A DNA stretch of 64,000 bases from Nitrosopumilus zosterae (GTDB taxonomy: Archaea > Thermoproteota > Nitrososphaeria > Nitrososphaerales > Nitrosopumilaceae): the NCBI RefSeq assembly GCF_025998175.1, contig NZ_AP026695.1:994760-1058759 (forward strand). The letters run 5' to 3'. Under the pieces are notes generated by a model. The model made no database searches and had not been told where the DNA came from. It saw nothing but the letters and a program-made list of their open reading frames with translations. The translations under genes were made by a program, and so were the position numbers. Of the stretch, positions 1 to 64,000 are shown in pieces; positions within the stretch are counted from its first letter, which is position 1, and each line of letters starts with the position of its first letter.

Positions 1-193
1 GTTCCTCTTTGTCAAAGTCCATTGCCAAAGCTTTTCCAGCAGCAGATGGAGCGATAATTCCAGAGTTTGCCAAAAGACTGTCACTCATGGTAGTCTTTCC
101 GTGGTCAACGTGAGCGATAACACCAAAGTTTCGGATTTGATCCTTGTTCTTAATGATTTTAAGAACCTCTCCTGTTGACTTGAATTTTACCAT
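1..193 (-). CDS. fusA: Elongation factor 2 (aEF-2), N-terminal fragment
   Basis: This is the first 64 codons of the ribosomal translocase GTPase; the rest lies beyond the left edge. The reverse strand reads [17 protein letters not shown] followed by the G1 region [15 protein letters not shown], which is the P-loop of EF-2, and then a switch I approach ([15 protein letters not shown]). The AHVDHGKTT motif with the extra residues before it is typical of archaeal and eukaryotic EF-2 rather than EF-1A. The protein hydrolyses GTP to move tRNA and mRNA on the ribosome and carries diphthamide near its C-terminus, which is not visible here. Confidence 0.93.
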
Positions 194-236
194 ATTCGCA
201 GACCCTAATATTCAGCTATTAAACCTTAGCCTTAGA

Positions 237-1184
237 TCAGTAGATCATTTGATTTGAAACATTACGAATATTTTCTGCCGTGACAAAATGACATTCTCTC
301 TTCTTTTTCCTTTTGGCCTCATTAAGAGAAATGAATTGTGAAAAAAATATGCAGTAAACCATTTGAGAAATCTTTTCAGAGGGCATGTTTGGGTGAAGGA
401 CATTGATTCCAATCTTTTTGAGATTTTGCGCCAGTTGAGTGTTGTGAGAGTTTTTTGCCTCGAAAATTATTACGGTATCACCTTTTTTTGAAGAAAACAA
501 CTCCATGTGAGAGAACTGTTCTATTCTGCAATAGTGCGAATCATAGCCCAAAATTTCATAAAATTTTGCAGCGCAATACATGGCCAAAGGAAAGGTATGG
601 AAATTTCCCAAGACAAAAAGCCTCTTTGAGATTTTTGCTTTTTTTGCGTCAGATTTTGCTTTAAGAAATAGCACGTTATTTTTTGGAATGGTTATTTTTC
701 TTACAAGGGAAACGCATGTGAGGGCGCTTTCTAAAAAAGATATGCTGCCAGCAGTAAAGACGCCATGGTTTCCGGCAGTAAGCAGAATGGTGTCATCAGA
801 TATTTTTGCCAATTTGCTTTTAGGTTGAGAGGTTATCGCAGTTGTTTTTTTTGCAATTGTTGCAACTCTAATGTTGGTAATGGTATTTCCAGATATAGAT
901 ACAAAATAGACATGTTTTGATTTTACTAATTCTCTATTTGAATACAAATCTAACGGGTCCATTGCTTTTACAAGACCATTTGAAAATGATTCTGCCAACA
1001 TTGCAGATGCCAGAGAATCGCCACTGCCAGAAAACAGTGTGTTTTTTTGTAGATTTTCAGATATTGGATTTTGTTTTTGGAATGATTTTAAAAAATCTAA
1101 TTGAAGTTCTATGTCTTTCTCATATGCTGCAATTGAATTCACAATATCAAGATATTTCAGACATATATTAGAAAAACGATTCAA
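237..1184 (-). CDS. SIS-domain sugar phosphate isomerase-like protein
   Basis: This 315-residue protein has a sugar isomerase (SIS) fold. The phosphosugar-binding signature GSGDSLASAMLAE lies near residue 53, and a second SIS-like half (KRLFVLGNFHTFPLAM) starts near residue 185, giving the two-domain layout of phosphoglucose/phosphomannose isomerase-like proteins. The second half carries a catalytic-style His in HYCRIEQFSHMELFS. The exact sugar cannot be read from the sequence. It is divergently transcribed from mqnD across 41 bases, so the two promoters share a short region. Confidence 0.7.
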   Translation of the reverse strand: MNRFSNICLKYLDIVNSIAAYEKDIELQLDFLKSFQKQNPISENLQKNTLFSGSGDSLASAMLAESFSNGLVKAMDPLDLYSNRELVKSKHVYFVSISGNTITNIRVATIAKKTTAITSQPKSKLAKISDDTILLTAGNHGVFTAGSISFLESALTCVSLVRKITIPKNNVLFLKAKSDAKKAKISKRLFVLGNFHTFPLAMYCAAKFYEILGYDSHYCRIEQFSHMELFSSKKGDTVIIFEAKNSHNTQLAQNLKKIGINVLHPNMPSEKISQMVYCIFFSQFISLNEAKRKKKRECHFVTAENIRNVSNQMIY

Positions 1185-1225
1185 GACAGATTTTAGTATT
1201 TATTACGAGAATTTGGGAAATAAAT

Positions 1226-2053
1226 ATGGAAATTTCTGTAGGACATACTCCTGATTCGGATGACGCATTCATGTTTTATGGAATGTTTACAGGCAAAGTT
1301 CCATCTCCAGATTTTAAAGTGAATCATGTGATTGAAGACATTGAGAAACTAAATCGCAAAGCTACAGATCCAGAACTTGATGTCACAGCAGTTTCAGTTC
1401 ATGCATGTGCATACATACCAGGATATACGATTTTGAGAAGTGGCGGGAGTTTTGGAATAGGTTACGGGCCAATTGTGACAGCAAGAGAACAAAAATCAAT
1501 TGACGAACTAAAGAAATGCAAAATTGCAATTCCGGGAAAAATGACGTCTGCGTTTTTACTACTCCAGCTAATGATTGGAAAATTTGATTTTGTGGAGATG
1601 AATTTCAGTGAGATTCCGGAAGCAGTGAGAACAGGAAAAGTCGATGCAGGGCTAGTAATTCATGAAACCCAATTATCATACGCACAAGAGGGAAATGTCA
1701 AGATTTTAGATGTTGGAGAATGGTGGGATAAGACGACAGATGGTCTGCCTGTGCCTCTTGGAATCAATGTCATGAGGACAGATTTGGGCATGGATACAAT
1801 TGTAAAGTTTGACAAATATTTGCAATCATCGATTGAATTTGGTTTGAAGAATTTTGATGACGCGTTAGAATACGCGATGCAGTATGCCAGAGGAAAGAAA
1901 CGAGACTTGATTGAAAAGTTTGTAAAAATGTATGTTAATCAGGTCACAGTCAATATGGGGGATCCAGGTGAAAAATCAATCAGAAAACTCTTTGAGATGG
2001 CAAAAGAGAAAAAACTGGTTCCAGATTTTCAGATCAGTATAGCCACCAAGTAA
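1226..2053 (+). CDS. mqnD: 1,4-dihydroxy-6-naphthoate synthase (MqnD family)
   Basis: This 275-residue protein belongs to the MqnA/MqnD (DUF178) group, which has a periplasmic-binding-protein fold but acts as a cytoplasmic enzyme of menaquinone synthesis. The N-terminus VGHTPDSDDAFMFYGMFTGK and the motifs VSVHACAYI and GLVIHETQLSYA match MqnD, where the His in VIHE is important. MqnD cleaves cyclic dehypoxanthinyl futalosine to 1,4-dihydroxy-6-naphthoate. It has no signal peptide, which argues against a transporter binding protein. An MqnE-like gene lies 1.8 kb away on the other strand, so the futalosine route to menaquinone is supported by two enzymes in this window. Confidence 0.85.
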   Translation: MEISVGHTPDSDDAFMFYGMFTGKVPSPDFKVNHVIEDIEKLNRKATDPELDVTAVSVHACAYIPGYTILRSGGSFGIGYGPIVTAREQKSIDELKKCKIAIPGKMTSAFLLLQLMIGKFDFVEMNFSEIPEAVRTGKVDAGLVIHETQLSYAQEGNVKILDVGEWWDKTTDGLPVPLGINVMRTDLGMDTIVKFDKYLQSSIEFGLKNFDDALEYAMQYARGKKRDLIEKFVKMYVNQVTVNMGDPGEKSIRKLFEMAKEKKLVPDFQISIATK

Positions 2054-2079
2054 TTATAGAACAAAAAAAATTTCAAAAC

Positions 2080-2370
2080 ATGGGAGACGGAATTGGTGGT
2101 GCCGTGATTGGAATTCTAACAAACAATGCATTTGAACTACTTGTAAGCCACACCAGAAAAGATAATCAGGAAGAATACGGTAAAACAGAAAAAATCATGA
2201 TTGCAAAAGTGGATGATCCAGAACAACCGCAATACGGAGAAACGACCAAAGAAGATTTGGAGCGTGCATTGAAAGGGAAATTTGTATCATGCAATGTACA
2301 ATACAGAGATTCAAAGACGGATGTTCTTGTGTGCAATGTTTTTGTTCAAAAACCACCTGAAGGATTTTAA
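2080..2370 (+). CDS. Hypothetical 96-residue protein
   Basis: I do not recognise this small protein. It begins MGDGIGGAVIGILTNNAFEL and is otherwise hydrophilic with charged stretches. It follows mqnD on the same strand after 26 bases, so it may share the transcript. It has no cysteines beyond two isolated ones, no signal peptide and no membrane segment. Confidence 0.65.
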   Translation: MGDGIGGAVIGILTNNAFELLVSHTRKDNQEEYGKTEKIMIAKVDDPEQPQYGETTKEDLERALKGKFVSCNVQYRDSKTDVLVCNVFVQKPPEGF

Positions 2371-2440
2371 TTGCTAAATTTTGATCAAACTCTGTTTGAT
2401 ATCTCAGATGCTTTATTAGATTAAAAAGGCAAATTACAAT

Positions 2441-2563
2441 ATGAAAATATGTAAAAAATGTGACGTCTATATGGAAATTGTAAATACTCAAGAAAAGAGA
2501 AGAGGCAATGAACAAAAAAACATGCAGTCAGAATACTATTGTCCAAAATGCAACCATTTTTAG
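2441..2563 (+). CDS. Zinc-ribbon microprotein (40 residues)
   Basis: The frame starts with ATG and reads MKICKKCDVYMEI, with a C-terminal YYCPKCNHF. The two CxxC pairs at residues 4-7 and 34-37 would form one zinc ribbon. It lies 70 bases after the preceding gene on the same strand. The paired cysteines at both ends of such a short frame make it more likely to be a real gene than chance. Function unknown. Confidence 0.6.
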   Translation: MKICKKCDVYMEIVNTQEKRRGNEQKNMQSEYYCPKCNHF

Positions 2564-2625
2564 CATTAACGAATCTGATTTGAACAACACGCTTAAGTTA
2601 ACAATTCTAGCATAAAAATAGTGAT

Positions 2626-2899
2626 TTGAGTCTGATTTGTAAAAGATGCGATATCGAATTTCATGTGAGAACAGATAGAGAACTAATTTGTGAATCATGT
2701 AATGCGCAGTTGGATTTACTAGACAAAGAAAAAAAAAGTAAATGATGAAAGAATTAGGAAGCTTGAAGAGCACAAGAAATCAGAATTGGAAAATCCGACA
2801 TCAGAAGAGACCATGAAAAGGATAGAGCGCAATTTGCAAATAGAGTATAAAAAACGTGAGGGAATAATTAAAACGATCAAATCCAAAGACAGGTTCTAA
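2626..2899 (+). pseudogene. Zinc-ribbon small protein interrupted by a frameshift in a run of nine A
   Basis: From a TTG start the frame gives SLICKRCDIEFHV and LICESCNAQLDLLDKEKK, a two-CxxC zinc ribbon, then stops at 2743-2745. Dropping one A from the nine-A run at 2729-2737 joins it to a second frame that continues as a charged helix (ERIRKLEEHKKSELE, then IEYKKREGIIKTIKS) and ends at 2897-2899. The joined product would be about 90 residues: zinc ribbon plus coiled coil. It may be a pseudogene, a sequencing error, or a gene that depends on polymerase or ribosome slippage at the A run. Confidence 0.55.
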
Positions 2900-2969
2900 A
2901 ATTATTTTTAGAATAACATAAGAAATTCAAATATAATAAAAAATTCTGAGATAGGAAAATGCCTAATAT

Positions 2970-3272
2970 ATGATGAAATATCATCTATTATCGATGATTC
3001 TTGTAGACAGGAAAATACTCGCAGGAGGTCTTGCGATGATAATTGTCGGAATCATACTCGTAGTAAACATCAGTGCAACAATGCCTGCAGGCCAAGCAGG
3101 AATGACAGAAGAAGAAGTAGTTGATTTGCTCATTGCCCAACAAGAAAATCAAGACTATAACACATTGGCAGGAATCTTAATCGGGGTAGGATTTTTGTTG
3201 GTATTGATTAGTTTTGGAGCTAGAAGAAAGAAAGACAGTGCAAAAAGAAAGGAGAAAAAACCCGCCGAATAA
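2970..3272 (+). CDS. Small two-span membrane protein
   Basis: This 100-residue protein has two hydrophobic segments, about residues 18-36 (AGGLAMIIVGIILVVNIS) and 65-83 (LAGILIGVGFLLVLISFG), joined by an acidic loop, and a basic tail (RRKKDSAKRKEKK) that would face the cytoplasm. An internal ATG eight codons in, at MILVDRK, is an equally good start. I do not recognise the family. Confidence 0.6.
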   Translation: MMKYHLLSMILVDRKILAGGLAMIIVGIILVVNISATMPAGQAGMTEEEVVDLLIAQQENQDYNTLAGILIGVGFLLVLISFGARRKKDSAKRKEKKPAE

Positions 3273-3286
3273 TCAAAAAATTATTT

Positions 3287-3394
3287 TCAATGTAATTCAA
3301 ATTTCTTTTTACAGTTACCGCAAAATCGTTGTTTAGTTTTTCTACTCTCAGTTCCCAACGGTGAACCACACCTATTACATTTTTCTTTAATCAT
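3287..3394 (-). CDS. Zinc-ribbon microprotein (35 residues)
   Basis: The reverse strand encodes MIKEKCNRCGSPLGT followed by RFCGNCKKKFELH. The CxxC pairs at residues 6-9 and 25-28 are a classic minimal zinc ribbon, and the rest is strongly basic. It faces the membrane-protein gene on the other strand. Too short for most gene callers, but the cysteine pattern is hard to obtain by chance. Confidence 0.6.
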   Translation of the reverse strand: MIKEKCNRCGSPLGTESRKTKQRFCGNCKKKFELH

Positions 3395-3561
3395 TTTAGG
3401 TTCTTAAATCCCCGTAGGATGGTTTCATCTTTCCATTGGAAGTAAACAGTAGTATAAGTAATTAGTCATTTATCAAAATTTTATTATTAAAAAACACATA
3501 CGTAAACTCATCAATTTGCCATAGAAGATATAATTATGTAAAAAATCATTGTAAAACAATC

Positions 3562-3867
3562 TTGATTCAGGCTGAAATTTCCATATATCCGATGGCCACA
3601 AAGACTACAAGTGCAAGTTTTTACATTGCAAAGGCAATTGAATCAATTCAGAATATTGAGAATTTAAGATACCAAGTGAATCCCATGGGAACAATTTTGG
3701 AATCAGACAACATCGATGTAATTAATGGTGCTGCAAAAACAATGATGGAAGTAGTTCACAATCTTGGAATTGCAAGAGTCGAGGTTGTGATAAAAATTGA
3801 TTCAAGAAGAGACAAACAGGTTAGGATGGAAGAAAAATTAGAGTCTATAAAAAAGCAAATGACTTAG
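3562..3867 (+). CDS. MTH1187-family thiamine-binding protein
   Basis: This 101-residue protein matches the MTH1187/YqgV (PF01910) family: an N-terminal beta strand MIQAEISIYPMATKTTS, a helix with YIAKAIESI, and the conserved NPMGTILES. Members are small ferredoxin-like cytoplasmic proteins that bind thiamine or related compounds. The start is a TTG. The gene ends four bases into the 3' end of mqnE, which runs the opposite way. Ligand binding is family knowledge, not visible here. Confidence 0.75.
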   Translation: MIQAEISIYPMATKTTSASFYIAKAIESIQNIENLRYQVNPMGTILESDNIDVINGAAKTMMEVVHNLGIARVEVVIKIDSRRDKQVRMEEKLESIKKQMT

Positions 3868-4961
3868 AATTCTCGCAATATTCCAAAATGGGTATTTCTC
3901 TGTGCAGGGGATCGTCCAATTTCTTTTACCATGGTTGCCAGTTCTTCAATGGATGACGCAGTAGGTTTTCCTGCAGCACGATAGATTTCCTCAGAAAATG
4001 CAGTTCCGACTAAATCGCTTCCTCCATTTGACAATGCAACTTGAGCAAGCTTCTTTCCATATGCAACCCAATAAACGGAGATATTGTTTAGAACATTTGC
4101 AAGCATTAATCTGGACAATGCTATTATCTTCAGATCATATAACGATGAACATTCATTATTGACTAGATGCTGTTGCTCTAGTTCAGTATTATCCAAACTA
4201 AACTTTAACGGAATTAATGTGATGAATCCTTTGGTCTTTTTTTGTAATTCGCGAATTTTAATTAAATGATCAATGATGTGTTCAGGTTTTTCTATATGTC
4301 CGTATAGCATTGTGACATTACTTTGAATTCCCATGTTATGTGCCTCTTCAATGACATCAAGCCACTGTTGCCCAGTACATTTTCCCCTGACAATCTTATC
4401 CCGGATATCAGGATGAAATAGTTCTGCTCCTCCACCAGGCATTGAATCAAGCCCTGCATCCTTGAGACGAGATAGAATTTCTTTGGTAGAATTTTTAGTT
4501 AACTTGGATAAAAAGAAAATCTCAGCTGCTGTAAGTGCTTTGATGTTTAGTTGAGGATGATTCTTTTTGATAACTTTCATCATGTCTTCATAATATTCCA
4601 GCGGAAGTGTCGGATGAAATCCACCTACAATATGAACTTCAGTTGCGCCCATCTGTTCTGCAATGCCGACGCGTTGTTCGATTTCTTGAGAAGTTAGGGT
4701 ATATGCATCATCAGCGCCATCTTTCCTGTAAAAGGCGCACATCTGACAGCTTGCAGCACACACATTGGTATAGTTCATGTAGTAAGACGCCGCAAAAGTG
4801 ACAGTATCCCCAACTAGTTTTTTTCGCGAATTGTCTGCAACAGCGGCAAGAATGTGTTGGTTGTCATAATTCATCAGTTCAAGGCCGTCTTTATAGGACA
4901 ATTCCTCCCCGGCTATTGCACGATCTAATGCTTGAGAATCCCCAACCAGTTGCCCTAACAT
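3864..4961 (-). CDS. mqnE: Aminodeoxyfutalosine synthase (MqnE), radical SAM
   Basis: This 365-residue radical SAM enzyme has the cluster motif CAASCQMCAFYRKDG near residue 69, with the CxxxCxxC spacing that binds the 4Fe-4S cluster and SAM. The later motifs DSMPGGGAELF and TMLYGHIEKPEHIIDHL are characteristic of MqnE; the related MqnC and the F420 enzyme CofH differ there. MqnE joins chorismate-derived 3-enolpyruvylbenzoate to an adenosyl radical, the first committed step of the futalosine menaquinone pathway. With mqnD at 1226-2053 the window holds two steps of the pathway. MqnC or CofH identity remains a minor alternative. Confidence 0.83.
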   Translation of the reverse strand: MLGQLVGDSQALDRAIAGEELSYKDGLELMNYDNQHILAAVADNSRKKLVGDTVTFAASYYMNYTNVCAASCQMCAFYRKDGADDAYTLTSQEIEQRVGIAEQMGATEVHIVGGFHPTLPLEYYEDMMKVIKKNHPQLNIKALTAAEIFFLSKLTKNSTKEILSRLKDAGLDSMPGGGAELFHPDIRDKIVRGKCTGQQWLDVIEEAHNMGIQSNVTMLYGHIEKPEHIIDHLIKIRELQKKTKGFITLIPLKFSLDNTELEQQHLVNNECSSLYDLKIIALSRLMLANVLNNISVYWVAYGKKLAQVALSNGGSDLVGTAFSEEIYRAAGKPTASSIEELATMVKEIGRSPAQRNTHFGILREF

Positions 4962-5035
4962 GTTATTTCATGTTCTCATCATGATATATTCCTTATAGTC
5001 TCAAAAGATAAGTAATCCAAACTAGTATTATCTGC

Positions 5036-5209
5036 ATGGTACTTCCGTTAGTTGATGAGCACAAACCAAAATGTTACTTGTGTCATGAAGGATTTGAAAA
5101 CATCGAAAAGCTAAGAGAGCATCAAAAATTAAAGCATAAAGAATTCTCAGAATCACACGAAAATAACATTAAGAGACAGCCAGCACCTGGCGATGTCACT
5201 GTGTTTTAG
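5036..5209 (+). CDS. C2H2 zinc-finger small protein (57 residues)
   Basis: The frame begins with ATG and contains CYLCHEGFENIEKLREHQ followed by KLKH, a textbook C2H2 finger (C-x2-C-x12-H-x4-H) with the conserved aromatic and Leu between the ligands. A short polar tail follows. Archaeal single-finger proteins of this kind are thought to bind nucleic acids or protein partners. Its last codons overlap the 3' end of the TPR gene on the other strand by 14 bases. Confidence 0.72.
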   Translation: MVLPLVDEHKPKCYLCHEGFENIEKLREHQKLKHKEFSESHENNIKRQPAPGDVTVF

Positions 5210-5690
5210 ATTTCTTTTTTATTGATCTTAGCAAATCTTGAGCAAGTTCTTTTGAGATATTTGCCAAATCATAATCTTTGTCAATAGATAGTGCTTTTTT
5301 GAAATGCTTTATCGCATCTTGTAATTCTCCAATTTCCCCTAATGAGAGACCTTTGTATGCAAGCGCCATTGCACATTTTTTATCAATTTTCAGAGCTACA
5401 TCATAACATCCTATTGCCTCAAGATATCTTTGATCTGAATGCAATGCAGTTCCTTTATTCAGTATTGCATCAAGAAAATTAGGGGAAATTGCAAGGGCTT
5501 TGTCATATGTTCGGATTGCTTGTTTTATTCGACCCATGTTTTGGAGGGTCACTCCCTTGTCTACTAGGGCATTAATATTGTCAGGTTCTTCCCTGAGTAC
5601 TAAATCATATAATCTAAGTGCATCATCAAAATTCTCCTCATCGGCAAACTCAAAGGCTTGGGCTAGCATCTTATCTACTTTATCGCTCAT
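5196..5690 (-). CDS. TPR repeat protein
   Basis: The protein carries about four tetratricopeptide repeats; examples are ALRLYDLVLREEPDNINALV, AIRTYDKALAISPNFLDAIL and AIGCYDVALKIDKKCAMALA, each ending in the Pro/Ala pattern of TPR helix B. TPR arrays hold protein partners. I chose the ATG at 5690 (MSDKVDKM) over an upstream TTG at 5729 because the extra 13 residues are hydrophobic and unlike a TPR N-terminus. A second, shorter TPR gene lies downstream at 6028-6255. Confidence 0.78.
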   Translation of the reverse strand: MSDKVDKMLAQAFEFADEENFDDALRLYDLVLREEPDNINALVDKGVTLQNMGRIKQAIRTYDKALAISPNFLDAILNKGTALHSDQRYLEAIGCYDVALKIDKKCAMALAYKGLSLGEIGELQDAIKHFKKALSIDKDYDLANISKELAQDLLRSIKKKSKTQ

Positions 5691-5879
5691 AATCTTTGAT
5701 AACATTTTGTTAATAATATAGATTGACAAAAAGTAAACTATGGATTCACTTAATCATGAAACTATGATTTTTGTGTCTTTATCCAATAAAACAACGTGGC
5801 TTCAATGTTAAGAATTGACTTCAAGTGAGATGAAATCAACTAGGGATTTGTTTATCCGTTTAGCAGATTTCACAATCTC

Positions 5880-5966
5880 ATGAGTTACAACAATGGAATT
5901 CAAGACGATTATGACGGATTCGATGATGACATCGATTCAGAGTCAGAGTATGACTTTGAGGATTAA
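5880..5966 (+). CDS. Possible acidic microprotein (28 residues)
   Basis: The frame MSYNNGIQDDYDGFDDD continues with six more acidic residues and ends in DFED. It is extremely acidic and rich in Asp, Glu, Tyr and Ser. It stands alone between two TPR genes and starts with ATG. Low complexity and short length make the call uncertain. Confidence 0.35.
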   Translation: MSYNNGIQDDYDGFDDDIDSESEYDFED

Positions 5967-6027
5967 TCATCATCCCTGTTTATTTTTTTAATGTTGGGAA
6001 AGAACATCGCAAGACGGTAGCGTAAAA

Positions 6028-6255
6028 TCATGATGCATTTTTATCTCGTGGGTCAATTTCCAAGGATTTGTTAAAGCATTCCATGGATTCCTCGTATCTG
6101 CCCAAACTTCGAAGTGCAACGCCTTTGTAGTTCCAAAGATCAGGATCATTTTGATTCAAAAGAAGAGCCTGCTCAAAAAAACCCAAGGCTTCATCAAACT
6201 TTCCATCATCCATTAATGATTGCCCCTTTTCAACAAGATCTTGAATTTGACTCAT
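6028..6255 (-). CDS. Short TPR protein
   Basis: This 75-residue protein has two TPR units: ALGFFEQALLLNQNDPDLWN and SMECFNKSLEIDPRDKNAS. It starts with ATG (MSQIQDLVEKGQSL) and is the length of a two-repeat adaptor. It is a probable paralogue of the gene at 5196-5690. Partner unknown. Confidence 0.72.
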   Translation of the reverse strand: MSQIQDLVEKGQSLMDDGKFDEALGFFEQALLLNQNDPDLWNYKGVALRSLGRYEESMECFNKSLEIDPRDKNAS

Positions 6256-6341
6256 AAATTACAATGAATTTCGATTGTATTAAATCTGAACCCAACCATA
6301 ACAAGGAAAAATAAAAAACTGAACAAATTTACACGCATTGA

Positions 6342-6366
6342 GTGAAAATTTAAATAAATTTTTCAC
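6342..6366 (+). promoter_or_regulatory. Imperfect palindrome, likely operator of the Lrp/AsnC gene
   Basis: The sequence has arms GTGAAAA (6342-6348) and TTTTCAC (6360-6366) around an A/T centre and ends 11 bases before the ATG of the Lrp/AsnC gene at 6378. Lrp-family regulators bind such A/T-centred palindromes and usually repress themselves. Autoregulation is an inference from position and shape. Confidence 0.5.
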
Positions 6367-6377
6367 TATAATCAATC

Positions 6378-6821
6378 ATGAATTTAGACAGTACAGATGA
6401 AAAAATTCTCAAAAATTTAATGATGGATGCAAGGCAATCGGCAAGACAGCTTGCATTGAAATTAGGCATGTCAACTGTCACAGTGCTATCCAGAATCAAA
6501 AAATTAGAAAAAGAGAAGATCATCAAAGGATATACTGCAACTATTGATCATGAAAAAATAGGATATTCACTAACTGCGATTATTGAGATTGTGGCAAAAA
6601 ATGATAAAATTGTAGACATGGAAGAAGAGATATCAAAATTTGAAAACGTGTGTGGGGTATATGACATTACAGGTTCAACAGATACAATAATTATTGCAAA
6701 ATTCAAAGAAAGAAATGAATTGAGCAAGTTTGTAAAGGGTCTTGCAACCATTCCAAATGTGGAAAATACAATCACTCATGTGGTTCTAAATACAGCAAAA
6801 GAAGATTTTCGACTAACGTAG
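6378..6821 (+). CDS. Lrp/AsnC family transcriptional regulator
   Basis: This 147-residue regulator has the N-terminal helix-turn-helix of the family (DEKILKNLMMDARQSARQLA, then KLGMSTVTVLSRIKKLEKEK) and a C-terminal RAM ligand-binding domain from about residue 65 (SLTAIIEIVAKND) with the conserved GVYDITGSTDTIIIAKF. Such proteins bind amino acids or related effectors and assemble as octamers. A palindromic site overlaps its promoter. It is followed after 5 bases by a membrane J-domain gene, probably on the same transcript. Confidence 0.88.
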   Translation: MNLDSTDEKILKNLMMDARQSARQLALKLGMSTVTVLSRIKKLEKEKIIKGYTATIDHEKIGYSLTAIIEIVAKNDKIVDMEEEISKFENVCGVYDITGSTDTIIIAKFKERNELSKFVKGLATIPNVENTITHVVLNTAKEDFRLT

Positions 6822-6826
6822 GAAAA

Positions 6827-7378
6827 ATGAACCGAATCAGTGTTTTTGCAATTTTATTGATTATTTTTGGAACATTACAAACAGCATATCCACAATCAAA
6901 CAATCTAGATATGGAATTAGAAGTCACAGATGAAGAGAAAATTATTCTTTTTTCTGGTTTTGCAATTGCAGTGATTGCAATCTTTATGTTTTTGGCAAGA
7001 GACATCATACTTCGAAAAAAAACATCTTATGATAAAGAAGAACATGAATCAAAAAAGGAGAAAACTTATGAAAAATACCATTCTGACTGGGGAGATGATT
7101 ATGAAGAGTTGGGAACAAGAAAAAACAGTAAAGAAGACAGAGAATTCAGGGATGCCGTATTGAATAATGAACTTCCAAACTATTACAAAATTTTAGGATT
7201 GTCAAAAGACGCCACACAAGAAGAGATAAAAAAGAATTTCAGGGAACTTGCAAAAAAAAATCATCCAGATAAAACAAAAGAAGATTCTGAGAAACAAATG
7301 ATGGAATTGAACAAGGCATACGAAATACTTTCAGATAAAGAAAATAAAGAGAAATATGATAGATATCTTACAGACTAG
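6827..7378 (+). CDS. Membrane-anchored J-domain protein (DnaJ-like)
   Basis: This 183-residue protein starts with a signal-like segment (FAILLIIFGTLQTAYPQ), has one membrane span at about 42-59 (IILFSGFAIAVIAIFMFL), a charged linker, and a C-terminal J domain from about 116 (NYYKILGLSKDATQEEIKK). The HPD triad in KKNHPDKTKEDSE is the contact with DnaK/Hsp70. It lacks the Gly/Phe and zinc-finger regions of true DnaJ, so it is a type III J protein that could recruit Hsp70 to the membrane. It likely shares an operon with the upstream Lrp gene. Confidence 0.82.
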   Translation: MNRISVFAILLIIFGTLQTAYPQSNNLDMELEVTDEEKIILFSGFAIAVIAIFMFLARDIILRKKTSYDKEEHESKKEKTYEKYHSDWGDDYEELGTRKNSKEDREFRDAVLNNELPNYYKILGLSKDATQEEIKKNFRELAKKNHPDKTKEDSEKQMMELNKAYEILSDKENKEKYDRYLTD

Positions 7379-7779
7379 ACAGAATTTAGTTTGACTATAA
7401 TCATACTAAGTTCAATTGAATTTGGGGTCTGAACACTGTTTGTGAGATTTGTAAATATTTCCAGATTTTGAGGTTTCCCTTCAGATTCAATTTCAGTCAC
7501 AATTTGAAGTTCACCAAATTCTGTATTAGGCCCCAACATCTTTTTTGTCAATAGAGGAACTATAGAAAGATCTTCAACAACACCTTTCATCTTATAGGCA
7601 AATGTATCAGAAAAATAAACACCCCCGCGAGTAGTAGGCTCATTTACAGGTACTGGAGAATTGGCAATCGAGACATTAATCATAGGATACAAAACACCGT
7701 TTAGATTTAGACTGTATTTGGGAGTATTGTTCTTGATGAACAATATCAGAGATTCAAGCAAATCAGGGTTGACAGACAT
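7375..7779 (-). CDS. Hypothetical 134-residue protein
   Basis: I do not recognise the family. The protein is soluble, with alternating strands and no cysteines. Its 3' end overlaps the stop of the J-domain gene on the opposite strand by four bases. The clean ATG (MSVNPDLLESLILFIKNNTP) and length support a real gene. Confidence 0.65.
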   Translation of the reverse strand: MSVNPDLLESLILFIKNNTPKYSLNLNGVLYPMINVSIANSPVPVNEPTTRGGVYFSDTFAYKMKGVVEDLSIVPLLTKKMLGPNTEFGELQIVTEIESEGKPQNLEIFTNLTNSVQTPNSIELSMIIVKLNSV

Positions 7780-7915
7780 TAGAAAATACCTAATTCATAA
7801 TTCTATTGAGTGTTTCGAGAAATTCTCAATTACAGACTTTTACAGTAATTGTTTAGAAAAAGGTCATTTTGATGCTGACCAGTAGATCATCTTTAAAAAT
7901 AGGAATTACATTCTT

Positions 7916-9238
7916 GTGTTATTGCAACAATTTGCAAACACCCATTCAATGAGAAATGAAATTCTCAATCTGATGGTGGAAAAAGGCATAGAAGACGATT
8001 GCTATGTAGAGATGTTAGACTATACAATTGATTTGTTTGAAAGTCAAGGATTGGGAAGTGATTATTACGGATACCACAACATCATCCATGAATTAGAAGT
8101 CACGTATTTCGCACTTTTGGCATCAATTCAAGATAAAGTGAAAATTACAGATACTGACATAAAATACCTTTACGTGGCAGCATTATTTCATGATTTTGAT
8201 CCTCAAAAAAATGTGGACAAACCTCACGAAGAAAGTGTTTTGAAATTCATTTCAATGGATAAAAAACTGCAACAATTAATTGATGAAGCAAAAATTGATT
8301 TAGAAATTATCAAAGTTTTGATTCTGAGAACAACATACCCATGGAGTGGAAAACTTAAACAAAATGCTGAAGAGCAAATCAAACAATGTTTTGAAAAGTC
8401 AGATTTGACGAGAAACAATCTACCATACCAAGAACACATTATGGAAATGGGATGGTATCTCTCAGTAGTCGATAGAATTGGCGGTTATGCATTAGGAGAT
8501 TTTTCAAAAGCAATGGAGATGGCAAAAATGAATGCACATGCATTAGCGTGGAGACCTTCATTAATTGTCAGAAGCTCGGTGGCATATTTTGAAGAATTAC
8601 TAAATAAAGAAACAGATATGGCAAAAACAATTCTAAAAATACTCCCAAAAGAAATGAGAAAGAATTTTTTCGGATCAGTTCTTGCATTCATGAAACTAAG
8701 ACAACAAGAAATCACAATTCAGGCAGATTGTTCTTATGAAAATGTCAAGTTAATTCCAACCATAGAATGTATGAGTACAAGGAATGATCCAAAATTCATC
8801 AAATCACTTTACGACATCTTTGTGCAACTTCCAAAACCATTACAATTTCTAAAAGATGATTTTGAGAAATCAGTGAAAGATCCTGAAACAATTCTTAACA
8901 CACTTAGATTAAATGATAAAAATGGAGAGATCATAGGATATTCAAAAGGAGGACCGCTTGAAAGATACCAACTACGAGAAGAAATCAGAGATGAGAATTA
9001 CGGTTTAAGAAATACAGTATTTTTAGAACCATTGGCATTAAAGATGGGATATTGGGGACTCAAAGGAGGGAGTGAGATGAGACACATGTTTATCATGCAG
9101 TCTCATTCCATGAAATACAAGTTTTTGACAAGTTTTGCATTACGAGATGTCATCAGAGCAAGAGTGGATAAAGAGCAGGCAGAGTTTGTCACATTGTTTG
9201 ATCCAGAACGATGGGATTACTATAGAATAGCAATCTAG
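7916..9238 (+). CDS. HD-domain phosphohydrolase-like protein
   Basis: This 440-residue protein has an HD-superfamily signature: an early His in YGYHNIIHELEVTYFALLA near residue 55 and the HD pair in YLYVAALFHDFDPQ near residue 90, followed by further helices. HD enzymes use these residues to bind metals and hydrolyse phosphate esters. The C-terminal half (from about residue 280) is a separate unknown domain. The frame opens with a GTG at 7916; the ATG at MRNEIL eleven codons on is an alternative. Substrate unknown. Confidence 0.72.
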   Translation: MLLQQFANTHSMRNEILNLMVEKGIEDDCYVEMLDYTIDLFESQGLGSDYYGYHNIIHELEVTYFALLASIQDKVKITDTDIKYLYVAALFHDFDPQKNVDKPHEESVLKFISMDKKLQQLIDEAKIDLEIIKVLILRTTYPWSGKLKQNAEEQIKQCFEKSDLTRNNLPYQEHIMEMGWYLSVVDRIGGYALGDFSKAMEMAKMNAHALAWRPSLIVRSSVAYFEELLNKETDMAKTILKILPKEMRKNFFGSVLAFMKLRQQEITIQADCSYENVKLIPTIECMSTRNDPKFIKSLYDIFVQLPKPLQFLKDDFEKSVKDPETILNTLRLNDKNGEIIGYSKGGPLERYQLREEIRDENYGLRNTVFLEPLALKMGYWGLKGGSEMRHMFIMQSHSMKYKFLTSFALRDVIRARVDKEQAEFVTLFDPERWDYYRIAI

Positions 9239-9247
9239 ATTCATCAC

Positions 9248-10699
9248 ATGAAAAAATCCATCTATGAATCATTGCAAACATCCATAGCAGGAGATGTGTA
9301 TACGCAAAAGGAAATTAGGAATTTTTACTCGGTGGACTCTAGCTCATATCAAATAATTCCAAGCGTGGTAATAGTTCCAAAAGATGAAAAAGACATCATG
9401 AGAGCCATCAAGATTGCAAAAAAATTCAAATCATCAGTCACAGTGCGTGGGGCAGGAACTGGGCTTGTTGGGAGTGCACTAAACAACGGAATTATTTTAG
9501 ATATGAAAAATTTCAATTCAATAAAAATTACCAAAAACTATGCAATAGTAGGTCCAGGAGTTATCAAAGGAGAATTAGATAAAAAATTAGAAATTCATGA
9601 TAAATTTTTTCCTCCAAATCCTTCAATTGGTTCTTTTTGCACAGTTGGCGGAATGATTGGAAATAATTCTAGTGGAAGCAAGAGTCTAAAATATGGAAGT
9701 GTAATAGACAATGTCGCAGAGATTATTTTCGTTGATGGAAATGGAAAGAGAATATCACTTCCAAAAGACAAAAAAGTTTCAAAAAAAATACTTGAATTTT
9801 CAAAAAAAATAAAAATTGAAAAGTTTCCAAATGTGACTAAGAATTCTTCCGGATACAGGATTGACAAAATAAGATCAATCACAGATGCCCATAAACTAAT
9901 CATAGGTTCTGAAGGAACATTAGGAATTGCATTATCAATAAAACTCAAAATAAGAGACAGGCAAGAAAAGAAAATTCTTTTTATCATTGAATTTAAATCA
10001 ATCATAGACGCGTCTAGAAATTGTTTAGAAATTAACAAAACAATGCCATCAGCAATAGAATTTGTAGATAGAACAACTCTCAATCAAATTAATTTCAAAT
10101 TTTCTCAAGATACTCAGTGTCTACTTTTAGTTGAATACGATGAAGATATAGACAGGAGTGAGAAAAAACTAAAATCAATAATCACAGGAAAAATTGTTAA
10201 AAAACTAAAAAAAGATTCAGAAATTAATGAGTGGTGGAGATACAGGGATTTATCATTGCATTATAGTTTGAAATCCATTAAAAAAGAAAAAAGAATACCA
10301 CATGTTATTGAAGACGCAGCAGTTCCTTTAGAGAATTTGCCGGAAATTTTTAAAATTCTGAAAAAAATAAATAAAAAGTTTAAAACAAAGACTATTGTGT
10401 ACGGTCATGCAGGTAATGGAAACATACATGTCAGATTAATTTCAGACAGAAGTGAATTTACGGCAATTAAGAAGATAGCAATATTGTATTTTGATGAGAT
10501 AATCAAACTAGGCGGAACCATCACAGCAGAGCACGGAGATGGTCTTGCACGCTCAGAGTTTATAAAAAAACAGTACGGAAAAGACAACTATAAGATTTTC
10601 AAAGAAATTAAACAATTTTTTGATCCAAAAAATATTCTTAATCCAGGAAAAATAATCACATCAAAAAGCACCATAATTGACAATTTAGAAAAACTCTAA
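9248..10699 (+). CDS. FAD-linked oxidase (D-lactate/glycolate dehydrogenase type)
   Basis: This 483-residue flavoprotein has the FAD-binding type 4 (PCMH) domain with VRGAGTGLVGSALNNGIIL near residue 70 and SIGSFCTVGGMIGNNSSG near 130. The FAD-oxidase C-terminal domain ends with YGHAGNGNIHVRL and AEHGDGLARSEF, whose His residues bind the substrate-side metal in D-2-hydroxy-acid dehydrogenases. It would oxidise a D-2-hydroxy acid and pass electrons to a quinone or electron-transfer protein. No GlcE/GlcF partner is adjacent. It follows the HD gene after nine bases and may share its transcript. Confidence 0.85.
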   Translation: MKKSIYESLQTSIAGDVYTQKEIRNFYSVDSSSYQIIPSVVIVPKDEKDIMRAIKIAKKFKSSVTVRGAGTGLVGSALNNGIILDMKNFNSIKITKNYAIVGPGVIKGELDKKLEIHDKFFPPNPSIGSFCTVGGMIGNNSSGSKSLKYGSVIDNVAEIIFVDGNGKRISLPKDKKVSKKILEFSKKIKIEKFPNVTKNSSGYRIDKIRSITDAHKLIIGSEGTLGIALSIKLKIRDRQEKKILFIIEFKSIIDASRNCLEINKTMPSAIEFVDRTTLNQINFKFSQDTQCLLLVEYDEDIDRSEKKLKSIITGKIVKKLKKDSEINEWWRYRDLSLHYSLKSIKKEKRIPHVIEDAAVPLENLPEIFKILKKINKKFKTKTIVYGHAGNGNIHVRLISDRSEFTAIKKIAILYFDEIIKLGGTITAEHGDGLARSEFIKKQYGKDNYKIFKEIKQFFDPKNILNPGKIITSKSTIIDNLEKL

Positions 10700-10768
10700 A
10701 CCCTTCACAAATCATCCGATCAAAATAGTGTAGAAACGCTTTATTAACTAAAAAGGGAGCAAAAACGC

Positions 10769-11194
10769 GTGATAGTGAGAATATTAAGTGCACTAGTAAT
10801 GATTATGTTTTTAGTCACATTCTCCTCTGCGTTTGCACTGAATGAATTGGAAAGAGCCACAATGAATGATCCAAGACTGGAAAATGCATTTGGACAGCCA
10901 GTAGATGATAATGTTAATGTGAATCAACAAATACAGATTTCTGCAGACATCACAAATAATCAAGAAAAATCTCAAAATTTTGTTTATCTTGTGCAGATAA
11001 AAAATGAAAACGATTTCGTGGTATCATTAGGTTGGATTAGTGGACAGCTAACACCAAATCAAAAACTCAATCCATCATTATCATGGACTCCAAACGATTC
11101 TGGTGAATTTGTAGCAGAAATTTTTGTTTGGGAAGGTTTGGTAAACCACAGCGCACTGGCAAATTATTCAGAAATAAACATATTCGTAAGTTAA
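10769..11194 (+). CDS. Secreted protein of unknown function
   Basis: This 141-residue protein has an N-terminal signal peptide (LSALVMIMFLVTFSSAFAL) and a beta-rich remainder with FVYLVQIKNENDFVVSLGWI and SWTPNDSGEFVAEIFVW, which resembles an Ig-like or cupredoxin-type sandwich without visible metal ligands. The start is a GTG. Likely exported to the cell surface. Standalone gene. Confidence 0.65.
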   Translation: MIVRILSALVMIMFLVTFSSAFALNELERATMNDPRLENAFGQPVDDNVNVNQQIQISADITNNQEKSQNFVYLVQIKNENDFVVSLGWISGQLTPNQKLNPSLSWTPNDSGEFVAEIFVWEGLVNHSALANYSEINIFVS

Positions 11195-11371
11195 AAAAAC
11201 ATTTTAAAAAATTACTTTATAAGAGATTTGAATAATTTGTTCCTAAATTCATCTAAATTTGCGTTACGAAAAAAATTGTTTTGGAACAGTAAAATTAAGA
11301 TCTGAGGTTTGCCTCTTAGTAAAAAAAGTTCAACAAGTTCTTGCTAATAGAACCTCGAGCCTAGTTCAATC

Positions 11372-11515
11372 ATGACAATAGGATATTGTGTAAAGTGCCG
11401 AGACAAACGAGATATCAATGGCGCAAAACCATACACCATGAAAAATGGGAAACCTGCAATAAAGGGCACCTGCCCAACTTGTAGTACAACCATTTTCAGA
11501 ATAGGCAGAGGATAA
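11372..11515 (+). CDS. DUF5679-type small zinc-binding protein
   Basis: This 47-residue frame starts with ATG and reads MTIGYCVKCRDKRDI, then KGTCPTCSTTIFRIGRG. The two CxxC pairs and the GYCVKCR opening match the DUF5679 family of tiny archaeal and bacterial zinc-ribbon proteins. Function is unknown. Upstream, GAGGTT at 11304-11309 and AACCTC at 11351-11356 form a weak inverted repeat just before the start. Confidence 0.78.
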   Translation: MTIGYCVKCRDKRDINGAKPYTMKNGKPAIKGTCPTCSTTIFRIGRG

Positions 11516-11533
11516 ATTTCTCAATAATGAAAT

Positions 11534-11785
11534 TCAGTACTGCCATTCATCGGTAAGGCCATTCCAAAGCGATCGCATTGGGGATGGATCTTTTTCTATT
11601 TCTTCAACAATTCGGTTTTTTAATACAAAAAAGAAATTCTCCAAAGCGTCAAGTCCCCCATCGGCATATAGTTCATGTCCGATCTCAGTGATTCTCTTAT
11701 GTTTTTCAGGAATCTCTGAAGACTTGGGATTTTGAAGGCAGAAGGTCATCAAATCAATTAATTCTTCTTCCAACATAAAGTCCAT
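11534..11785 (-). CDS. Hypothetical acidic protein (83 residues)
   Basis: The protein is helical and acidic (MDFMLEEELIDLMTFCLQNP, ending MRSLWNGLTDEWQY). I do not recognise it. It is convergent with the DUF5679 gene. No membrane segment or metal motif is visible. Confidence 0.6.
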   Translation of the reverse strand: MDFMLEEELIDLMTFCLQNPKSSEIPEKHKRITEIGHELYADGGLDALENFFFVLKNRIVEEIEKDPSPMRSLWNGLTDEWQY

Positions 11786-11887
11786 GCATAAATGTGGTTT
11801 TGGCAGCTCAATTTACAGTTTATGAATTAGTTCAAGTGGCAATTCCAAGAAAGAAACAATTTAGAATAGCATCCCAATAGATAATTC

Positions 11888-12589
11888 ATGGATTCGTCAG
11901 ACATTGTAGATGATGTTAATGCTCTATTGAAATTAGGTGTGGGTGACGCATATAGATTAGAACACATCAAACAGGGATACATCGAAAACAAGACTATCTG
12001 GGTAACTGATCAAAATTACCTCCAACGTATGAGGGAGAAATATCTCATAAAACAACAACCAGACAAGAATGCAGATGAGGGGGAATCCATTGATGCGGAT
12101 CCCAAAAACAAGGAAACGATTCATTGTTGGAAATGCGGTAAAAAAACTCCATTGGAGGCAAATTTTTGCATGGTTTGTGGTTCATCATTATTTGAGGTAG
12201 GGTCAAATCATAATCAGAAAGAAAAAACAGCCGATTCCATGAATCAAACAAAAGGCAAAAGTTTGAAGTTGCCCATCATAATAGGAATTCCAGTTTTAAT
12301 TTTAATTGTTCTTGGAGGGGCCTACAGCCAAGGATTTTTTGATAACGCATTTGAAAGATATGACACGGCAGATTCCAAAAAGGATGATTTGACTTCCAAA
12401 ACTACCATTCCTAAAGAACCATTTGTGAATGCCGTAACGGATTCAAAATGTGGGGAGGGGACAGTTTTTGATGCTGAAACAAACTCATGTGTTTTGGATA
12501 ATGGAATTTCGCCGGACAGAGTGAATTCAAAATGTGGGGAGGGGACAGTTTTTGATGCTGAAACAAACTCATGTGTTTTGGATAAATAA
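11888..12589 (+). CDS. Zinc-ribbon membrane protein with a duplicated Cys module
   Basis: This 233-residue protein has a cytoplasmic N-terminus, a zinc ribbon at about 81-101 (CWKCGKKTPLEANFCMVCGS), one membrane span near 127-148 (LPIIIGIPVLILIVLGG), and an outside C-terminus. The last 60 residues contain the same unit twice: SKCGEGTVFDAETNSCVLD. Each unit has two Cys residues that could form a disulfide. The DNA of the two units is identical over 61 bases, so the duplication is recent. A role in sensing or surface attachment is only a guess. Confidence 0.68.
   Translation: MDSSDIVDDVNALLKLGVGDAYRLEHIKQGYIENKTIWVTDQNYLQRMREKYLIKQQPDKNADEGESIDADPKNKETIHCWKCGKKTPLEANFCMVCGSSLFEVGSNHNQKEKTADSMNQTKGKSLKLPIIIGIPVLILIVLGGAYSQGFFDNAFERYDTADSKKDDLTSKTTIPKEPFVNAVTDSKCGEGTVFDAETNSCVLDNGISPDRVNSKCGEGTVFDAETNSCVLDK
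12441..12585 (+). repeat. Recent 84-bp-period tandem duplication (two copies)
   Basis: Bases 12441-12501 and 12525-12585 are identical over 61 bases, with a spacer that makes the period 84 (28 codons). Both lie inside the C-terminus of the zinc-ribbon membrane protein and keep its frame. Confidence 0.9.
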
Positions 12590-12631
12590 ATCAACTAACA
12601 CAGTCTATGCATAAATTTTTTTAATTCCGAA

Positions 12632-13033
12632 TTATTTTTCTGAGGGGAATTGATCAGTTACAATTTTTTTAAGAGTATCCATGCTGTAAGGTTTTGAGAG
12701 GACAGGTACATGCATACTAGTCAATCTACCAAAAGTGTCAGTAGTAGTATCAGCAGTTACTGCAATAATTTTAGCAGTTTCAGAAATTTTTTGAATACCG
12801 TCTATTGCATAAAATCCATCATATTTTGGCATTCTCATATCTAAAAATACAATGTCCGGTTTTGAAGAATCAAAAAGATCAATTGCTTCTTTTCCATTTT
12901 CACCAATACCTATTACTTCTAAACCGCAGATTTCAGCCATTTGAGACAGCAATAATTGATGACTTTTCATATCGTCGATGATGATACAAGTGTGTTTCAT
13001 CTCAGCATCCGACATAGAATTACTATTACTCAC
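12632..13033 (-). CDS. Receiver-only response regulator (CheY-like)
   Basis: This 133-residue protein is a single receiver domain. It has the acidic pair in CIIIDDMKSHQLL, the phospho-acceptor Asp in DIVFLDMRMPKYDGFYAI, the Thr of AVTAD and the Lys of VLSKPYS, so it should be phosphorylatable. It has no output domain, so it would act through protein contacts or a phosphorelay. A paralogue lies 400 bases away on the same strand (13436-13801) but lacks the acceptor Asp. No histidine kinase is in the window. Confidence 0.87.
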   Translation of the reverse strand: MSNSNSMSDAEMKHTCIIIDDMKSHQLLLSQMAEICGLEVIGIGENGKEAIDLFDSSKPDIVFLDMRMPKYDGFYAIDGIQKISETAKIIAVTADTTTDTFGRLTSMHVPVLSKPYSMDTLKKIVTDQFPSEK

Positions 13034-13155
13034 AAGTGATTTTAAGCTTGATTAGATTAAAAACAATTTATGCTCAATTTGAACAGAGTTTTTTGAATAT
13101 CTTCTATATCTTGTTTGTTTGTGTGGAATTACAAACATTATCTTTTAGGGAGTTG

Positions 13156-13293
13156 ATGGGAATAATTAACATGAGAAAAATCTATTTCTATGAATCAAAT
13201 CCAGAGTCCAAAATATGGGAGAAAACAATTGAAAATGTAGAGGGCAAAATCATAGCTGAAACACCTTGGAGAATTTGCGAGACGCAAAACTGA
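13156..13293 (+). CDS. Possible small protein (45 residues)
   Basis: From an ATG preceded by a purine-rich AGGGAG the frame reads MGIINMRKIYFYESNPESK and ends CETQN. The composition is protein-like, with Trp in two places, but there is no recognisable family. It sits between two response-regulator genes that run the other way. Confidence 0.3.
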   Translation: MGIINMRKIYFYESNPESKIWEKTIENVEGKIIAETPWRICETQN

Positions 13294-13435
13294 GATACTC
13301 AAAGCACGTATGAGATAAACGAAATCAGAATTTTAGAAATGACGCAATAAAGATTTCATAATCATCAAATCTAAAACAGGTCCGTAATGACCAAGGCACC
13401 TCAATTTGGAAGCAGGAAGTCGAGATAAACTTGAT

Positions 13436-13801
13436 TTATCCTGAAAAAAATACATCAGTCAACATGCGTTTAATGATAGTAATGTCAAATGGCTTATAGA
13501 TCACTGCTGTAACTTTTAACGTATTCATAAGATAGGATTCACCAGCCATCAGATCACCTGTCACAACAACAATCTTAGCATCAGGATTATTTTTTAATAT
13601 ATTTTTGATGGCATAAAATCCATCAAACTCAGGCATGATCAAATTAACAAAAATCAAATCTGGCTTATGTTTTTCATACATAACAACTGCATCTTTGCCA
13701 TTATTACCAGTAACAACAACATCAAGACCAATCATGTCCAGCACCTCACAGAAAACACTTATTGTTTCAGGATCATCGTCAATCACAATACAGCTGACCA
13801 T
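13436..13801 (-). CDS. Receiver-domain protein lacking the phospho-acceptor Asp
   Basis: This 121-residue protein has a full receiver fold: the acidic pair in CIVIDDDPETISVF, the Thr of VVVTGDL, and the Lys of VIYKPFD. The position of the phospho-acceptor reads DLIFVNLIMPEFDGFYAI, with Asn (codon AAT) where the paralogue at 12632 has Asp. It therefore cannot be phosphorylated in the usual way unless the Asn is deamidated. It may be a pseudo-receiver that binds a partner constitutively. Confidence 0.82.
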   Translation of the reverse strand: MVSCIVIDDDPETISVFCEVLDMIGLDVVVTGNNGKDAVVMYEKHKPDLIFVNLIMPEFDGFYAIKNILKNNPDAKIVVVTGDLMAGESYLMNTLKVTAVIYKPFDITIIKRMLTDVFFSG

Positions 13802-13856
13802 TTTTTATTTTCATAACATCATACTATATAAGATAATGTCTTAATCAAATGAGAGA

Positions 13857-14309
13857 TCATTCGCCTACAAATTCTCCCCACTGTCTTCCAAGTTTAGAAA
13901 TTACACGAAAAGCCAATCTATCTATATTGACATTAGATTCTGCAACCAACATTATCACCTTGTCAAAGATTGGAAAACTCATTATTACCACATGTTCCCT
14001 ACGTGATGCAGAATATTTTACATGGCCCAATTGATCATCAAATTTTTTTCTCTTTGATACCCTAGATGCCAATTCTTTACAAACGGATTGCAATTGTTCT
14101 TCAGACAATCTAATAGTCATACCAGGTTTTTCACCTCCTGCCAATATCATTCCAGATTCATCTAACAGTGCAGCATAACGTATTTCATCATCATCAAGAA
14201 TATCTTGACATTTTAACTCATATTCAGAAATATCTAATTTTTTCTCAGGCACAATACTTGTAATGCAAGGATTACCATATTTTTCCAAACTGTTTTTACC
14301 CTTTGACAT
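13857..14309 (-). CDS. Roadblock-like hypothetical protein (possibly DUF6659)
   Basis: This 150-residue protein has a central alpha/beta region with IRYAALLDESGMILAGGEKP and VVIMSFPIFDKVIMLVAESN, the pattern of a roadblock/LC7-type or profilin-like sensory fold. It resembles thaumarchaeal proteins I recall as DUF6659, but that name is from memory. It sits next to two receiver-domain genes in the same orientation, which fits a signalling role. Confidence 0.58.
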   Translation of the reverse strand: MSKGKNSLEKYGNPCITSIVPEKKLDISEYELKCQDILDDDEIRYAALLDESGMILAGGEKPGMTIRLSEEQLQSVCKELASRVSKRKKFDDQLGHVKYSASRREHVVIMSFPIFDKVIMLVAESNVNIDRLAFRVISKLGRQWGEFVGE

Positions 14310-14532
14310 TAATTGTCAAATTATCTGAATCAAATTTTGACTTTTCATCCCTTAGTTTGTTGGCAATCAATACTGTCAATACCATGAAAATACTAAATCG
14401 TTGAGATATATCTTTACTAGTTTGTTCAAATCGTACCTACAAAATCAGGTTGATTTCAGGGTTAATTATAAAAAAACTATTTTAAAAATTTTAAAAACAT
14501 TATTTTCAAAAAATATAATTTAAAAAAAAGAA

Positions 14533-14907
14533 TTATTTTAAACGTTTGTATATTTCTTTGAATTCTAGAGACAAATTATACGAGATGTTTAGGAGATGAG
14601 CCAGTTGATTCATAGATGTTTTTTCATGTCCCAATTGTCTAAGAATTGTGAGTGCTTTTTGCGGAGATTTAACACTCAATGGGCTTCGACCAGACCATGT
14701 TTTAAAGGCAGATTCCACATCCAAAGAAAAATTCAAAACAAATTCTTTCCAATTGGGCATAGATTTCAGTGCTTTTTCACTCAGCAAGACGTGTGACAAT
14801 TCACGAAATTCATTTTTCCTATCAACATATAACATGTCAAGAGCTTGCTGAATTTTTTCTTCTTTGTATTCCTCTGCATTCAACATATACATTCCTGAAA
14901 TACTCAT
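14533..14907 (-). CDS. Hypothetical helical protein (124 residues)
   Basis: The protein is all helical and has no cysteines or membrane segments. I do not recognise it. It follows the signalling genes on the same strand, separated by an AT-rich gap of about 220 bases in which I see no other gene. The start may be MYMLNAEEY, a few codons in. Confidence 0.58.
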   Translation of the reverse strand: MSISGMYMLNAEEYKEEKIQQALDMLYVDRKNEFRELSHVLLSEKALKSMPNWKEFVLNFSLDVESAFKTWSGRSPLSVKSPQKALTILRQLGHEKTSMNQLAHLLNISYNLSLEFKEIYKRLK

Positions 14908-15023
14908 ACCAGATTATACTCATAATCAAAGATAAATCCAATAGATGATTCTCTTAAAAATTGTTTAAAAAGTCAAAAAGAAATTAACAAATGTAAAGAA
15001 TTCTAAAAAAGAAAAAAGAGATC

Positions 15024-16331
15024 TTATTGGAATGGATCAATGAATGGACAGTTAACAATATGATCACTATCCATTGGACGTGCAATACCAATATCGATCA
15101 ATCCAGCTTCTTTGTATGCGTTTACATCATCAACGGTCTCTAATAGTTGTGCGTTAGCAGGATCAGACCATCCAATCACAAAGATTCTCCACATTGGAGA
15201 ATAATTTGAATCGCCAGGTGCTCCTGTTGCAATTCCAGGTTGAAATCCTAATGGACCAGTACCTGCCAAACCATTTTTGAACTGGTACAAATCTACTGCT
15301 GCTGAATTTGCAATCAAGCTTGCAGATGTTGGTGAACTTACAACACCCATCATTTCGGCAGGATCACTTGGAGTTGCATCAGTTACAATGTAATAGATAG
15401 TTCTACCATCTGGACCCCATCCACGATGAGCAATGAAAGTTACAATCATCTCTTCTGTATCGATATCAAGAACTTGACCACCACCATATGGAGTTGTGTC
15501 AGTTAAAGTTTCGTCTTCCTTAACCATCATCTGACCATCTGGCCAAATAATTTGCGGCATGTTCAAAACCACATTAACGGGAGTCAATGTGATTTCATGG
15601 TTATCAGCTGCATCCATAATCATTGCATCGGAATCAAGTATTCTAGGTGTTGCACCATCATTCCATGTTACATGAACATGGGAAGTTAGTGCACTGTACA
15701 CGTCTGCTTGTGCAGGAGTACTTGTAAAGACTTCACCTTGAAATCCATGCACACCATCTCCAATTATTCCGTTGGTAAACATGTATGTTTTAGAAAGTGC
15801 TTCTTCAGGTGCGTTCTTTAACAAAGGCGCAAGTTCTACTTTCCAACCTTGATTTTTTGTAATGATTTCTGCATGTGTAGGTTCGCTAGAATCAGTGATT
15901 ATAAAATAAACATCCTCACCGTTATAGTAACCTTGATGCAATGGAATTGTTGCTGGAACGTTTGCTCTTGATAATCTAAGCACAGTGCCCAAATCAGATT
16001 CAGTTTCTTCCATCATGGAATCATCTTTCATAGAATCTTCCATGTCGGATTCTTCCATCATGGAATCATCTTTCATAGAATCTTCCATGTCGGATTCTTC
16101 AACTGGAGCTACAGGAATGACTTTTTCTTGTCCTGCTTCCCATGCGGCTTTACCACCTGGAATTTCAGAACATAATTGCAGACCACAAATTCCTGTGCTA
16201 GAACCGTATTTTGAAGTTCCAACACCTGCACCTTTTGCAGCGTCAGCATCTGAGAAATAATCTGTTGCCATACCTGTTGTAAACAAGGGCAAAATTGCAA
16301 GCAATGCAATATATCTTAGATTCTTGTTCAT
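15024..16331 (-). CDS. Large secreted protein with an acidic Met/Asp/Ser repeat
   Basis: This 435-residue protein has a signal peptide (LLAILPLFTTGMATDYFSDA). Near residues 80-112 a low-complexity linker repeats EESDMEDSMKDDSMM twice. Two similar beta-rich halves follow: LHQGYYNGEDVYFIITDSS and HRGWGPDGRTIYYIVTDATP begin equivalent units, and both have a GxxGFQxG-like motif, so the mature protein is an internal duplication. It is probably a surface protein. Acidic Met-rich linkers of this type occur in archaeal copper-handling or surface proteins, but a metal role is only inferred. Confidence 0.72.
   Translation of the reverse strand: MNKNLRYIALLAILPLFTTGMATDYFSDADAAKGAGVGTSKYGSSTGICGLQLCSEIPGGKAAWEAGQEKVIPVAPVEESDMEDSMKDDSMMEESDMEDSMKDDSMMEETESDLGTVLRLSRANVPATIPLHQGYYNGEDVYFIITDSSEPTHAEIITKNQGWKVELAPLLKNAPEEALSKTYMFTNGIIGDGVHGFQGEVFTSTPAQADVYSALTSHVHVTWNDGATPRILDSDAMIMDAADNHEITLTPVNVVLNMPQIIWPDGQMMVKEDETLTDTTPYGGGQVLDIDTEEMIVTFIAHRGWGPDGRTIYYIVTDATPSDPAEMMGVVSSPTSASLIANSAAVDLYQFKNGLAGTGPLGFQPGIATGAPGDSNYSPMWRIFVIGWSDPANAQLLETVDDVNAYKEAGLIDIGIARPMDSDHIVNCPFIDPFQ
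16006..16095 (-). repeat. Two tandem copies of a 45-bp repeat
   Basis: Bases 16006-16050 and 16051-16095 are identical and encode the 15-residue acidic Met/Asp/Ser unit of the secreted protein on the reverse strand. An in-frame repeat of this kind can expand or contract by slippage. Confidence 0.88.
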
Positions 16332-16382
16332 AGATGCAAAAATAGATTTTTTCTTTAAAAGAATTTGTCCAAATTAAAAAGA

Positions 16383-17006
16383 TCATACAGGAAGTTCAGA
16401 GAATCGATTTCCAACATAATCCCAGTTTACGACATTCCACCAAGCTTGTACATAATCAGGTCTTTTGTTTTGATATTTCAGATAGTATGCATGTTCCCAA
16501 ACATCTAAACCTAAAAGAGGTGTTTTTTGAACCGTCCATGGGCTATCTTGATTTTGAGTGGTTATGATTTCAATTTTATTATAAGTTTGATTAAAAACTA
16601 ACCAGCACCATCCACTGCCTTGAATCGCAATGGCTTTTTCTGAGAAGATTTTCTTGAAATTTTCAAAACTATCAAAATACACATCAATTGCATCATCTAA
16701 TTTTCCATTAGGTTTACCCTCACCATTAGGAGTCATAGTTTCCCAGAACAATCTATGATTTTCAAATCCTCCACCAAAGAAGTTGATTGTACTTCGTCCA
16801 GATTCAGGAATTGATGTAAGTTCAGAAAGAATTGACGAGATGTATTTGGGATGAGATGCACCTCCAATTTCTTCAAGAGATTTGTTTAATCCATCAACAT
16901 AAGATTGGTGATGTTTTTGATGATGAATTTTCATAGTTTCTGTATCAATAAATGGTTCTAGTTCATCATAACCATAAGGCAATCTAGGAAGTTCATATCG
17001 GACCAC
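16383..17006 (-). CDS. sodA: Superoxide dismutase (Fe/Mn)
   Basis: This 207-residue enzyme has the four metal ligands of the Fe/Mn family: His in MKIHHQKHHQSYVDGL, His in GGGFENHRLFWETM, and Asp and His in LGLDVWEHAYYLKYQ. It dismutates superoxide to peroxide and oxygen in the cytoplasm. The SGWCWLVFN segment precedes the Asp ligand. Iron or manganese preference cannot be told from the sequence alone. The gene is divergent from a winged-helix protein at 17093 across 86 bases. Confidence 0.95.
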   Translation of the reverse strand: MVRYELPRLPYGYDELEPFIDTETMKIHHQKHHQSYVDGLNKSLEEIGGASHPKYISSILSELTSIPESGRSTINFFGGGFENHRLFWETMTPNGEGKPNGKLDDAIDVYFDSFENFKKIFSEKAIAIQGSGWCWLVFNQTYNKIEIITTQNQDSPWTVQKTPLLGLDVWEHAYYLKYQNKRPDYVQAWWNVVNWDYVGNRFSELPV

Positions 17007-17092
17007 GTTTCAATGTTCAATAATCCACATATATTCTTCAAGAACAAAAATTAATTGGAAAGAATGATTAATCTTGGAAAGGAGAGCATGAT

Positions 17093-17707
17093 ATGCGAAA
17101 ATTAGGGACCATAGATTTAGAAATTCTAGATTTGGCAATGAAGGCAAATGGAACATTTAATGAAAATAATCTTGAGAAATCAGAATTAAAGAGATTAGGC
17201 ATAGGAAAAATTCTTGACTCATTAGCATCTCTAAAAGATAGAAAATTCCTATCACTAAATAGCGACGGTTCATTTTCCATAACCAATCTTGCAAAAGAAA
17301 TTCTTTGGAGCAATAACACACCAACATGGGCAAAAATTTTAAGACTACTTCAAATAAAATCATGCAGCATAAAACAGATTGTAGACATTCTTGCTATAAG
17401 AGAAGATGAGATTTTAGAAAATTTGGAAAAACTAAGAAAGAGTCAATTTGTGCTAATGTCTCCACAAAGACAGGAAGATAAAATTATTAAAATTTACGAA
17501 ATAATGTATGAAGGAATTGAAGAGATTGATAAAACAGAAGAGCATGGTTTTGAAAACACAGTATTTTCCGGTCCAACTCATGAAATTGAAATCATAAGCA
17601 TAATTGATGAGATTTCTAAAAACATCCAAGATTCCAAATTAGAGCAATCCGAGAAACAAAGTATTTTGGAAAAACTATCTAAATTAAAGAACAAACTAGA
17701 GATTTAA
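17093..17707 (+). CDS. Winged-helix-like hypothetical protein
   Basis: This 204-residue protein has two winged-helix-like units: LAMKANGTFNENNLEKSELK with KILDSLASLKDRKFLSL, and RLLQIKSCSIKQIVDIL with ILENLEKLRKSQFVLMS. A charged helical tail ends the protein. It may bind DNA or act in a regulatory complex. It converges with the SNF2 gene and ends one base from it. Confidence 0.6.
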   Translation: MRKLGTIDLEILDLAMKANGTFNENNLEKSELKRLGIGKILDSLASLKDRKFLSLNSDGSFSITNLAKEILWSNNTPTWAKILRLLQIKSCSIKQIVDILAIREDEILENLEKLRKSQFVLMSPQRQEDKIIKIYEIMYEGIEEIDKTEEHGFENTVFSGPTHEIEIISIIDEISKNIQDSKLEQSEKQSILEKLSKLKNKLEI

Positions 17708-19432
17708 TTATTTAGAACGAATCTTGTCTTGAATTTGTGCCAAAATAAGTTCTGCTTTATCTTTATTTTCATAGTTATCTATGGATTCATCCATAATTTC
17801 ATCAATCTCATAGCTTTTATCTACTAAGATATTTGCAACATGATCATCCAGAGTTCCTGCACCAATCAAATAATATGCAAACACAGTATTTTTCTGACCA
17901 ATTCTGTGGAGCCTGTCTTCTGCTTGCCTATGAATTGCAGGACTCCAATCAAGTTCTGCAAAAATTACATATTTTGCTCGAGTTAAATTAATACCCACAT
18001 TTCCTGCGCGAATTCCAGCAATCATGAGTTTTGATTCACCTTTTTGGAATTTGTCGATTTGATCCTGCCTTAGTGCATCAGACTGTCCACCAATTATTGA
18101 AACAGGGGAAAATTCTTCCAGGCTCTCATTTAGCAATTTATGAATTACTTTGTGATGACAAAATACTACAACACTTTCTTCGATTTCCATAATATTTTTT
18201 ACAAAATTAATCACGTGAGGCAGTTTAGCGAGTCCCGCAATCTGTCTTTCACTTTGAATAGCTCTATGATATGAGGCAGATTTTGAAAATTCAGTTTCTG
18301 CGACTTTTTGTTCATCTTCAAGCTTTTTCCAGATTTTATCAAGTTCTTCAAGATAATAGTCAGTATCAGCTGCTATTACTTCCTTGTAACGAACTTTGTC
18401 TTTTAGCTCTTTTAACACATCAGATTTCTTTCTTCTTAACATGACATGTTTTTGCAATTCATTTCTAAGTGATGCACGTTTGTTTTCTAATACGATGGCC
18501 TTGCCTTTTTCATTAACATAGCAAAAGTATTCACAAAATTCTTTAAAGCTTCCAAGTAGTCCAGGTTTTATTATATCAATAATGGGCCAAATTTCTGAAC
18601 CTCTATTGTAAATAGGAGTGCCAGACAATCCAATCCGATACAATATGGTGGGAAGTGCAGCAAGTTTTTTTACGGCTTTGTATTTTTGAGTGGTTTTTGA
18701 TCTTAAATTATGAACTTCATCACAAACTATGGTTCGGAGTCCAACTTTCATCAGATTCTCAGACCTCTTTAAGAGCAGTTCATAATTGATAATGTAAATA
18801 TCAGTTTTTGGCAGTTCTTCAGATTTTCCAGTTCGAATAATTGTAACACTAGGAGATTCAGTCTCAATAATTCTTCCATTTCGACTTTTTTTCTTTAAGA
18901 ATTTTTCAATCTCTCTTTCCCAATTGTTTAATGTAACTAATGGAGCCACAACGAGAACAGGGAAAGTTTGTTTTTCAGTGGACACATAGGATAATGTCTG
19001 AACTGTTTTTCCCAATCCCATTTCATCAGCTAACAATGCATTACCAGAAGATTTGAGTAAAAAGTCCAATCCCTCCTTTTGAAAATTTAAAAGTTTTCCA
19101 CGAAACTGTTCACCAGACTTTGCTCGTTTTAATTTGTGTTTGATTGGAGGAAGTGTAGGTTTAGGAGCATACGTTTTTACAATTTTTCTTTGCCAAATAG
19201 ATTTTGACAGAATTTCTAGCGGGTATCTATCCATTATGAGTTTTAATTGTTTTACACTTTCAGTGCTGTCAGGAATAATTACTTCGTTGATGTTTTCCCC
19301 ATACCATGCTTCAGGAACAAGTCTTGAGATCATATTGACAGCACGATCACCAGTAATTTTCCAGCACCAGATTTTAGAATATTTGTCAAGAACGTATTCT
19401 AATGTTCCAATGTTTTCCATGGATGTTTCCAT
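17708..19432 (-). CDS. SNF2-family DNA-dependent ATPase
   Basis: This 574-residue SF2 protein has motif I LLADEMGLGKTVQTLSY near residue 133, motif II CDEVHNLR (DEVH instead of the usual DEAH), motif III GLSGTPIYN, and the C-terminal helicase half with QSDALRQDQIDKFQKGE, AGNVGINLT and motif VI HRQAEDRLHRIGQ. These define SNF2 translocases, which move along duplex DNA and displace bound proteins. The N-terminal 100 residues resemble the HARP/SMARCAL1-type lead region, but the call stays at family level. Confidence 0.88.
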   Translation of the reverse strand: METSMENIGTLEYVLDKYSKIWCWKITGDRAVNMISRLVPEAWYGENINEVIIPDSTESVKQLKLIMDRYPLEILSKSIWQRKIVKTYAPKPTLPPIKHKLKRAKSGEQFRGKLLNFQKEGLDFLLKSSGNALLADEMGLGKTVQTLSYVSTEKQTFPVLVVAPLVTLNNWEREIEKFLKKKSRNGRIIETESPSVTIIRTGKSEELPKTDIYIINYELLLKRSENLMKVGLRTIVCDEVHNLRSKTTQKYKAVKKLAALPTILYRIGLSGTPIYNRGSEIWPIIDIIKPGLLGSFKEFCEYFCYVNEKGKAIVLENKRASLRNELQKHVMLRRKKSDVLKELKDKVRYKEVIAADTDYYLEELDKIWKKLEDEQKVAETEFSKSASYHRAIQSERQIAGLAKLPHVINFVKNIMEIEESVVVFCHHKVIHKLLNESLEEFSPVSIIGGQSDALRQDQIDKFQKGESKLMIAGIRAGNVGINLTRAKYVIFAELDWSPAIHRQAEDRLHRIGQKNTVFAYYLIGAGTLDDHVANILVDKSYEIDEIMDESIDNYENKDKAELILAQIQDKIRSK

Positions 19433-19955
19433 AATTTGTCGATAGAAAGTTTTTTTGCCTTATGAATCTTCATATTTTGGACGATCACGGAAGAAATCAC
19501 CTCTGAACTAAAAGAGTTAAAATATGATATGGATCTAAATATATGGCAAAAATGGGATTTTGAAACACATAGGCTCAAAATTGCACGATTTTAGCAAAAA
19601 ATCAAGGGGTTAAATTCAATTCATAAAAAATAAGATTAAGATTTATCGAGCTTTAAGATAAGTTCGATTTCAGAAAAACATGAATCGTCGAAAACTCAAA
19701 GATTGTTTCAAAAAGGAGAATGTTAAATGGCATTAATTATTTATAGAAATTTTATAGAAGATAGAAATTTAAAATACAAAAAATCACACATCCGCTCAAA
19801 AAATTACATGATCAGAAAATTTTGAAACATGAAATAGTATAACAATAGATTATTTCGTAACAATAAGATCTTTAAACATATAAAAATATCAAACAAGAAA
19901 AATAGTATTTGTAATTAGAACATAGATTTAAAATTCATTACATTTCACATATGCT
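19433..19955. other. Long intergenic region, SNF2 to PAC2
   Basis: This 523-base AT-rich gap has no confident gene. A frame at 19481-19594 gives a protein-like TITEEITSELKELKYDMDL but has no ATG, GTG or TTG start. A TATA-like TTTAAACATATAAAAATAT at 19871-19889 may serve the PAC2 gene with a leader of about 55 bases. Confidence 0.5.
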
Positions 19956-20636
19956 GTGGATTTTATTCAAAATGAAGAACCAAGAATAGAAAAACCAATT
20001 ATTATTGCAGCAATGCAAGATATGGGAAATGTAGGAAGCATCGTAGTAAATTTCATTAACGATTCATTGAGAACAAAAACATTCAGAACTGCAAAGACGA
20101 CATATCCAACGTATGTAATTGATAACGGAGGATACATTGATCTTCCAGATGAAAGTTGGGAGTACAGATACACAAAAGATCTGATTGTTTTTGGAGGAGG
20201 AAAGGGACAGCCACAAAGCAGCAGTGAACTAAATGCTTTATGTCAAGATGTGATAGATGTTGCAAAAAAGTATTCTGCAAAATTCATTTACACACTTGGA
20301 GGATTTCATACTAATGTAGTGCTAGATAACAATCCAAAAACATTCATCACTACCACATCCAAGGAATTAACAAAACAGATGGAAACACTTGCAGTTAATA
20401 CAACTCCCCAAAAATCAATCATCACAGGATTTAATGGATTAATTCTCGGATTTGCCAAAAAGAATCAAATTCAAGGAATTGGCATGTATGGGGAAATAAA
20501 TGAGCCTGAAATTCCACAGTACAGGGCAGCAATCAGCATCATCAAAACCATTGAAAAATTAACGTATAGAAAATTGGGAGATACTAGTCAGTTAGAAGCA
20601 ATAGCTCAAGAAATGGATAGAAAATTTAAAAACTGA
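19956..20636 (+). CDS. PAC2 family protein (proteasome-assembly-chaperone-like)
   Basis: This 226-residue protein matches the PAC2 family (PF09754): RIEKPIIIAAMQDMGNVGSI at the N-terminus, then FIYTLGGFHTNVV and SIITGFNGLILGFAKKNQI. Eukaryotic PAC2 helps assemble the proteasome; the archaeal role is not settled. The start is a GTG at 19956. A tiny Cys/His-rich gene on the other strand ends three bases after it. Confidence 0.8.
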   Translation: MDFIQNEEPRIEKPIIIAAMQDMGNVGSIVVNFINDSLRTKTFRTAKTTYPTYVIDNGGYIDLPDESWEYRYTKDLIVFGGGKGQPQSSSELNALCQDVIDVAKKYSAKFIYTLGGFHTNVVLDNNPKTFITTTSKELTKQMETLAVNTTPQKSIITGFNGLILGFAKKNQIQGIGMYGEINEPEIPQYRAAISIIKTIEKLTYRKLGDTSQLEAIAQEMDRKFKN

Positions 20637-20638
20637 GA

Positions 20639-20785
20639 TCAGTGTGAACTGCCTACAGGATGAGGTTCCGTATTTTCGTCATGACAATCACAACTACACA
20701 AATGAGTTTTATGATTATTCATGCAATCAATGCATTCAAAATGCTTCCGGGTTTCACATGCAGCACAAATCATACTACAAATCAT
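20639..20785 (-). CDS. Cys/His-rich zinc-binding microprotein (48 residues)
   Basis: On the reverse strand an ATG frame reads MICSMICAACETRKHFECID and continues with CMNNHKTHLCSCDCHDE. Eight cysteines and four histidines in the first 40 residues give a cross-brace pattern like B-box or ZZ zinc fingers (CxxC, CxxC, HxxHxCxC). Its last codons come three bases after the PAC2 gene. This is unlikely to be chance. Confidence 0.65.
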   Translation of the reverse strand: MICSMICAACETRKHFECIDCMNNHKTHLCSCDCHDENTEPHPVGSSH

Positions 20786-20825
20786 TAATAATAGATGAAT
20801 TTGAGTTTTTTCTATTGTTTAAAAG

Positions 20826-21491
20826 CTAATATTCTATTTCACTTCGCCTAAGAAGATTTTCAGTCAATTCAACATATCCTTGTGGATCAACTTCCTTTGC
20901 AAAACCTTTGTCAATATTTATCAGATAAATTGAATGAAGACGAGCATTTAAGACATCATCATATTTGATAGGAGGATTTTTGTAATATCGATCACAGAGA
21001 TCTTGAATTTTTCTTACGTCGTTTTCATTTCTTGCATTTGGCGGCAATAGGAAAACTTTTGAAATCGGCAAGTTGCCTACTGCAGGAGTAGCCAATGAAA
21101 ATTTTGAGCAGTACTGACTGTATCGGGCAATCTTACTCATTATTCGAGCTGCAAAATAATCTATAGTATCCATTGCATGTTCTGGAGGGGTGAATCCCGT
21201 TTCAATTTCAATTATTGTGTCACCATCCCCCTTTTTTGCATAAATGTCACATACCAAAATATCTGAAATGTCTTTTTCAACTTTAACTGTATATCCTCGA
21301 GAAATCAGATTACTAGCACAAATTAATTCCAAAATTGAATGATTGATTTTTACCAAGTTTTTTTGATACATTTCTATTAATTGTTGACAGACGTTGTTTA
21401 GTTTGAATACATCTTTTTCCTTGAGTCCGCAAGATAATTTCTCAGTCATTTGATTAACATCATTTCGAAATTTTACCAAATCCATGTTCAA
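20826..21491 (-). CDS. Hypothetical protein with a nuclease-like core
   Basis: This 221-residue protein has a helical N-terminus and a central segment SNLISRGYTVKVEKDISDIL, then VCDIYAKKGDGDTIIEIETG. The spacing of CDIY and IIEIETG resembles the D...ExE/K core of PD-(D/E)xK nucleases, with the final Lys replaced by Thr-Gly. The fold is therefore plausible and activity uncertain. Nothing nearby suggests a pathway. Confidence 0.6.
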   Translation of the reverse strand: MNMDLVKFRNDVNQMTEKLSCGLKEKDVFKLNNVCQQLIEMYQKNLVKINHSILELICASNLISRGYTVKVEKDISDILVCDIYAKKGDGDTIIEIETGFTPPEHAMDTIDYFAARIMSKIARYSQYCSKFSLATPAVGNLPISKVFLLPPNARNENDVRKIQDLCDRYYKNPPIKYDDVLNARLHSIYLINIDKGFAKEVDPQGYVELTENLLRRSEIEY

Positions 21492-21645
21492 GATATGATA
21501 AATTTTGGGGTTTAAGAAGTAGCGGGGAACAATATTTTTAACAAAATTTCATGCTGTTTTGAGATAAAATTGCTCAAATAAAATTAAAAAATGGCTAATT
21601 TTTATTCATACTTTGGCTTAACAAGGAAAATCCTAAGAAAGCCAT

Positions 21646-22569
21646 GTGTACGAAAATAGACTTCTAGGAATAGGATTAATTTCATTTTTGATGCTGTTTT
21701 CAATCATTTCAACATCATATGCAGAATTATGGGAATTAGTCATAGAGGTCAATGTTGAAAAAGGAGCAATTTATTCTGGAGATTCAGTAATTGTTACAGG
21801 TAAAGTAGTCGACCAGGCATACAAGCCAATTAGAGGGGCAGAGGTTTTCATCAAAGCGGGATCCTACACTACAAAAGCATTTACTGATCCTGAGGGGGTT
21901 TTTAAAGGAGAAATTAAAGATTTTGAAAGAATTCCAGGAACATACATTGTTAATGTTATTGGTTCATGGTATGGAATGACAGGATTATCAAGTACGGAAT
22001 TTCAAGTGAAAGGTGACATATCACCAGTTTCTGAATTACAGGAAAAACTATCTACTGATGAGGCAATAAAATATCTGAGTTCAGATGAAAGCAATTTTGA
22101 AAAAAATCCCATAGGTCAGACTTTATTCAAATATTATCACAAACTACTAGAGGAATTAATCTTGGAACAAAAAATAGCCCAAAAACCTTCTGAAGATAAA
22201 ATATTCATGGAACATCAGAGATTAATTGCAGAGAATCTGAGAAACCAAGCAATCGATGAATTTAAACCGGGAGCAGGCACATATGATGGTATTCAGTATA
22301 ATGATTACATCAACAATCTCAATCCCAAGATCAAAGAACTTGTAATTAACCAACTCAACTTTACAAAGAATAATTTTGCAGAAGCCCAAAAAATCAGAGA
22401 CGACATTCTTGCAAATGGAGGAACGTATGAAGATGCAAGGCAAGCATATCTAGACAGGATATCAATTCCAAAAGAAACACTTGAAGAATTCAATAAAGAA
22501 AAGATAGATCAAGAGTTAGAAGAAAGCTTAGAAAATAATACCACAGATGAAAATTCAGAAAATCAATGA
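21646..22569 (+). CDS. Secreted protein with an Ig-like/carboxypeptidase-regulatory domain
   Basis: This 307-residue protein has a signal peptide (LISFLMLFSIISTSYAEL) and, from about residue 25, a beta-sandwich repeat with SVIVTGKVVDQAYKPIRGAE and TDPEGVFKGEIKDFERIPG typical of CarboxypepD_reg-like domains. The remaining 180 residues are helical and charged. A GTG start is used. Likely a surface structural or adhesion-type protein. Confidence 0.7.
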   Translation: MYENRLLGIGLISFLMLFSIISTSYAELWELVIEVNVEKGAIYSGDSVIVTGKVVDQAYKPIRGAEVFIKAGSYTTKAFTDPEGVFKGEIKDFERIPGTYIVNVIGSWYGMTGLSSTEFQVKGDISPVSELQEKLSTDEAIKYLSSDESNFEKNPIGQTLFKYYHKLLEELILEQKIAQKPSEDKIFMEHQRLIAENLRNQAIDEFKPGAGTYDGIQYNDYINNLNPKIKELVINQLNFTKNNFAEAQKIRDDILANGGTYEDARQAYLDRISIPKETLEEFNKEKIDQELEESLENNTTDENSENQ

Positions 22570-22623
22570 ACGATTGATAAATCATACGCGTGCCTTATAT
22601 TCAAAATTTCATAGGAATATTTG

Positions 22624-22791
22624 ATGAAAATAGATATTCCATTACCTTGCCCATCATGTGGCGGAAAAATGTATTCTGTAAGTTATGAATCATCATTTAC
22701 CCTACTCAAAAAAAGAAGTTGGCAAGTATGCAAAGAATGTAATTTTGAAAGGAATTCGGAAGATTTTAAAAAATCCATTTGCTGTGCATGA
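22624..22791 (+). CDS. Zinc-ribbon small protein (55 residues)
   Basis: The ATG frame reads MKIDIPLPCPSCGGKMYSVS and ends with QVCKECNFERNSEDFKK then SICCA. The CPSC and CKEC pairs form a zinc ribbon, and a terminal CC pair could bind metal or form a disulfide. It follows the secreted protein gene after about 55 bases. Confidence 0.68.
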   Translation: MKIDIPLPCPSCGGKMYSVSYESSFTLLKKRSWQVCKECNFERNSEDFKKSICCA

Positions 22792-22845
22792 CAGCATTTC
22801 TTTTTTATAAACAGTTTTTAATCAAAAATAAATAGAAAAAAGGAA

Positions 22846-23181
22846 TTGAAAATATTACACAAGTCTTCTTGTATTACGTGTAAAAGAGCAATTTCAGAGA
22901 TCGAAAGAATGAAAATAGACATTGAGAAAAGAGATTTTTTTAAAGAACCACTATCAGAAGGAGAACTGAAAAAAATCATCAAAATGACGGGTAAAAAACC
23001 ATCAGAACTTCTTAGAAAAAAAGACAAAATGTTCAAAGAATTGGATTTAGAGAATGGTAAAAAAACAGATTCTCAAATAATTAAATTAATGGCAAAGTAT
23101 CCAGGATTGATATTACGGCCAATAGTCATTGCAGGAAACAAGGCATTTGTCGGGAAGATTGATTCAAAAAATTTCAAATAA
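22846..23181 (+). CDS. ArsC/Spx-family thioredoxin-fold protein
   Basis: This 111-residue protein has the redox motif HKSSCITCKRAISEIER at residues 5-21 and LRPIVIAGNKAFVG near 91, where the Arg-Pro before a strand is the ArsC-family mark. Members reduce arsenate or act as thiol regulators like Spx. The CxxC pair is closer to Spx-like redox sensors than to plain ArsC. A TTG start is used. Which function applies cannot be told. Confidence 0.78.
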   Translation: MKILHKSSCITCKRAISEIERMKIDIEKRDFFKEPLSEGELKKIIKMTGKKPSELLRKKDKMFKELDLENGKKTDSQIIKLMAKYPGLILRPIVIAGNKAFVGKIDSKNFK

Positions 23182-23182
23182 C

Positions 23183-23422
23183 CTAAGAGTCTTGCTTGAA
23201 AATTCGTATAGCCTCCAAATGTGAACAATTTGCCTTCAAGCCCTTCCCATGATGGAATTTATAGAAATTTTTGAATCCAGGACATTCACAAGTATCAGAT
23301 GTAACAAAATATGATTTTTCAGGATCAGATGAAGATTTTATCTGAAACAAATCATCTTCTATTTGGACTACGCCGCCACTCTCGACCAATTTTTTTGCTT
23401 TTTTGATAGTGTTTGCACTCAT
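23183..23422 (-). CDS. SWIM zinc-finger protein
   Basis: This 79-residue protein has the SWIM pattern CxC...CxH: TCECPGFKNFYKF and, about 16 residues on, ANCSHLEAIRIFKQ. SWIM domains bind DNA or proteins and occur in Rad51-linked complexes and in stand-alone archaeal proteins. It is convergent with the ArsC-like gene, one base apart. Confidence 0.72.
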   Translation of the reverse strand: MSANTIKKAKKLVESGGVVQIEDDLFQIKSSSDPEKSYFVTSDTCECPGFKNFYKFHHGKGLKANCSHLEAIRIFKQDS

Positions 23423-23441
23423 AATATTTCAAAATATCTCA

Positions 23442-23735
23442 TCATTTTTTATTCTTTAATTTTTTCATCACATTTCCCCACTCCACATTATCCTGAGACA
23501 TTGCATTTTCATACAGAAGTTCAAAGATCCATGCAAATATCTCACTCCAAATTGCCTTAAGGGATTCATCATCAGTCCAAATAACGCTTGTTTTTACTGC
23601 ACTCATTGCAAGAATATTATTTCTGTTTTTTACTGGATTCTTTTCCCATTTTTTCAATACCCTGTCACAAAATTCTAGAATCTCGTGTTTTGTTAAAACT
23701 AATTTATCAGGATCAAAAGATTTCTTTTTTACCAT
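23442..23735 (-). CDS. Hypothetical protein (97 residues)
   Basis: A helical protein with four Trp residues and no cysteine pairs. I do not recognise it. It lies upstream of the SWIM gene in the same orientation, separated by about 20 bases, so the two may be co-transcribed. Confidence 0.6.
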   Translation of the reverse strand: MVKKKSFDPDKLVLTKHEILEFCDRVLKKWEKNPVKNRNNILAMSAVKTSVIWTDDESLKAIWSEIFAWIFELLYENAMSQDNVEWGNVMKKLKNKK

Positions 23736-23825
23736 GAATTGAATAGTGATAACTAATTATAATATTTTAAAAATCAAATCATTCATACCTTCATAAAATG
23801 TTTATAACTGAGGTTGGCTTAACGG

Positions 23826-23886
23826 TGTTAGACGAGAGTTGCCTTTCTGCCTTGAAGGACACCTAGAATTCGTTTCGCTCTCGTCA
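23826..23886 (+). ncRNA. Candidate small structured RNA
   Basis: A GC-richer island lies between two reverse-strand genes. GACGAGAG (23831-23838) pairs perfectly with CTCTCGTC (23878-23885), enclosing CCTT (23842-23845) that can pair with AAGG (23855-23858). The stem is followed by AGTTTTATT, a T-rich stop. A TATA-like TTTATAA at 23801-23807 sits about 25 bases upstream of the likely start. No frame explains it. It does not fold as a tRNA and I see no C/D boxes. Opposite-strand or DNA function cannot be excluded. Confidence 0.4.
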
Positions 23887-23892
23887 GTTTTA

Positions 23893-24102
23893 TTACAATA
23901 TGATTTTTTGAACTCGGCCAATTTTTCCATCATTTAATTCAACTTTAATTCCATGGGGATGAGTAATACTTGAAGTAAGAATTTTCTTTACAGTTCCATC
24001 AGTCAGATTTCCTGTTTTTTGATCTTGTTTTAGAATAATCTGAACTATCATTCCAATAGATATTTCATCTCTGGACGGAATTGAAGCCAATAATAGATTC
24101 AC
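23893..24102 (-). CDS. YwbE family protein (DUF2196)
   Basis: The 69-residue protein closely follows the YwbE pattern: IGMIVQIILKQDQKTGNLTD, then THPHGIKVELNDGKIGRVQ. The family is a small SH3-like barrel of unknown role found in bacteria and archaea. The frame covers the expected full length. Confidence 0.82.
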   Translation of the reverse strand: MNLLLASIPSRDEISIGMIVQIILKQDQKTGNLTDGTVKKILTSSITHPHGIKVELNDGKIGRVQKIIL

Positions 24103-24169
24103 AGGTATGAAGATTCTAAATCTTTTGATATAAAATAAAGGAGTTTTGAAAGTTACTCAAAACGATTTT

Positions 24170-24511
24170 TTAATTTTGTTTGTGATTTTGGAAACATTCT
24201 CTGCAATAAACAGGTCTGTCGTCTTTTGGTCTAAATGGTACCTGACAATCATTTCCACAGTCACCGCATTTTGCGTCAAACATTTCTCGTGGTCTATCAT
24301 CTCTTCTACCAAATCTAGAGCCTCTGTCTCCACCATAGCCACCAGATCTTCCACCAAATCTTCCGCCAGGTCTTGGTGCGGGTTTGTGATTTTGGAAGCA
24401 TTCTCTGCAATAAACAGGTCTGTCGTCTTTTGGCTTGAAGGGTACTTGACATTCATTTCCACAGTCACCGCATTTTGCGGTGAACATTTCTCTTTCTCTA
24501 TCAAAGGACAT
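24170..24511 (-). CDS. Doubled CxxC-x17-CxxC zinc-finger protein with Gly/Arg linker
   Basis: This 113-residue protein has two nearly identical zinc modules, CGDCGNECQVPF with VYCRECFQNH at residues 14-41 and again at 82-109, each with CxxC-x17-CxxC spacing. They are joined by a low-complexity Gly/Arg linker (GGRFGGRSGGYGGDRGSRFG) like the RGG regions of RNA-binding proteins. The layout suggests RNA binding, possibly cold-shock or ribosome linked. The DNA of the two modules is also nearly identical, so it arose by internal duplication. Confidence 0.78.
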   Translation of the reverse strand: MSFDREREMFTAKCGDCGNECQVPFKPKDDRPVYCRECFQNHKPAPRPGGRFGGRSGGYGGDRGSRFGRRDDRPREMFDAKCGDCGNDCQVPFRPKDDRPVYCRECFQNHKQN

Positions 24512-24600
24512 GTCTTTCTGAATTTTTATAAAAATGTGCCGTAATTAAACTGTGGGAAAAAACATCTATTGTTATAAAGTAATTCTATTCCTTGAGAATA

Positions 24601-25656
24601 ATGAGCATGAAAAGGTATGTGGCCACAAGAATTGCAACAATATTCGGAGTTTTAATAATCACATTATTGATTACTATTTCACTTGTAGGTTCCAATATGG
24701 ATACTATTCTAAAGCAAGGAATAGTCTTTCAAGTAAGATCTGAAATTACAGAAAATCCAGCCATAGCAAAAAGCTTTTCGTCAGTAGATGAGTTTGAGTC
24801 ATTTGTTCAAGCGCAAATAGAACAGAGGACAAAGATTTTAGGACTTGATGAACCGTGGTATTCGCCTCAAAGAATTGGAATTACAATGTACAAGATATTA
24901 TTATTGGATTTTGGTCATGCGACATTCCTAACTAGTGATGAGGGTTCTTCAAATGTCAAAGACATACTTTTTGAGAAATTACCAAGAACGGTTTTGCTTT
25001 TTACGACTGCAACAATAATCATTTCCATAATCGGAATTTTTCTAGGTGCCTTTTCCAGCAGTAAGGTAGGTTCCGTAATTGACAGAATCACGTCCAGTTT
25101 TGCAATTATTAGCTCTAGTTTTCCTGTATGGTGGATAGGAATGTTGATGATATTTTTATTTGCATTTACGTATCAGATATTTCCTGCAAGAGCAACTCCA
25201 GACATCCCATCATCAGATCCGGGATATGTTGGTTCGCTATTATATCACATGGCATTACCATTGATTACTATTGTCATGATTGGTTTTGGTTCATGGGCAT
25301 ATTTGGTAAGAAATTTCATGGTAGGAATTATGCAGGAAGATTTCATCATGGCAAAAAAAACAATTGGGATTTCACAGAAAAAAATAATCTACAGACATGC
25401 ACTAAAAAATGCAGCCCCGCCGATTGTAACAATTTTAGCTCTTAGTTTATCCGGATCACTTGGCGGTGCAATTATCACAGAAGCAGTATTTGATTGGCCA
25501 GGAATGGGCAGATTGTATTTTGAGGCAATAACAGTGATGGATCTTCCAGTAATTATCGGTGCAACATATTTACTTACAGTGTTCTTTTTGATCAGCATAT
25601 TCATTGCAGATTTACTTTATGGTTATTTTGATCCTAGAGTGAGAACCGGGCAATGA
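24601..25656 (+). CDS. dppB: ABC transporter permease, DppB/OppB type
   Basis: This membrane protein of about 351 residues has the binding-protein-dependent permease layout: an N-terminal span (IATIFGVLIITLLITISLVG), an outside loop, then five spans. The EAA loop is at MQEDFIMAKKTIGISQKKII, which contacts the ATPase. It would move dipeptides, oligopeptides or nickel. The ATG at 24601 was taken rather than a TTG three codons upstream. It overlaps the DppC partner by four bases (ATGA). No ATPase or binding-protein gene is in the window. Confidence 0.85.
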   Translation: MSMKRYVATRIATIFGVLIITLLITISLVGSNMDTILKQGIVFQVRSEITENPAIAKSFSSVDEFESFVQAQIEQRTKILGLDEPWYSPQRIGITMYKILLLDFGHATFLTSDEGSSNVKDILFEKLPRTVLLFTTATIIISIIGIFLGAFSSSKVGSVIDRITSSFAIISSSFPVWWIGMLMIFLFAFTYQIFPARATPDIPSSDPGYVGSLLYHMALPLITIVMIGFGSWAYLVRNFMVGIMQEDFIMAKKTIGISQKKIIYRHALKNAAPPIVTILALSLSGSLGGAIITEAVFDWPGMGRLYFEAITVMDLPVIIGATYLLTVFFLISIFIADLLYGYFDPRVRTGQ

Positions 25657-27020
25657 GCGGAATAACACTCCAAGAAATTAAACAAGAATTTCTTAAAAGC
25701 AACATGGGCATTGCGGGAATTTCAATCCTCATAATATTAATTGGGATTTCGATCATTGCAATGATTGCAATTCCAATTGAAACTTTTCAAGAATGGAATA
25801 ATCCAGGTAGTTGGATCCTATACCCAAAAGTTGCAATTCCAGTTTGGATGAATTTGTTTATGACTGAAAAAATTCCAGAGCATAAAATTCTAGAAAATCC
25901 AAGCGTCCAGAATATTTTGCAAGATGAGATAATTCTTACTTCACATCAGTTCGGTTTAAATTTCGATTATGATTATTTTCCGAATGATTTCATCTATGTG
26001 TTTTCATCAGAATATGTGGGATCACCATTATTAAAAATGTCTGTTGTCAGACCTGATGGAATTCAACTTGAATTATTATCAACAGCACTGCCACATGCTA
26101 ATTCAAAAACAGTTCACAGTGAAAGAATTTTTTCAACAGATGATGCAATTAAGAAAAATCTATCATTGCAATCAGAAAAATTTCAATTTTCTCTTGATGG
26201 ATTATCCTCAGAAGATATTGTTTTTTCAAAAATTGAAACAAATGAACCTCTAAAAGGAAAGTATGTTTTTTCCATGAATTTGTATGGTGTTAATTCTGAA
26301 AATCAAATTCACGAATCAAAATTAATCATAGGAGGAAAGGCCTTTGGTGTAATGGGCACGGATGAGTTGAGGCGAGATTTAGCAGTAGGGCTTCTATGGG
26401 GCACCCCACTTGCATTATTCATAGGTATTGTAGTTTCAATTGCATCAGTGGTAATGGGTTTGCTGTATGGAGTCTATGCAGGATTCAAGGGCAAAAAGAC
26501 AGATGAAGCCATGATGAGATTTAATGATGTGATATATGCACTTCCAGCTCTTCCTTTTCTCATCATACTTTCAGTAACAATTAGCAACAGCATATTTCTG
26601 ATGATTGGGTTTTTGATGATATTTGGTTGGGTGGGAATTGCCAAAGTAGCGAGAAGTATGTCACTTCAAATCAAAACTAGAGGGTATGTAGATGCCGCAA
26701 ATATGATGGGACAAAAAGACTCGAAAATAATTTTCAAACATATTTTGCCACAACTGTTACCTTATGCTTTTGCAAGTATTGCAATTTCAGTACCGGCTGC
26801 AATAACTACAGAAGCAGGATTAAGTTTTCTAGGATTAGGAGATCCATCATTTCCCACATGGGGCCAGATTTTACATGATGCAAATACTTTTGGTGCAGCA
26901 GCAAGGGGATTATGGTGGTGGATTATGCCGCCAGGAGTCATGATTGCCATAACAGGTTTAGCATTTGTATTCATTGGAAACGCTCTTGATGCAATTGTTA
27001 ATCCAAAACTCAAACGATAA
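25653..27020 (+). CDS. dppC: ABC transporter permease, DppC/OppC type, with a long insertion
   Basis: The 455-residue permease partners DppB. The C-terminal 210 residues are the standard DppC core, with EAA loop MSLQIKTRGYVDAANMMGQK and TTEAGLSFLGLGDPSFPTWG. The family is normally about 280-300 residues long; here about 150 extra residues lie between the first span (GISILIILIGISIIAMIAIP) and the core. That stretch is polar and beta-rich (YVFSSEYVGSPLLKMSVVRP) and should face outside the cell. It may replace or assist a substrate-binding protein. Confidence 0.85.
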   Translation: MSGITLQEIKQEFLKSNMGIAGISILIILIGISIIAMIAIPIETFQEWNNPGSWILYPKVAIPVWMNLFMTEKIPEHKILENPSVQNILQDEIILTSHQFGLNFDYDYFPNDFIYVFSSEYVGSPLLKMSVVRPDGIQLELLSTALPHANSKTVHSERIFSTDDAIKKNLSLQSEKFQFSLDGLSSEDIVFSKIETNEPLKGKYVFSMNLYGVNSENQIHESKLIIGGKAFGVMGTDELRRDLAVGLLWGTPLALFIGIVVSIASVVMGLLYGVYAGFKGKKTDEAMMRFNDVIYALPALPFLIILSVTISNSIFLMIGFLMIFGWVGIAKVARSMSLQIKTRGYVDAANMMGQKDSKIIFKHILPQLLPYAFASIAISVPAAITTEAGLSFLGLGDPSFPTWGQILHDANTFGAAARGLWWWIMPPGVMIAITGLAFVFIGNALDAIVNPKLKR

Positions 27021-27332
27021 TTACATGTTGTAACTTCTAATTATGTCTAAAGCTGAATCATTGAGCTTAATTGTGTATGTCAATGAATTTGGATCTTCCT
27101 TTGTTTCAGCTAAAGTTTCAGTAAATTTAGTCTTTTCATCCTCAGTTGCGCCTGCTTCATGAGCACATAGATTAAACGCTTTGAGATTGAGATTGTTTTT
27201 TAGTAAATGTGCAATGAATTTTTTATAATTGTCAGGGTTTGTCCAAGGAACGTTTTTCTCTTTGCATGCTGCAATCCAAACATCAACTGAATTGTGAAAT
27301 ATTACTTTTTTACGAATTTCTTCTAGGGACAT
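27021..27332 (-). CDS. Hypothetical protein (103 residues)
   Basis: A helical protein starting MSLEEIRKKVIFHNSVDVW. I do not recognise it. It ends immediately at the 3' end of dppC on the opposite strand and precedes no obvious operon partner other than the zinc-ribbon membrane gene 9 bases upstream. Confidence 0.62.
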   Translation of the reverse strand: MSLEEIRKKVIFHNSVDVWIAACKEKNVPWTNPDNYKKFIAHLLKNNLNLKAFNLCAHEAGATEDEKTKFTETLAETKEDPNSLTYTIKLNDSALDIIRSYNM

Positions 27333-27341
27333 TGTATCTCT

Positions 27342-27737
27342 TTAAAAGTCTGCTCGTTGCATTTTTGATCCACATCGTGGACATGTGCCACCCTTGTGTT
27401 TGTTGTTACAAACAAGACAAACATACCTAACTCCACCAGAGCCACCTTGTGAACCCATTCCAAAAAATCCACCACCAGTTCCAGAATCACCACCATAACC
27501 GCGCATACGACTCATGTATCGTTTTCTTAAGAACAATGGAAATACAATAAAGATTGCCAGTGCTGCACCTAAACCATACGGAAATGGAAGCACCATTTGC
27601 AATCCAATGCTTATAGCCAACGACGCCCCTAGAAATAACAAATAAGTTTTGTAATTAAACAATCCAATAAAAGTACCTTGAAAAAGGTTATAAAGTTTTG
27701 TCAGTTGTTTTCTGTTTACACCACAGAGGATTTTCAT
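27342..27737 (-). CDS. Two-span membrane protein with C-terminal zinc ribbon
   Basis: The 131-residue protein has two adjacent spans at about residues 30-67 (LLFLGASLAISIGLQMVLP and GLGAALAIFIVFPLFLRKR), a Gly-rich linker and a C-terminal zinc ribbon (VCLVCNNKHKGGTCPRCGSK). It lies 3 bases from the JAMM gene on the same strand, so an operon is likely. The ribbon would be cytoplasmic. Confidence 0.7.
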   Translation of the reverse strand: MKILCGVNRKQLTKLYNLFQGTFIGLFNYKTYLLFLGASLAISIGLQMVLPFPYGLGAALAIFIVFPLFLRKRYMSRMRGYGGDSGTGGGFFGMGSQGGSGGVRYVCLVCNNKHKGGTCPRCGSKMQRADF

Positions 27738-27740
27738 GTT

Positions 27741-28139
27741 TTATATTATTGAATGAGGGATTTGATTGCCATCACGGTCCCAAGCAAAAATAGAATTCTC
27801 ATCATAGGGCGATTGTACAATCATCGATACAAGTCCAAAAAAATTATGTAAATCAGTTACAGATGGTTCTGCAGAACCACTTGGATGAGAATGAACTATG
27901 CCAACATAACTCATATCAAATGGCAAAAAAGAATGCGGAAATCCAGCAAATGTTGGACCAGTTTCACTAAATGGAGGAATTACAAGTCCACTAATTGTGA
28001 TTTCACCGTTCTTTGATTTTCCTTTGAGTATCAGAATTCCTTCGTTTGGATGTTTCATTTGGCAAAAAGATAGAATGCTATCAAGAACTTCTTTCTGGAT
28101 CAAAACAGTTCGTTTAAATTCTTTCTTTTTGAAAATCAT
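27741..28139 (-). CDS. JAMM/MPN+ metalloprotease (desampylase-like)
   Basis: This 132-residue protein is a single JAMM domain. It has the Glu of HPNEGILILKG and the metal motif HSHPSGSAEPSVTD, an exact HxHx7SxxD, so it should be an active zinc isopeptidase. Archaeal JAMM proteins such as HvJAMM1 remove small ubiquitin-like modifiers (SAMPs) from proteins. No SAMP, E1 or E2 gene is adjacent here. The gene is upstream of the zinc-ribbon membrane protein, suggesting a membrane-linked partner. Confidence 0.85.
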   Translation of the reverse strand: MIFKKKEFKRTVLIQKEVLDSILSFCQMKHPNEGILILKGKSKNGEITISGLVIPPFSETGPTFAGFPHSFLPFDMSYVGIVHSHPSGSAEPSVTDLHNFFGLVSMIVQSPYDENSIFAWDRDGNQIPHSII

Positions 28140-28169
28140 GACAATATTTCAACATAGTTCTAATTTAAT

Positions 28170-29444
28170 TTAAGATGAATCAAGAACGTATTTTGTATTT
28201 GAGAATTTCCTTAATTTATCCTCAATTTCAGTGACAAACTGAGGAATCTTTAAGCGAATTTCATCTATTTCATTTTTAATTGTTTTAGATTTAATTTCAT
28301 AATCTTCTTTAAAAGAGATATTTTTTTCCAGGTCGTCTTCCAATGATATGAGACTTTTAGGTTTTAGTGAATTCAAGTCATTTTCCAGCTGTTCATGTTT
28401 TTGAAAATATGCTAAAACCTGTTTTAGGAATCCATCAAGCGCCTCTTCAGTTTCAGTAATTTGTGCCAGTGTCTTATCTACGTCTTTTACCGATATTGAT
28501 GAAGAGGATACAGCTTTACGGACGTTTTCTAAAATCACTATAATAGAATCTTTATTTTTTGGAGTAAGGACATCGAAAGGATCGGTATTCAGTTTTGCCA
28601 AAAGATTTTTTTGATCTTTATCTAATGATGACGCATACTCATATCGATTCAAAGGACGAGAGATTTTTGTGAATTGTGCATCAATGTCATTTTTTATTTT
28701 TATTTTTTGAGTCTCAAATTCATCCAAACTCTTTTTCAGTTCAACATATTTTTGATAATTATCAGAAGATTTTATTTCTTCTATGGATGATTGTATAGAT
28801 GAAATTTTTTCGTCTATAGATGACAAATGACTAGTGATTTCCACAATCTTTTTTTCATTTTGCATACGAGTTTCTTGTAGATTTTTAATTTCAGAAAGAA
28901 CGTTCATTATTTCATCAGAGATGATTTTCATGGAATCAAAATTTTTTAAAATATCATGAATCTCATAATGATTTTTGTTCATTACTTCAAGGTTATTTTT
29001 TAATTGTTCTGCATATTTTTTTGCAAAAATATGAATGACTCTGGTTTGCCTACCTAAAACATCGCCAACTTTTTTTAATATTTGATTTAATGTAGAGTCT
29101 AATTCTTGGGCATCATCAATAGATGAAATTTTTGGAATTCCAGTAACCCCTTTTTTTATTATATCAATTACTTGCTTTTTACCTCTAACAACAATAATTG
29201 CAAGATGTTTATCAATATCATCAACATTCAGATTGTCTTTTTCAAGCACTTTGCCAATATTTGTTAAATCATCAATTAATGGAACAGTGGCATCTCTTAG
29301 ACGTTTAATGTCCGATAGGGCTTGAGACTGCCTTAATTGCCGAAGTTCAGTTACAATTTGTGGAACATCAGAAAGATTTATCGTCTTATCATTTGGTGCC
29401 TCTTTTGCTGCCTCTTGTTTTTTTTTACCCCATCCAAAGACCAT
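28170..29444 (-). CDS. Coiled-coil protein, thaumarchaeal hypothetical
   Basis: This 424-residue protein is almost entirely helical with heptads and no enzymatic motif, for example LNSLKPKSLISLEDDLEKNI and EIKSSDNYQKYVELKKSLDE. A basic N-terminus (MVFGWGKKKQEAAKE) precedes it. It has no Walker motifs, so it is not SMC or Rad50, though it could act as a structural or scaffold protein. It is adjacent to, but 30 bases from, the JAMM gene on the same strand. Confidence 0.65.
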   Translation of the reverse strand: MVFGWGKKKQEAAKEAPNDKTINLSDVPQIVTELRQLRQSQALSDIKRLRDATVPLIDDLTNIGKVLEKDNLNVDDIDKHLAIIVVRGKKQVIDIIKKGVTGIPKISSIDDAQELDSTLNQILKKVGDVLGRQTRVIHIFAKKYAEQLKNNLEVMNKNHYEIHDILKNFDSMKIISDEIMNVLSEIKNLQETRMQNEKKIVEITSHLSSIDEKISSIQSSIEEIKSSDNYQKYVELKKSLDEFETQKIKIKNDIDAQFTKISRPLNRYEYASSLDKDQKNLLAKLNTDPFDVLTPKNKDSIIVILENVRKAVSSSSISVKDVDKTLAQITETEEALDGFLKQVLAYFQKHEQLENDLNSLKPKSLISLEDDLEKNISFKEDYEIKSKTIKNEIDEIRLKIPQFVTEIEDKLRKFSNTKYVLDSS

Positions 29445-29523
29445 TTGATAGTATTGTATTCGGGGGATTAAAAATGGTTGTACAACTAAAATTTAAAATT
29501 CAGCCAGATCTGATTAGGGAAAC

Positions 29524-29985
29524 ATGGTAAAAACTGTAAAAAAATCATTTCATACGGGCACTGTTAAAAAAATTATTACAATTAAAGCTTCAAAAGACAA
29601 AGTTTGGAGAAAAGTCAGCAACATAGTTGGATTACCAACTTGGGTAGTAGATGTAAAAAAGACAATTTATCTTTCTAAAAACAAAAAGGGCATAGGCGCA
29701 ATTAGGCTAATCACTTTTGCAGATGAGAATAAGATAGAAGAGCACATAATAGCGTGGAAAGACAAGGAATACTTTACATATATTGCAACAGAAGGATTGC
29801 CACTTAGAGCATATGTTGCAACAATTTCAATTAAAGCCAAATCCACCAAACTCGTTGAATTAACTTGGCAATCTTATCTTAACAGTAAAAAAATGTCTGA
29901 AACCCAATTTCTAGAGTTTCTAGCTTTTATGGGATCGTTTTATGAAGCATCACTTGAAAATTTAAAAGCATTACTTGAAAAATAG
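29524..29985 (+). CDS. SRPBCC (START-like) ligand-binding protein
   Basis: The 153-residue protein has the polyketide cyclase/START layout: a first strand KIITIKASKDKVWRKVSN, the VGLPTWVVDVK turn, central strands (KEYFTYIATEGLPLRAYVAT) and a long C-terminal helix (FLAFMGSFYEASLENLKALL). These proteins hold hydrophobic ligands in a cavity. Ligand unknown. A second SRPBCC-like protein is at 30566. Confidence 0.72.
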   Translation: MVKTVKKSFHTGTVKKIITIKASKDKVWRKVSNIVGLPTWVVDVKKTIYLSKNKKGIGAIRLITFADENKIEEHIIAWKDKEYFTYIATEGLPLRAYVATISIKAKSTKLVELTWQSYLNSKKMSETQFLEFLAFMGSFYEASLENLKALLEK

Positions 29986-30038
29986 CATCACATTATTTTC
30001 AGGTCAAAATGTAAATACGATAAATCAGGAAAAAAAGT

Positions 30039-30374
30039 ATGAGCGACATGAGATTTATCATTATTGGAATAATACTGGTTTTTGCAGGATTTCTTGTACT
30101 AGGAATATTTGGGCATAATTTTCAAGCTGCAACTTTAGAATCAGACGAGTTTGGAACATGTTATGAATATTTTGATGACAAACCACCTGTCAAAATCAAT
30201 TGTTCATTTAAGATATTTGAACAAACAATATTCTTTGGAGTCATTATTGGTCTAATTGGGGCAGGGATTATTTCACTGATAAAAGGTGTCAAAGGAGATT
30301 GGGATAACAATGTAAAACCAGAAGACATGGTAGGCCCAGGAGGAAGACAGACTGATGATTCTGATAAGGATTAA
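30039..30374 (+). CDS. Small two-span membrane protein
   Basis: The 111-residue protein has spans at about residues 5-24 (FIIIGIILVFAGFLVLGIFG) and 66-85 (TIFFGVIIGLIGAGIISLI). A 40-residue loop outside the membrane has two Cys (GTCYEYF and INCSFK) that could pair. The C-terminus is acidic. I do not recognise the family. Confidence 0.62.
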   Translation: MSDMRFIIIGIILVFAGFLVLGIFGHNFQAATLESDEFGTCYEYFDDKPPVKINCSFKIFEQTIFFGVIIGLIGAGIISLIKGVKGDWDNNVKPEDMVGPGGRQTDDSDKD

Positions 30375-30384
30375 TGAAACAAAA

Positions 30385-30471
30385 TTATTCGGATTTTTTA
30401 GTTTTTAGTTTTAGAGATTCTTCAGGAGTGTCCTCTTCCATTCTTTGAAAATAAACTTCTTCGTATGGCAT
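30385..30471 (-). CDS. Possible small protein (28 residues)
   Basis: The reverse strand has an ATG frame MPYEEVYFQRMEEDTPEESL ending KTKKSE. The acidic core and basic end are protein-like and the frame fits between two genes, but it is very short. Confidence 0.35.
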   Translation of the reverse strand: MPYEEVYFQRMEEDTPEESLKLKTKKSE

Positions 30472-30565
30472 ATCTTCTCAATACAGTATTACCAAATTTG
30501 CATTTAACCTTAAGGATGATTTGTAATTAATCATGAATGAATTTTTAAAATTCTTTAAACTAAAA

Positions 30566-30943
30566 TTAATACGATTCAATGATATTTTTCATAGAAACCA
30601 CCATATCGCCAATTTCAGATATTCTTTGATCAAATTGGGCATCAGTTAATTCATCAGGTTTGTTCAAAGTAATCACCACATCAGAAAAATCACCATTTGA
30701 TACTACCCTCATCGGTACATTCCAAGTAGATTCTTCATCAATAAACTGATAATCCAAAATTCCAAGGGATTTGTTTTCATTAAATTTTAATTGAGATTTG
30801 CCATGAGGGCCTGTAAATAACCACCAACCGTCATTATTGATTGTTGCATCAGGCATCATTTTTGGAGGAGCTTGTAAAATGGCATCAAATGCATCGCCTG
30901 TTTTCTTTTTTACCGTAATAGTAATTGTTCTGGATCTAGACAT
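30566..30943 (-). CDS. SRPBCC-like protein
   Basis: This 125-residue protein starts TITITVKKKTGDAFDAILQA, has a middle of strands (GWWLFTGPHGKSQLKF, LGILDYQFIDE) and a C-terminal helix (FDQRISEIGDMVVSMKNII). That is the START-like order. The call is based on topology and on a similar protein 1 kb away, not on a motif. Confidence 0.6.
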   Translation of the reverse strand: MSRSRTITITVKKKTGDAFDAILQAPPKMMPDATINNDGWWLFTGPHGKSQLKFNENKSLGILDYQFIDEESTWNVPMRVVSNGDFSDVVITLNKPDELTDAQFDQRISEIGDMVVSMKNIIESY

Positions 30944-31007
30944 GGTAAAAATATCACATTATGATTAAAAAGGATATAGTAGAAATTATAGGAACAATTC
31001 CTTCCAA

Positions 31008-31226
31008 TCATTTGTTTAGAAAAGCACGAATTTTTTTTAAATTTGATACATTTGACTCATGAAACATCACAACAGATTCTGCTAATGAATCTGGAAGAAT
31101 ATTTTTTAGATTGCCAACTAGGTCGTCCCCACTGGAAATCATAGTATCAATGAGTTTTTCAATCTCATTTTTGTCATCAGTCATATTCATTCCATTGACA
31201 ACAATCTTAATTAAATTTTCAAACAA
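31008..31226 (-). CDS. Hypothetical helical protein
   Basis: A 72-residue helical frame; the real start may be the ATG at MTDDKNEIEKLIDTMI (31184), which gives 58 residues. It comes 12 bases after the lone RAM-domain gene on the same strand. No known family. Confidence 0.5.
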   Translation of the reverse strand: MFENLIKIVVNGMNMTDDKNEIEKLIDTMISSGDDLVGNLKNILPDSLAESVVMFHESNVSNLKKIRAFLNK

Positions 31227-31238
31227 TATTAGCCATAT

Positions 31239-31472
31239 TCAATTGTCTTTTTTTATCAGAGTTGCAGTAGAACGGACATTTTTCATCTTTTGTATGTTCC
31301 AAGAAACAATTTCACGTATCTTTTCGAAATTTTCAGCTTGGATCTTTACAAGCATGTCATGAGTTCCAATTGTTTCAAAGACATCAACAACTTGTTCAAT
31401 TTGCCTCAATTCCTCCAGAATTTGCGATTCCGCGCCCAATTCACAATTTAACATAACATATGCGTCAGTCAT
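31239..31472 (-). CDS. Stand-alone Lrp/AsnC ligand-binding (RAM) domain
   Basis: The 77-residue protein is only the C-terminal RAM domain of the Lrp/AsnC family: AYVMLNCELGAESQILEEL, then VFETIGTHDMLVKIQAE and a final strand STATLIKK. No DNA-binding helix-turn-helix is present, so it may sense amino acids or pair with full-length Lrp proteins such as that at 6378. Such single-domain RAM proteins are common in thaumarchaea. Confidence 0.83.
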   Translation of the reverse strand: MTDAYVMLNCELGAESQILEELRQIEQVVDVFETIGTHDMLVKIQAENFEKIREIVSWNIQKMKNVRSTATLIKKDN

Positions 31473-31524
31473 GATTCTGACAACTAACTATGATTATTTA
31501 AAGATGAATAATTTCAGGCCAACT

Positions 31525-32172
31525 CTACCATACAACATGAACCAAATCTTTGAGATTTCTTCTAGGCTTGGGAAATTTTGTTTGCTCGGGATATCCAATA
31601 CACAGAACAGATGAGGGAATAAGATCAGTGCCAATAACATCCATTACTTTTTTCTCATCAAACATTCCAATCCAAATAGAACTTAGTCCTAATGCCTGAG
31701 ATGCAAGCTGGGAATATCCAGCAGCTAAAGTGGCATCTTGAATTGCAAATTTTGCAAGGACATATTCTGGAAAATCAAATTTTACTCTAGAAGGATTTTT
31801 GCAAAAAATTAAGACTACAGGAGCATCCACATAAGGTTGCTTGTTGCATGCTTCAACTAGAAGTTTTTTCTTTTCTGGACTTTTAATATAAAATATTTCA
31901 AATCCCTGATAATTTCCAGCAGTAGGAGCAGTGTCAGCTGCGGCAATAATTTTATCAATCTTTGTGGTTTCTACAGGTTTATCAGAAAATTTTCTCGTAG
32001 AACGTCTTTTTGCCATTACAGCAAACAAATCAGTGTCTACAACCTCAGTGGGTCCAGATTGTAGAATAAAATCAAGTAATTGGTTTCTTATGTTGGGGTT
32101 ATCAGAAACGGGAATGTCTTGAGGATCATACCCTAAGGGAAAAATTCTCTCGTCTTTTTTCCCTGAATCCAT
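31525..32172 (-). CDS. Nitroreductase-family FMN oxidoreductase
   Basis: The 215-residue protein has the family opening AVMAKRRSTRKFSDKPVE, where the Arg residues bind FMN phosphate, and APTAGNYQGFEIFYIKS near residue 88. A later GLSSIWIGMFDEKKV and IGYPEQTKFPKPRRNLKDLV complete the fold. It would use NAD(P)H to reduce a flavin-bound substrate. Exact substrate unknown; family members range from nitro compounds to cobalamin precursors. Confidence 0.83.
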   Translation of the reverse strand: MDSGKKDERIFPLGYDPQDIPVSDNPNIRNQLLDFILQSGPTEVVDTDLFAVMAKRRSTRKFSDKPVETTKIDKIIAAADTAPTAGNYQGFEIFYIKSPEKKKLLVEACNKQPYVDAPVVLIFCKNPSRVKFDFPEYVLAKFAIQDATLAAGYSQLASQALGLSSIWIGMFDEKKVMDVIGTDLIPSSVLCIGYPEQTKFPKPRRNLKDLVHVVW

Positions 32173-32234
32173 GGTTAGATTATAAAAAATATCTTATTAA
32201 AGAATTAGAAAACATGTAAAAATACATTATTTGC

Positions 32235-32438
32235 TCATTCAGGATCAAACCCGTCACAGCCAGACGTACATGGTTTATTCATTACGCCTTCGCATGCTCC
32301 AAATTCATTATGCATTATTCTATGATGACCACATAATTTGCATTTTTCTCTGAAATGAGATATTAGTTCAGCAGTTGAAATTCCTGTCTCTTTAATTTTT
32401 GATTCAGTTTCACTAGTCATAATTGTTTGATTAATCAA
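32235..32438 (-). CDS. Small Cys/His-rich protein
   Basis: This 67-residue protein carries KCKLCGHHRIMHNEFGACEG and MNKPCTSGCDGFDPE. The pattern C-x2-C-x2-H-x3-H and several further Cys could bind one or two zinc ions. It starts with ATG (an internal ATG six codons in also works). Function unknown. Confidence 0.65.
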   Translation of the reverse strand: MINQTIMTSETESKIKETGISTAELISHFREKCKLCGHHRIMHNEFGACEGVMNKPCTSGCDGFDPE

Positions 32439-32634
32439 TTAACTTTAAACATTTTGAAAATCTAAAAAGTATTTTAAAATCTATCCGTGTCAATTGTTGA
32501 AAACTATGTATTATAATCTAGACAATTTAACTGATAAAAAAATTTCAGTGTAACCTTCTTTTCTGGAGGCATTCCATGAGAATCATCATCAAAATTCAGA
32601 TTCAAGAAATGTTATTTTTTGTATAATAAATCCT

Positions 32635-32802
32635 GCGCCGGGAAAGGGCGTGGTCAAATTTTTCGACACCCAGACAAACATTAATGATTTGAATCCGACC
32701 TGGTGCTCTCGTACATGGTTTACTAAAACTTCAAAAAAAGTTTCTAGACATACATGGTAAGCGGGCCCGAAGGAGTCCGTTGACATTTGTTAGCGGACCC
32801 GG
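32635..32802 (+). ncRNA. Candidate structured RNA, GC-rich island
   Basis: This GC-rich stretch lies in an AT-rich gap with no believable gene. CCGG (32638-32641) can pair with CCGG (32799-32802) to close the structure. Inside, GTCCGTTGAC (32775-32784) pairs with GTTAGCGGAC (32789-32798) as a 10-bp hairpin including G-U pairs, and AAACTT/AAGTTT forms another hairpin near 32730-32750. A terminator follows at 32824-32860 on the + strand, which sets the likely strand. I could not fit it to SRP RNA, RNase P RNA or 5S RNA. The strand call is not certain. Confidence 0.42.
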
Positions 32803-32823
32803 AATTCAGTAACGCAGGAAGAT

Positions 32824-32860
32824 ATAGGAGTAATTTCAAACTCCTATCAATTCTTTTTTT
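32824..32860 (+). terminator. Stem-loop and T-run terminator
   Basis: ATAGGAGT (32824-32831) and ACTCCTAT (32840-32847) form a perfect 8-bp stem with an 8-base loop, followed by a run of seven T at 32854-32860. It ends whatever transcript comes from the GC-rich island at 32635-32802. Confidence 0.6.
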
Positions 32861-32962
32861 AGCATATGTTGCTGCTGTACTGTAATTCTACATCATGACA
32901 TCAAAGAGAAAACAATTATCAAATGTCAGTTACATAATAAAAAAGGAAAAAGAGGTTGTTAT

Positions 32963-33583
32963 TTATTGAGTCTTTTCAGCTATCATTTTAGCAATATTTC
33001 TAGCAGAATCCACATCAATAGGTGCTTTTTCAGTCATTTTGTCAAACTCACTTGTCATGGTAGTTTGTCCAGCTTTTAATGGATAGTAATGAGTGAAACC
33101 CATCATGTTAAGACCTCTATCATTGCTTATGATAAAAATACCCTTGTCTCCAACATGATAATCAACAGAATATCTTGAAATGAACTGAGTTGTATGTCCA
33201 TCCACTTTGCCTAATCCAGTTACAGACTTGTCATAAAAGGTAACAAGATCATTGCCGTTGAGAATTCCATTGTCTTTTAAGACCTCAGTTACCTTGACAG
33301 TTACTTTGTACTGTGGTTTTACAGCGGTCTCTATGACATATTCCTCACATTCATCACAATCTGTACCTGTTACAGTTTCTTCAACCATTACGATTTCAGA
33401 ATCAACAATTTCGCCTACTACAGCTAATGCATTGATCTCAACTCTTTGGTCAAATGTCCTGTCTGCAAATTGTGTATACCCTGTTCTTTCTATGACAGGA
33501 GAATTTTCACTTACACCATATACAATAGAAGCAAAAGCAGCGATGGCAATGACTGCCATTAAGCTAATCTTTTTGTTGATCAT
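32963..33583 (-). CDS. Secreted protein paired with the metalloprotease remnant
   Basis: The 206-residue protein has a signal peptide (ISLMAVIAIAAFASIVYGVS) and a mature domain with VGEIVDSEIVMVEETVTG, a Cys pair in TDCDECEEYV, and YKVTVKVTEVLKDNGILNGN. The domain resembles the EPDR/TIMP-like OB-fold region seen in some archaeal secreted proteins, but I do not name a family. Its start overlaps the stop of the metalloprotease remnant by four bases (ATGA), so they formed an operon. It could be a partner or inhibitor of that protease. Confidence 0.62.
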   Translation of the reverse strand: MINKKISLMAVIAIAAFASIVYGVSENSPVIERTGYTQFADRTFDQRVEINALAVVGEIVDSEIVMVEETVTGTDCDECEEYVIETAVKPQYKVTVKVTEVLKDNGILNGNDLVTFYDKSVTGLGKVDGHTTQFISRYSVDYHVGDKGIFIISNDRGLNMMGFTHYYPLKAGQTTMTSEFDKMTEKAPIDVDSARNIAKMIAEKTQ

Positions 33584-34244
33584 GGGTATTGATTCTCCAA
33601 GTTTGTTGCCTCAGCAGAGGTTATCTCATATCCGTTTGTGGCTCCAAATACATAAACATAATAGCTTAGGTTGGCTGTGTTGCCATTATCATGATCCATG
33701 CCCATTGCATGCCATAATTCATGACCTAGAGTTTTTCTAACATCAAATTCTTGAGGAGAGGCACCACTGTTTTCAGCAAGCATGAATTATACTTCACTTG
33801 CATTGTCGTTGACTTGTACATCCATCTTGATATAATGAGTGTCAAGGCCACCATAGCACCAAATGAACCAGGCAGTGCAATGACGCTCAAACGCAGTATA
33901 TCCGTTTGCGCCAGCAGCTAGGTTGGATTGACGAATATGCTGTCTGCTGTTGTAACTCTGTCAATTGACATTTTCTTTCCTACACTGTCAAATTCTGTGA
34001 CGACTGAGTCTACTTCTGAATTGATAGTAGATTGTGAATGAATTTGTACTCCACTGGTTGTCTTAAGTTTCAAATCACAATTGTCTCCAGAGCAATTAAG
34101 AAAACCCAAATGTCCATCACCTGCGCTTCTTGACCATATGTAGTCTTGAAAATCAGCAAAAGCAGGAGTTATTCCTATTGTTGTGGTTAATGCAACTGCT
34201 AAAATTGCAAAAACAACGGTTATTGTAGTCATTGTCATTTCCAA
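33580..34244 (-). pseudogene. Matrixin-like secreted metalloprotease, broken
   Basis: Two reverse-strand pieces join into one secreted protease. The first has a signal peptide (VVFAILAVALTTTIGITPAF) and about 108 residues and stops at 33918-33920. Shifting one base continues as NLAAGANGYTAFERHCTAWF, then MDVQVNDNASEV, reaching a stop TAA at 33787-33789. The third piece carries the zinc motif LGHELWHAMGMDHDNGN, an HExxHxxGxxH metzincin/matrixin signature. One frameshift and one stop codon thus break a gene of about 220 codons. The downstream 204-base frame could be a truncated relic product. Confidence 0.72.
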
Positions 34245-34274
34245 TGTTGGAAGAATCTAATAAGCCGCGCTCCG

Positions 34275-34323
34275 TATATGGGTACTACTCGATCGCGTAC
34301 TACCCATATAGGTAGTACCTATA
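34275..34323 (-). promoter_or_regulatory. Repeated GGTACTAC operator
   Basis: TATATGGGTACTAC (34275-34288) and GTACTACCCATATA (34297-34310) form an inverted repeat with one mismatch around TCGATCGC, and TATAGGTAGTACCTATA (34307-34323) is a 17-bp palindrome. All share the half-site GTAGTACC. The array sits between the end of a winged-helix gene and the start of the metalloprotease remnant on the same strand, so it is the likely operator of that regulator. Confidence 0.6.
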
Positions 34324-34332
34324 GGATAAGTG

Positions 34333-34629
34333 TCAGTCCAGAATTGTTAGAATGCCGTTGTATTTTTTGTCAAACTCTGCATCAAGTTTCTTCTTGCACA
34401 ATGAAATTCCATGAGGAGTTACGTCGTATACCTGATGAGAATAGCGATTACTCTTGGTTACAAATCCTAAAAATTCCAGCATGTCAAGATATGATACACA
34501 TGTGTCATAGTGCAGTCTTGCATTAAGTGCCAGATTTGTCCTTTTTTCGTGTCCGGATTCATATACCGCAGCCAACAGACGCAGTAAAACCTTGAGATCA
34601 AATCGCTGTAGTTTCTTTTTTGCCATCAT
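34333..34629 (-). CDS. Winged-helix transcriptional regulator
   Basis: This 98-residue protein has a winged-helix fold of the HTH_45 type: FDLKVLLRLLAAVYESGHEK, then the recognition helix region ALNARLHYDTCVSYLDMLEF and wing YDVTPHGISLCKKKLDAE. It is co-oriented with the metalloprotease remnant, and a repeated palindrome starts 10 bases past its stop. Control of the protease operon is inferred from position. Confidence 0.73.
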   Translation of the reverse strand: MMAKKKLQRFDLKVLLRLLAAVYESGHEKRTNLALNARLHYDTCVSYLDMLEFLGFVTKSNRYSHQVYDVTPHGISLCKKKLDAEFDKKYNGILTILD

Positions 34630-34881
34630 TCATCAGATATTATAGTATGATGTTACTATCTTTAGCCTATTTATGATTTACTACAATTAGGATTGAGCAT
34701 ATTTTATGATAAGTGGATTAAAACGACAATGCAATAACCAGTAATTATTATTCCGTCTTACATTCAATCCTAAATACCAAATGCGTTATTGGTTTGACGC
34801 CCTGAAATTATGCAATGGCTTTGAACCAATGTTGTGCTATTTTCAGGCAAATTTTGTTCCTAGAACATACTGAAAAGTAGG

Positions 34882-34905
34882 GGCTTTGAAATTTGCGTCA
34901 AAGCC
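34882..34905 (-). terminator. Hairpin just after tRNA-Ser
   Basis: GGCTTTGA (34882-34889) and TCAAAGCC (34898-34905) form a perfect 8-bp stem two bases past the tRNA 3' end on the reverse strand. Reading on the reverse strand it is followed by CCCTACTTTTC, a modest T run, so it may end or process the tRNA transcript. Confidence 0.4.
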
Positions 34906-34906
34906 A

Positions 34907-34991
34907 TGGCGCCGGGAAAGGGATTCGAACCCCTGCACGCTTTCACGTAGCCGTTTTCGAGACGGCCGCCGTACCACTTGGCTATCCCGGC
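34907..34991 (-). tRNA. tRNA-Ser(CGA)
   Basis: The reverse strand folds as a serine tRNA. The acceptor GCCGGGA pairs with TCCCGGC, the discriminator is G and CCA is encoded. The anticodon loop CTCGAAA gives anticodon CGA, closed by GCCGT/ACGGC. A long variable arm (TACGTGAAAGCGTG) precedes the T arm AGGGGTTCGAATCCCTT. There is no intron. It reads UCG codons. The last part of the gene (GGGAAAGGG on the + strand) recurs at 32635. Confidence 0.95.
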
Positions 34992-35036
34992 ATCTATTCT
35001 GAAATTTTCTCCATAATAAAGCAAATCAGTGTTAAT

Positions 35037-35306
35037 TTAGGATTTTTTGTCAATATCAAACAATTCATCTTTGAATTTCTTTTTGATTTGTTCTTTGGTA
35101 TTATTCCACTCATCTTCAGTGATTTTATCTGTAAAAATGGAGTGAAACCCATCAAATGATTCATTTTGTAAAATAGACCTGATTTTTTGAGTCTCTGATT
35201 CAGATAGTGGGAAATAAGAAACAATCTTAGAAACAGTTTGATCAGCCCCAAATTTAATTTCAAAAATTTTGTCTTCCAAATTGGCAGGCAGTGTAAATAT
35301 CGCCAT
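35037..35306 (-). CDS. Hypothetical protein (89 residues)
   Basis: A soluble helical protein (MAIFTLPANLEDKIFEIKFG, then FPLSESETQKIRSILQNE). I do not recognise it. It lies between the tRNA and fen1 and runs opposite to fen1. Confidence 0.6.
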   Translation of the reverse strand: MAIFTLPANLEDKIFEIKFGADQTVSKIVSYFPLSESETQKIRSILQNESFDGFHSIFTDKITEDEWNNTKEQIKKKFKDELFDIDKKS

Positions 35307-35436
35307 TTAATTTTGAACTAGTCACAGGCATATTAAAATCGATTTCATAACAAAAATTGCGTCAAGAGAACGATTGTAAAAAACGATCACATCTAAAAGA
35401 TAAACACAAAATAGAACAAATTTACAAGAAATCCCA

Positions 35437-36459
35437 ATGGGTTTAAACCTAAAAGACTTGGTAGTAAGAGAGAAAACAACGCTTGAAGCATTTTCAACAA
35501 AGGTTATTGCTATTGATGCATACAATGCAATCTATCAATTTTTAGCAAGCATTAGAGGACCAGACGGATTACAGCTATCAGATTCTGAAGGCAGAATTAC
35601 TAGTCATCTAAGTGGGTTGCTTTATAGGAATGTGAATTTTCTATCCCTGGGAATAAAGCCAGTTTATGTATTTGATGGAAAACCCCCATCTTTGAAAACA
35701 GCAGAGATTGAGCGCCGAAAACAAATCAAAAAGGATGCGACTGTAAAATATGAAAAAGCGATAGCTGCAGGAAATATGGAAGATGCAAGAAAATATGCAC
35801 AGCAAACTACCAGCATGAAAGACGGGATGGTAAAAGAATCAAAAGAGATCCTAACATATTTTGGCATTCCATATATTGATGCGCCATCAGAAGGAGAGGC
35901 AACGGCTGCACATCTTACAAACACAGGGCAGGCATATGCTTCAGCAAGCCAAGACTTTGACTCTATTTTGTGTGGAGCAAAAAGATTGATAAGAAATTTC
36001 ACCAACAGTGGAAGAAGAAAAATTCCAAATAGAAATACATACATCGACATAGTTCCAGAAATCATTGAAACAGAAAAAACACTTCAAACACTAGGATTGA
36101 CAAGAGAAGAGTTGATTGATGTTGGCATATTAATTGGTACTGATTTTAATCCAAATGGATTTGAGAGAATAGGTCCAAAGACTGCACTAAAAATGATAAA
36201 ACAACATTCAAGATTAGAGGACATTCCACAAATCCAAGAGCAATTACAAGAAATTGATTTTGAGCAAATCAGAAAGATATTTCTCAATCCAGAAGTGGCA
36301 GACGTTGAGGAGATTATTTTCAATGAAGTGGACTATGAAGGATTGACAAACTATTTGGTAAATGAGAGAAGTTTTTCAGAAGAGAGAATACAATCCACGC
36401 TAAACAGATTAAAAAAAGCATTGGAAAAAAAGAGTCAGAATTTAGATCAGTGGTTTTAG
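35437..36459 (+). CDS. fen1: Flap endonuclease FEN-1
   Basis: The 340-residue nuclease removes 5' flaps in replication and repair. Catalytic acids occur in [32 protein letters not shown] and [11 protein letters not shown]. The helix-hairpin-helix-like [20 protein letters not shown] binds DNA with metal. The C-terminus SQNLDQWF is a PCNA-binding (PIP-like) tail with Ser in place of the leading Gln. Length is normal. The gene stands alone with its own promoter. Confidence 0.95.
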
Positions 36460-36625
36460 ATAACAATTTCATCTTTTATACTTTCATAGTTTGACTAATT
36501 GTGATAAAACAATTCTACAAAATTTTAAAAAATTAAATTCGCTTATTTTCCAAGAACCAAGGTTTGTGAGGCTCTAATCAAATTTCAAAAATGGTTCAAG
36601 ATTTCATGTTTTGGTTATTTGATAG

Positions 36626-37168
36626 TCAAGAATCTTGTTCTGGGACAACATGCAATGTGATACTCGAAATGATGTCAGGTATTTTTCGGATTGCCTTTGT
36701 AATGACATGATCCAATATCGTACTATTTGATGCCTCTACCTTACAAATCACATCATACAATCCAAAAACAACATCTGCCTCTTTGACTTCGGGAATATGA
36801 CTGAGATTCTTCAAAACGGCATATTCTTCACCTTTGATGCAATGAATCACAATATAAGCCTGGATGATGTTTTGTCCAAGCATCGCACCAATTAATTTCT
36901 CAGATGCTTGAAACAATTCCCCTGACTCTGAACGAGTCAAAGTCATAGTGGAGTGAATTTTTGGCATCCTGCGAATGGTTTGCGTTACTGTTTGTTGAAT
37001 TTTCTCTTCAGTATCTAACTCAATTTGTGCAATAACATCATAAAGGCCAAGCGTACCATGTGCCTCCCTCACACCGGCTACTTTTTTCAATGATGATATT
37101 ACCTCTTTTTCAGAACCAAGATTACAATTCATTAAAACATAAGCTCTTGCCACTATTGAACACCCCAT
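36626..37168 (-). CDS. Protein with two RAM (Lrp/AsnC ligand-binding) domains
   Basis: The 180-residue protein has two RAM domains and no helix-turn-helix: RAYVLMNCNLGSEKEVISSL with TLGLYDVIAQIELDTEE, and QAYIVIHCIKGEEYAVLKNL with VFGLYDVICKVEASNST. It would form RAM dimers within one chain and may sense effectors for Lrp regulators. An inverted repeat TTACAA/TTGTAA at 37197-37216 lies upstream and could be an operator. Confidence 0.83.
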   Translation of the reverse strand: MGCSIVARAYVLMNCNLGSEKEVISSLKKVAGVREAHGTLGLYDVIAQIELDTEEKIQQTVTQTIRRMPKIHSTMTLTRSESGELFQASEKLIGAMLGQNIIQAYIVIHCIKGEEYAVLKNLSHIPEVKEADVVFGLYDVICKVEASNSTILDHVITKAIRKIPDIISSITLHVVPEQDS

Positions 37169-37688
37169 ACAAACAGGATTATCTTCTGAAACACCATTAC
37201 AAGTTAGTGTTTGTAAGATAAAAGATTTCAGTAATCGGAAATCAAAGATTATTTAATGTATTATACTGTACCACTTAGACATACAAAAACCAGACACATT
37301 AGAATAACTGTTGTAATCATTCTATTTTTTATTACAAAATACTAGGCATGGTTTAGAATCTTAAATCATAGAATCAGATTTGATTCAAGAAAAACCACAT
37401 TATAGTTATGATATTACGAACTGCAGAAAAATGCAAGTTATCCACCACATTATCTTGACATCTCTTTTCTTTTTGAATAGTCAAACTCTGAAAAAAGTAA
37501 TGGAAATTTTCTGATCCAACCAGCGGTTTCAGTTTAAGCAGTTTTTGACAATGTAATAGCAAATGCTGTTGAGTTATTTTTTACAATTATTGTTCTTACA
37601 TGCATTTCAATAATTTGTCACATGTCTGAATTGAAGAAATTGTTTCTAGATTTTTTAGTTTAATTACTAGTTTTAATTATCTAAAAAA
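37169..37688. other. Long intergenic region between RAM and PAS genes
   Basis: This 520-base AT-rich gap has no gene that I trust. A 62-codon reverse frame at 37374-37562 is low quality. Visible signals are the TTACAA/TTGTAA inverted repeat at 37197-37216 and TATA-like stretches. Confidence 0.4.
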
Positions 37689-38216
37689 ATGCCTCAGACA
37701 GAAGCAAGAAAGACTCTAAAAGACGCGCCAGTGATGTGGAGAAGAATAAATTCAATAGGGATCATTTTGGATTGCAACTCAACATATGCTGCAAATTTAG
37801 GATATGCCAAATCAGAGATTTTAGGTAGATCAATCTTTGAACACGTAGTGAAAGACTCATGGGAAGCAATGAATGAGTCACTGAAATCATGGTTTGAGAC
37901 AGGAAAAGTCACAGATAGAAAAATTACTTTCAAAAGACAGGATGGAAGTACATTTCCAGGATTGCTTCAGGCAACAAGCATATATGATGAAAATAATAAT
38001 CTGCTTGGCAGTAATACGGTAATTTTTGATCTTACCCAAATGAATAGTGAAAAGATAAAAGAGTATGAAGAATTTTTTAAAGATGCAAAAAACAGACTAG
38101 ATGAAATTAAAGAGAAAGAGTATGATCAATTAGATGAGAATTCAAAGTCAGAGTATGATGGACTCAAAAAAATGTTTGAAATGTTATTAGAAGTGAATCT
38201 TGCAGAATTAAAATAA
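37689..38216 (+). CDS. PAS-domain protein with a helical tail
   Basis: The 175-residue protein has one PAS domain at about 15-118: GIILDCNSTYAANLGYAKSE, ILGRSIFEHV, and TFKRQDGSTFPGLLQATSIY. It is followed by a charged helical tail (EYEEFFKDAKNRLDEIKEKE) without kinase or output domain. It would sense a small molecule, redox state or light and pass the signal through protein contact. It is convergent with acs. Confidence 0.82.
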   Translation: MPQTEARKTLKDAPVMWRRINSIGIILDCNSTYAANLGYAKSEILGRSIFEHVVKDSWEAMNESLKSWFETGKVTDRKITFKRQDGSTFPGLLQATSIYDENNNLLGSNTVIFDLTQMNSEKIKEYEEFFKDAKNRLDEIKEKEYDQLDENSKSEYDGLKKMFEMLLEVNLAELK

Positions 38217-38217
38217 A

Positions 38218-40137
38218 TTATTTAGGCTTGTTATTTATTGAATTCTGAATTTCATCAAATGCATTTTGTACCTCGGTAACTGCTGCGCCATCCTCCAAAG
38301 TACTTACATCACCAATTTTTTCATTCTTTGCAATTGCTTTTAGTAATCTACGCATTATTTTGCCACTGCGTGTTTTTGGAAGTTTTGAAACAAAATAGAT
38401 TTGTTTTGGTGTAGCAATTGCCCCAATATCATTTCTTATTTTATCAGAGATTTCTTTTTCCAATATTTTTGAATCAACAATTCCTTGTTTCAAAACAACA
38501 AATGCGACTATTACTTCACCCTTCACATCATCAGGAATTCCACATACGGCAGACTCTGCAACATCATGATGAGATACAATGCAGCTCTCAAGCTCTGCAG
38601 TTCCGATTCTATGTCCTGCAATTTTTAAAACGTCATCTGCACGACCTAATAACCACATATATCCATCTTCATCTTTTAACGCATAATCTCCAGGATAGTA
38701 ACAGTTTTCATATTTTGACCAATACACGGTTTTGTATTTTTCATCATCGCCCCATAGTGTTAAAAGCATTCCAGGCCATGGATTTTTGATAACAAGATAA
38801 CCCTTAGTGTTAGTGGATACACTATTTCCATTTTCATCAACTACATCAATATCTACGCCAGGGATTGGGAGTGTACCGGAACCTGGTTTCAGAGGAATTG
38901 TCTCCAAGCCAGGTAAAGAAGAAATGAGCATGCCGCCAGTTTCAGTTTGCCACCAAGTATCAATGATAGGACATTTTTCTTTTCCTATGGTTTTGAAATA
39001 CCACTTCCACACTTCAGGATTTATTGGTTCACCTACTGTTCCTAGTAATCGTAAAGATGAAAGATCAAAAGAGTTTGGAATTTCATCCCCAAATTTCATA
39101 AACATTCTCAGAGCTGTGGGTGTGGTGTAGAAAATGGTGGCACGATATTTTTGTAAGATATCCCACATTCTAGTTGCATCAGGAAAATCAGGTGCACCTT
39201 CATACATTATCTGAGTCGCACCATGTAGAAATGGTGCATATACAACATAGCTGTGACCTGTGACCCAACCAATGTCAGCAGTACAAAAGAAGACATCAGA
39301 ATCTTTAATGTCAAATGCCCACTTGAAAGTAGAATACAAATGTGTGAGGTATCCTCCTGTTCCATGCAGTACTCCTTTAGGTTTTCCAGTTGTGCCAGAA
39401 GTATACAAAATGTAAAGAGGATGCGCACTATCTAATTTTTCTGCATCACATGACTCCAGAGCATCATTCATCAAATCACTCCAAAATTTGTCTTTTGATG
39501 AAACAGGAATTTTATTTTTTGTCCTTTCTAGAACCACAACGTGTTTGACAAAATCAAAATCTTTGATTGCCTCATCAACTACTTCCTTTAGTGGGACAAC
39601 TTTTCCTCGTCTATATCCGCCATCTGCTGTAATAACCACTTTTGAATGTGAATCAGCAATTCTGTCTTTGATTGATTCTGCGCTAAATCCTGAGAAAATT
39701 ACTGTGTGAATAGCACCAATTCTAGCACATGCAAACATCGCAATAGGCAATTCAGGAACCATTGGAAGATAGATAGTTACACGGTCTCCTTTTTTTACAT
39801 CAAGAGATTTTAGAACGTTTGAAAATTTTTGAACTTGGGTGAACATTTCGCCATAAGTAATGACTCTAGATTCGTCATTTTCTCCCTCCCACAAAATAGC
39901 AGGTTTGTTGGATCTAGTTTTTTGATGAATGTCTAGGGCATTATATGAGGCATTAATTGTGCCTCCAACAAACCATTTTGCAAAAGGAGGATTCCATTCC
40001 AGAGTCTTGTTCCAAGGAGTAAACCATGTGAGATTTTTTGCTTGCTCATCCCAAAATGACAAAAAATCAGAACTGGCCTTTTTCCTTAAATCAGTGTCAT
40101 GATTTCCAAGACCAATATCATATGTTTCATTCAACAA
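38218..40137 (-). CDS. acs: Acetyl-CoA synthetase
   Basis: The 639-residue AMP-forming enzyme activates acetate. It has the family N-terminus (WFVGGTINASYNALD), the phosphate loop YTSGTTGKPKGVLHGTGGY near residue 250, WWQTETGGM, and the terminal PKTRSGKIMRRLLKA, whose Lys is the usual acetylation site. ACDA-type ATP-regenerating acetyl-CoA synthetase is a different family. In thaumarchaea acetyl-CoA links to carbon fixation products. Confidence 0.94.
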   Translation of the reverse strand: MLNETYDIGLGNHDTDLRKKASSDFLSFWDEQAKNLTWFTPWNKTLEWNPPFAKWFVGGTINASYNALDIHQKTRSNKPAILWEGENDESRVITYGEMFTQVQKFSNVLKSLDVKKGDRVTIYLPMVPELPIAMFACARIGAIHTVIFSGFSAESIKDRIADSHSKVVITADGGYRRGKVVPLKEVVDEAIKDFDFVKHVVVLERTKNKIPVSSKDKFWSDLMNDALESCDAEKLDSAHPLYILYTSGTTGKPKGVLHGTGGYLTHLYSTFKWAFDIKDSDVFFCTADIGWVTGHSYVVYAPFLHGATQIMYEGAPDFPDATRMWDILQKYRATIFYTTPTALRMFMKFGDEIPNSFDLSSLRLLGTVGEPINPEVWKWYFKTIGKEKCPIIDTWWQTETGGMLISSLPGLETIPLKPGSGTLPIPGVDIDVVDENGNSVSTNTKGYLVIKNPWPGMLLTLWGDDEKYKTVYWSKYENCYYPGDYALKDEDGYMWLLGRADDVLKIAGHRIGTAELESCIVSHHDVAESAVCGIPDDVKGEVIVAFVVLKQGIVDSKILEKEISDKIRNDIGAIATPKQIYFVSKLPKTRSGKIMRRLLKAIAKNEKIGDVSTLEDGAAVTEVQNAFDEIQNSINNKPK

Positions 40138-40187
40138 AAAGTGTATGAACTTAGATCTTTCTAAATGTTAAAAAATAATTAAAAAAA

Positions 40188-41087
40188 TTATTGTGCTTCC
40201 ATTCTAGCAAGCCAATCGTTATCATTGTCGTCTTTTGGAGTTTCTGGTGTCACCTGTTGAGGTGGTTCTGGAAATGCAAATGTTGTTTCAGAGTTAGTTG
40301 GTGGTTCTGGTATTGGTAGAACACCTGCTTCTATTGGTTCTGAATGACTTGCAAATTTTTCGGAATGTGTTACTATTGGTTCAGTTGGTGCTTCTGGAAG
40401 TATTGACTGAACTACTTGTTGTGGTTCAGATGTCTCCAGATATGAAACGGCAGATTCTTGGATGTCTGGTGTTGAAGGGGAAGTTATCTCCTGCACTTCT
40501 AATTCAAGGTCAGCAATTCTACTCTTTACATTTGCGATTTCAGCTGTTTCGTGAGATACATGTTCAATTATTTCAGTTGTGCATGCTTTCACTGTCTCAA
40601 ATGTTGCATCAGAGATTTCATTACTCTTGAATTGTACTTTTGCATCAAAGGATAACATTTTTGCAGACTTCATTTGTTCATCTAACTCTGTCAATCTTGC
40701 CTCAAGTTTAGCTTTGATTTCATGTTCTGTTTCATCTAATGATGCAAGTTTTGACTTGTATTTTTCGTGAATAATTTCTGCATCCACTTTCATGTCATCA
40801 TTTTCAGAAACAATGTCAATCAACGCCTTTAGACGACGTATTGTTAGTTGTTTTTCACGAATGAGTCTTTGAGAATCTAGTCTCCATTTTGGAATAAAAA
40901 TAACAACATCGCCTTGCACTACAAGTTGCTCATATTGGATTTGCTGTAATCCCTGAGAACCGCAGTCAATGCCAACGGACTGAATACTTCCGTCAATGTC
41001 AGTTATTGTTCCAACGACTTTACCCATGAATGTACCGTACATGTCTTTGACTTTTTTACCGATAATTTCGATATCGTCGTGGGTCAT
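40188..41087 (-). CDS. cdvA: CdvA cell-division protein
   Basis: The 299-residue protein has the CdvA layout: an N-terminal PRC-barrel-like part (IIGKKVKDMYGTFMGKVVG, then VVIFIPKWRLDSQRLIREKQ), a central coiled coil (SKLASLDETEHEIKAKLEAR), and a Pro/Glu-rich tail (PEPPTNSETTFAFPEPPQQV) ending NDWLARMEAQ. CdvA binds the membrane and DNA at mid-cell and recruits the ESCRT-III-like CdvB through its C-terminal peptide. CdvB and CdvC are not in this window. The integrated element begins just upstream of its start, so part of its promoter may be affected. Confidence 0.86.
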   Translation of the reverse strand: MTHDDIEIIGKKVKDMYGTFMGKVVGTITDIDGSIQSVGIDCGSQGLQQIQYEQLVVQGDVVIFIPKWRLDSQRLIREKQLTIRRLKALIDIVSENDDMKVDAEIIHEKYKSKLASLDETEHEIKAKLEARLTELDEQMKSAKMLSFDAKVQFKSNEISDATFETVKACTTEIIEHVSHETAEIANVKSRIADLELEVQEITSPSTPDIQESAVSYLETSEPQQVVQSILPEAPTEPIVTHSEKFASHSEPIEAGVLPIPEPPTNSETTFAFPEPPQQVTPETPKDDNDNDWLARMEAQ

Positions 41088-41149
41088 GTGTGGTTGTCAA
41101 GAGATTTGTATAACCGACAAAGTGTAAGGAATGTTTTTGGTTTTGGTAA

Positions 41150-41160
41150 GATTAAATTCA
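41150..41160 (+). repeat. Left candidate attachment repeat
   Basis: ATTAAATTCAC here matches 54951-54961 exactly; with flanks it is TAA-n-ATTAAATTCAC-n-AA at both places. It lies 63 bases before cdvA and 54 bases before the integrase start. Eleven bases is short in AT-rich DNA, so position is the main argument. Confidence 0.35.
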
Positions 41161-41213
41161 CAAAAGTTTGAATGAAAACCTTTTACACGATTACTAAATT
41201 TTCAAGGTAATTC

Positions 41214-42926
41214 ATGCCTACCAAAATCTATCAAGTAATTGAAGAATTTGAACTGGGAAAGCACTGTCAACCAAAAATGACACCAGCAGTGATCAAGTGT
41301 TTGAAATTACTCAGAAAAGGAATGGAATTTCAACCAAAGCAATTCATTGAAGAAAACCAAGATTATCTGACAAAAAGAAGCAAAGACAGATTCAATGCAT
41401 GTCAAAGTCTTGTTTCTACAAGTCTGAAATTTGGCAGAGAGATGGGAATTGTTCAAATCAAAGAAACCAAACCAATTTCATATCAAGATTTTTGTAATTT
41501 AGACACTATCCAATACATGTCAAGTCAACTAAGAGGTTCAAAGACAAAGAACTTGAAAACTAAAGTTGGACATGACAACTCTACCAAACGTCATTACACA
41601 TTACAATTACACTATTTCAATAACTGGTTACATGGTAAATCATTTGACTTTAACATTACAAAACAAATTGATGTTGATACTTTCAAGAAAGAAAGAACCA
41701 GAGTTACTTTAGATGGTATTGAACATTTCTTACATCTGTATCAAGAATCAATGAACAGTGAATCAGATTTTGTGAGAGTTATTAAATTGTATTTGATGGA
41801 TGAGATAAACAAAGATTGTTCTGCAAAATACATGTTAGGAAAATATTCTGCAATAGTTTCATACTTTGAAAAGAATGACAGTCCAATCAAATTCAAATAC
41901 AATCCATTTAGTGTTCATGACGATTATAAAGAAGAAAATGCAGATGCGACACTATCGTTATCTGATTTACACAAGTTACTTGCAAATGCAAATCCATTAG
42001 AAAAAGCAGTTGTACTTTGCAAGTTTCATAGAGGACTAGATTCATCAACATTAGGTGACAGATTTAATTTCCAAGTTGCAGAACAACTAATCAAATGGTT
42101 TGATAATGCAGACTTTGATAATTGGGATTTGAAAAAATGTCCAGTGCCAATCAAACTTACTAGAATCAAAACAGACTATACGCATGTTGGTTATCTAGAT
42201 GCTGATGCAATAGTTGCAATTCAAGAATATCTCAATTACAAATATTCTTCATTTGTTACAACATCAAGAAGAAATGGTATTGACCCTAATTACCTTAAAG
42301 ACAAATCCCACTTTATTGAGCCTGAAAAACCACTATTTACAAATAGATTGAATGAACCAATCACAATTAATTGGATATCTAGAGTAGTACCAAGATTAGC
42401 AAAGAAAGCAGGTATTCAAAAATTCATCAAAGGAAATAGATTACAAAATAGAAGTGAAAAGAACGGACATGAACTTAGAGATTTACTAAAATCAACTTTG
42501 ATTATTTCTGGGTGTGCTGATTATGTTTGTGAATTATCAATAGGGCACAAGGTTGGGGATTCCTATGAAAAACAAGACAAACTATACCCAGAGGTTTCAA
42601 GAAGTGAATATGCAAAAGCATCATCTAAAATCAATATTCTCTCTAAAGTATCTAATCTGCTAGACAATGATGGCGATACAGAACAATACAAGATGATGTA
42701 TGACGAGTTGAAATCAAACATTTCAGAAGCAATCAGGTCAGAAATGCAAACTAGACTAGAAGAACTAAAGAAATCAGTTGATCTTCAAATAAAGAATACT
42801 GAAAAAAGAGAATCAGATGCATCAGCATTGGCAGAGGAATTAATCAGAAAATCTAAACAACATAAAATGAATCCAGAAAGAAAAGCAAAACTTAGAGAGA
42901 TATACAATATTCCAAAGTACACTTAG
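41214..42926 (+). CDS. int: Tyrosine recombinase / integrase
   Basis: The 570-residue integrase is longer than most. The catalytic region lies in the C-terminal half: Arg in CKFHRGLDSSTLGDRF, the HxxR of NGHELRDLLKST, His in LSIGHKVGDSYEKQ and the Tyr in DKLYPEVSRS. A long coiled tail (LRKSVDLQIKN-type heptads) follows. The N-terminal 190 residues likely form arm- and core-binding domains. It cuts and rejoins DNA at the attachment site; the gene sits intact beside the left repeat, unlike SSV-type integrases that are split by integration. Confidence 0.85.
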   Translation: MPTKIYQVIEEFELGKHCQPKMTPAVIKCLKLLRKGMEFQPKQFIEENQDYLTKRSKDRFNACQSLVSTSLKFGREMGIVQIKETKPISYQDFCNLDTIQYMSSQLRGSKTKNLKTKVGHDNSTKRHYTLQLHYFNNWLHGKSFDFNITKQIDVDTFKKERTRVTLDGIEHFLHLYQESMNSESDFVRVIKLYLMDEINKDCSAKYMLGKYSAIVSYFEKNDSPIKFKYNPFSVHDDYKEENADATLSLSDLHKLLANANPLEKAVVLCKFHRGLDSSTLGDRFNFQVAEQLIKWFDNADFDNWDLKKCPVPIKLTRIKTDYTHVGYLDADAIVAIQEYLNYKYSSFVTTSRRNGIDPNYLKDKSHFIEPEKPLFTNRLNEPITINWISRVVPRLAKKAGIQKFIKGNRLQNRSEKNGHELRDLLKSTLIISGCADYVCELSIGHKVGDSYEKQDKLYPEVSRSEYAKASSKINILSKVSNLLDNDGDTEQYKMMYDELKSNISEAIRSEMQTRLEELKKSVDLQIKNTEKRESDASALAEELIRKSKQHKMNPERKAKLREIYNIPKYT

Positions 42927-42955
42927 AATATCCACATATCATTAAAATCAACATA

Positions 42956-43879
42956 TTAAAACCAAACAGGATCTTTACCAAAGGGTTTGTCAATATCACC
43001 TACTTTTTCTTCAATTAATAATACAGAATCAATTGCAAATGCAACTACAAATTCGGCATCATTTAATGCAGGATCTTTCTTTTGATCAAAAAAATCTTTG
43101 GGCTTATCATTTCCCAGAGTAAATAGAGGTTGTCCTGTAATCGATTTGAATTTAAGATATTTAGAATAGTCCAACCCAAGAGAAACAAAACGTAGTGTTT
43201 CTTGTATTTTTTTAAATGACCTCGTAATTTCATCATTTCCTTTCATCCCATCAAAAGATGAAGTGGTTACAATTTGGTCAAATAGATATGTCAAAGAACC
43301 ACCAACCAATGACCCACCAACAATGCTTAGGGTTTTTTCAAGCCCCATCACGGATTCATTTATTGCAGTCTGAATTTCTTTTCTTTCTAATGCTAAATCT
43401 GCATCTTTCAAAATATTTTTAATTTTTTCATTTTGAATTAAATCTGCTAAACTAATCTGTTCAAAATTTAATCCCCATACTTGTTCAACTATTTTTTTTA
43501 AAAAATCTCTTGTGTATGTCTGACAATCACTTACTTCACTATTATTTGGGTATCTTGCATCATGTTGAGCATCATTTCTAATACTGTGCACACGAAGAAT
43601 ATTTGCCCTATCTGGAATACCTCCCAAAGTTGCAGAAGTTAACATGGATTCAACTTGATTCAGAAGTGATGGAAACCCATCTGAAGGAGTTTTTGAAGAA
43701 TCAATAGATGTAATAATTGCATTTAGAACTGTTTCAGTAGATAAATCAAACAGGATTACTGCCATTAATTTATCCACATTGGTTTCAGATTGAGAGTGAA
43801 TTAAACCTCGTTGAAAAATTTGTTTAGATAATGCAAGTTTTTTTAAAATTACTGAATCAGTTGGAATAGAAATATTCAT
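42956..43879 (-). CDS. HEPN-like protein with Rx4H motif
   Basis: The 307-residue protein has a helical N-terminal half with VHSIRNDAQHDARYP near residue 100. RNDAQH is an exact Rx4H, the active-site mark of HEPN RNases used in toxin and phage-defence systems. The C-terminal half has a Gly-rich hydrophobic patch (VGGSLVGGSLTYLFDQ) and a helical end. I do not name a family. It converges with the integrase and heads a run of reverse-strand cargo genes. Confidence 0.6.
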   Translation of the reverse strand: MNISIPTDSVILKKLALSKQIFQRGLIHSQSETNVDKLMAVILFDLSTETVLNAIITSIDSSKTPSDGFPSLLNQVESMLTSATLGGIPDRANILRVHSIRNDAQHDARYPNNSEVSDCQTYTRDFLKKIVEQVWGLNFEQISLADLIQNEKIKNILKDADLALERKEIQTAINESVMGLEKTLSIVGGSLVGGSLTYLFDQIVTTSSFDGMKGNDEITRSFKKIQETLRFVSLGLDYSKYLKFKSITGQPLFTLGNDKPKDFFDQKKDPALNDAEFVVAFAIDSVLLIEEKVGDIDKPFGKDPVWF

Positions 43880-43966
43880 TCACCTCGGTTATTATCACTA
43901 ATCATATCGTCATACTTTGTTTAATATATGGATCATGTTAACGACGCATCAAATTTTTGGAAAGAA

Positions 43967-45022
43967 TTAATGCCAATGATCATCGGACCAAGACCACGGT
44001 GTTGAATTAAACTCGTCCAAATATTGTTGATAATGCATTTTTCGTTCAAATGGATAAAATCCTATACAAGCATCACATACACCAAGTTTAGGCTTTCCAA
44101 CTCTTACAGATTCTGCAATTTCTTTAAACATGGTATGTACAGCAGGTTTGATGAATTTTTCATTTTCTTTCTTCATATCTAAAATGTTTAACATTTTTTT
44201 TGATGAATAAATGCATTGTTGATGCAACATTTTAACCAGTTTTTTTGCAATTTTTTTTGATTCAGATTTCGATACTATCTCACCATTGTATTTTATGTTA
44301 AAATATTTTTTAGTGTATGAGTTCTGGTCTTCTTCATAAGTAAAAGATCCCTTGTAAATTTCAGTTGGAGATTTTGGATGGATGTTATCAAGATTGACAT
44401 TTTTAGTCAAATGAGTAACTTTTGGAATTCCAATCATTCCCAATAATTTTTCTGTATCAATTGTCCAAAATTCCTTTGATTTGAATTCTTTTATTGCAAT
44501 GGTGTAAAAACGAGTACTCATATTACTAAGTTCTGACCATATATGTTCTAATTTTCCATCAGTTTCTCGTGCTTCAAAATATCGGGTATAGATAGGAGGT
44601 GAAATGAAAACACCTTTTTCAAAAGTATACAAATGTTGTAAAAGCATTTTTTTGTGTGTTTTTAGATTTTTTATTGCATCATAATATGAAATAGTGTTTG
44701 TGTTCTCCATTTCTGATTCAATTAATGATAAAAAATCCTTTTTCAAATGTCCTGAATATTCATCTAGATCTTTTCTTTTATCTGCACTAGTTTCGGTGAT
44801 TATTTTTTCAATACGTCGTGTTTTAGATTCATCTTTTTCAAAATATTTTTCTGCTCTAGGTTTGAAACCATAAATTATCGAAGTGACTATCCCCCCTATT
44901 AAAAAATAAGATATCAACGACTCATTAGAATCAATTTTTTTAAAATCCCAATCCATCAAAATACCTACAACTATAGCAAGAAATAATGATAACCCAGTCA
45001 TTAATACTTCTCGTCTTGCCAT
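43967..45022 (-). CDS. Two-span membrane protein, cargo of unknown function
   Basis: The 351-residue protein has two spans in its first 60 residues (TGLSLFLAIVVGILMDW and ISYFLIGGIVTSIIYGF), then a large soluble helical part. A late CDACIGFYP and many aromatic residues (STPWSWSDDHWH at the end) are notable. It lies 5 bases from the AbiJ-like gene on the same strand, so it may be the membrane effector or partner of that gene. Confidence 0.65.
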   Translation of the reverse strand: MARREVLMTGLSLFLAIVVGILMDWDFKKIDSNESLISYFLIGGIVTSIIYGFKPRAEKYFEKDESKTRRIEKIITETSADKRKDLDEYSGHLKKDFLSLIESEMENTNTISYYDAIKNLKTHKKMLLQHLYTFEKGVFISPPIYTRYFEARETDGKLEHIWSELSNMSTRFYTIAIKEFKSKEFWTIDTEKLLGMIGIPKVTHLTKNVNLDNIHPKSPTEIYKGSFTYEEDQNSYTKKYFNIKYNGEIVSKSESKKIAKKLVKMLHQQCIYSSKKMLNILDMKKENEKFIKPAVHTMFKEIAESVRVGKPKLGVCDACIGFYPFERKMHYQQYLDEFNSTPWSWSDDHWH

Positions 45023-45026
45023 GATT

Positions 45027-45896
45027 CTAATCTAAACTAATTTTTGCTTTTACAGATTCATCAATAAGATAATTTACAAATGCCGAGCATGCCACTAGCA
45101 TGAATTGGGCTTCTTCAAAATCCAATTTATCTTTAGGAATTTCTGACAAGCCATGACGAACTCCTGAATTAGAACTAGACCAACCATAAATTTTATCAAA
45201 TGCTTGTTTTAATGGAGTGGGCAATTCTATTTTACTTTCTTTTTCAATTATCTTAAGAGCCTGTCCTAAAGTTGTATTGGATTCCCCTGTAATTTTTTTA
45301 CATATTGACTCAACTGCATGTATTGAATTAGTTATGGAGCCATCAAAGTCAGGATTATCTTGAGTTAATAATTTATTTGCTTTTTTCATATACGTATTAA
45401 CAATATCTATTGGAGTGTTGAATGATTTGTTAAGTGAAACAATCTCTTCTTCCCTAGTGATAATAGAAATTTCATCACCTACAATTCGATAACCAACATT
45501 TTTCTTTTTAAGAAAATTGTTTACATGATCAGATAAAGTATCTTTTTGATCTTCTAGCAGATGATCTTTTCTTAACTCATATTCAAAGATACTTAGTAGA
45601 AATTTATGTTCAGAATTAGTAAAGATTTCTTCCAATACATCTAGAACAGATTCATGGTTTACACTAATATCTGAAATAGATTTTTCTAAAAATACTATCC
45701 AAAAATTTTTCCATGCTATGAAACCATCATCTTTTTCAGACCACATACCACCGTATGTTTTATACTTAAAATGATATTTTTCTAACACATCTCTGACAAA
45801 AATATTGAACAAGCCAATTCTGGTTTTTGAATCTAAATCATTCTTTTGAAATTTTATTTTTTGATCTTTCTCAAAAAAATAAGGCTTTTTACTCAT
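45027..45896 (-). CDS. AbiJ-like HEPN protein (abortive-infection type)
   Basis: The 289-residue protein has an AbiJ-type N-terminus (DSKTRIGLFNIFVRDVL) and the characteristic C-terminal HEPN-like region: SIHAVESICKKITGESN, LPTPLKQAFDKIYGWSSS, then NSGVRHGLSEIPKD. This arrangement is found in abortive-infection proteins, which stop phage by harming the host. It is co-transcribed with the membrane protein at 43967. Confidence 0.72.
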   Translation of the reverse strand: MSKKPYFFEKDQKIKFQKNDLDSKTRIGLFNIFVRDVLEKYHFKYKTYGGMWSEKDDGFIAWKNFWIVFLEKSISDISVNHESVLDVLEEIFTNSEHKFLLSIFEYELRKDHLLEDQKDTLSDHVNNFLKKKNVGYRIVGDEISIITREEEIVSLNKSFNTPIDIVNTYMKKANKLLTQDNPDFDGSITNSIHAVESICKKITGESNTTLGQALKIIEKESKIELPTPLKQAFDKIYGWSSSNSGVRHGLSEIPKDKLDFEEAQFMLVACSAFVNYLIDESVKAKISLD

Positions 45897-46073
45897 AATT
45901 ACGAAAATATGATTTTTCTATTAAAGTTCATGCCTAATTTTTCTAGAAAAATCAATATTTGACAGCATTTGACCAAATAAACATGGTGTTTTCAGAATAA
46001 TCTTCCCAAATTATGCCTAATTGTACTTTTAAGTTAAAAAATGACATTTTTAAAAAAATTCATAATTTAATAA
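45897..46073. promoter_or_regulatory. Divergent promoter region with two GCCTAATT motifs
   Basis: This 177-base gap separates the AbiJ-like gene from the membrane protein at 46095. ATGCCTAATT occurs at 45930-45939 and 46013-46022. The same core recurs near 49012 (GTGCCTAAAA), 52235 (ACGCCTAGTT) and 54893 (reverse, ACGCCTAATT), always between genes of the element. Confidence 0.4.
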
Positions 46074-46094
46074 TTGAATCACATAGTTCAGCAT

Positions 46095-46607
46095 ATGACT
46101 AAATTTAGTGCAGTGATTGAAATAAACAAAACACATGAAAAAGAAACATTAGAAAAAATTTCTTCATTATATTCAAAATCTACGAACAAAAGGATTGACT
46201 CAAAAGATTCTAAAATTAGATATGTTCTCAAAGTTCCAACATCTGATTCAAAGGAAATTCTTGAAAATAATCTTCAAGGAATTAATAATCTTGAGATTAA
46301 AATGTTAGAATCAGAACCAAATGTGTTAGTTAGATTACCCAGAAAAATATCTACCTGGATCATGGTGGGTTTTTTTGTTGTTTGGATAGGAATTTCTTAT
46401 GTTGCATTTTTTATTTCAGATAACATTTTGGATAACTTATCTAATTCTCAAATACTAGTTATTCAAGTTAGTATTGCATTAGTGATATCAATATGGTTAT
46501 TTTTTTATGATAAAAGAACTCAAGAAGAGATTGTTGATGTACTTGCAAAATTAGATTTGAGAACAAGTGCGATGGATGAAAATATTAAAGATTTAGACAA
46601 AAAATGA
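46095..46607 (+). CDS. Membrane protein, cargo of unknown function
   Basis: About 170 residues, starting at the ATG in MTKFSAVIEINKTHEK. A soluble N-terminal part is followed by two spans (TWIMVGFFVVWIGISYVAFF and LVIQVSIALVISIWLFFYD) and a short helix (VDVLAKLDLRTSAMDENIK). A TTG 21 bases upstream is an alternative start. It lies between HEPN-type genes, so it may belong to that module. Confidence 0.6.
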   Translation: MTKFSAVIEINKTHEKETLEKISSLYSKSTNKRIDSKDSKIRYVLKVPTSDSKEILENNLQGINNLEIKMLESEPNVLVRLPRKISTWIMVGFFVVWIGISYVAFFISDNILDNLSNSQILVIQVSIALVISIWLFFYDKRTQEEIVDVLAKLDLRTSAMDENIKDLDKK

Positions 46608-46609
46608 AT

Positions 46610-46966
46610 TTATAATTTTGAAGATACTTTATCATTAAATGATTTAGACATACCATATATTGGTGAAATCAATCCTGAATCTCCATTAAACTCCATATCA
46701 TAATCTGCTTTGTTTCTCATTTCCAATAACGTGTTTAATTTATCACCCATTGTTTCGTTTGCTTCTTTCACTTTTTCAATAATCTCTTTATGCATCTCTT
46801 CGTTATTTGAGAAATTATTACCCTTACTCTCCAAATGGTTTTTTGCTTTAACTAGTGATGAAAAATAACATCTATTTAATGCGGTTCTAACACCTGCTTC
46901 TGTCTGTAATTCATTTTTTCTACGTATGGTTTTTACAAATGTCAAAAATTCATCAGGAGAAAACAT
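46610..46966 (-). CDS. HEPN-domain protein (RNKADY type)
   Basis: The 118-residue protein is a small HEPN domain: LTFVKTIRRKNELQTEAGVR, ALNRCYFSSLVKAKNHLES, and EMRNKADYDMEFNGDSG. The R-N-K-A-D-Y motif in the last helix is the variant active-site region seen in HEPN toxins or accessory proteins. It is the third HEPN-type protein in the block from 42956. No MNT partner is seen, so it may pair with another neighbour. Confidence 0.72.
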   Translation of the reverse strand: MFSPDEFLTFVKTIRRKNELQTEAGVRTALNRCYFSSLVKAKNHLESKGNNFSNNEEMHKEIIEKVKEANETMGDKLNTLLEMRNKADYDMEFNGDSGLISPIYGMSKSFNDKVSSKL

Positions 46967-46967
46967 T

Positions 46968-47741
46968 TCAAAATACCATATTGATATAGAAAGATTTTTT
47001 CAGAATATCCAATTCATCAGAATTCTTATCGATATCGATGGTTTTGATTTCGGTGTCAATTACATTTCTCAACATCTCCCATTTCGTCATTTTGTTTTCA
47101 AATGAATCGTGAAGAATTTCAACATCAAGAATCAGTTTTAACCATCTATTGTTTTCTAGATCAGTTTTCTCATATAGGTAAAAGTTCGCTTGACCAAGTT
47201 TTATGGTACTTTGAGTTCTAAGTGCAGTATCTATTGCCCCTACAAACTTTTGATAAGTTCTATTGTTGACTGTTTTCTTTTCCAAAGATTCATCCATTCT
47301 AAGTATGTGGGTTTGTTTTGCAGTAGTTGTGGAATTTGATGCCTGAATTAACTGAGATAGGGAATCTCCATTATCCAGATATCCATTATCATATGAAGAA
47401 TAATCAGCATAATTTATCATATTTCCAACTTCTTGAATTTGATTTTGATCAATTCTCATATTCAATTCAAGTTTTGCCTCGTAAAGCATACGCCATAAAT
47501 TGTAATCTAATTTCCATTCTCCTTTTTTATGCCCTTTTGGTCTACGTTTATCCAGATATTGTTCTTTGATGATTTTTGATTTTATTTCTAATGGGTCTGG
47601 TAAATTTACTTTTTTAACAACTTCTGTAATTATTCCTCTTAGAAAATTTTTTAGAACTTTTTTACGTTTTTGAGATGGCATTTGTTGTACTTCTGGAAGA
47701 TTTTTTAGAATTATTTTTTGAATTGATCTGTATTGGCTCAT
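46968..47741 (-). CDS. Element protein, unknown (257 residues)
   Basis: A soluble, helical and basic protein (MPSQKRKKVLKNFLRGI near the start). It overlaps the next gene upstream by four bases and follows the HEPN gene by one base, so 48872 to 46610 could be one transcript. I do not recognise a family. A structural or replication-partner role would fit the position. Confidence 0.6.
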   Translation of the reverse strand: MSQYRSIQKIILKNLPEVQQMPSQKRKKVLKNFLRGIITEVVKKVNLPDPLEIKSKIIKEQYLDKRRPKGHKKGEWKLDYNLWRMLYEAKLELNMRIDQNQIQEVGNMINYADYSSYDNGYLDNGDSLSQLIQASNSTTTAKQTHILRMDESLEKKTVNNRTYQKFVGAIDTALRTQSTIKLGQANFYLYEKTDLENNRWLKLILDVEILHDSFENKMTKWEMLRNVIDTEIKTIDIDKNSDELDILKKSFYINMVF

Positions 47742-48643
47742 TTTTTAACGAGTTCTCCTTCTATACCTTCAACAAACTCATCAATTATTTCTTCTTTTGC
47801 TTGTTCTTGAGGTGTAAACTGTAATGATGGCTGAGGATTTGGTCGAGGTTCTAAGAATCTAATAAAAGACTCTCTCCAGGTAGCGATCATTTTCCAAAGC
47901 AATTTACTTACAGAGTCTGGATCTGCTCCTTTCTCAAAAATTTTCAAAACTTCTTCAATTAATGGTAATATTTCTTCTCGGGTTCTTTTTTCAAAATCTA
48001 CTTTATCTACAGCAGTAATTGCAATGTAATCATCTACTCTTTCAAGCATTATGATTAAACACCACAAATAGGTTTCATTGATTTTTGTTCCATAAGTTCT
48101 TGCAGTTCTGTTTAATTCATTTAAAATTCCTTTAAGAAGATTGTTTGTTACAAATGTAACATCTCCTTTTCGTCTGTTTAAAATTTCCAGAATTTTTGAA
48201 AATGTTGCATTTGTAAAATCAGGATTTGATGGATACACGTCTTTTTCTTCTGGTGGCAATAGGGATTTTCTGTATTTTTCTCTTTGAATATTGAATTTTG
48301 TCCAAAGTTCTGTCAAATTGAATTTTCCAGAAGATAATTGAGTTATAATAAAATCTGAAAAAGATGATGCCTCACTGGTTACTTGTTTAGCACCGTTAGT
48401 ATTATTCACACGTGATGAGTTTAATGCATCTAGGGCAAATTGACGTAATTGGAAGCCAACAATACCATAATTCAGATTATCGAAAAACCAAGCATTTGTC
48501 ATAATTCTATTTGCCAAAATGTTTGATGTTTTGAAATCACTTTTTTTCATAGATTTGACATAATATAGTAATTCAGATTTGAATAATTCATTGTCATATG
48601 TAGAACTTTTTGTCATATTGTATGAATTAGAAATTTTCCCCAT
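47738..48643 (-). CDS. Element protein, unknown (301 residues)
   Basis: A helical protein with an N-terminal Ser/Thr/Asn-rich part (MGKISNSYNMTKSSTYDNE) and an acidic Gln/Glu-rich tail (QFTPQEQAKEEIIDEF). It overlaps the next upstream gene by 17 bases and the one below by four. I see no enzymatic motif. This three-gene set is the most obscure part of the element. Confidence 0.6.
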   Translation of the reverse strand: MGKISNSYNMTKSSTYDNELFKSELLYYVKSMKKSDFKTSNILANRIMTNAWFFDNLNYGIVGFQLRQFALDALNSSRVNNTNGAKQVTSEASSFSDFIITQLSSGKFNLTELWTKFNIQREKYRKSLLPPEEKDVYPSNPDFTNATFSKILEILNRRKGDVTFVTNNLLKGILNELNRTARTYGTKINETYLWCLIIMLERVDDYIAITAVDKVDFEKRTREEILPLIEEVLKIFEKGADPDSVSKLLWKMIATWRESFIRFLEPRPNPQPSLQFTPQEQAKEEIIDEFVEGIEGELVKK

Positions 48644-48872
48644 ATTTATTATCTTTAGCGTATCTATCTTTAAACATCAATACACGTATTGAGTTGATTT
48701 TATTATGGACTTGCGATTTCTGAATCCTCAAAATAATATCACATCTCATACACCAATAAACCTGAATTTCCATGCCTGGATTATGCCTATTTTTGGTCGA
48801 AATTACTGCATCATAGACCATCTTTTTGTTAGAACCACATTGAATGCAGTAAACATTAGGATATCTAGCCAT
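48627..48872 (-). CDS. Zinc-ribbon element protein (81 residues)
   Basis: The protein begins MARYPNVYCIQCGSNKKMVY and has a second pair in YWCMRCDIILRIQKS. Two CxxC pairs about 32 residues apart make a zinc ribbon. It is the first gene of the reverse operon that continues to 46968, and an 82-bp inverted repeat lies about 43 bases upstream of its start. Confidence 0.68.
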   Translation of the reverse strand: MARYPNVYCIQCGSNKKMVYDAVISTKNRHNPGMEIQVYWCMRCDIILRIQKSQVHNKINSIRVLMFKDRYAKDNKYGENF

Positions 48873-48915
48873 GATGTATTAAACAATAATAGATAGATAA
48901 CAGCACAGGAATAAT

Positions 48916-48997
48916 TCTTGACACTTTTACTTCAAAACTTTCTTTACTTACAAAATAATTTCCATCTAGAAGAAATGTTTTACCAAAAGTGTCAAGA
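48916..48997. repeat. 82-bp inverted repeat, copy 1
   Basis: TCTTGACACTTTT (48916-48928) and AAAAGTGTCAAGA (48985-48997) are a perfect 13-bp inverted pair separated by 56 bases. The inner flank TACTTCAAAACTTTC recurs, with one change, in copy 2 at 51929-52009. It sits upstream of the reverse-strand operon starting at 48872. Confidence 0.75.
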
Positions 48998-49069
48998 CAT
49001 GATAAAACTTGTGCCTAAAATTATCTTTCAGTTTTTCTTAAATTAAAAAAGGTTAACCCGTTTACTTTT

Positions 49070-49346
49070 TGTCATTAACATTAATACAAATATTCAATGA
49101 TTATTTAACAAATTTTTTCATAAAAATAATGTTGTTAGGTACCGTTAACATTGATTTTTAGGAATATTTAACAAAGAAAATGTTATGCTTTTTTTGAGTT
49201 TATCATTTTGATTTTAGGTACCGTTTATAATTTTCAATACAAAAAAAACTAAACAAATGTTTAACAAAATCAATGAAAATTTTAGCAATTTGAGAAGTCT
49301 GAATTTTGATTATACTTTAAATAAAAATTGACGAGGAAAGGACGTA
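49070..49346. other. AT-rich region with short direct repeats, origin-like
   Basis: TTTAACAAA occurs at 49104-49112, 49167-49175 and 49260-49268. GGTACCGTT occurs at 49138-49146 and 49217-49225. TTAACATT occurs near 49075 and 49145. The stretch is very AT-rich, has no gene, and lies directly upstream of the RHH, zinc-finger and SF3 helicase genes. This is how a plasmid origin or an iteron-type control region looks. A TATA-like stretch (TATACTTTAAATA) near 49310 would serve the RHH gene. Confidence 0.45.
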
Positions 49347-49502
49347 ATGAGTCAGAGCATAAGAGCAGTTGTGTCCAAAAAAAATTATGATAAAATAATT
49401 AAACTAACAGAATTACCTTTTGATATAGGATTTGATAAAGCAATCACATTAATTCTTGATAAATATGAAAAATCCATTACAAAGGACGGTGCTAAAAATT
49501 GA
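49347..49502 (+). CDS. Ribbon-helix-helix-like regulator (51 residues)
   Basis: The ATG frame, preceded by AGGAAAGGACG, reads MSQSIRAVVSKKNYDKIIKL, then TELPFDIGFDKAITLILDKY. A strand of alternating residues followed by two helices is the RHH (Arc/MetJ-like) layout. It would bind the repeats immediately upstream and control the helicase operon, of which it is the first gene. Confidence 0.62.
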   Translation: MSQSIRAVVSKKNYDKIIKLTELPFDIGFDKAITLILDKYEKSITKDGAKN

Positions 49503-49696
49503 CTGTTCTAATTTCACTTACCACTGTAAGCCAATCAGTTGTAAGACCTTTTCAATTTGTGACAGTAGGGTATTTCATCACTCTACTGTCACTGGTCATT
49601 ATTCAAAATAAAAAAATAGTTAGGGATGTTTCTTTAGAGAGGTCATCACTAACATCACAAAACTTTGGTAGAAGATTGGTGATTAATGATGTATAG
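49499..49696 (+). CDS. Small membrane protein (65 residues)
   Basis: From a TTG that overlaps the RHH stop the frame has one span (VTVGYFITLLSLVIIQNKKI) and a basic end (QNFGRRLVINDV). It overlaps the next zinc-finger gene by 11 bases. The tight stacking supports translation; the role is unknown. Confidence 0.45.
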   Translation: MTVLISLTTVSQSVVRPFQFVTVGYFITLLSLVIIQNKKIVRDVSLERSSLTSQNFGRRLVINDV

Positions 49697-49925
49697 CAGA
49701 CCTGAAATATTAAAACCCACAAAAGTAAATTCAGAGAATCTTAGATTCCCTTGCATTATTTGTGATGATGAAAATGGTAACAGAAAACACAAAGTCTTTG
49801 ATAACATTGATACTTTAGATAGGCATACTAAAGCACTTCATTCCAAACATCCATGTTACAAGGCAGTAAAGAACATCATTAGAAACCTACGAAAAGCAGT
49901 AGATTTAGGCATGGTGAGAACCTGA
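49686..49925 (+). CDS. C2H2 zinc-finger protein (79 residues)
   Basis: The protein has FPCIICDDENGNRKHKVFDN and TLDRHTKALHSKHPC, a C2H2 finger with CxxC and HxxxxH spacing. The remainder is basic (NIIRNLRKAVDLGM). Its stop overlaps the next start in ATGATG-type coupling. DNA binding at the nearby repeats is possible. Confidence 0.68.
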   Translation: MMYSRPEILKPTKVNSENLRFPCIICDDENGNRKHKVFDNIDTLDRHTKALHSKHPCYKAVKNIIRNLRKAVDLGMVRT

Positions 49926-50191
49926 TGAGTAAATGGATTCATGCCAAATTTAGCCTAGATGGCAGTAATCGTCTAATTAGTGCAGATAGAAAAACTTGGT
50001 TTATCAATATCAATCAGAAATATTTCAAAAATATGGTATCTGAACTGGTCATAAAATTCACAGATCTAGTTTGCAAAGTCTGCATGAAATCTCATCATAC
50101 TCAATCAGGATTGATTAGTTGTTTGTGGTTTCACAGACATGACAGCATAGACTATTATCTTGATAACATAATGGATGACAAAAATGAATAG
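49925..50191 (+). CDS. Zinc-binding protein (88 residues)
   Basis: The protein ends in a metal-type cluster: LVCKVCMKSHHTQSGLIS, then CLWFHRHDSI. CxxC, two His, a further Cys and HxH can ligate zinc. The start overlaps the upstream stop and the gene overlaps the helicase start by 17 bases, so the operon from 49347 to 51704 is translationally coupled. Confidence 0.62.
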   Translation: MSKWIHAKFSLDGSNRLISADRKTWFININQKYFKNMVSELVIKFTDLVCKVCMKSHHTQSGLISCLWFHRHDSIDYYLDNIMDDKNE

Positions 50192-51704
50192 TGTTCCTTT
50201 AGTAAATTGTCAGAATTGCAGAGAAGATAATTGTGAAAAATGTCAATTTCCAGATAAATGTAGATGTGCACATTACAAACACAGTAATGATTTACGGATT
50301 GGTGTCAAAATTAATGATTTTAAAACAAATATCGATAATCTCATGGAAATCTTTGCAGTTGAAAACAATCTCAAATTTGAGGGGGAAGAAAAGATTGATC
50401 AGGTTGTAAAACTTTTAAGAAAATTTTACAATTTTGTAACATTACGAAAAACAGAAGAAATTCTACTATACAATGGAAAAATCTATGATAATATCCAAGC
50501 AGAAACAGTCATCAAAGAAAAAACTGAGAAATTAATTCCTAATTGCACCACTCATAACAGACATGAAGTTATCAATAAAATCAAAGCACAGACTTTTGTT
50601 GATTTAGAAAAATTTGATGCAGACCCAAATCTAATTACTGTTGAAAATGGGATTTTGAATCTTCAAACACTAAAACTAGAACCACATACACCAAATCATC
50701 TAAGTCGAGTATTATTACCAGTAGAATTTCATAAACCCAAATCTACAAACATTGAAAAGAATCTCAAAAACACCTTGTTTTGGAAATATCTAAAATCATC
50801 ATTTACTGTCAAAAGAAGATTTAGAATAGAGGATTTTGAAACAGTCTTGGAAATTACAGCAAGTCCAATTATCAAAAGACATATTGATGAAAAAGCATTC
50901 ATGTTTTTAGGCAATGGTGAGAATGGCAAGTCTGTTCTTCTATTTTACATAAAGTCATACCTAGGAGAAAACAATGTCAGTAGCATCTCACTTCATGATA
51001 TTGCCGAAAATAAGTTCATGAGGGCTAATTTGGCAGGCATGTCAGCAAACATCTTTCCAGATTTGGAAGAAAATGAACTCAGAAATGCTGGAAAAATCAA
51101 GGCAATCATATCAAATGAGGGTATAGAGGTTGAGAAAAAATACCAGCAAGGCTTCACATTATACCCCTTTGCAAAACTCATGTTTTCATGTAATAGATTT
51201 CCCAAAGTCTTTGATCAATCACAAGGCTTCTTTCGACGATGGATAATTGTTAAATGGGAACGTGATTTTGAAAACGATCCTGAAAGAATAGAATATCTCA
51301 AAGAGAGTCTTGCAGAGAATCAAGAAGAGAAAAACAAAGTATTTTCAAATCTAGTATTAATTGCACATAAACTAAACAAAGTAGGTAAATTCACACATAC
51401 AAAAAATTGGAAAACAATCCAAAGAGAGTGGAGTGAAAACGCAGACCCAATTGATGAATTTAACTCTAGTTACATTTTAGACAGTGAATCACACAAGACA
51501 AAAAAAGAGACATATCATTTCTACAAAGAAATAATGTTAGAAAAAGGTCAAACCCCTAAAGGAATGGGTCAGTTTAGCAAGGCGTTTTCTGAATGGCATG
51601 ATGAAGATAGGATAGAAATTGATGGGAGAGTTCAAAGAGTTTGGTTGAATATTTCATTTAAAATGCCAAAACAAGAAACACTTGCAACAGTTGATACAAC
51701 TTAG
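50175..51704 (+). CDS. D5-type SF3 replicative helicase with N-terminal Cys cluster
   Basis: The 509-residue protein is a D5/P4-type SF3 helicase. Walker A FLGNGENGKSVLLFY is at residues about 246-253, followed by ANIFPDLEENELRNAGKIKA (B region) and LMFSCNRFPKVFDQSQGFFRR (motif C and arginine finger). The first 40 residues have seven cysteines (NCQNCREDNCEKCQFPDKCR) likely binding zinc. I see no AEP primase domain, so the primase may be supplied by another protein or the host. It unwinds the element's DNA at replication. Confidence 0.87.
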   Translation: MTKMNSVPLVNCQNCREDNCEKCQFPDKCRCAHYKHSNDLRIGVKINDFKTNIDNLMEIFAVENNLKFEGEEKIDQVVKLLRKFYNFVTLRKTEEILLYNGKIYDNIQAETVIKEKTEKLIPNCTTHNRHEVINKIKAQTFVDLEKFDADPNLITVENGILNLQTLKLEPHTPNHLSRVLLPVEFHKPKSTNIEKNLKNTLFWKYLKSSFTVKRRFRIEDFETVLEITASPIIKRHIDEKAFMFLGNGENGKSVLLFYIKSYLGENNVSSISLHDIAENKFMRANLAGMSANIFPDLEENELRNAGKIKAIISNEGIEVEKKYQQGFTLYPFAKLMFSCNRFPKVFDQSQGFFRRWIIVKWERDFENDPERIEYLKESLAENQEEKNKVFSNLVLIAHKLNKVGKFTHTKNWKTIQREWSENADPIDEFNSSYILDSESHKTKKETYHFYKEIMLEKGQTPKGMGQFSKAFSEWHDEDRIEIDGRVQRVWLNISFKMPKQETLATVDTT

Positions 51705-51922
51705 TGATGTCTTTCAAACAAGGGTAAAATAACAAACCAAGTTGTTAAACCATTAAGAGTTACAACAGCACCATATACCATTATCATAAGACCCAATGCT
51801 TGTGGACTTTCACTTGCATAGGAATTGATTTCATTAAAGAGGATAGAAAATACAATATCTATAATCGCAGTAGTAATGACTAGAATTATTTGCTCTGGTG
51901 GATCAATGGGATTTTGACTCAT
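51701..51922 (-). CDS. Small two-span membrane protein
   Basis: From the ATG at 51922 (MSQNPIDPPEQIILVITTAI) the 73-residue protein has two spans (IILVITTAIIDIVFSILF and ALGLMIMVYGAVVTLNGLTT) and a basic end. The GTG at 51937 lies inside the inverted repeat copy 2, so I prefer the ATG. It ends four bases into the helicase gene on the other strand. It could be a holin-like or membrane anchor protein. Confidence 0.58.
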   Translation of the reverse strand: MSQNPIDPPEQIILVITTAIIDIVFSILFNEINSYASESPQALGLMIMVYGAVVTLNGLTTWFVILPLFERHH

Positions 51923-51928
51923 AGTGGT

Positions 51929-52009
51929 TCTTGACACTTTACTTGAAAACTTTCACGATATAGAATTTGATAACTAATTAAGGAAACTTTTTGACCAAAA
52001 GTGTCAAGA
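51929..52009. repeat. 82-bp inverted repeat, copy 2
   Basis: TCTTGACACTTT (51929-51940) and AAAGTGTCAAGA (51998-52009) repeat copy 1 at 48916-48997, with the same inner flank ACTTGAAAACTTTC and the same ACC before the right arm. As in copy 1 it lies just upstream of a reverse-strand gene start. Confidence 0.75.
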
Positions 52010-52111
52010 GGTTACTCCTTATACGCACACGTATGACACGCTACATAAATTGGTGATACCTATTCTTTGTTCCAGCTTAGTATGGAAATTGCAACAATTC
52101 CATCACGTTTT

Positions 52112-52173
52112 CATTCCTCAATTCCTTATGCCAACCCTATAGGGAAAATAGAGGAATTAAGGAAAAAGGAATG
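52112..52173. repeat. Nested palindrome in the element, origin-like
   Basis: CATTCCTCAATTCCTTA (52112-52128) is mirrored by TAAGGAAAAAGGAATG (52158-52173), with one gap or mismatch. Inside lies the perfect 10-bp palindrome CCCTATAGGG (52135-52144). The structure is in a gene-free stretch of about 250 bases between the membrane protein and the ATPase. It resembles a replication origin, packaging or nicking site, or a recombination site. Confidence 0.5.
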
Positions 52174-52251
52174 AATCTAGTCATGGATTTCCATCAAAAA
52201 TTCCTCGAAAACGACTGATTTTCCTTTAAAATTACGCCTAGTTTCACCCAA

Positions 52252-54012
52252 TTATGACAAATCGTCTTGATCAGACTGTTTTTTTTTCCAGTTGCCATAC
52301 CAGTTTGATAGTGCTTTTGGCGTTTTTTGTTCAAATTCCATGTTAGGAATAACACCCTCATTTTGCAACTGGGTCAATTCATCTTTAATCTGTGTCCAAT
52401 TCCAACCTTGTTTTCTATATCCATTAATTCTTTTGAAAATATCATCTTTGATTTTCTTCATATTTTTTGATGCGTCTTTTCTTTCCTTTTTTGATAATGC
52501 AGATTTTTCAATTGGTTTCTTTTCTTTGTTAATGGTCCATCTAATTCCAGTATACTGTAAGAAATCTTCTGTTGATTGTCGATGATGCCAGGATGGAAGA
52601 TTGACGGTAATTAATTTGATTTCTTGATTTTGCCATGTAACGTATGCCTTGTTATCAGGTAGTTCATCAACATATGGTCGTCTATCATCCAGATATTTTT
52701 TTAATTTTGAATGTTTTCTTTCAATAACTCGCAACTGTTCAATTTTTTCAATGAATTGTTTTTTGTAAACACGTCTTGCCAATCCTAATCTATCATATTC
52801 AACCTTTGAGAACAACCATGAAAAATTTTCACCAAGAATATTTCTAGAGCCTCTTTTAACAATTGTTAGATTTCCTTGTTTCTTAATTCCAGAATACAAA
52901 TCTTCTGGGTCTTGATAATCACACAACAACCATGTTTTAAAATGTCTAGCCTCTGGAACATATCCAAATACTGCCTTTTTTGATATCCCTGCATCTTTAT
53001 CACCGTGCAAATTACTGGATGGTGCAACAGAGCGAACCTCGTTAATTACAATAGCAACCTTATGCCATGCCTTTTGTTTTCTTGTCCAATACTTTCTAGG
53101 CTTTTTTACATCATGTTGTGTTAAAGGCATAAAATGGCCCGAATTAGTCATTAGATTAGGCATCATTTTGAATATCTCAGCTAATGTATAGAATTTGTCC
53201 ATTTCACCATCAAATAGGCTTGGATTCATTGAGACAATTCTGTGTTCTTTTCTAGAATCAAGAATTATTTTTGTAAATTCATCATGGAATTTTATTTTCC
53301 TATCAGCAGTTGTAGGGGTTGTAAAATACTGAACCTTGATTACTGGTTTTGGTCGGGCATATTCAGGAATTAGTAATTTTCCTTGTTTTAACAACTCTTT
53401 TTGAAAAGTTGTAATCTCACTGAAATATTCAGAATAATGCTTCAAATCGCTGAAATAGAACCCATTAAAGCGATCAAGGGATTCTTGGTCAAACTCTAGA
53501 TAATCAGGAACCGCAACAGTTATCGGAATTGCCCTATGACAATTACAATGAAGCAATTCTCTTTTGGACAGTTGTAATCCAAATTCAGTAAGTTTTAGTT
53601 GCGTTTCATCATAATGCTCAATTAAATTCTCTTCAAGCGCAATATCCTTGTATTGTTCATATTCATCTCCATACAGACCTTTTGATGCACATCTTTCTCT
53701 ATGATTTCCTTGATGTGTTTTGTCTGAAAATACATCAACAATTATTTTGAGTTTGTCATAATGATATTTGCAATTATTGTTGATTGCGTAGTATAGATTT
53801 TCTAGACTTCTTGCACCCCAAATATGTAAAATGGTGAAACCCTGATTGTATAATTTTTCAACAGTTTCATCAACCATCACAGATTTTCCCGAACCTCTCA
53901 TACCCTGATAGAACAGAATTTGGGGTTCATCAAAATTCAACCAATCCTTGGATGCATTTTTGATAGGTTTTCCATCTTTGAATGCAGGTACAAAATCATA
54001 TGTTTGAGACAA
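52252..54012 (-). CDS. P-loop ATPase of the element (HerA/FtsK-like or packaging type)
   Basis: The 586-residue protein has Walker A FYQGMRGSGKSVMVDE at residues 37-44 and a strand AIVINEVRSVAPSSN that would be the Walker B, with NE instead of DE. The middle has Cys/His residues (HCNCHRA). The last 80 residues are basic and wind-like (YRKQGWNWTQIKDELTQ), suggesting a DNA-binding end. Size and layout fit a translocase that moves DNA in packaging or transfer. I cannot choose between HerA/FtsK and viral packaging families. Confidence 0.68.
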   Translation of the reverse strand: MSQTYDFVPAFKDGKPIKNASKDWLNFDEPQILFYQGMRGSGKSVMVDETVEKLYNQGFTILHIWGARSLENLYYAINNNCKYHYDKLKIIVDVFSDKTHQGNHRERCASKGLYGDEYEQYKDIALEENLIEHYDETQLKLTEFGLQLSKRELLHCNCHRAIPITVAVPDYLEFDQESLDRFNGFYFSDLKHYSEYFSEITTFQKELLKQGKLLIPEYARPKPVIKVQYFTTPTTADRKIKFHDEFTKIILDSRKEHRIVSMNPSLFDGEMDKFYTLAEIFKMMPNLMTNSGHFMPLTQHDVKKPRKYWTRKQKAWHKVAIVINEVRSVAPSSNLHGDKDAGISKKAVFGYVPEARHFKTWLLCDYQDPEDLYSGIKKQGNLTIVKRGSRNILGENFSWLFSKVEYDRLGLARRVYKKQFIEKIEQLRVIERKHSKLKKYLDDRRPYVDELPDNKAYVTWQNQEIKLITVNLPSWHHRQSTEDFLQYTGIRWTINKEKKPIEKSALSKKERKDASKNMKKIKDDIFKRINGYRKQGWNWTQIKDELTQLQNEGVIPNMEFEQKTPKALSNWYGNWKKKQSDQDDLS

Positions 54013-54122
54013 TAATTATTTAAAATTAAAACAAGATATTAGATAGCACAGGCGACAAAAAATCAATATTACAATACAATAACCTCCCCTTTTAGCCTCA
54101 ATACTGTATAGTTTAGGATCTC

Positions 54123-54296
54123 ATGATTTGTAATATGCTAGGATGTAATTCAGAAGCATTTACCCAAGTAATGTTCTATTATTTTGAGGACAGTATGAAA
54201 AAACCATTCTGTAAAGAGATTATGAGATTTTGTATTAACCATGCTAAAATGATTTCAAAAGAGAATACATCAATTAGGATTCAAATTATGAATTGA
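54123..54296 (+). CDS. Cys-rich small protein (57 residues)
   Basis: The ATG frame reads MICNMLGCNSEAFTQ and has KKPFCKEIMRFCINHAK. Four Cys and one His in two clusters could bind zinc. Its stop overlaps a TTG start of a following frame. It lies divergent from the ATPase gene. Confidence 0.55.
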   Translation: MICNMLGCNSEAFTQVMFYYFEDSMKKPFCKEIMRFCINHAKMISKENTSIRIQIMN

Positions 54297-54463
54297 GAAA
54301 AGTTGAGATAGATATTAGAGATAGAGATTATCTAGACTTTTTGTCAATCTGTATTGAAGAAGAATTATCAGTTGAAGATAAACTCAAGAACATCATCAAA
54401 TATCATTTGATAATTTATAGGAACAAAACAAGAATAAAAAACAGAAAATTATTTGATTGCTAA
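54293..54463 (+). CDS. Small basic protein, RHH-like (56 residues)
   Basis: From a TTG overlapping the previous stop the frame reads MRKVEIDIRDRDYLDFLSIC followed by a helix VEDKLKNIIKYHLIIYRNKT and a basic tail. A strand then two helices suggests a ribbon-helix-helix regulator. Coupling to the upstream gene supports translation. Confidence 0.5.
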   Translation: MRKVEIDIRDRDYLDFLSICIEEELSVEDKLKNIIKYHLIIYRNKTRIKNRKLFDC

Positions 54464-54504
54464 TGTTGCATAACGGTTAAGTTCTAAAAAACATTAATTA
54501 CATT

Positions 54505-54873
54505 ATGACCGATTATAGAGCAATATTTGTAGCGATTGCAATGTTAGTTGTGTTTTTTGTGTTTGTAGTACCGCTATTATTAGAATCTGTTTCGAATATG
54601 AATAATCAAGAAATGGTAGAAAATCTAGAAGATAAATTGATTGAATATTGTGGACTATCAAACAAAGTATCAAAAATCTATGAAGTCTTAGAATCATTGA
54701 ATCTAGATACCCTGGATGAAAGAACCAAGCAAATCTACTGGGATTTAGGAAATGGTAATGAGGTGTCTAAATGTGATATGTTGTATTTCTACCAACAATT
54801 GAATGAAGATAACAAGAAAAAATTGAATTGGTTTGAATTTGCTTGTAATGTCAATGATTGTTTGAAGAAATAA
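54505..54873 (+). CDS. Membrane-anchored element protein (122 residues)
   Basis: One N-terminal span (AIFVAIAMLVVFFVFVVPLL) and a soluble helical part with two Cys pairs separated widely (YCGLSNK, SKCDMLY, ACNVNDCLKK). It is the last gene of the element before the right repeat. No family recognised. Confidence 0.6.
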   Translation: MTDYRAIFVAIAMLVVFFVFVVPLLLESVSNMNNQEMVENLEDKLIEYCGLSNKVSKIYEVLESLNLDTLDERTKQIYWDLGNGNEVSKCDMLYFYQQLNEDNKKKLNWFEFACNVNDCLKK

Positions 54874-54950
54874 TGAAAAATACCTTATCAGCAATTAGGC
54901 GTGGAATTTTAGTAATAGTATGAATTGCTGTATTGTCAACTTTAAGTAAC

Positions 54951-54961
54951 ATTAAATTCAC
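54951..54961 (+). repeat. Right candidate attachment repeat
   Basis: ATTAAATTCAC repeats 41150-41160 in the same orientation. It lies 78 bases after the last element gene and 59 bases before the next chromosomal gene at 55020. Confidence 0.35.
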
Positions 54962-55019
54962 TAACTTTCGGAACCAATATCTTAGCAATTTTAAAATTTA
55001 GAGAGAAAGTACCAATCTC

Positions 55020-55313
55020 ATGATTCAAAGAGAAGAACTTGAACAAATTTTGAATTTTGTAGCAAACAGATGGATTGAAACTACAAAAGATCCAAACAGT
55101 AAAGCTTTGGAAAATCTACCAAATGATTTTTGGATGAATTCAATTGGTGGAAAAACAGCAAAAAAAGGATTCTGGGTAACAACATTGATGTATACAGAAA
55201 ATGAAGATGATGCCGCATCTTTCAAAGAAGTGTTGCTAAGATGGCAAGCAAAAGGCCAAGACAAAAATAGAGACAAAGGTCCCGATCTAATTCAAATTGG
55301 AAAAAAGAAATAG
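55020..55313 (+). CDS. Hypothetical protein (97 residues)
   Basis: A soluble protein starting MIQREELEQILNFVANRWIE and rich in Lys at its end. I do not recognise it. It is the first gene outside the element and lies 11 bases before the ThyX-like gene, so an operon with it is likely. Confidence 0.65.
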   Translation: MIQREELEQILNFVANRWIETTKDPNSKALENLPNDFWMNSIGGKTAKKGFWVTTLMYTENEDDAASFKEVLLRWQAKGQDKNRDKGPDLIQIGKKK

Positions 55314-55324
55314 ACTATTAATAA

Positions 55325-56962
55325 TTGATTTTCCAGATATGTGTGTTGTCAGAATTTTCAACCAATGAAAAAAAGATTTTAGCAGATCACTTTTCAAATA
55401 CAGAAGGAAATGTCTTTGCAATAATTACACCGCGACAAGTAGATCGTGGAGCTTTGATGTCAAGATACAGCAGAACTGACAAAAGTATGAGAAGAATATT
55501 TCTTGATGAGTTTTTAAAAAATAAAAATAGAGGAGAAGAATTTTACAATCGAGTTCTTTTAGAGTATGGCGATGATTCTGTTGCAGAATTAGGAGAAGCA
55601 CAAATTGCAATTGAAGGATTGACAAATATCGCAGTAAAAAAAATAGAAGACAGAAGAATAGGATTATCATATTTAGAAAAATCATCAAGATATGTAGCAT
55701 GGAACAAAAAAGAAAAAGGAAAATACAGATTTTATAGAGATCCTGAAATTACGAAATCAAAATTTGCAGATATGTATGAAGAAACATGTAATTTTTCTTT
55801 TGATGTTTATTCAAAAAATATAGAGCCAATGATAAATTATATCAGAGAAAAATACCCCATTGAAAAATATAGTTTCAAAGACTCAGCAGATGGAAAAGAA
55901 AAATTATTTCCCAAGTTGAAAAATGAATCAGACATAAGATCAGCACATATGATTTACAGAGGTTCAACCAAAGCTAAAGCATTAGATATTCTCAGAGGGT
56001 TACTACCGGCATCAACTTTGACTAATGTTGGAATCACAGGAAATGGACGAGCTTTCGAGTATCTTCTTACAGTTTTAGGCTCATCTGAATTAAAAGAAGA
56101 ACAAGATCTGGCATCAAAAATCAAAAAAGAGTTGGATACAACGATAAAATCATTTGTTAGACGAGCAGATGACAAATACGGAAAAGCATTCCAAAAATAT
56201 CTCAAAGACATCAAAAACAAATCCAAAGCAATTGCAAAAACAAAAATTAAATCAAATCCAACATTAGGAATAAGAACACAACTTGTAGATTATGAATCCG
56301 AGAAAAATGCAATAGATAAAATCATCACAGGCATAATTTATGAGCAATCTCCAAGTACTTCATATCAAAATATATCTCATCAGGTAAAGAAAATTTCTAA
56401 ACAAAATAAAATCAAAATTATTGAGGAATTCACAAAACTTAGAAAAAATAGGAGACATAGGCCGTCACGAGCATTTGAAACAGTTTATTATACTTTTGAT
56501 TTGTGTAACAATTTTGGAATGTTCAGGGATTTTCACAGACACAGAACACTGACTTTAGAGAGGCAGTTACTTACAACAGATCATGGTTACAGCATTCCAG
56601 ATGAGATCAAAATTCTTGGAGTTGAAAAAGACTTTAGAGACTGTATGAAGAAAACGAAAGAGACCTTTGATAAAATCAGAACAAGATATCCAGAACAGGG
56701 ACAATATGTTGTAAACTTTGCATATAATTATCCATATTTTATGAAATTCAATCTTAGAGAAGCATGTCACTTAATCGAACTAAGAACAGTTCCACAAGGA
56801 CATATAGATTACAGACGCGTAGCACAACAAATGTTTCATGAGATCAATAAAGTACATCCAAGCTTAAGCAAAATTATGAAATTTGTAGATTTGAAAGAAT
56901 ATGATTTAGAAAGATTTGAATCAGAAAAAAGAACGGAAGAAAAACGAAAGCAAATTAAATAA
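55325..56962 (+). CDS. ThyX-like double-domain protein
   Basis: The 545-residue protein carries a ThyX (flavin-dependent thymidylate synthase) related fold twice. The first half has [20 protein letters not shown] and [15 protein letters not shown]; the second has [18 protein letters not shown], where ThyX has RHRxxSxNExS, and [20 protein letters not shown]. The substitution of the Ser/Asn/Glu in the motif suggests lost or altered catalysis. Canonical ThyX is about 220 residues. It may start at GTG 55343 (MLSEFSTNE) rather than the TTG at 55325. Confidence 0.75.
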
Positions 56963-57001
56963 TAGAACAATATTCTAATATAGAAAAAAATAACATAATT
57001 C

Positions 57002-57397
57002 ATGACAAAAAAAGTTACTGAAAATCCTGAAGAATGGAAAGAAAAATTAACACCGGAACAGTATGAAATTTGTATCAATCACGGCACAGAACCACCATTT
57101 TCTGGAAAATACAATAATTCCAAGATTGAAGGATATTTCAGATGTGTTTGTTGTGGAGAAGATCTTTTTTCCTCAGATGCAAAATTTGATTCAGGTTCAG
57201 GATGGCCTAGTTTTTGGAAACCAGTGGCAGAAGAGAAGATAGAGTATGTTTCAGATACAGATTACGGAATGATCAGGACTGAGGTAAATTGTAAAAATTG
57301 TGGTTCCCATCTTGGTCATGTTTTTGATGACGGTCCAAAGCCTACAAACCAAAGATATTGTATTAATTCAGTTTCATTAAAACACGAAAAAGACTGA
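57002..57397 (+). CDS. msrB: Peptide methionine-R-sulfoxide reductase (MsrB)
   Basis: The 131-residue enzyme repairs oxidised methionine. It has the two zinc pairs CVCCGEDLFSS and NCKNCGSHLGHVFDDG, the substrate-pocket SGSGWPSFWKPV, and the catalytic Cys in RYCINSVSL. The sequence fits the full family length. A resolving Cys at the usual position is not obvious, so reduction may rely on other thiols. Confidence 0.93.
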   Translation: MTKKVTENPEEWKEKLTPEQYEICINHGTEPPFSGKYNNSKIEGYFRCVCCGEDLFSSDAKFDSGSGWPSFWKPVAEEKIEYVSDTDYGMIRTEVNCKNCGSHLGHVFDDGPKPTNQRYCINSVSLKHEKD

Positions 57398-57477
57398 GAA
57401 TCAATAATGGATTCACCAACGATGATGTATTTTTTGAACAAACAATGTATTATGAGTATAGCACATTATGAAATATT

Positions 57478-57567
57478 ATGAAAGATCTAAAATGTGAACA
57501 TCATTGGACATCAAATGGATCATATTTCTGCATCCATTGTGGTGCAGACATTAGCAAAAGAACATAG
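57478..57567 (+). CDS. Zinc-ribbon microprotein (29 residues)
   Basis: The ATG frame reads MKDLKCEHHWTSNGSYFCIH then CGADISKRT. C-x-H-H and CxxC give a minimal metal site: the second half (FCIHCGADI) is a zinc-ribbon knuckle. Very short, but the pattern recurs in the other microproteins of the window. Confidence 0.5.
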   Translation: MKDLKCEHHWTSNGSYFCIHCGADISKRT

Positions 57568-57800
57568 ATCAGTTAAACAAAATTCTGAAAACACTGATTA
57601 TCGATACACATCATTTTAGCCATGAATTTGATTAAAAATAACAAGAAATGGACTAAGAATATTTATGAAAGCAACCAGTCAATCCACACTATGATACTAA
57701 TTCATCATAACACGAAATATTTAGAATCAGATACAGCCATTGATAGTGATTCCAGCAATAACAAGAACTTCAAATATGTAACAAAAAGGAAGGAAAGGAT

Positions 57801-58811
57801 TTGAGAATAATCTTATGTGGATTCGGTGTTGTTGGACAAAGTTTACTGAAATTATTTGAGTCAAGATCTGAAGACCTTTATGCGAAATATGGATTAAAAC
57901 CAAGAGTTGTAGGAGTTTTTGACAGCAAAGGAAGCGCAGTTGATTCATCAGGATTAGAATTCAACAAACTGATGGACGTAAAGAAAAAATTTGGTACGGT
58001 GAAAAATTATTCTGATAAAAAAAATTCAATGTCAGGTATAGAAATGCTAAAAAATGTTGAGGCAGATGTTCTAATTGAGACTACCGCTAGTAATTATAAA
58101 GATGCCGAGCCTGGAATGACTCACATCATTACTGCTATGAAAAAAAGAATGCATGTAATTTCAGTCAACAAAGGACCGCTTGCATTAGCTTTTCCATCTT
58201 TGTTGGAACTTGCAGCATACAATCAAGTAATGTTCAAGTTTAGCGGGACAGTCGGAGGCGGAACGCCAATTTTGGATTACGCCAAAAAAAGCCTCAGAGG
58301 TGAAAGAATTACTTCTTTTGCAGGAATCTTAAACGGAACAACAAATTATATTTTGACAAATATGGCCACGGGCATGTCATTTGAGGAAGCACTAAAGGAT
58401 GCAAAAAATAAAGGATATGTGGAAGCCGATGAATCTTTGGATTTGGATGGTTTGGATGCTGCAGCCAAATTAGTAATTCTTGCAAACTGGATAATGGGGA
58501 TGAAAGTAACATTACCAGACATCAATTGCACAGGTATACGAAATGTCACAACTGAGGATATTAAAAAAGCAGAAAAAAATAACTGCTCTGTCAAACTCAT
58601 CGCATCTTGCAACAAAGAACTTGTTGTAGGTCCTAAAGAGATATCGAAAGATGATCCGCTTTGTGTCAATGGAACACTAAATGCAATTGCGTTTACATCG
58701 GAACACTCAGGCACGCAGACAATTATTGGCAGAGGTGCAGGAGGCATGGAAACTGCCAGTTCCATTTTAAGAGATTTGTTAGACATCAGACAAGAGATTG
58801 CAAGAACTTGA
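57801..58811 (+). CDS. hom: Homoserine dehydrogenase
   Basis: The 336-residue enzyme has the NAD(P) motif IILCGFGVVGQSLLKLFE at the N-terminus, VISVNKGPLAL, GGGTPILDYAKKSLRGERI and the family signature YVEADESLDLDGLDAAAKLVILANW. It reduces aspartate semialdehyde to homoserine on the way to threonine and methionine. There is no aspartokinase or ACT domain. The start is a TTG. The next gene starts in overlap with its stop. Confidence 0.92.
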   Translation: MRIILCGFGVVGQSLLKLFESRSEDLYAKYGLKPRVVGVFDSKGSAVDSSGLEFNKLMDVKKKFGTVKNYSDKKNSMSGIEMLKNVEADVLIETTASNYKDAEPGMTHIITAMKKRMHVISVNKGPLALAFPSLLELAAYNQVMFKFSGTVGGGTPILDYAKKSLRGERITSFAGILNGTTNYILTNMATGMSFEEALKDAKNKGYVEADESLDLDGLDAAAKLVILANWIMGMKVTLPDINCTGIRNVTTEDIKKAEKNNCSVKLIASCNKELVVGPKEISKDDPLCVNGTLNAIAFTSEHSGTQTIIGRGAGGMETASSILRDLLDIRQEIART

Positions 58812-59284
58812 AATCAAATCTAATTTCAAAAAGCGAGACTTCCACACTCCTTAAAACAGTCTCAGAAAAATGGGGAATTGAGTTTCCCAAAATAAAAAAT
58901 CTCAAAGTACATCAAATTTTGGATGATGCACAAATAATCACAGGCGAGGGGATTAAAATATTGAAGATCAACGAAGATTATCTTCCATTTTTGTCAGAAA
59001 CTAAAATGTTGGAAAAATTTCCAAATGTTACGGTAGATATGGGAGCGATAAAATTCATGTGTAAAGGAGCAAACGTAATGAGGCCAGGAATTAAAAAATA
59101 TACAGAGTTTGAAAAAGATCAACTAGTTTGCATTGTAGAAGAATCTCAACACAAATTTTTAGCGGTTGGAAAGGCACTGGTGGCAAGTTCAGAGTTGGAG
59201 ATTATGAAAAAAGGCGAAGTAATTAAAAACATCCATTATATTTCAGACAAGTTTTGGGAAACTGGAAAAATAATTTACGATTAA
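58808..59284 (+). CDS. PUA-domain RNA-binding protein
   Basis: From a TTG that overlaps the hom stop the protein has about 158 residues. The C-terminal half is a PUA domain: VDMGAIKFMCKGANVMRPGI, TEFEKDQLVCIVEESQHKFL and AVGKALVASSELE. The N-terminus resembles the pre-PUA region of archaeal MCT-1-type proteins. PUA domains bind structured RNA; a ribosome-linked role is inferred. Confidence 0.8.
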   Translation: MKSNLISKSETSTLLKTVSEKWGIEFPKIKNLKVHQILDDAQIITGEGIKILKINEDYLPFLSETKMLEKFPNVTVDMGAIKFMCKGANVMRPGIKKYTEFEKDQLVCIVEESQHKFLAVGKALVASSELEIMKKGEVIKNIHYISDKFWETGKIIYD

Positions 59285-59751
59285 ATTAAACATTTGAGTT
59301 TCTGAACAAACTCTTGTAATTTTTCAATGTGTGTTCCTTCCCAATAGATTTTATCACACACACCACATTTCCAAAATTTATCATGATAGTCTAAAATTCG
59401 TTTTGGAATTTTGTTTTGAATTTCAGATTTTTTAATTTGAAAAGTTTGAAAATTGCATTTGGTACATCTTGCTAAATCACCTGAAATTTTATTAATTTCC
59501 AAATTTGTTGTTTTTAAAATTTCTTTAAATTGTTCAATTTCGTCTTCTGTAGTGATACCGATAAATTGAATACCTTTCTTTTTTGCACGTCTGATTAGAC
59601 ATTCATCTTTGGATATTATTGTTCTGTTCTCATTTTTAGCTTTTTCTAATAGTTCATGATCATCAATGTCAGAAAAGTATTCAGTATCATATCCAAACAG
59701 TCTTAATTTTCTGGCAATATTGCCAAGCATTGCATCAACAAGAAATAACAT
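59281..59751 (-). CDS. Mut7-C RNase-domain protein
   Basis: The 156-residue protein has the PIN-like Mut7-C core: FLVDAMLGNIARKLRLFGYD, ENRTIISKDECLIRRAKKKG, and a C-terminal zinc ribbon CTKCNFQTFQIK and WKCGVCDKIYWEGTH. The Asp residues of DAML and SKDE are the likely metal ligands. It is predicted to cleave RNA; no target is known. Confidence 0.82.
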   Translation of the reverse strand: MLFLVDAMLGNIARKLRLFGYDTEYFSDIDDHELLEKAKNENRTIISKDECLIRRAKKKGIQFIGITTEDEIEQFKEILKTTNLEINKISGDLARCTKCNFQTFQIKKSEIQNKIPKRILDYHDKFWKCGVCDKIYWEGTHIEKLQEFVQKLKCLI

Positions 59752-59777
59752 ATGTCAGTTTTATCAAAAATACAGAA

Positions 59778-60374
59778 TTATTTGATTTGCTCTGTAAATT
59801 CTTCTGTACCATCTTTAGTGATTACAAGTATATCTATTCCATCACCACTTGCAGAATCTCTCAAAGCTGCTGAACGTACTGCCCTTTTTGCCAAATCTAT
59901 TGCCTCATCCTTACTCAGGTTTGGTTTGAATTGTGGGTCTAGCACACCTAACGCCATTTCTGCCCCAGTTCCAACCGCAGCATACTCGTCAGGAAGAACG
60001 GAACCTAATGGATCAAGAGTATACATAATTGGTTTATCAACAACGCCGCCAACAATTACTTGAGTTAGTAATGGAAAGTATCTTCGCTCATACATCATAT
60101 TTGACATCATTTTTGCAACAGTGTTAGGAGGGACATCCCTTTTGAGCTCCATTTTTCTGATTTTAGCAAGAGCTGATATTTGTAATGCTAAAATTTGCAT
60201 ATCAGCTACAAGACCAGCACATGCAGCACCTACTTTGTTAGTAATTGGAAATGTCTTTTTTGTGGATTTACTTACAAGAAAGTTACCAAAGGCTATTCTT
60301 TTCTCACTGGCAAAAACCACGCCGCCATCAAAAGTAATTCCAACAGCAGTTGCGCCGGGCATATACATTGACAT
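59778..60374 (-). CDS. psmB: Proteasome beta subunit
   Basis: The 198-residue beta subunit has a short propeptide (MSMYMPGA) before the nucleophile Thr of TAVGITFDGGVVFASEKRI. Asp17 and Lys33 equivalents appear in FDGG and ASEKR, and SGDG near the end (LRDSASGDGIDILV) completes the active site. It assembles with alpha rings into the 20S core. The alpha subunit is not in the window. It does not contact the Mut7-C gene; a 26-base gap separates them. Confidence 0.92.
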   Translation of the reverse strand: MSMYMPGATAVGITFDGGVVFASEKRIAFGNFLVSKSTKKTFPITNKVGAACAGLVADMQILALQISALAKIRKMELKRDVPPNTVAKMMSNMMYERRYFPLLTQVIVGGVVDKPIMYTLDPLGSVLPDEYAAVGTGAEMALGVLDPQFKPNLSKDEAIDLAKRAVRSAALRDSASGDGIDILVITKDGTEEFTEQIK

Positions 60375-60469
60375 AATCCAAATAATTTTGCCGCATAATA
60401 AAGGGCTTTCTACATTTTACGCGCAGATTACGGGTAAAATAATTATACGGAAAATCTGAGAGTAAAATA

Positions 60470-60886
60470 TTGACTACAGCAGAAATTAGAGAGAAGATCC
60501 TAAACGATGTTGTCTTTATGGGCTTAAGATCTGCCGTAGGTGTGATCTTTATTCTTCATGGAATGTCAAAATTTAATCCAGGATTTGCCAATAATTTACC
60601 TAATATGGGACTTCCAATCGAAATGCAAATCCCATTGGCATTAGCTGAATTGGTTCCAGGTATTTTGATAATTGTTGGCGTGTTAAGTAGGTTGTCCGCA
60701 TCACTACTTGCAGTCGTTATGTTAGGAGCAATTTTCATGATTAAAGGCGCAAAAAGTATTACTGGTCAAGGAGGGGTTGAATTAGATTTAATTTTACTAG
60801 CATCAGTATTAGTTGTTATGATAGTAGGTCCAGGAAGAATTTCGATTGCACAAGCAATCAAAAAATTACCTAGGTGTCTTCATTAA
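60470..60886 (+). CDS. DoxX-family membrane protein
   Basis: The 138-residue protein has four spans: GVIFILHGMSKFNPGF, ALAELVPGILIIVGVLSR, LLAVVMLGAIFMIKGAKS and LILLASVLVVMIVGPGR. HGMSKF and the following Asn/Pro loop are typical DoxX/SURF4-like marks. Family members link to respiration or redox, but the function here is unknown. A TTG start is used. Confidence 0.8.
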   Translation: MTTAEIREKILNDVVFMGLRSAVGVIFILHGMSKFNPGFANNLPNMGLPIEMQIPLALAELVPGILIIVGVLSRLSASLLAVVMLGAIFMIKGAKSITGQGGVELDLILLASVLVVMIVGPGRISIAQAIKKLPRCLH

Positions 60887-62235
60887 CTTTTTCCAAAGTT
60901 TTGCATAATCAAACAAACACATTTTGTGGTTTTCTTTAACAAATCAATTCTAGCAAATTCATTTGGAGAATGAATTCTTGAAAACATGTATGTACTTCCA
61001 ATGGAGATGCAGGGCACCTTTAAAATTTCGACAAAAGGATGCATTGGACCAGTTCCAGCATTCGAAACATTCAGGATAGATTTTCCAAATACTTTGTCAG
61101 CGGCATCTTTTACATGAGATACAAATGGATTTGAAGAATCAGTCCTAGCAGCTGCTTCACCATGAAAAATTTTGATTTTAACATCAGAGAATCCTTTAGA
61201 TTTTAGATGATTTTTTAATCTCATTATTTGTTTTTTCGGGTCCATTTTAGGTACCAATCTAAAATCAATTTTGACTAATGCACTGCCAGGAAGAACGGTT
61301 TTGGCACCATCTCCAGTATATCCAGAGACAAATCCAGCAATATTGCAAGTGGCACCTGCCACTAAGGCTTTTTTGGCATCTAATCCTTTTTTGTCACCCA
61401 AAAAAGTTCGTATTCCAAATTCTTTTTTGAAGACGTCTTCATCAAACGGTTCGTCATCTATAATCTTCAAATCCTTTTTTGAAAGTGCTAAAACATCCTT
61501 GTACCAATCTTTAATGAGGATGTTTCCATTAGAATCACGCAATGTTTGTACTGCTTCAATCAATCTCCATGCAGGGTTTTTTATTAAAACCGCCAAGCTG
61601 GAATGAGCATCCCGTATAGATTCAGAAACGGACAGTTCAACGAACAACAATCCCTTCATACCAAGACCAATTATCGGCGTATTTTTTGCATCAATGTATC
61701 CAAATTCCCAAATAACACCATCACTAGAAAATTTCTTTCGATATTTTTTTAAATACTCTTCAATATGAGCGCTGCCGGTTTCCTCTTCTCCCTCTATCAC
61801 AAATTTTATGTTGCATGGAACATCTCCTGTGGTTCTCAGATAAGCCTCAACTGCTTTTATTCTGGTAATTAATTCGCCCTTATCATCAGTGGCACCTCTC
61901 CCAAATATTTTGTTTCCTTTTCTTGTTCCACTGAATGGAGGATCATCCCACAAATCAAATGGTTCAGCTGGTTGTACATCATAATGGTTGTAAAACATCA
62001 AAGTTTTTTTTGGGTTTTGTATGGATTTTACCTCACCATAAACAATTGGGGCAACATTTTTTTTCAATCGTAATATTTCAGAAGATATTCCAGATTTTTT
62101 CAATATCCTTTGAACAAGTTTTGCACATTCTTCAATCCCTTCATTTTTTGCAGACACGCTAGGCTGTCGGATTAAAGTTTGAAGATCTGAAATCAGGTGG
62201 TCCATGTGAGAATCTATATGTTGAAGTGTTTTCAT
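60883..62235 (-). CDS. M20-family dipeptidase
   Basis: The 450-residue zinc peptidase has the M20 metal and catalytic motifs: LMFYNHYDVQPAEPFDLW, IFGRGATDDKGELI and KFVIEGEEETGSAHIEE, with a late GTGPMHPF. It fits the carnosinase/CNDP-like group. It would cleave dipeptides or related amides in the cytoplasm. Its 3' end overlaps the DoxX gene by four bases. Confidence 0.88.
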   Translation of the reverse strand: MKTLQHIDSHMDHLISDLQTLIRQPSVSAKNEGIEECAKLVQRILKKSGISSEILRLKKNVAPIVYGEVKSIQNPKKTLMFYNHYDVQPAEPFDLWDDPPFSGTRKGNKIFGRGATDDKGELITRIKAVEAYLRTTGDVPCNIKFVIEGEEETGSAHIEEYLKKYRKKFSSDGVIWEFGYIDAKNTPIIGLGMKGLLFVELSVSESIRDAHSSLAVLIKNPAWRLIEAVQTLRDSNGNILIKDWYKDVLALSKKDLKIIDDEPFDEDVFKKEFGIRTFLGDKKGLDAKKALVAGATCNIAGFVSGYTGDGAKTVLPGSALVKIDFRLVPKMDPKKQIMRLKNHLKSKGFSDVKIKIFHGEAAARTDSSNPFVSHVKDAADKVFGKSILNVSNAGTGPMHPFVEILKVPCISIGSTYMFSRIHSPNEFARIDLLKKTTKCVCLIMQNFGKS

Positions 62236-62240
62236 GTCAG

Positions 62241-63104
62241 TTACACGATTTTGTCAAATGGTTTCATTGCAGAAGGAATTGCATCTAACAAATCCATTGA
62301 AGTCATGTGTAATCCTATTTTCTTTTGAACTGCTTTTCCGGCTAATCCATTGATGAATGTAGCGGCTGCGGCAGATTCCAAAGAATTTCTATTCTTAGAT
62401 AATAATCCTGCAACTAATCCTGAAAGCACATCACCCGTTCCCCCAACAGTCATTGCAGGAATTTTTTTCTCATATAGGTAAGTAGTAGAACCATTTGAAA
62501 TGACATCAGTTGCACCCTTTAGTAAAACCGTAATTCCATATTCTTTAGCTTTTTTCTCTACAAGTTTGATTCTTTCATTTTTTGAATTAGATGGAGATTC
62601 CCCAAACAGTCTTTTAAATTCACCAGCATGAGGTGTCACTACAACATTTTTGTTTGCAAGTAAAGGCAAAATATCAGGAATTAGAGCACTGGCATCTAAG
62701 GATAAACGTACATCTCGATCTAAAAGAGATTTGACAAGATGTAACAGGGCATTCTTTTCTTGTATTGCAAGACCCATTCCAATTGTTGCAGAATCCAAAT
62801 TTCTAGGTAAAGATCCTAAAAGCTTGTTTACTGCACCCCTAGTTAATTTTTGATCAACTAATGGAATGACAATAAGATTTGGTGAAATAGCACGTGTTGG
62901 AGTCACATTGATGTTCGGAACAGATGTATAAACCAAATCAGTTCCACATCTAAGAGCTGCAATTGAAGATAAGATAGGAGCACCATGATAGATGTAACTG
63001 CCACCGATTACAAGAACTACACCGTTATCACCTTTTCGAGATTTAGAGTTTCTTGCCGGAATGAATTTTTTAATAATTGTGACGTTTAGATTTTTTCTAA
63101 CCAT
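62241..63104 (-). CDS. nnrD: ADP-dependent NAD(P)H-hydrate dehydratase
   Basis: The 287-residue protein matches the CARKD/NnrD kinase-like fold: GVVLVIGGSYIYHGAPIL, VVVTPHAGEFKRLFG and AMTVGGTGDVLSGLVAGLLS, with the GGTGD anion hole. It repairs damaged NADHX and NADPHX. There is no fused NnrE epimerase domain at the N-terminus. It is 5 bases from the M20 gene. Confidence 0.88.
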   Translation of the reverse strand: MVRKNLNVTIIKKFIPARNSKSRKGDNGVVLVIGGSYIYHGAPILSSIAALRCGTDLVYTSVPNINVTPTRAISPNLIVIPLVDQKLTRGAVNKLLGSLPRNLDSATIGMGLAIQEKNALLHLVKSLLDRDVRLSLDASALIPDILPLLANKNVVVTPHAGEFKRLFGESPSNSKNERIKLVEKKAKEYGITVLLKGATDVISNGSTTYLYEKKIPAMTVGGTGDVLSGLVAGLLSKNRNSLESAAAATFINGLAGKAVQKKIGLHMTSMDLLDAIPSAMKPFDKIV

Positions 63105-63137
63105 AACAACACATCATAAAAAATAGATGAATAAATC

Positions 63138-64000
63138 TTATTTCAAAGTTTTATGAGTTGATCCGAGTGATTTTTTGGTGGATTTCTTTGTACGTGTTGT
63201 TTTCTTGAGGGTTTTCTTTGGAGTTTTTGACGGGATTTTATCAATAGGAGGTTCCTCAGGAGATTTTCTCAATTGTCGGTCAAAAAATGCTTTTCTAGCA
63301 AAACACAGGTATGTAGTATGACCAATTCCTTGAAAGGAATGTCTGGTTTTCCCCTCTCTTGCTTCAATGGTTCGGATAATATGTTCAGTAGATTCTATAT
63401 CAGTGAATTCATTTTCAACTAAAGCAGTGGTTAATTTTTCTAATTGATTCATCGTCGGACAAATTGCAAAGATACAACCGCTGCCTTTTAACATCTGCCT
63501 TACTTTAGGTATAACAATCCAAGGATCACCTAAATCAATTAACGCCACATCCATATCAGATAATGGTAAGGTTTTAGCAGTTTTCAAATCCAAATTTTGT
63601 TGTGTAACATATTTTGATACTCCAGCTTTTTTGATATTTTTTTCTGCAATTTTCATAAAATTTTCATCAACATCAAAAGTGTAAACATGTCCACGAGGCT
63701 TTACAATGTTTGCCACAAAAGAAGTGAGCGAGCCACTTCCAGTTCCAATCTCTAAAATCTTTTGGCCATCGCCAATCCCAGATCTTGCAACAATATAGCC
63801 AAGATCTTTTGGGTAGACAATCTGGGTACCGTGTTGAATTTTCATTACATAATCATACATTGTTGGTTCTAGAAGATAGACATACTTGTCTTTGTTTGTA
63901 GTTAACCTAGAGCCATATTCTTTGCCAATTGCATCAGAGTGTTTGATTACACCAATATGGGTGTGAAATGATTCTTTTTTTGAAATTTTTGCTAACCATT
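63138..64000 (-). CDS. trmI: tRNA (adenine-57/58-N1) methyltransferase TrmI, 5' end cut by the window
   Basis: The frame runs off the right edge; the part seen has about 287 residues. An N-terminal HTHIGVIKHSDAIGKEYGSR precedes the SAM-binding core: ILEIGTGSGSLTSFVANIVK, VYTFDVDENFMKIAEKNIKK and VALIDLGDPWIVI (a catalytic-loop region). The C-terminus is a long Lys/Thr tail (KKTTRTKKSTKKSLGSTHK), unusual for the family. It places m1A in the T arm of tRNA. Confidence 0.88.
   Translation of the reverse strand, partial: WLAKISKKESFHTHIGVIKHSDAIGKEYGSRLTTNKDKYVYLLEPTMYDYVMKIQHGTQIVYPKDLGYIVARSGIGDGQKILEIGTGSGSLTSFVANIVKPRGHVYTFDVDENFMKIAEKNIKKAGVSKYVTQQNLDLKTAKTLPLSDMDVALIDLGDPWIVIPKVRQMLKGSGCIFAICPTMNQLEKLTTALVENEFTDIESTEHIIRTIEAREGKTRHSFQGIGHTTYLCFARKAFFDRQLRKSPEEPPIDKIPSKTPKKTLKKTTRTKKSTKKSLGSTHKTLK

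Follow-up and report, generated by a model that had tools for sequence, protein, structure and literature searches.

The GC-rich patch at positions 32635–32860 of the 64,000-nt stretch of DNA analysed here (the window) is probably a composite attachment-site scar, the distal end of an islet that integrated into the tRNA-Ser(CGA) gene at its 3′ terminus, and closes with the end module of a tRNA-integrating element family in Nitrosopumilaceae, an attachment-linked pseudoknot and putative terminator. Directly observed are repeats at the attachment site, associations with both tRNA 3′ ends and integrases, a T run and two interleaved stems that covary. Copies of the conserved tail of the patch, a small and apparently uncatalogued pseudoknot with a putative terminator, occur at the ends of many mobile elements of this kind.

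The patch stands out in its AT-rich background, with a GC content of 0.425 over 226 nt versus 0.332 for the whole window; 20 of the 1276 windows of 226 nt are as rich or richer, and only 6 of 1276 strand-windows fold as stably as its + strand or more so. For 32625–32865, the fold z score is −3.35 on the + strand (0/200 shuffles equal) and −2.38 on the − strand (3/200). The + strand fold includes closing pairs, and all of the elements that a sequence-only reading had described by eye are present:

about 32722–32746, + strand: hairpin with an A-rich loop, predicted fold
about 32775–32798, + strand: 10-bp hairpin, predicted fold
32824–32831/32840–32847, + strand: 8-bp stem, predicted fold
32854–32860, + strand: run of seven T, in the sequence

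A 65-amino-acid open reading frame (− strand, 32589–32786) overlaps the patch and spans the attachment cores described below. In agreement with the earlier impression that no known RNA family fits, no Rfam 15 family reached its gathering score in the patch, and a search around it at E values up to 10 returned chance matches alone (E of 2.5 or more); the sole Rfam match in the whole window is the tRNA at 34910–34991. SRP RNA and RNase P RNA were rejected as candidates, as neither RF01857 nor RF00373 matched and the true genes lie elsewhere in the genome, at C1:1660245 and C1:1138394, respectively.

The sequence-only reading had proposed a free-standing structured RNA gene of 226 nt with its own terminator. 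The + strand fold score and the closing stem speak for such a gene, as does a TATA-like stretch seen by eye directly upstream. However, a DNA search of 250 family genomes found no full-length homologue, only separate modules in relatives; the 5′ end of the patch is a tRNA-Ser repeat; and the closing stem is not clearly conserved, with a 7-bp upstream partner in 12 of 36 tails versus 5.2 expected from shuffled sequence. We therefore consider a single RNA gene improbable. The structured, RNA-like element and its terminator-like end stand, and the 226 nt are not one gene. The earlier reader saw a real feature and misread its extent and nature, as what lies there is probably the scar of an attachment site that carries a conserved pseudoknot/terminator module. 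Much of its GC content arises because a tRNA-Ser repeat, a shared arm and further tRNA-derived cores make up its 5′ part and middle:

32635–32648, + strand: attachment-core copy GCGCCGGGAAAGGG, which directly repeats the 3′ end of tRNA-Ser(CGA) in antisense
32649–32671, + strand: element-side arm beside the core, a small hairpin, common to the tRNA-Ser islands of genomes G138 and G176
32760–32773, + strand: second tRNA-like core AGCGGGCCCGAAGG, also present at the tRNA-Arg(TCT) 3′ end (antisense) in related genomes
32792–32801, + strand: third, weaker tRNA-like stretch AGCGGACCCG, tRNA-Arg(GCG)-like, 10 nt only and possibly a chance match
32649–34909, no strand: island remnant, the integrated DNA bounded by the two tRNA-Ser repeats, in which no integrase was seen
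34333–34629, − strand: winged-helix protein (PF14947) inside the island
34907–34991, − strand: tRNA-Ser(CGA), called by ARAGORN, the integration target, with the repeat at 34910–34922

The 13-mer CGCCGGGAAAGGG occurs exactly twice in this genome (G000), 2274 bp apart, with one copy inside the tRNA gene. Pairs in the same orientation are also found in G138 (806 bp apart) and G176 (7730 bp apart); G090 has a single copy and G174 none. The DNA between the repeats differs among the three genomes that have pairs: in G138 it holds what looks like a hicAB-like (hicB/hicA-like) gene pair (L033:2497-2923), and in G176 it encodes secreted-type and HTH proteins (named by eye). Repeat pairs with differing DNA between them imply integration at the tRNA 3′ end, and in the window, too, a direct repeat of the tRNA 3′ end flanks foreign DNA, as in tRNA-integrated elements. 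No integrase was found among the scanned open reading frames of the island, and the integrase family described below has no match anywhere in this genome; the islet is a relic or non-autonomous. Its other contents include a short open reading frame at 33580–33783 that matches peptidase M66 (PF10462, E = 1.3e-4) and is probably a gene fragment, and a perfect inverted repeat, GGCTTTGA..TCAAAGCC, at 34882–34905, just past the tRNA-Ser 3′ end.

We describe the scar as composite because the second core, AGCGGGCCCGAAGG, corresponds to another tRNA, tRNA-Arg(TCT) of relatives, whose 3′ end it matches in antisense; a search for this core in eight genomes returned tRNA copies alone, besides the core in the window. 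The AGCGGACCCG stretch coincides in part with the 3′ arm of the 10-bp hairpin. A SINE- or retroposon-like tRNA-derived repeat was also considered and dropped, as orientation and integrase linkage fit attachment sites.

Beyond these cores lies the part of the patch that recurs in relatives:

32809–32863, + strand: conserved tail of ~50 nt, an H-type pseudoknot plus T run, from sequence models and covariation
about 32817–32820/32834–32837, + strand: tail stem 1
32824–32831/32840–32847, + strand: tail stem 2

The tail consensus reads GCAGAAAG-C-TATT-GGAGT-GCTTTC-AA-ACTCC, followed by the T run, and forms two interleaved stems. A sequence-only model of 14 rows (R1) found it in 39 of 250 family genomes at E values up to 1e-3, and one of 43 rows (R2) in 64 of 400 order genomes at E values up to 1e-4. 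The R2 matches all fall within one family and cover 12 of 66 genera; a genome has at most 10 copies, and this one has 3. Exact pattern matches in named genomes number four, each in Nitrosopumilus. Nothing in viral contigs was matched by two tail patterns or by the integrase. A T run of at least five follows 42 of the 43 tails versus 607 of 6398 background 20-mers, a comparison to be read with the fact that the models that found most tails included T runs.

Compensatory changes in relatives, to which the sequence-only reading had looked for support, are present in the interleaved stems of these last ~50 nt, in a stretch that has no homologue over its full length among 250 family genomes. With related rows not being independent in any of these covariation and G–U counts, a set of 33 rows (A2) gave 15 double-change cells versus 8.7 in shuffled alignments and 3 to 7 in slid controls, and a register-free test on 43 rows gave 159 versus 152.1 (s.d. 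2.3) for stem 1 and 162.5 versus 155.3 (s.d. 1.6) for stem 2, each equalled in 0 of 300 shuffles. When the test is limited to the 15 rows in which a stem-2 arm has changed, random pairings do equally well in 55 of 1000 cases, which is not significant. The larger set A5 comprises 64 matches (60 newly fetched stretches, the window and the two other copies in this genome) and gave 15 double-change cells versus 2.6 shuffled (0/500) and 18 further pair types versus 12.2 shuffled (0/500); one slid control reached 14 double-change cells, but with 20.8% of its cells paired versus 91.4%. Stem 2 occurs as GGAG/CTCC, GGGG/CCCC, GGTG/CACC, GGGA/TCCC, GGAA/TTCC and GAGA/TCTC. On the + strand, G–U cells outnumber A–C cells 46 to 13 in set A5; the two are about equal, 21 to 24, in the 33 tails of A2, so that the strand bias rests on A5. 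The tail thus shows the two covarying, interleaved stems of an H-type pseudoknot in the register-free test and in A5, with the accompanying strand bias in A5 and not in A2. RNAalifold, which cannot model pseudoknots, returned 3 pairs for A2. Single-sequence folds of six tails have z scores from −3.56 (the window) to −0.27; strong stability of the tail is therefore not general among relatives.

An exact match of at least 12 nt to a tRNA 3′ end lies within 200 nt upstream of 27 of the 43 tails versus 13 of 400 random windows; it is antisense in 25 of the 27, usually at a distance of 25–60 nt. No such 12-nt match lies upstream of the other 16 of the 43, and the result is weaker when the test is restricted to the tRNAs of this genome. 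A search of eight genomes with the tRNA-Ala(CGC) core alone found 13 places, of which 8 are inside tRNA genes; four of the remaining five are followed by a tail, and the fifth, close to the end of its contig, lacks one. A plain bidirectional terminator, carried by horizontal transfer and unlinked to integration, could account for the tails that abut the end of an opposite-strand relE-like gene (G119, G093 and G011). It would not predict the spacing from tRNA-type cores, which is mostly 25–60 nt, or the nearly fixed orientation relative to the integrase, and we judge it very improbable, the least probable of the readings considered.

Tails also occur in multiples. In G119 and G093, relBE-like genes are flanked by tails in tandem, which counts against the end-module reading. 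At L085:6385-6998 and L086:6239-6857, a relBE-like pair sits between direct tail copies with a spacing of ~560 bp, an arrangement suggestive of cassette exchange between tails. Four tails on one strand within about 9.5 kb of G215 (C15:46888-56348, L235) suggest serial insertion.

The attachment-scar and end-module reading, which we prefer, draws further on complete elements. All four that we examined share one plan (core copy, tail, cargo, integrase and tRNA), with the tail just inside the tRNA-distal attachment site and an attachment repeat of 30 bp in G037 and 13 bp in G040 and G237. In 20 of the 24 tail–integrase pairs that share a contig at a distance of up to 60 kb, tail and integrase have the same strand; the integrase is downstream of the tail in 22, and the other two are the contiguous cases. 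In G032, where elements are inserted in tandem, integrase, core and tail directly adjoin one another, and in G020 and G176 a decayed gene lies upstream of the tail on the same strand, its last codons ending in the core. A 79-amino-acid piece of this decayed integrase gene has relatives in 58 of 250 genomes, though not in this one, and in most of 30 fetched loci the integrase gene reads directly into an opposite-strand tRNA gene.

The integrase is probably XerA-like, an identity that rests on fold and position. Pfam returned no integrase match for 16 of these proteins, NCBIfam XerA matched 4 of the 16 weakly, and a PDB profile search returned TAL-repeat matches only; the best match of a structure model (mean pLDDT 68) is XerA (Foldseek E = 1.9e-7). 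At 10 of the 30 loci (L145, L146, L148, L149, L150, L158, L165, L166, L167 and L169), a conserved C-terminal segment (like GW.FVG.LPNGKVV) apparently lies, by eye, past the main stop in another frame, and a similar segment is in frame at other integrase loci; the out-of-frame segment may reflect a programmed frameshift, a separate open reading frame or decay.

Tails also accompany a second integrase family. This genome has a 21-kb tRNA-Val(CAC) island (C1:579093-600227; L232, L233) with a tail at its far end (C1:600180) and an integrase of that family (PF00589, E = 1.6e-4, below the cut-off) that reads away from the tRNA; in G158, a fragment of a second-family integrase is divergent to a tail. 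The tail can therefore not be the integrase terminator in every element.

Because these second-family integrases argue against a strict role as integrase terminator, a DNA-arm role is a serious rival, if a rather unlikely one. The tail would then be a DNA site that is never RNA, an attP arm or a site for an accessory protein, formed by two inverted repeats that overlap, together with a T tract able to bend. Its fixed position beside the core across many different tRNAs would fit such a site, as would the lack of strand bias in A2. A further point in its favour is the similarity of recombinase sites to inverted repeats separated by 8 nt. Against it stand the covariation of two interleaved stems in the manner of an H-type pseudoknot, the + strand G–U bias of A5 and a T run that is found on one side only.

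On the end-module reading, the tail may be transcribed, may terminate transcription and may act on the integrase transcript. The proposed element order is an integrase gene whose stop codon falls at the core or nearby, the core, 25–60 nt, the pseudoknot and the T run. Transcription of the integrase gene in the excised circle would cross the core and stop at the pseudoknot and T run. The integration crossover would part integrase from pseudoknot, leaving the integrase to read antisense into the tRNA gene, and the pseudoknot would stay at the opposite end, reading inward, where it could block transcription from the flank. The simplest function would be to end the integrase transcript in the circle and to shield the element end when integrated. 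More tentatively, and as a possibility that we rate as less likely than not, the tail could be a new archaeal RNA family that senses topology: the integrase mRNA would have a 3′ pseudoknot and a proper terminator only in the circle, since it would lose the pseudoknot once the element integrates at the tRNA.

Phage lambda offers a parallel. Its layout is int–attP–sib/tI, with a structured 3′ element beyond attP that is parted from int by integration; the int retroregulator sib/tI was reportedly described by Schindler and Echols in 1981. The tail is likewise a structured 3′ element that lies across the attachment core from the integrase gene and is parted from it by integration. This placement, across the core and downstream in the circle, is seen where integrase, core and tail are contiguous (G032, G020 and G176) and not in the window itself or with the second integrase family. 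Unlike sib/tI, the tail is an archaeal H-type pseudoknot, and RNase III-type processing and retroregulation are features of the lambda system. The lambda retroregulator and terminator are cited in the accessible parts of PMC5300877 and PMC6379469.

We found no description of such an attachment-linked pseudoknot/terminator in open PMC papers. STAXI, with which the tail may be compared, is a bacterial motif. As excerpted from its description (PMC2864571), it resembles the tail as a pseudoknot near integrase and DNA-handling genes for which RNA or single-stranded DNA is also undecided, and differs in having two or three tandem repeats; the tail has no Rfam match. ICEKp1, in the accessible text of PMC13023037, is similarly an element at a tRNA site with terminator-like stem-loops and an int transcript that varies with integration state, but it is bacterial, its stem-loops lie in the int 5′ untranslated region and it uses promoter switching. 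Closest in host are the integrated elements of thaumarchaea (Krupovic et al. 2019, PMC6563490), which, in the available portions of that survey, share short attachment repeats at tRNA 3′ ends (tRNA targets in 39 of 68 with defined sites; median attachment site 17 bp), tyrosine integrases and cryptic elements; neither a structured RNA nor a terminator next to the attachment site is mentioned in those portions, and the window islet differs in having no integrase. The word ‘terminator’ occurs 0 times in the accessible text of a review of archaeal recombinases (PMC8371274). The pseudoknot/terminator module is absent from the catalogues searched, and its position appears analogous to that of a known regulator.

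Integration control in the mobile elements of ammonia-oxidising archaea seems little studied. A pseudoknot at a fixed place beside the core provides a marker for element ends, even those of integrase-less relics, and the tail offers an idea of how an integrase gene could sense the integration state of its element. If true, such a topology sensor would give archaea their own, independent equivalent of lambda sib/tI retroregulation, spread over several tRNA targets and integrase lineages in Nitrosopumilaceae.

Follow-up and report, generated by a model that had tools for sequence, protein, structure and literature searches.

Two copies of a short inverted repeat lie some 3 kb apart in a 64,000-nucleotide stretch of the Nitrosopumilus zosterae genome (hereafter the window), and the question that this locus raises is which protein uses them and to what end. 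The first-pass annotation had noticed two inverted pairs (A and B, Table 1) with a common inner flank, each adjoining a reverse-strand gene start (48872 and 51922), and had suggested that they suit a DNA loop, operators of one regulator or else a site for a transposition-like enzyme. Both pairs lie exactly where it had placed them, next to those gene starts. With respect to function we reach a different answer: both pairs are most likely docking sites for the helicase that starts replication of a mobile element, with pair B as the origin and pair A as an unusual second copy.

Two inverted pairs with a common anatomy

In pair A the 12-mer TCTTGACACTTT occupies positions 48916-48927 and its complement positions 48986-48997, with 58 nt in between; in pair B the same two words are 57 nt apart. 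The arms of pair A extend to a 13/13 match, after which 56 nt separate them, and in all four places the arms are identical at 12/12 to 13/13 positions, each unit being 81-82 bp long. The 12-mer has four exact matches in the 1,775,052-bp genome, all of which make up the inverted pairs A and B (the pattern read backwards, which served as the control for this count, gave one match per strand). The observation is correct and is not a matter of chance. The exact pair was found in 0 of 249 other genomes of the family and in 0 contigs of IMG/VR, and an Rfam search returned no match. Note that the exact-sequence searches retrieved only the window itself because the arm sequence is specific to the element.

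Alignment of A with B bore out the common inner flank (ACTTCAAAACTTTC vs ACTTGAAAACTTTC on one side, GAAATGTTTTACC vs GAAACTTTTTGACC on the other): the centres are more alike than shuffled sequences (p 0.0005) and the outer flanks are unrelated. The centres are AT-rich (76-79% A+T, with 79% in pair A), and both pairs also contain an inner inverted box, AAAACTTTC or a variant of it, located 15-17 nt inward of the GACA core. From this comparison, A and B look like two copies of a functional site that have diverged except where something binds.

An integrative element brackets its replication gene with the pairs

Both pairs are situated inside a 13.8-kb integrative element that has an integrase-like gene at its left end and is bounded by direct copies of the att core ATTAAATTCAC (Table 1), and five congeners have the uninterrupted (empty) site. 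The insertion point is located ~64 bp upstream of gene 40188-41087, which we take to resemble cdvA (PRC-barrel plus coiled coil), and integration of the element may alter the promoter region of this gene. Elsewhere in the element, the product of 45027-45896 has an AbiJ N-terminal domain 4 (Pfam, above cutoff) and is likely to be anti-virus defence cargo.

Between A and B runs a forward operon of small ORFs, the last gene of which is rep. No primase domain is recognised in the Rep of this element, and an AlphaFold model of it, made from 5 sequences, had a mean pLDDT of 33.5. The non-coding region before the rep operon (49053-49270, 78% AT) contains three TTTAACAAA and two TAGGTACCGTT repeats, possibly an operator or promoter array of that operon. 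GC skew tracks gene orientation and is uninformative.

Table 1 Features of the integrative element and of its two inverted pairs (window coordinates)
Feature	Position	Strand	Remark
attL core ATTAAATTCAC	41151..41161	.	
Tyrosine-integrase-like gene, left end of element	41214..42926	+	weak family matches
Pair A, second site copy	48916..48997	.	divergent intergenic region 48873-49346, upstream of rep operon
Pair A left outer iteron (candidate) TCTTGACACTTTT	48916..48928	+	
Pair A left inner box AAAACTTTC	48934..48942	+	
Pair A right inner box (GAAATGTTTT on + strand)	48972..48981	-	
Pair A right outer iteron (candidate)	48985..48997	-	
Accessory motif TAGGCACAA adjoining pair A	49009..49017	-	
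Small RHH-like ORF, 51 aa, opens rep operon	49347..49502	+	no curated family match
Small ORFs of 79 aa (zinc-finger-like) and 88 aa, between RHH-like ORF and rep	49686..50191	+	
rep: D5_N/DUF5906 SF3 helicase, proposed initiator	50175..51704	+	P4-family primase C-terminal TIGR01613, above cutoff
ORF of a small putative membrane protein, lying between rep and pair B	51701..51922	-	
Pair B, putative origin of replication (AT-rich centre between inverted Rep iterons)	51929..52009	.	224 bp beyond the rep stop
Pair B left outer iteron (candidate) TCTTGACACTTT	51929..51940	+	
Pair B left inner box AAAACTTTC	51946..51954	+	
Pair B right inner box (GAAACTTTTT on + strand)	51983..51992	-	
Pair B right outer iteron (candidate)	51998..52009	-	
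ATPase-like gene	52252..54012	-	homologue in L041 (49-51% identical) lies past a site of this kind
attR core ATTAAATTCAC	54951..54961	.	

Two similar units that bracket a replication module might be the ends of a small, MITE-like transposable unit, or recombinase sites flanking a 3-kb cassette, and replication modules do differ between elements whose flanks are common. However, no convincing target-site duplication was found, the genome holds no further copies, relatives have a single unit in a fixed place 3' of rep, and the element's own integrase sites lie elsewhere. We therefore regard such a unit as extremely improbable, and the earlier suggestion of a transposition-like enzyme is not upheld, given the want of a convincing duplication and the position of the element's ends. 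(Two other elements, L100 and L101, have the integrase, left genes and/or ATPase in common with the present one, and have different replication proteins; these differences appear, on sequence comparison, to reflect exchange of the replication module.)

The pair accompanies Rep rather than the small regulators

The operator proposal held that an RHH-like regulator (the product of 49347 or of 54293) controls the reverse genes that start at 48872 and 51922, perhaps with A and B joined in a DNA loop. Each pair does lie just upstream of a reverse-strand start, and two distant copies would suit looping. However, upstream of the homologues of the reverse gene 48627-48872 (seven loci, 65-74% identical) no such pair is present, a pair follows rep in elements whose next gene has the opposite orientation, the sister element L100 has an RHH-like homologue of 49347 and no such pair, and neither small protein, 49347 nor 54293, matches an RHH family. 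In the converse comparison, no homologue of 49347 was found in the relatives that carry a pair, which is a weak test with a protein of only 51 aa. RHH operators are thus improbable. An operator of gene 48627-48872 was rejected on its seven homologous loci without a pair, and the RHH operator idea on the distribution of the genes.

Two elements separate the pair from its neighbours. One (G092) matches the present element in its integrase, left genes, RHH-like gene and ATPase and has a different replication protein; the other (G034) has the ATPase and the 48627 gene in common with the present element, together with another large replication-type protein. Neither has such a pair. The pair thus travels with this Rep. 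What stands of the operator proposal is that these are paired candidate sites for one DNA-binding protein of the element, and what does not stand is the protein and the role that were proposed: by their distribution, the sites would belong to the P4-family SF3 helicase Rep and not to the small RHH-like proteins or to the reverse-strand genes.

A site of the same layout follows rep in related elements

Relatives of Rep occur in 24 other genomes of the family, and their loci were compared together with the flanks (some relatives sit at contig ends); the closest relatives have Nitrosopumilus MAGs as hosts. Inverted repeats with a span of 60-115 were sought in an unbiased scan, in which the interval after the rep stop was set against 719 other intervals. 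It reached p<=0.0125 in 9 of the 14 elements whose Rep is at least 42% identical, the present element included, for a binomial probability of 1e-14; note that the elements share ancestry, so these statistics overstate independence. Of the related elements for which enough sequence exists, most have a pair of this type close behind rep. Moreover, inward GACA was present in 11 of 15 repeats near rep vs 2 of 70 elsewhere, and one of those two is itself an orphan origin-like site. (This site, at L053 15831-15913, is a TCCTGACAC pair with inner boxes ~6 kb from a truncated rep fragment; it is a remnant of a decayed element.)

The words in the outer arms differ from element to element: ACCCGACAAAA, AAACCCGACA, GTGACACTGT, TGTTGACATTT, CCCGACACTTT (four copies), AAATAGGTGACATTTTTAG, AAAACGGGACACATA, AAAAGGTGACACTTT (three copies), TGACACTTT and, in the present element, TCTTGACACTTT. 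For instance, the pair in L041 or L042 has CCCGACA where the present element has TTGACAC. Apart from scattered one-mismatch matches, each word is restricted to the spot after rep of its own element. An inner box close to AACTTTCTTT, about 14-17 nt further in, accompanies most of the pairs. A search for the motif across the element family, as the first-pass annotation had advised, would miss the relatives, since the outer arms change between elements and what persists is the layout with its GACA core. Likewise, the absence of the pair from related elements, named there as a refuting finding, holds for the exact sequence and does not hold for the anatomy.

Some relatives depart from the simple pair. 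L037, L047 and L086 have 3-4 copies of their word, some in direct orientation. In the viral contig L086 (Rep 65% identical, from a separate search) there is no repeat within 360 bp of rep, and three copies of CCCGACACTTTA sit ~500 bp past it, two of which form a GTTCCCGACACTTTA inverted pair with a span of 80. Little downstream sequence is available in L045, which has a weak pair only (TAGTGAC). Among more distant Reps (28-45%) the words are GGTAAC or GTTAC, several of them forming inverted sets around AT-rich DNA (L024, L051, L055 and L058), and clear repeats are missing in some distant homologues.

These multi-copy sites bear on whether the pairs act as RNA, for example as a hairpin or as a terminator or processing element at the 3' end of the rep mRNA. 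Strong hairpins are predicted at the sites (z -2.4 to -4.9), one of which is 3' of rep. However, pair A is not 3' of rep, and three or more copies in direct and inverted orientation make no single hairpin; moreover, in pRN1 the terminator is separable and dispensable whereas the large inverted repeat is required (PMC4234260). The sites with 3-4 copies and direct repeats therefore favour protein-bound iterons, and an RNA element is very improbable. (Going by the folding predictions, recognition of a hairpin structure is a possible mechanism at the sites.)

The 8-mer AGGCACAA beside pair A also adjoins the pair, within about 20 bp, in L037, L042, L050 and L053. It occurs within 30 bp of 4 of 15 sites vs 0.045 expected (p 2e-7), a count from which L042 is left out as a fifth site in which the motif overlaps the element's own arm. 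L086 carries the variant AGGCACGAAAT. The motif may be a host factor site or an origin element.

Counterparts in pRN plasmids and satellite islands

The only relative of Rep in the PDB is 7ola/7om0 (E 1e-14), labelled DNA primase; we take 7ola to be the Rep of SaPI5. Rep is also homologous to ORF904 of pRN1 (33% over 147 aa, E 7e-21).

The mapped origin of pRN1 has a 21-nt stem and a 58-nt loop and lies 54 bp 3' of orf904, and among pRN plasmids the layout of the origin is kept and its sequence is not (PMC4234260). Pair B resembles the origins of the Sulfolobus plasmids pRN1 and pRN2, in which an inverted repeat of ~100 bp, its centre 58 nt long, closely follows the gene of a P4-family SF3-helicase Rep: it is a large perfect inverted repeat with a centre of about 58 nt and variable arms, and it follows the rep stop, whereas pair A does not. 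We read the pRN1 arms as TTATGTCCATAGTGTCCAACT (span 100, containing GGACAC) and those of pRN2 as CGGACCGATAGGACAGGAAA (span 97). As in pRN1, the arms are perfectly symmetrical and contain GACAC, and their sequence varies under a constant layout. A small repressor (orf56) opens the pRN1 rep operon, and here the RHH-like ORF 49347 occupies that position, although it does not align to ORF56. The differences are that the pRN1 arms are 21 nt long and uninterrupted, with GACAC facing outward, whereas here they are 12-13 bp plus an inner box, with GACAC facing inward; that pRN1 has one copy only, whereas here a second lies 5' of the rep operon; and that ORF904, at 904 aa, has a primase domain, unlike the present Rep as far as domains were recognised. 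Comparison across many elements suggests that the "stem-loop origin" of pRN1 may really be an initiator iteron pair with a GACA core.

In PICIs the origin is directly 3' of rep, with two iteron sets around AT-rich DNA (PMC6092414), and the iterons recognised by the SaPI Rep and by SCCmec Cch2 lie a short way downstream of the respective gene; Cch2 binds through its C-terminal domain, with the iteron AAGTG (PMC7581432). The word AAGTG is contained in AAAGTGTCAAGA. The present element likewise has a homologous Rep and, 3' of its gene, iteron-like boxes that flank AT-rich DNA on either side. It differs in having a single bipartite iteron per side (one outer and one inner box) where SaPIs and PICIs have several short ones, and in its archaeal host; it is not known to depend on a helper virus, and we do not file it as a PICI.

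Repeats or iterons 3' of rep were also found in most of the bacterial and haloviral homologues read, namely Lacticaseibacillus phage R23.1 (TGGGACACTTCAGGGACAC pairs), Streptococcus satellites and phage MissB2, Lactococcus bIL310, Paenibacillus phage LincolnB, a Halorubrum tailed virus and an Alicyclobacillus plasmid; haloarchaeal plasmids were ambiguous. The phage R23.1 record (L092) has an unannotated GGGACACTT iteron array, in inverted sets, just 3' of its P4-family helicase gene, and its length of 14.5 kb is that of a satellite island. Cryptic integrated elements of Thaumarchaeota resemble the present one in having a tyrosine integrase, diverse replication proteins and, in NitAR2-E2, a homologue of the Cch helicase (PMC6563490); a term search of the text of that paper found no mention of a replication origin for them.

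Pair B as origin and the two readings of pair A

We infer binding, melting and replication from these comparisons, by which pair B is very probably the replication origin and both pairs Rep-binding iterons. In this model each 81-82-bp unit would be a bipartite dyad for the element's own SF3 helicase Rep, in which the outer box (NNNNGACACnnTT) would confer specificity for the element and the inner box, near AACTTTCTTT, would be common between elements. The C-terminal domain of Rep would bind the two inverted outer half-sites, aided by the inner boxes, and Rep would assemble as two head-to-head rings, one per side, and melt the AT-rich centre, leading to bidirectional replication of the excised 13.8-kb element. 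Two features sit less easily with an origin: a small reverse gene separates pair B from rep, and pair A is not on the side of rep where a canonical origin would be expected.

For pair A, the second copy that Rep would bind, we regard two roles as nearly evenly matched: it may serve as another origin, or as an operator in the divergent promoter region through which Rep acts on the rep operon. That B alone is the origin and A only an operator, by which Rep represses its own operon and with it the divergent left operon, has in our view somewhat less than an even chance. Pair A does lie in the divergent intergenic region before the rep operon, its half-sites are the same as those of B, and no second pair was seen in the relatives whose region upstream of rep was read. 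On the other hand, A keeps the complete anatomy of an origin, including its AT-rich centre and AGGCACAA as it occurs beside the origins of relatives, and less sequence would do for a simple operator. A more elaborate arrangement, in which two functional origins bracket the rep operon and are paired by Rep (handcuffing or looping) to control both copy number and Rep's own transcription, we consider unlikely. It would make the module a swappable cassette, which would be why related elements keep their flanks and exchange the replication gene.

By layout and homology, then, the locus looks like a functional Rep-iteron origin of a thaumarchaeal integrative element, duplicated around the rep operon. 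A Rep-iteron origin 3' of rep is of a known kind; what is unusual is pair A, the copy 5' of the rep operon. The iteron reading would place the origins of pRN plasmids and integrative elements from archaea in one class with those of satellite islands from bacteria, and it bears on the question of what SF3/P4-family initiators recognise. For the mobile elements of ammonia-oxidising archaea, it provides short, concrete candidate origins together with their cognate initiators, and rep with an 81-bp origin pair would be an obvious starting point for a plasmid vector.
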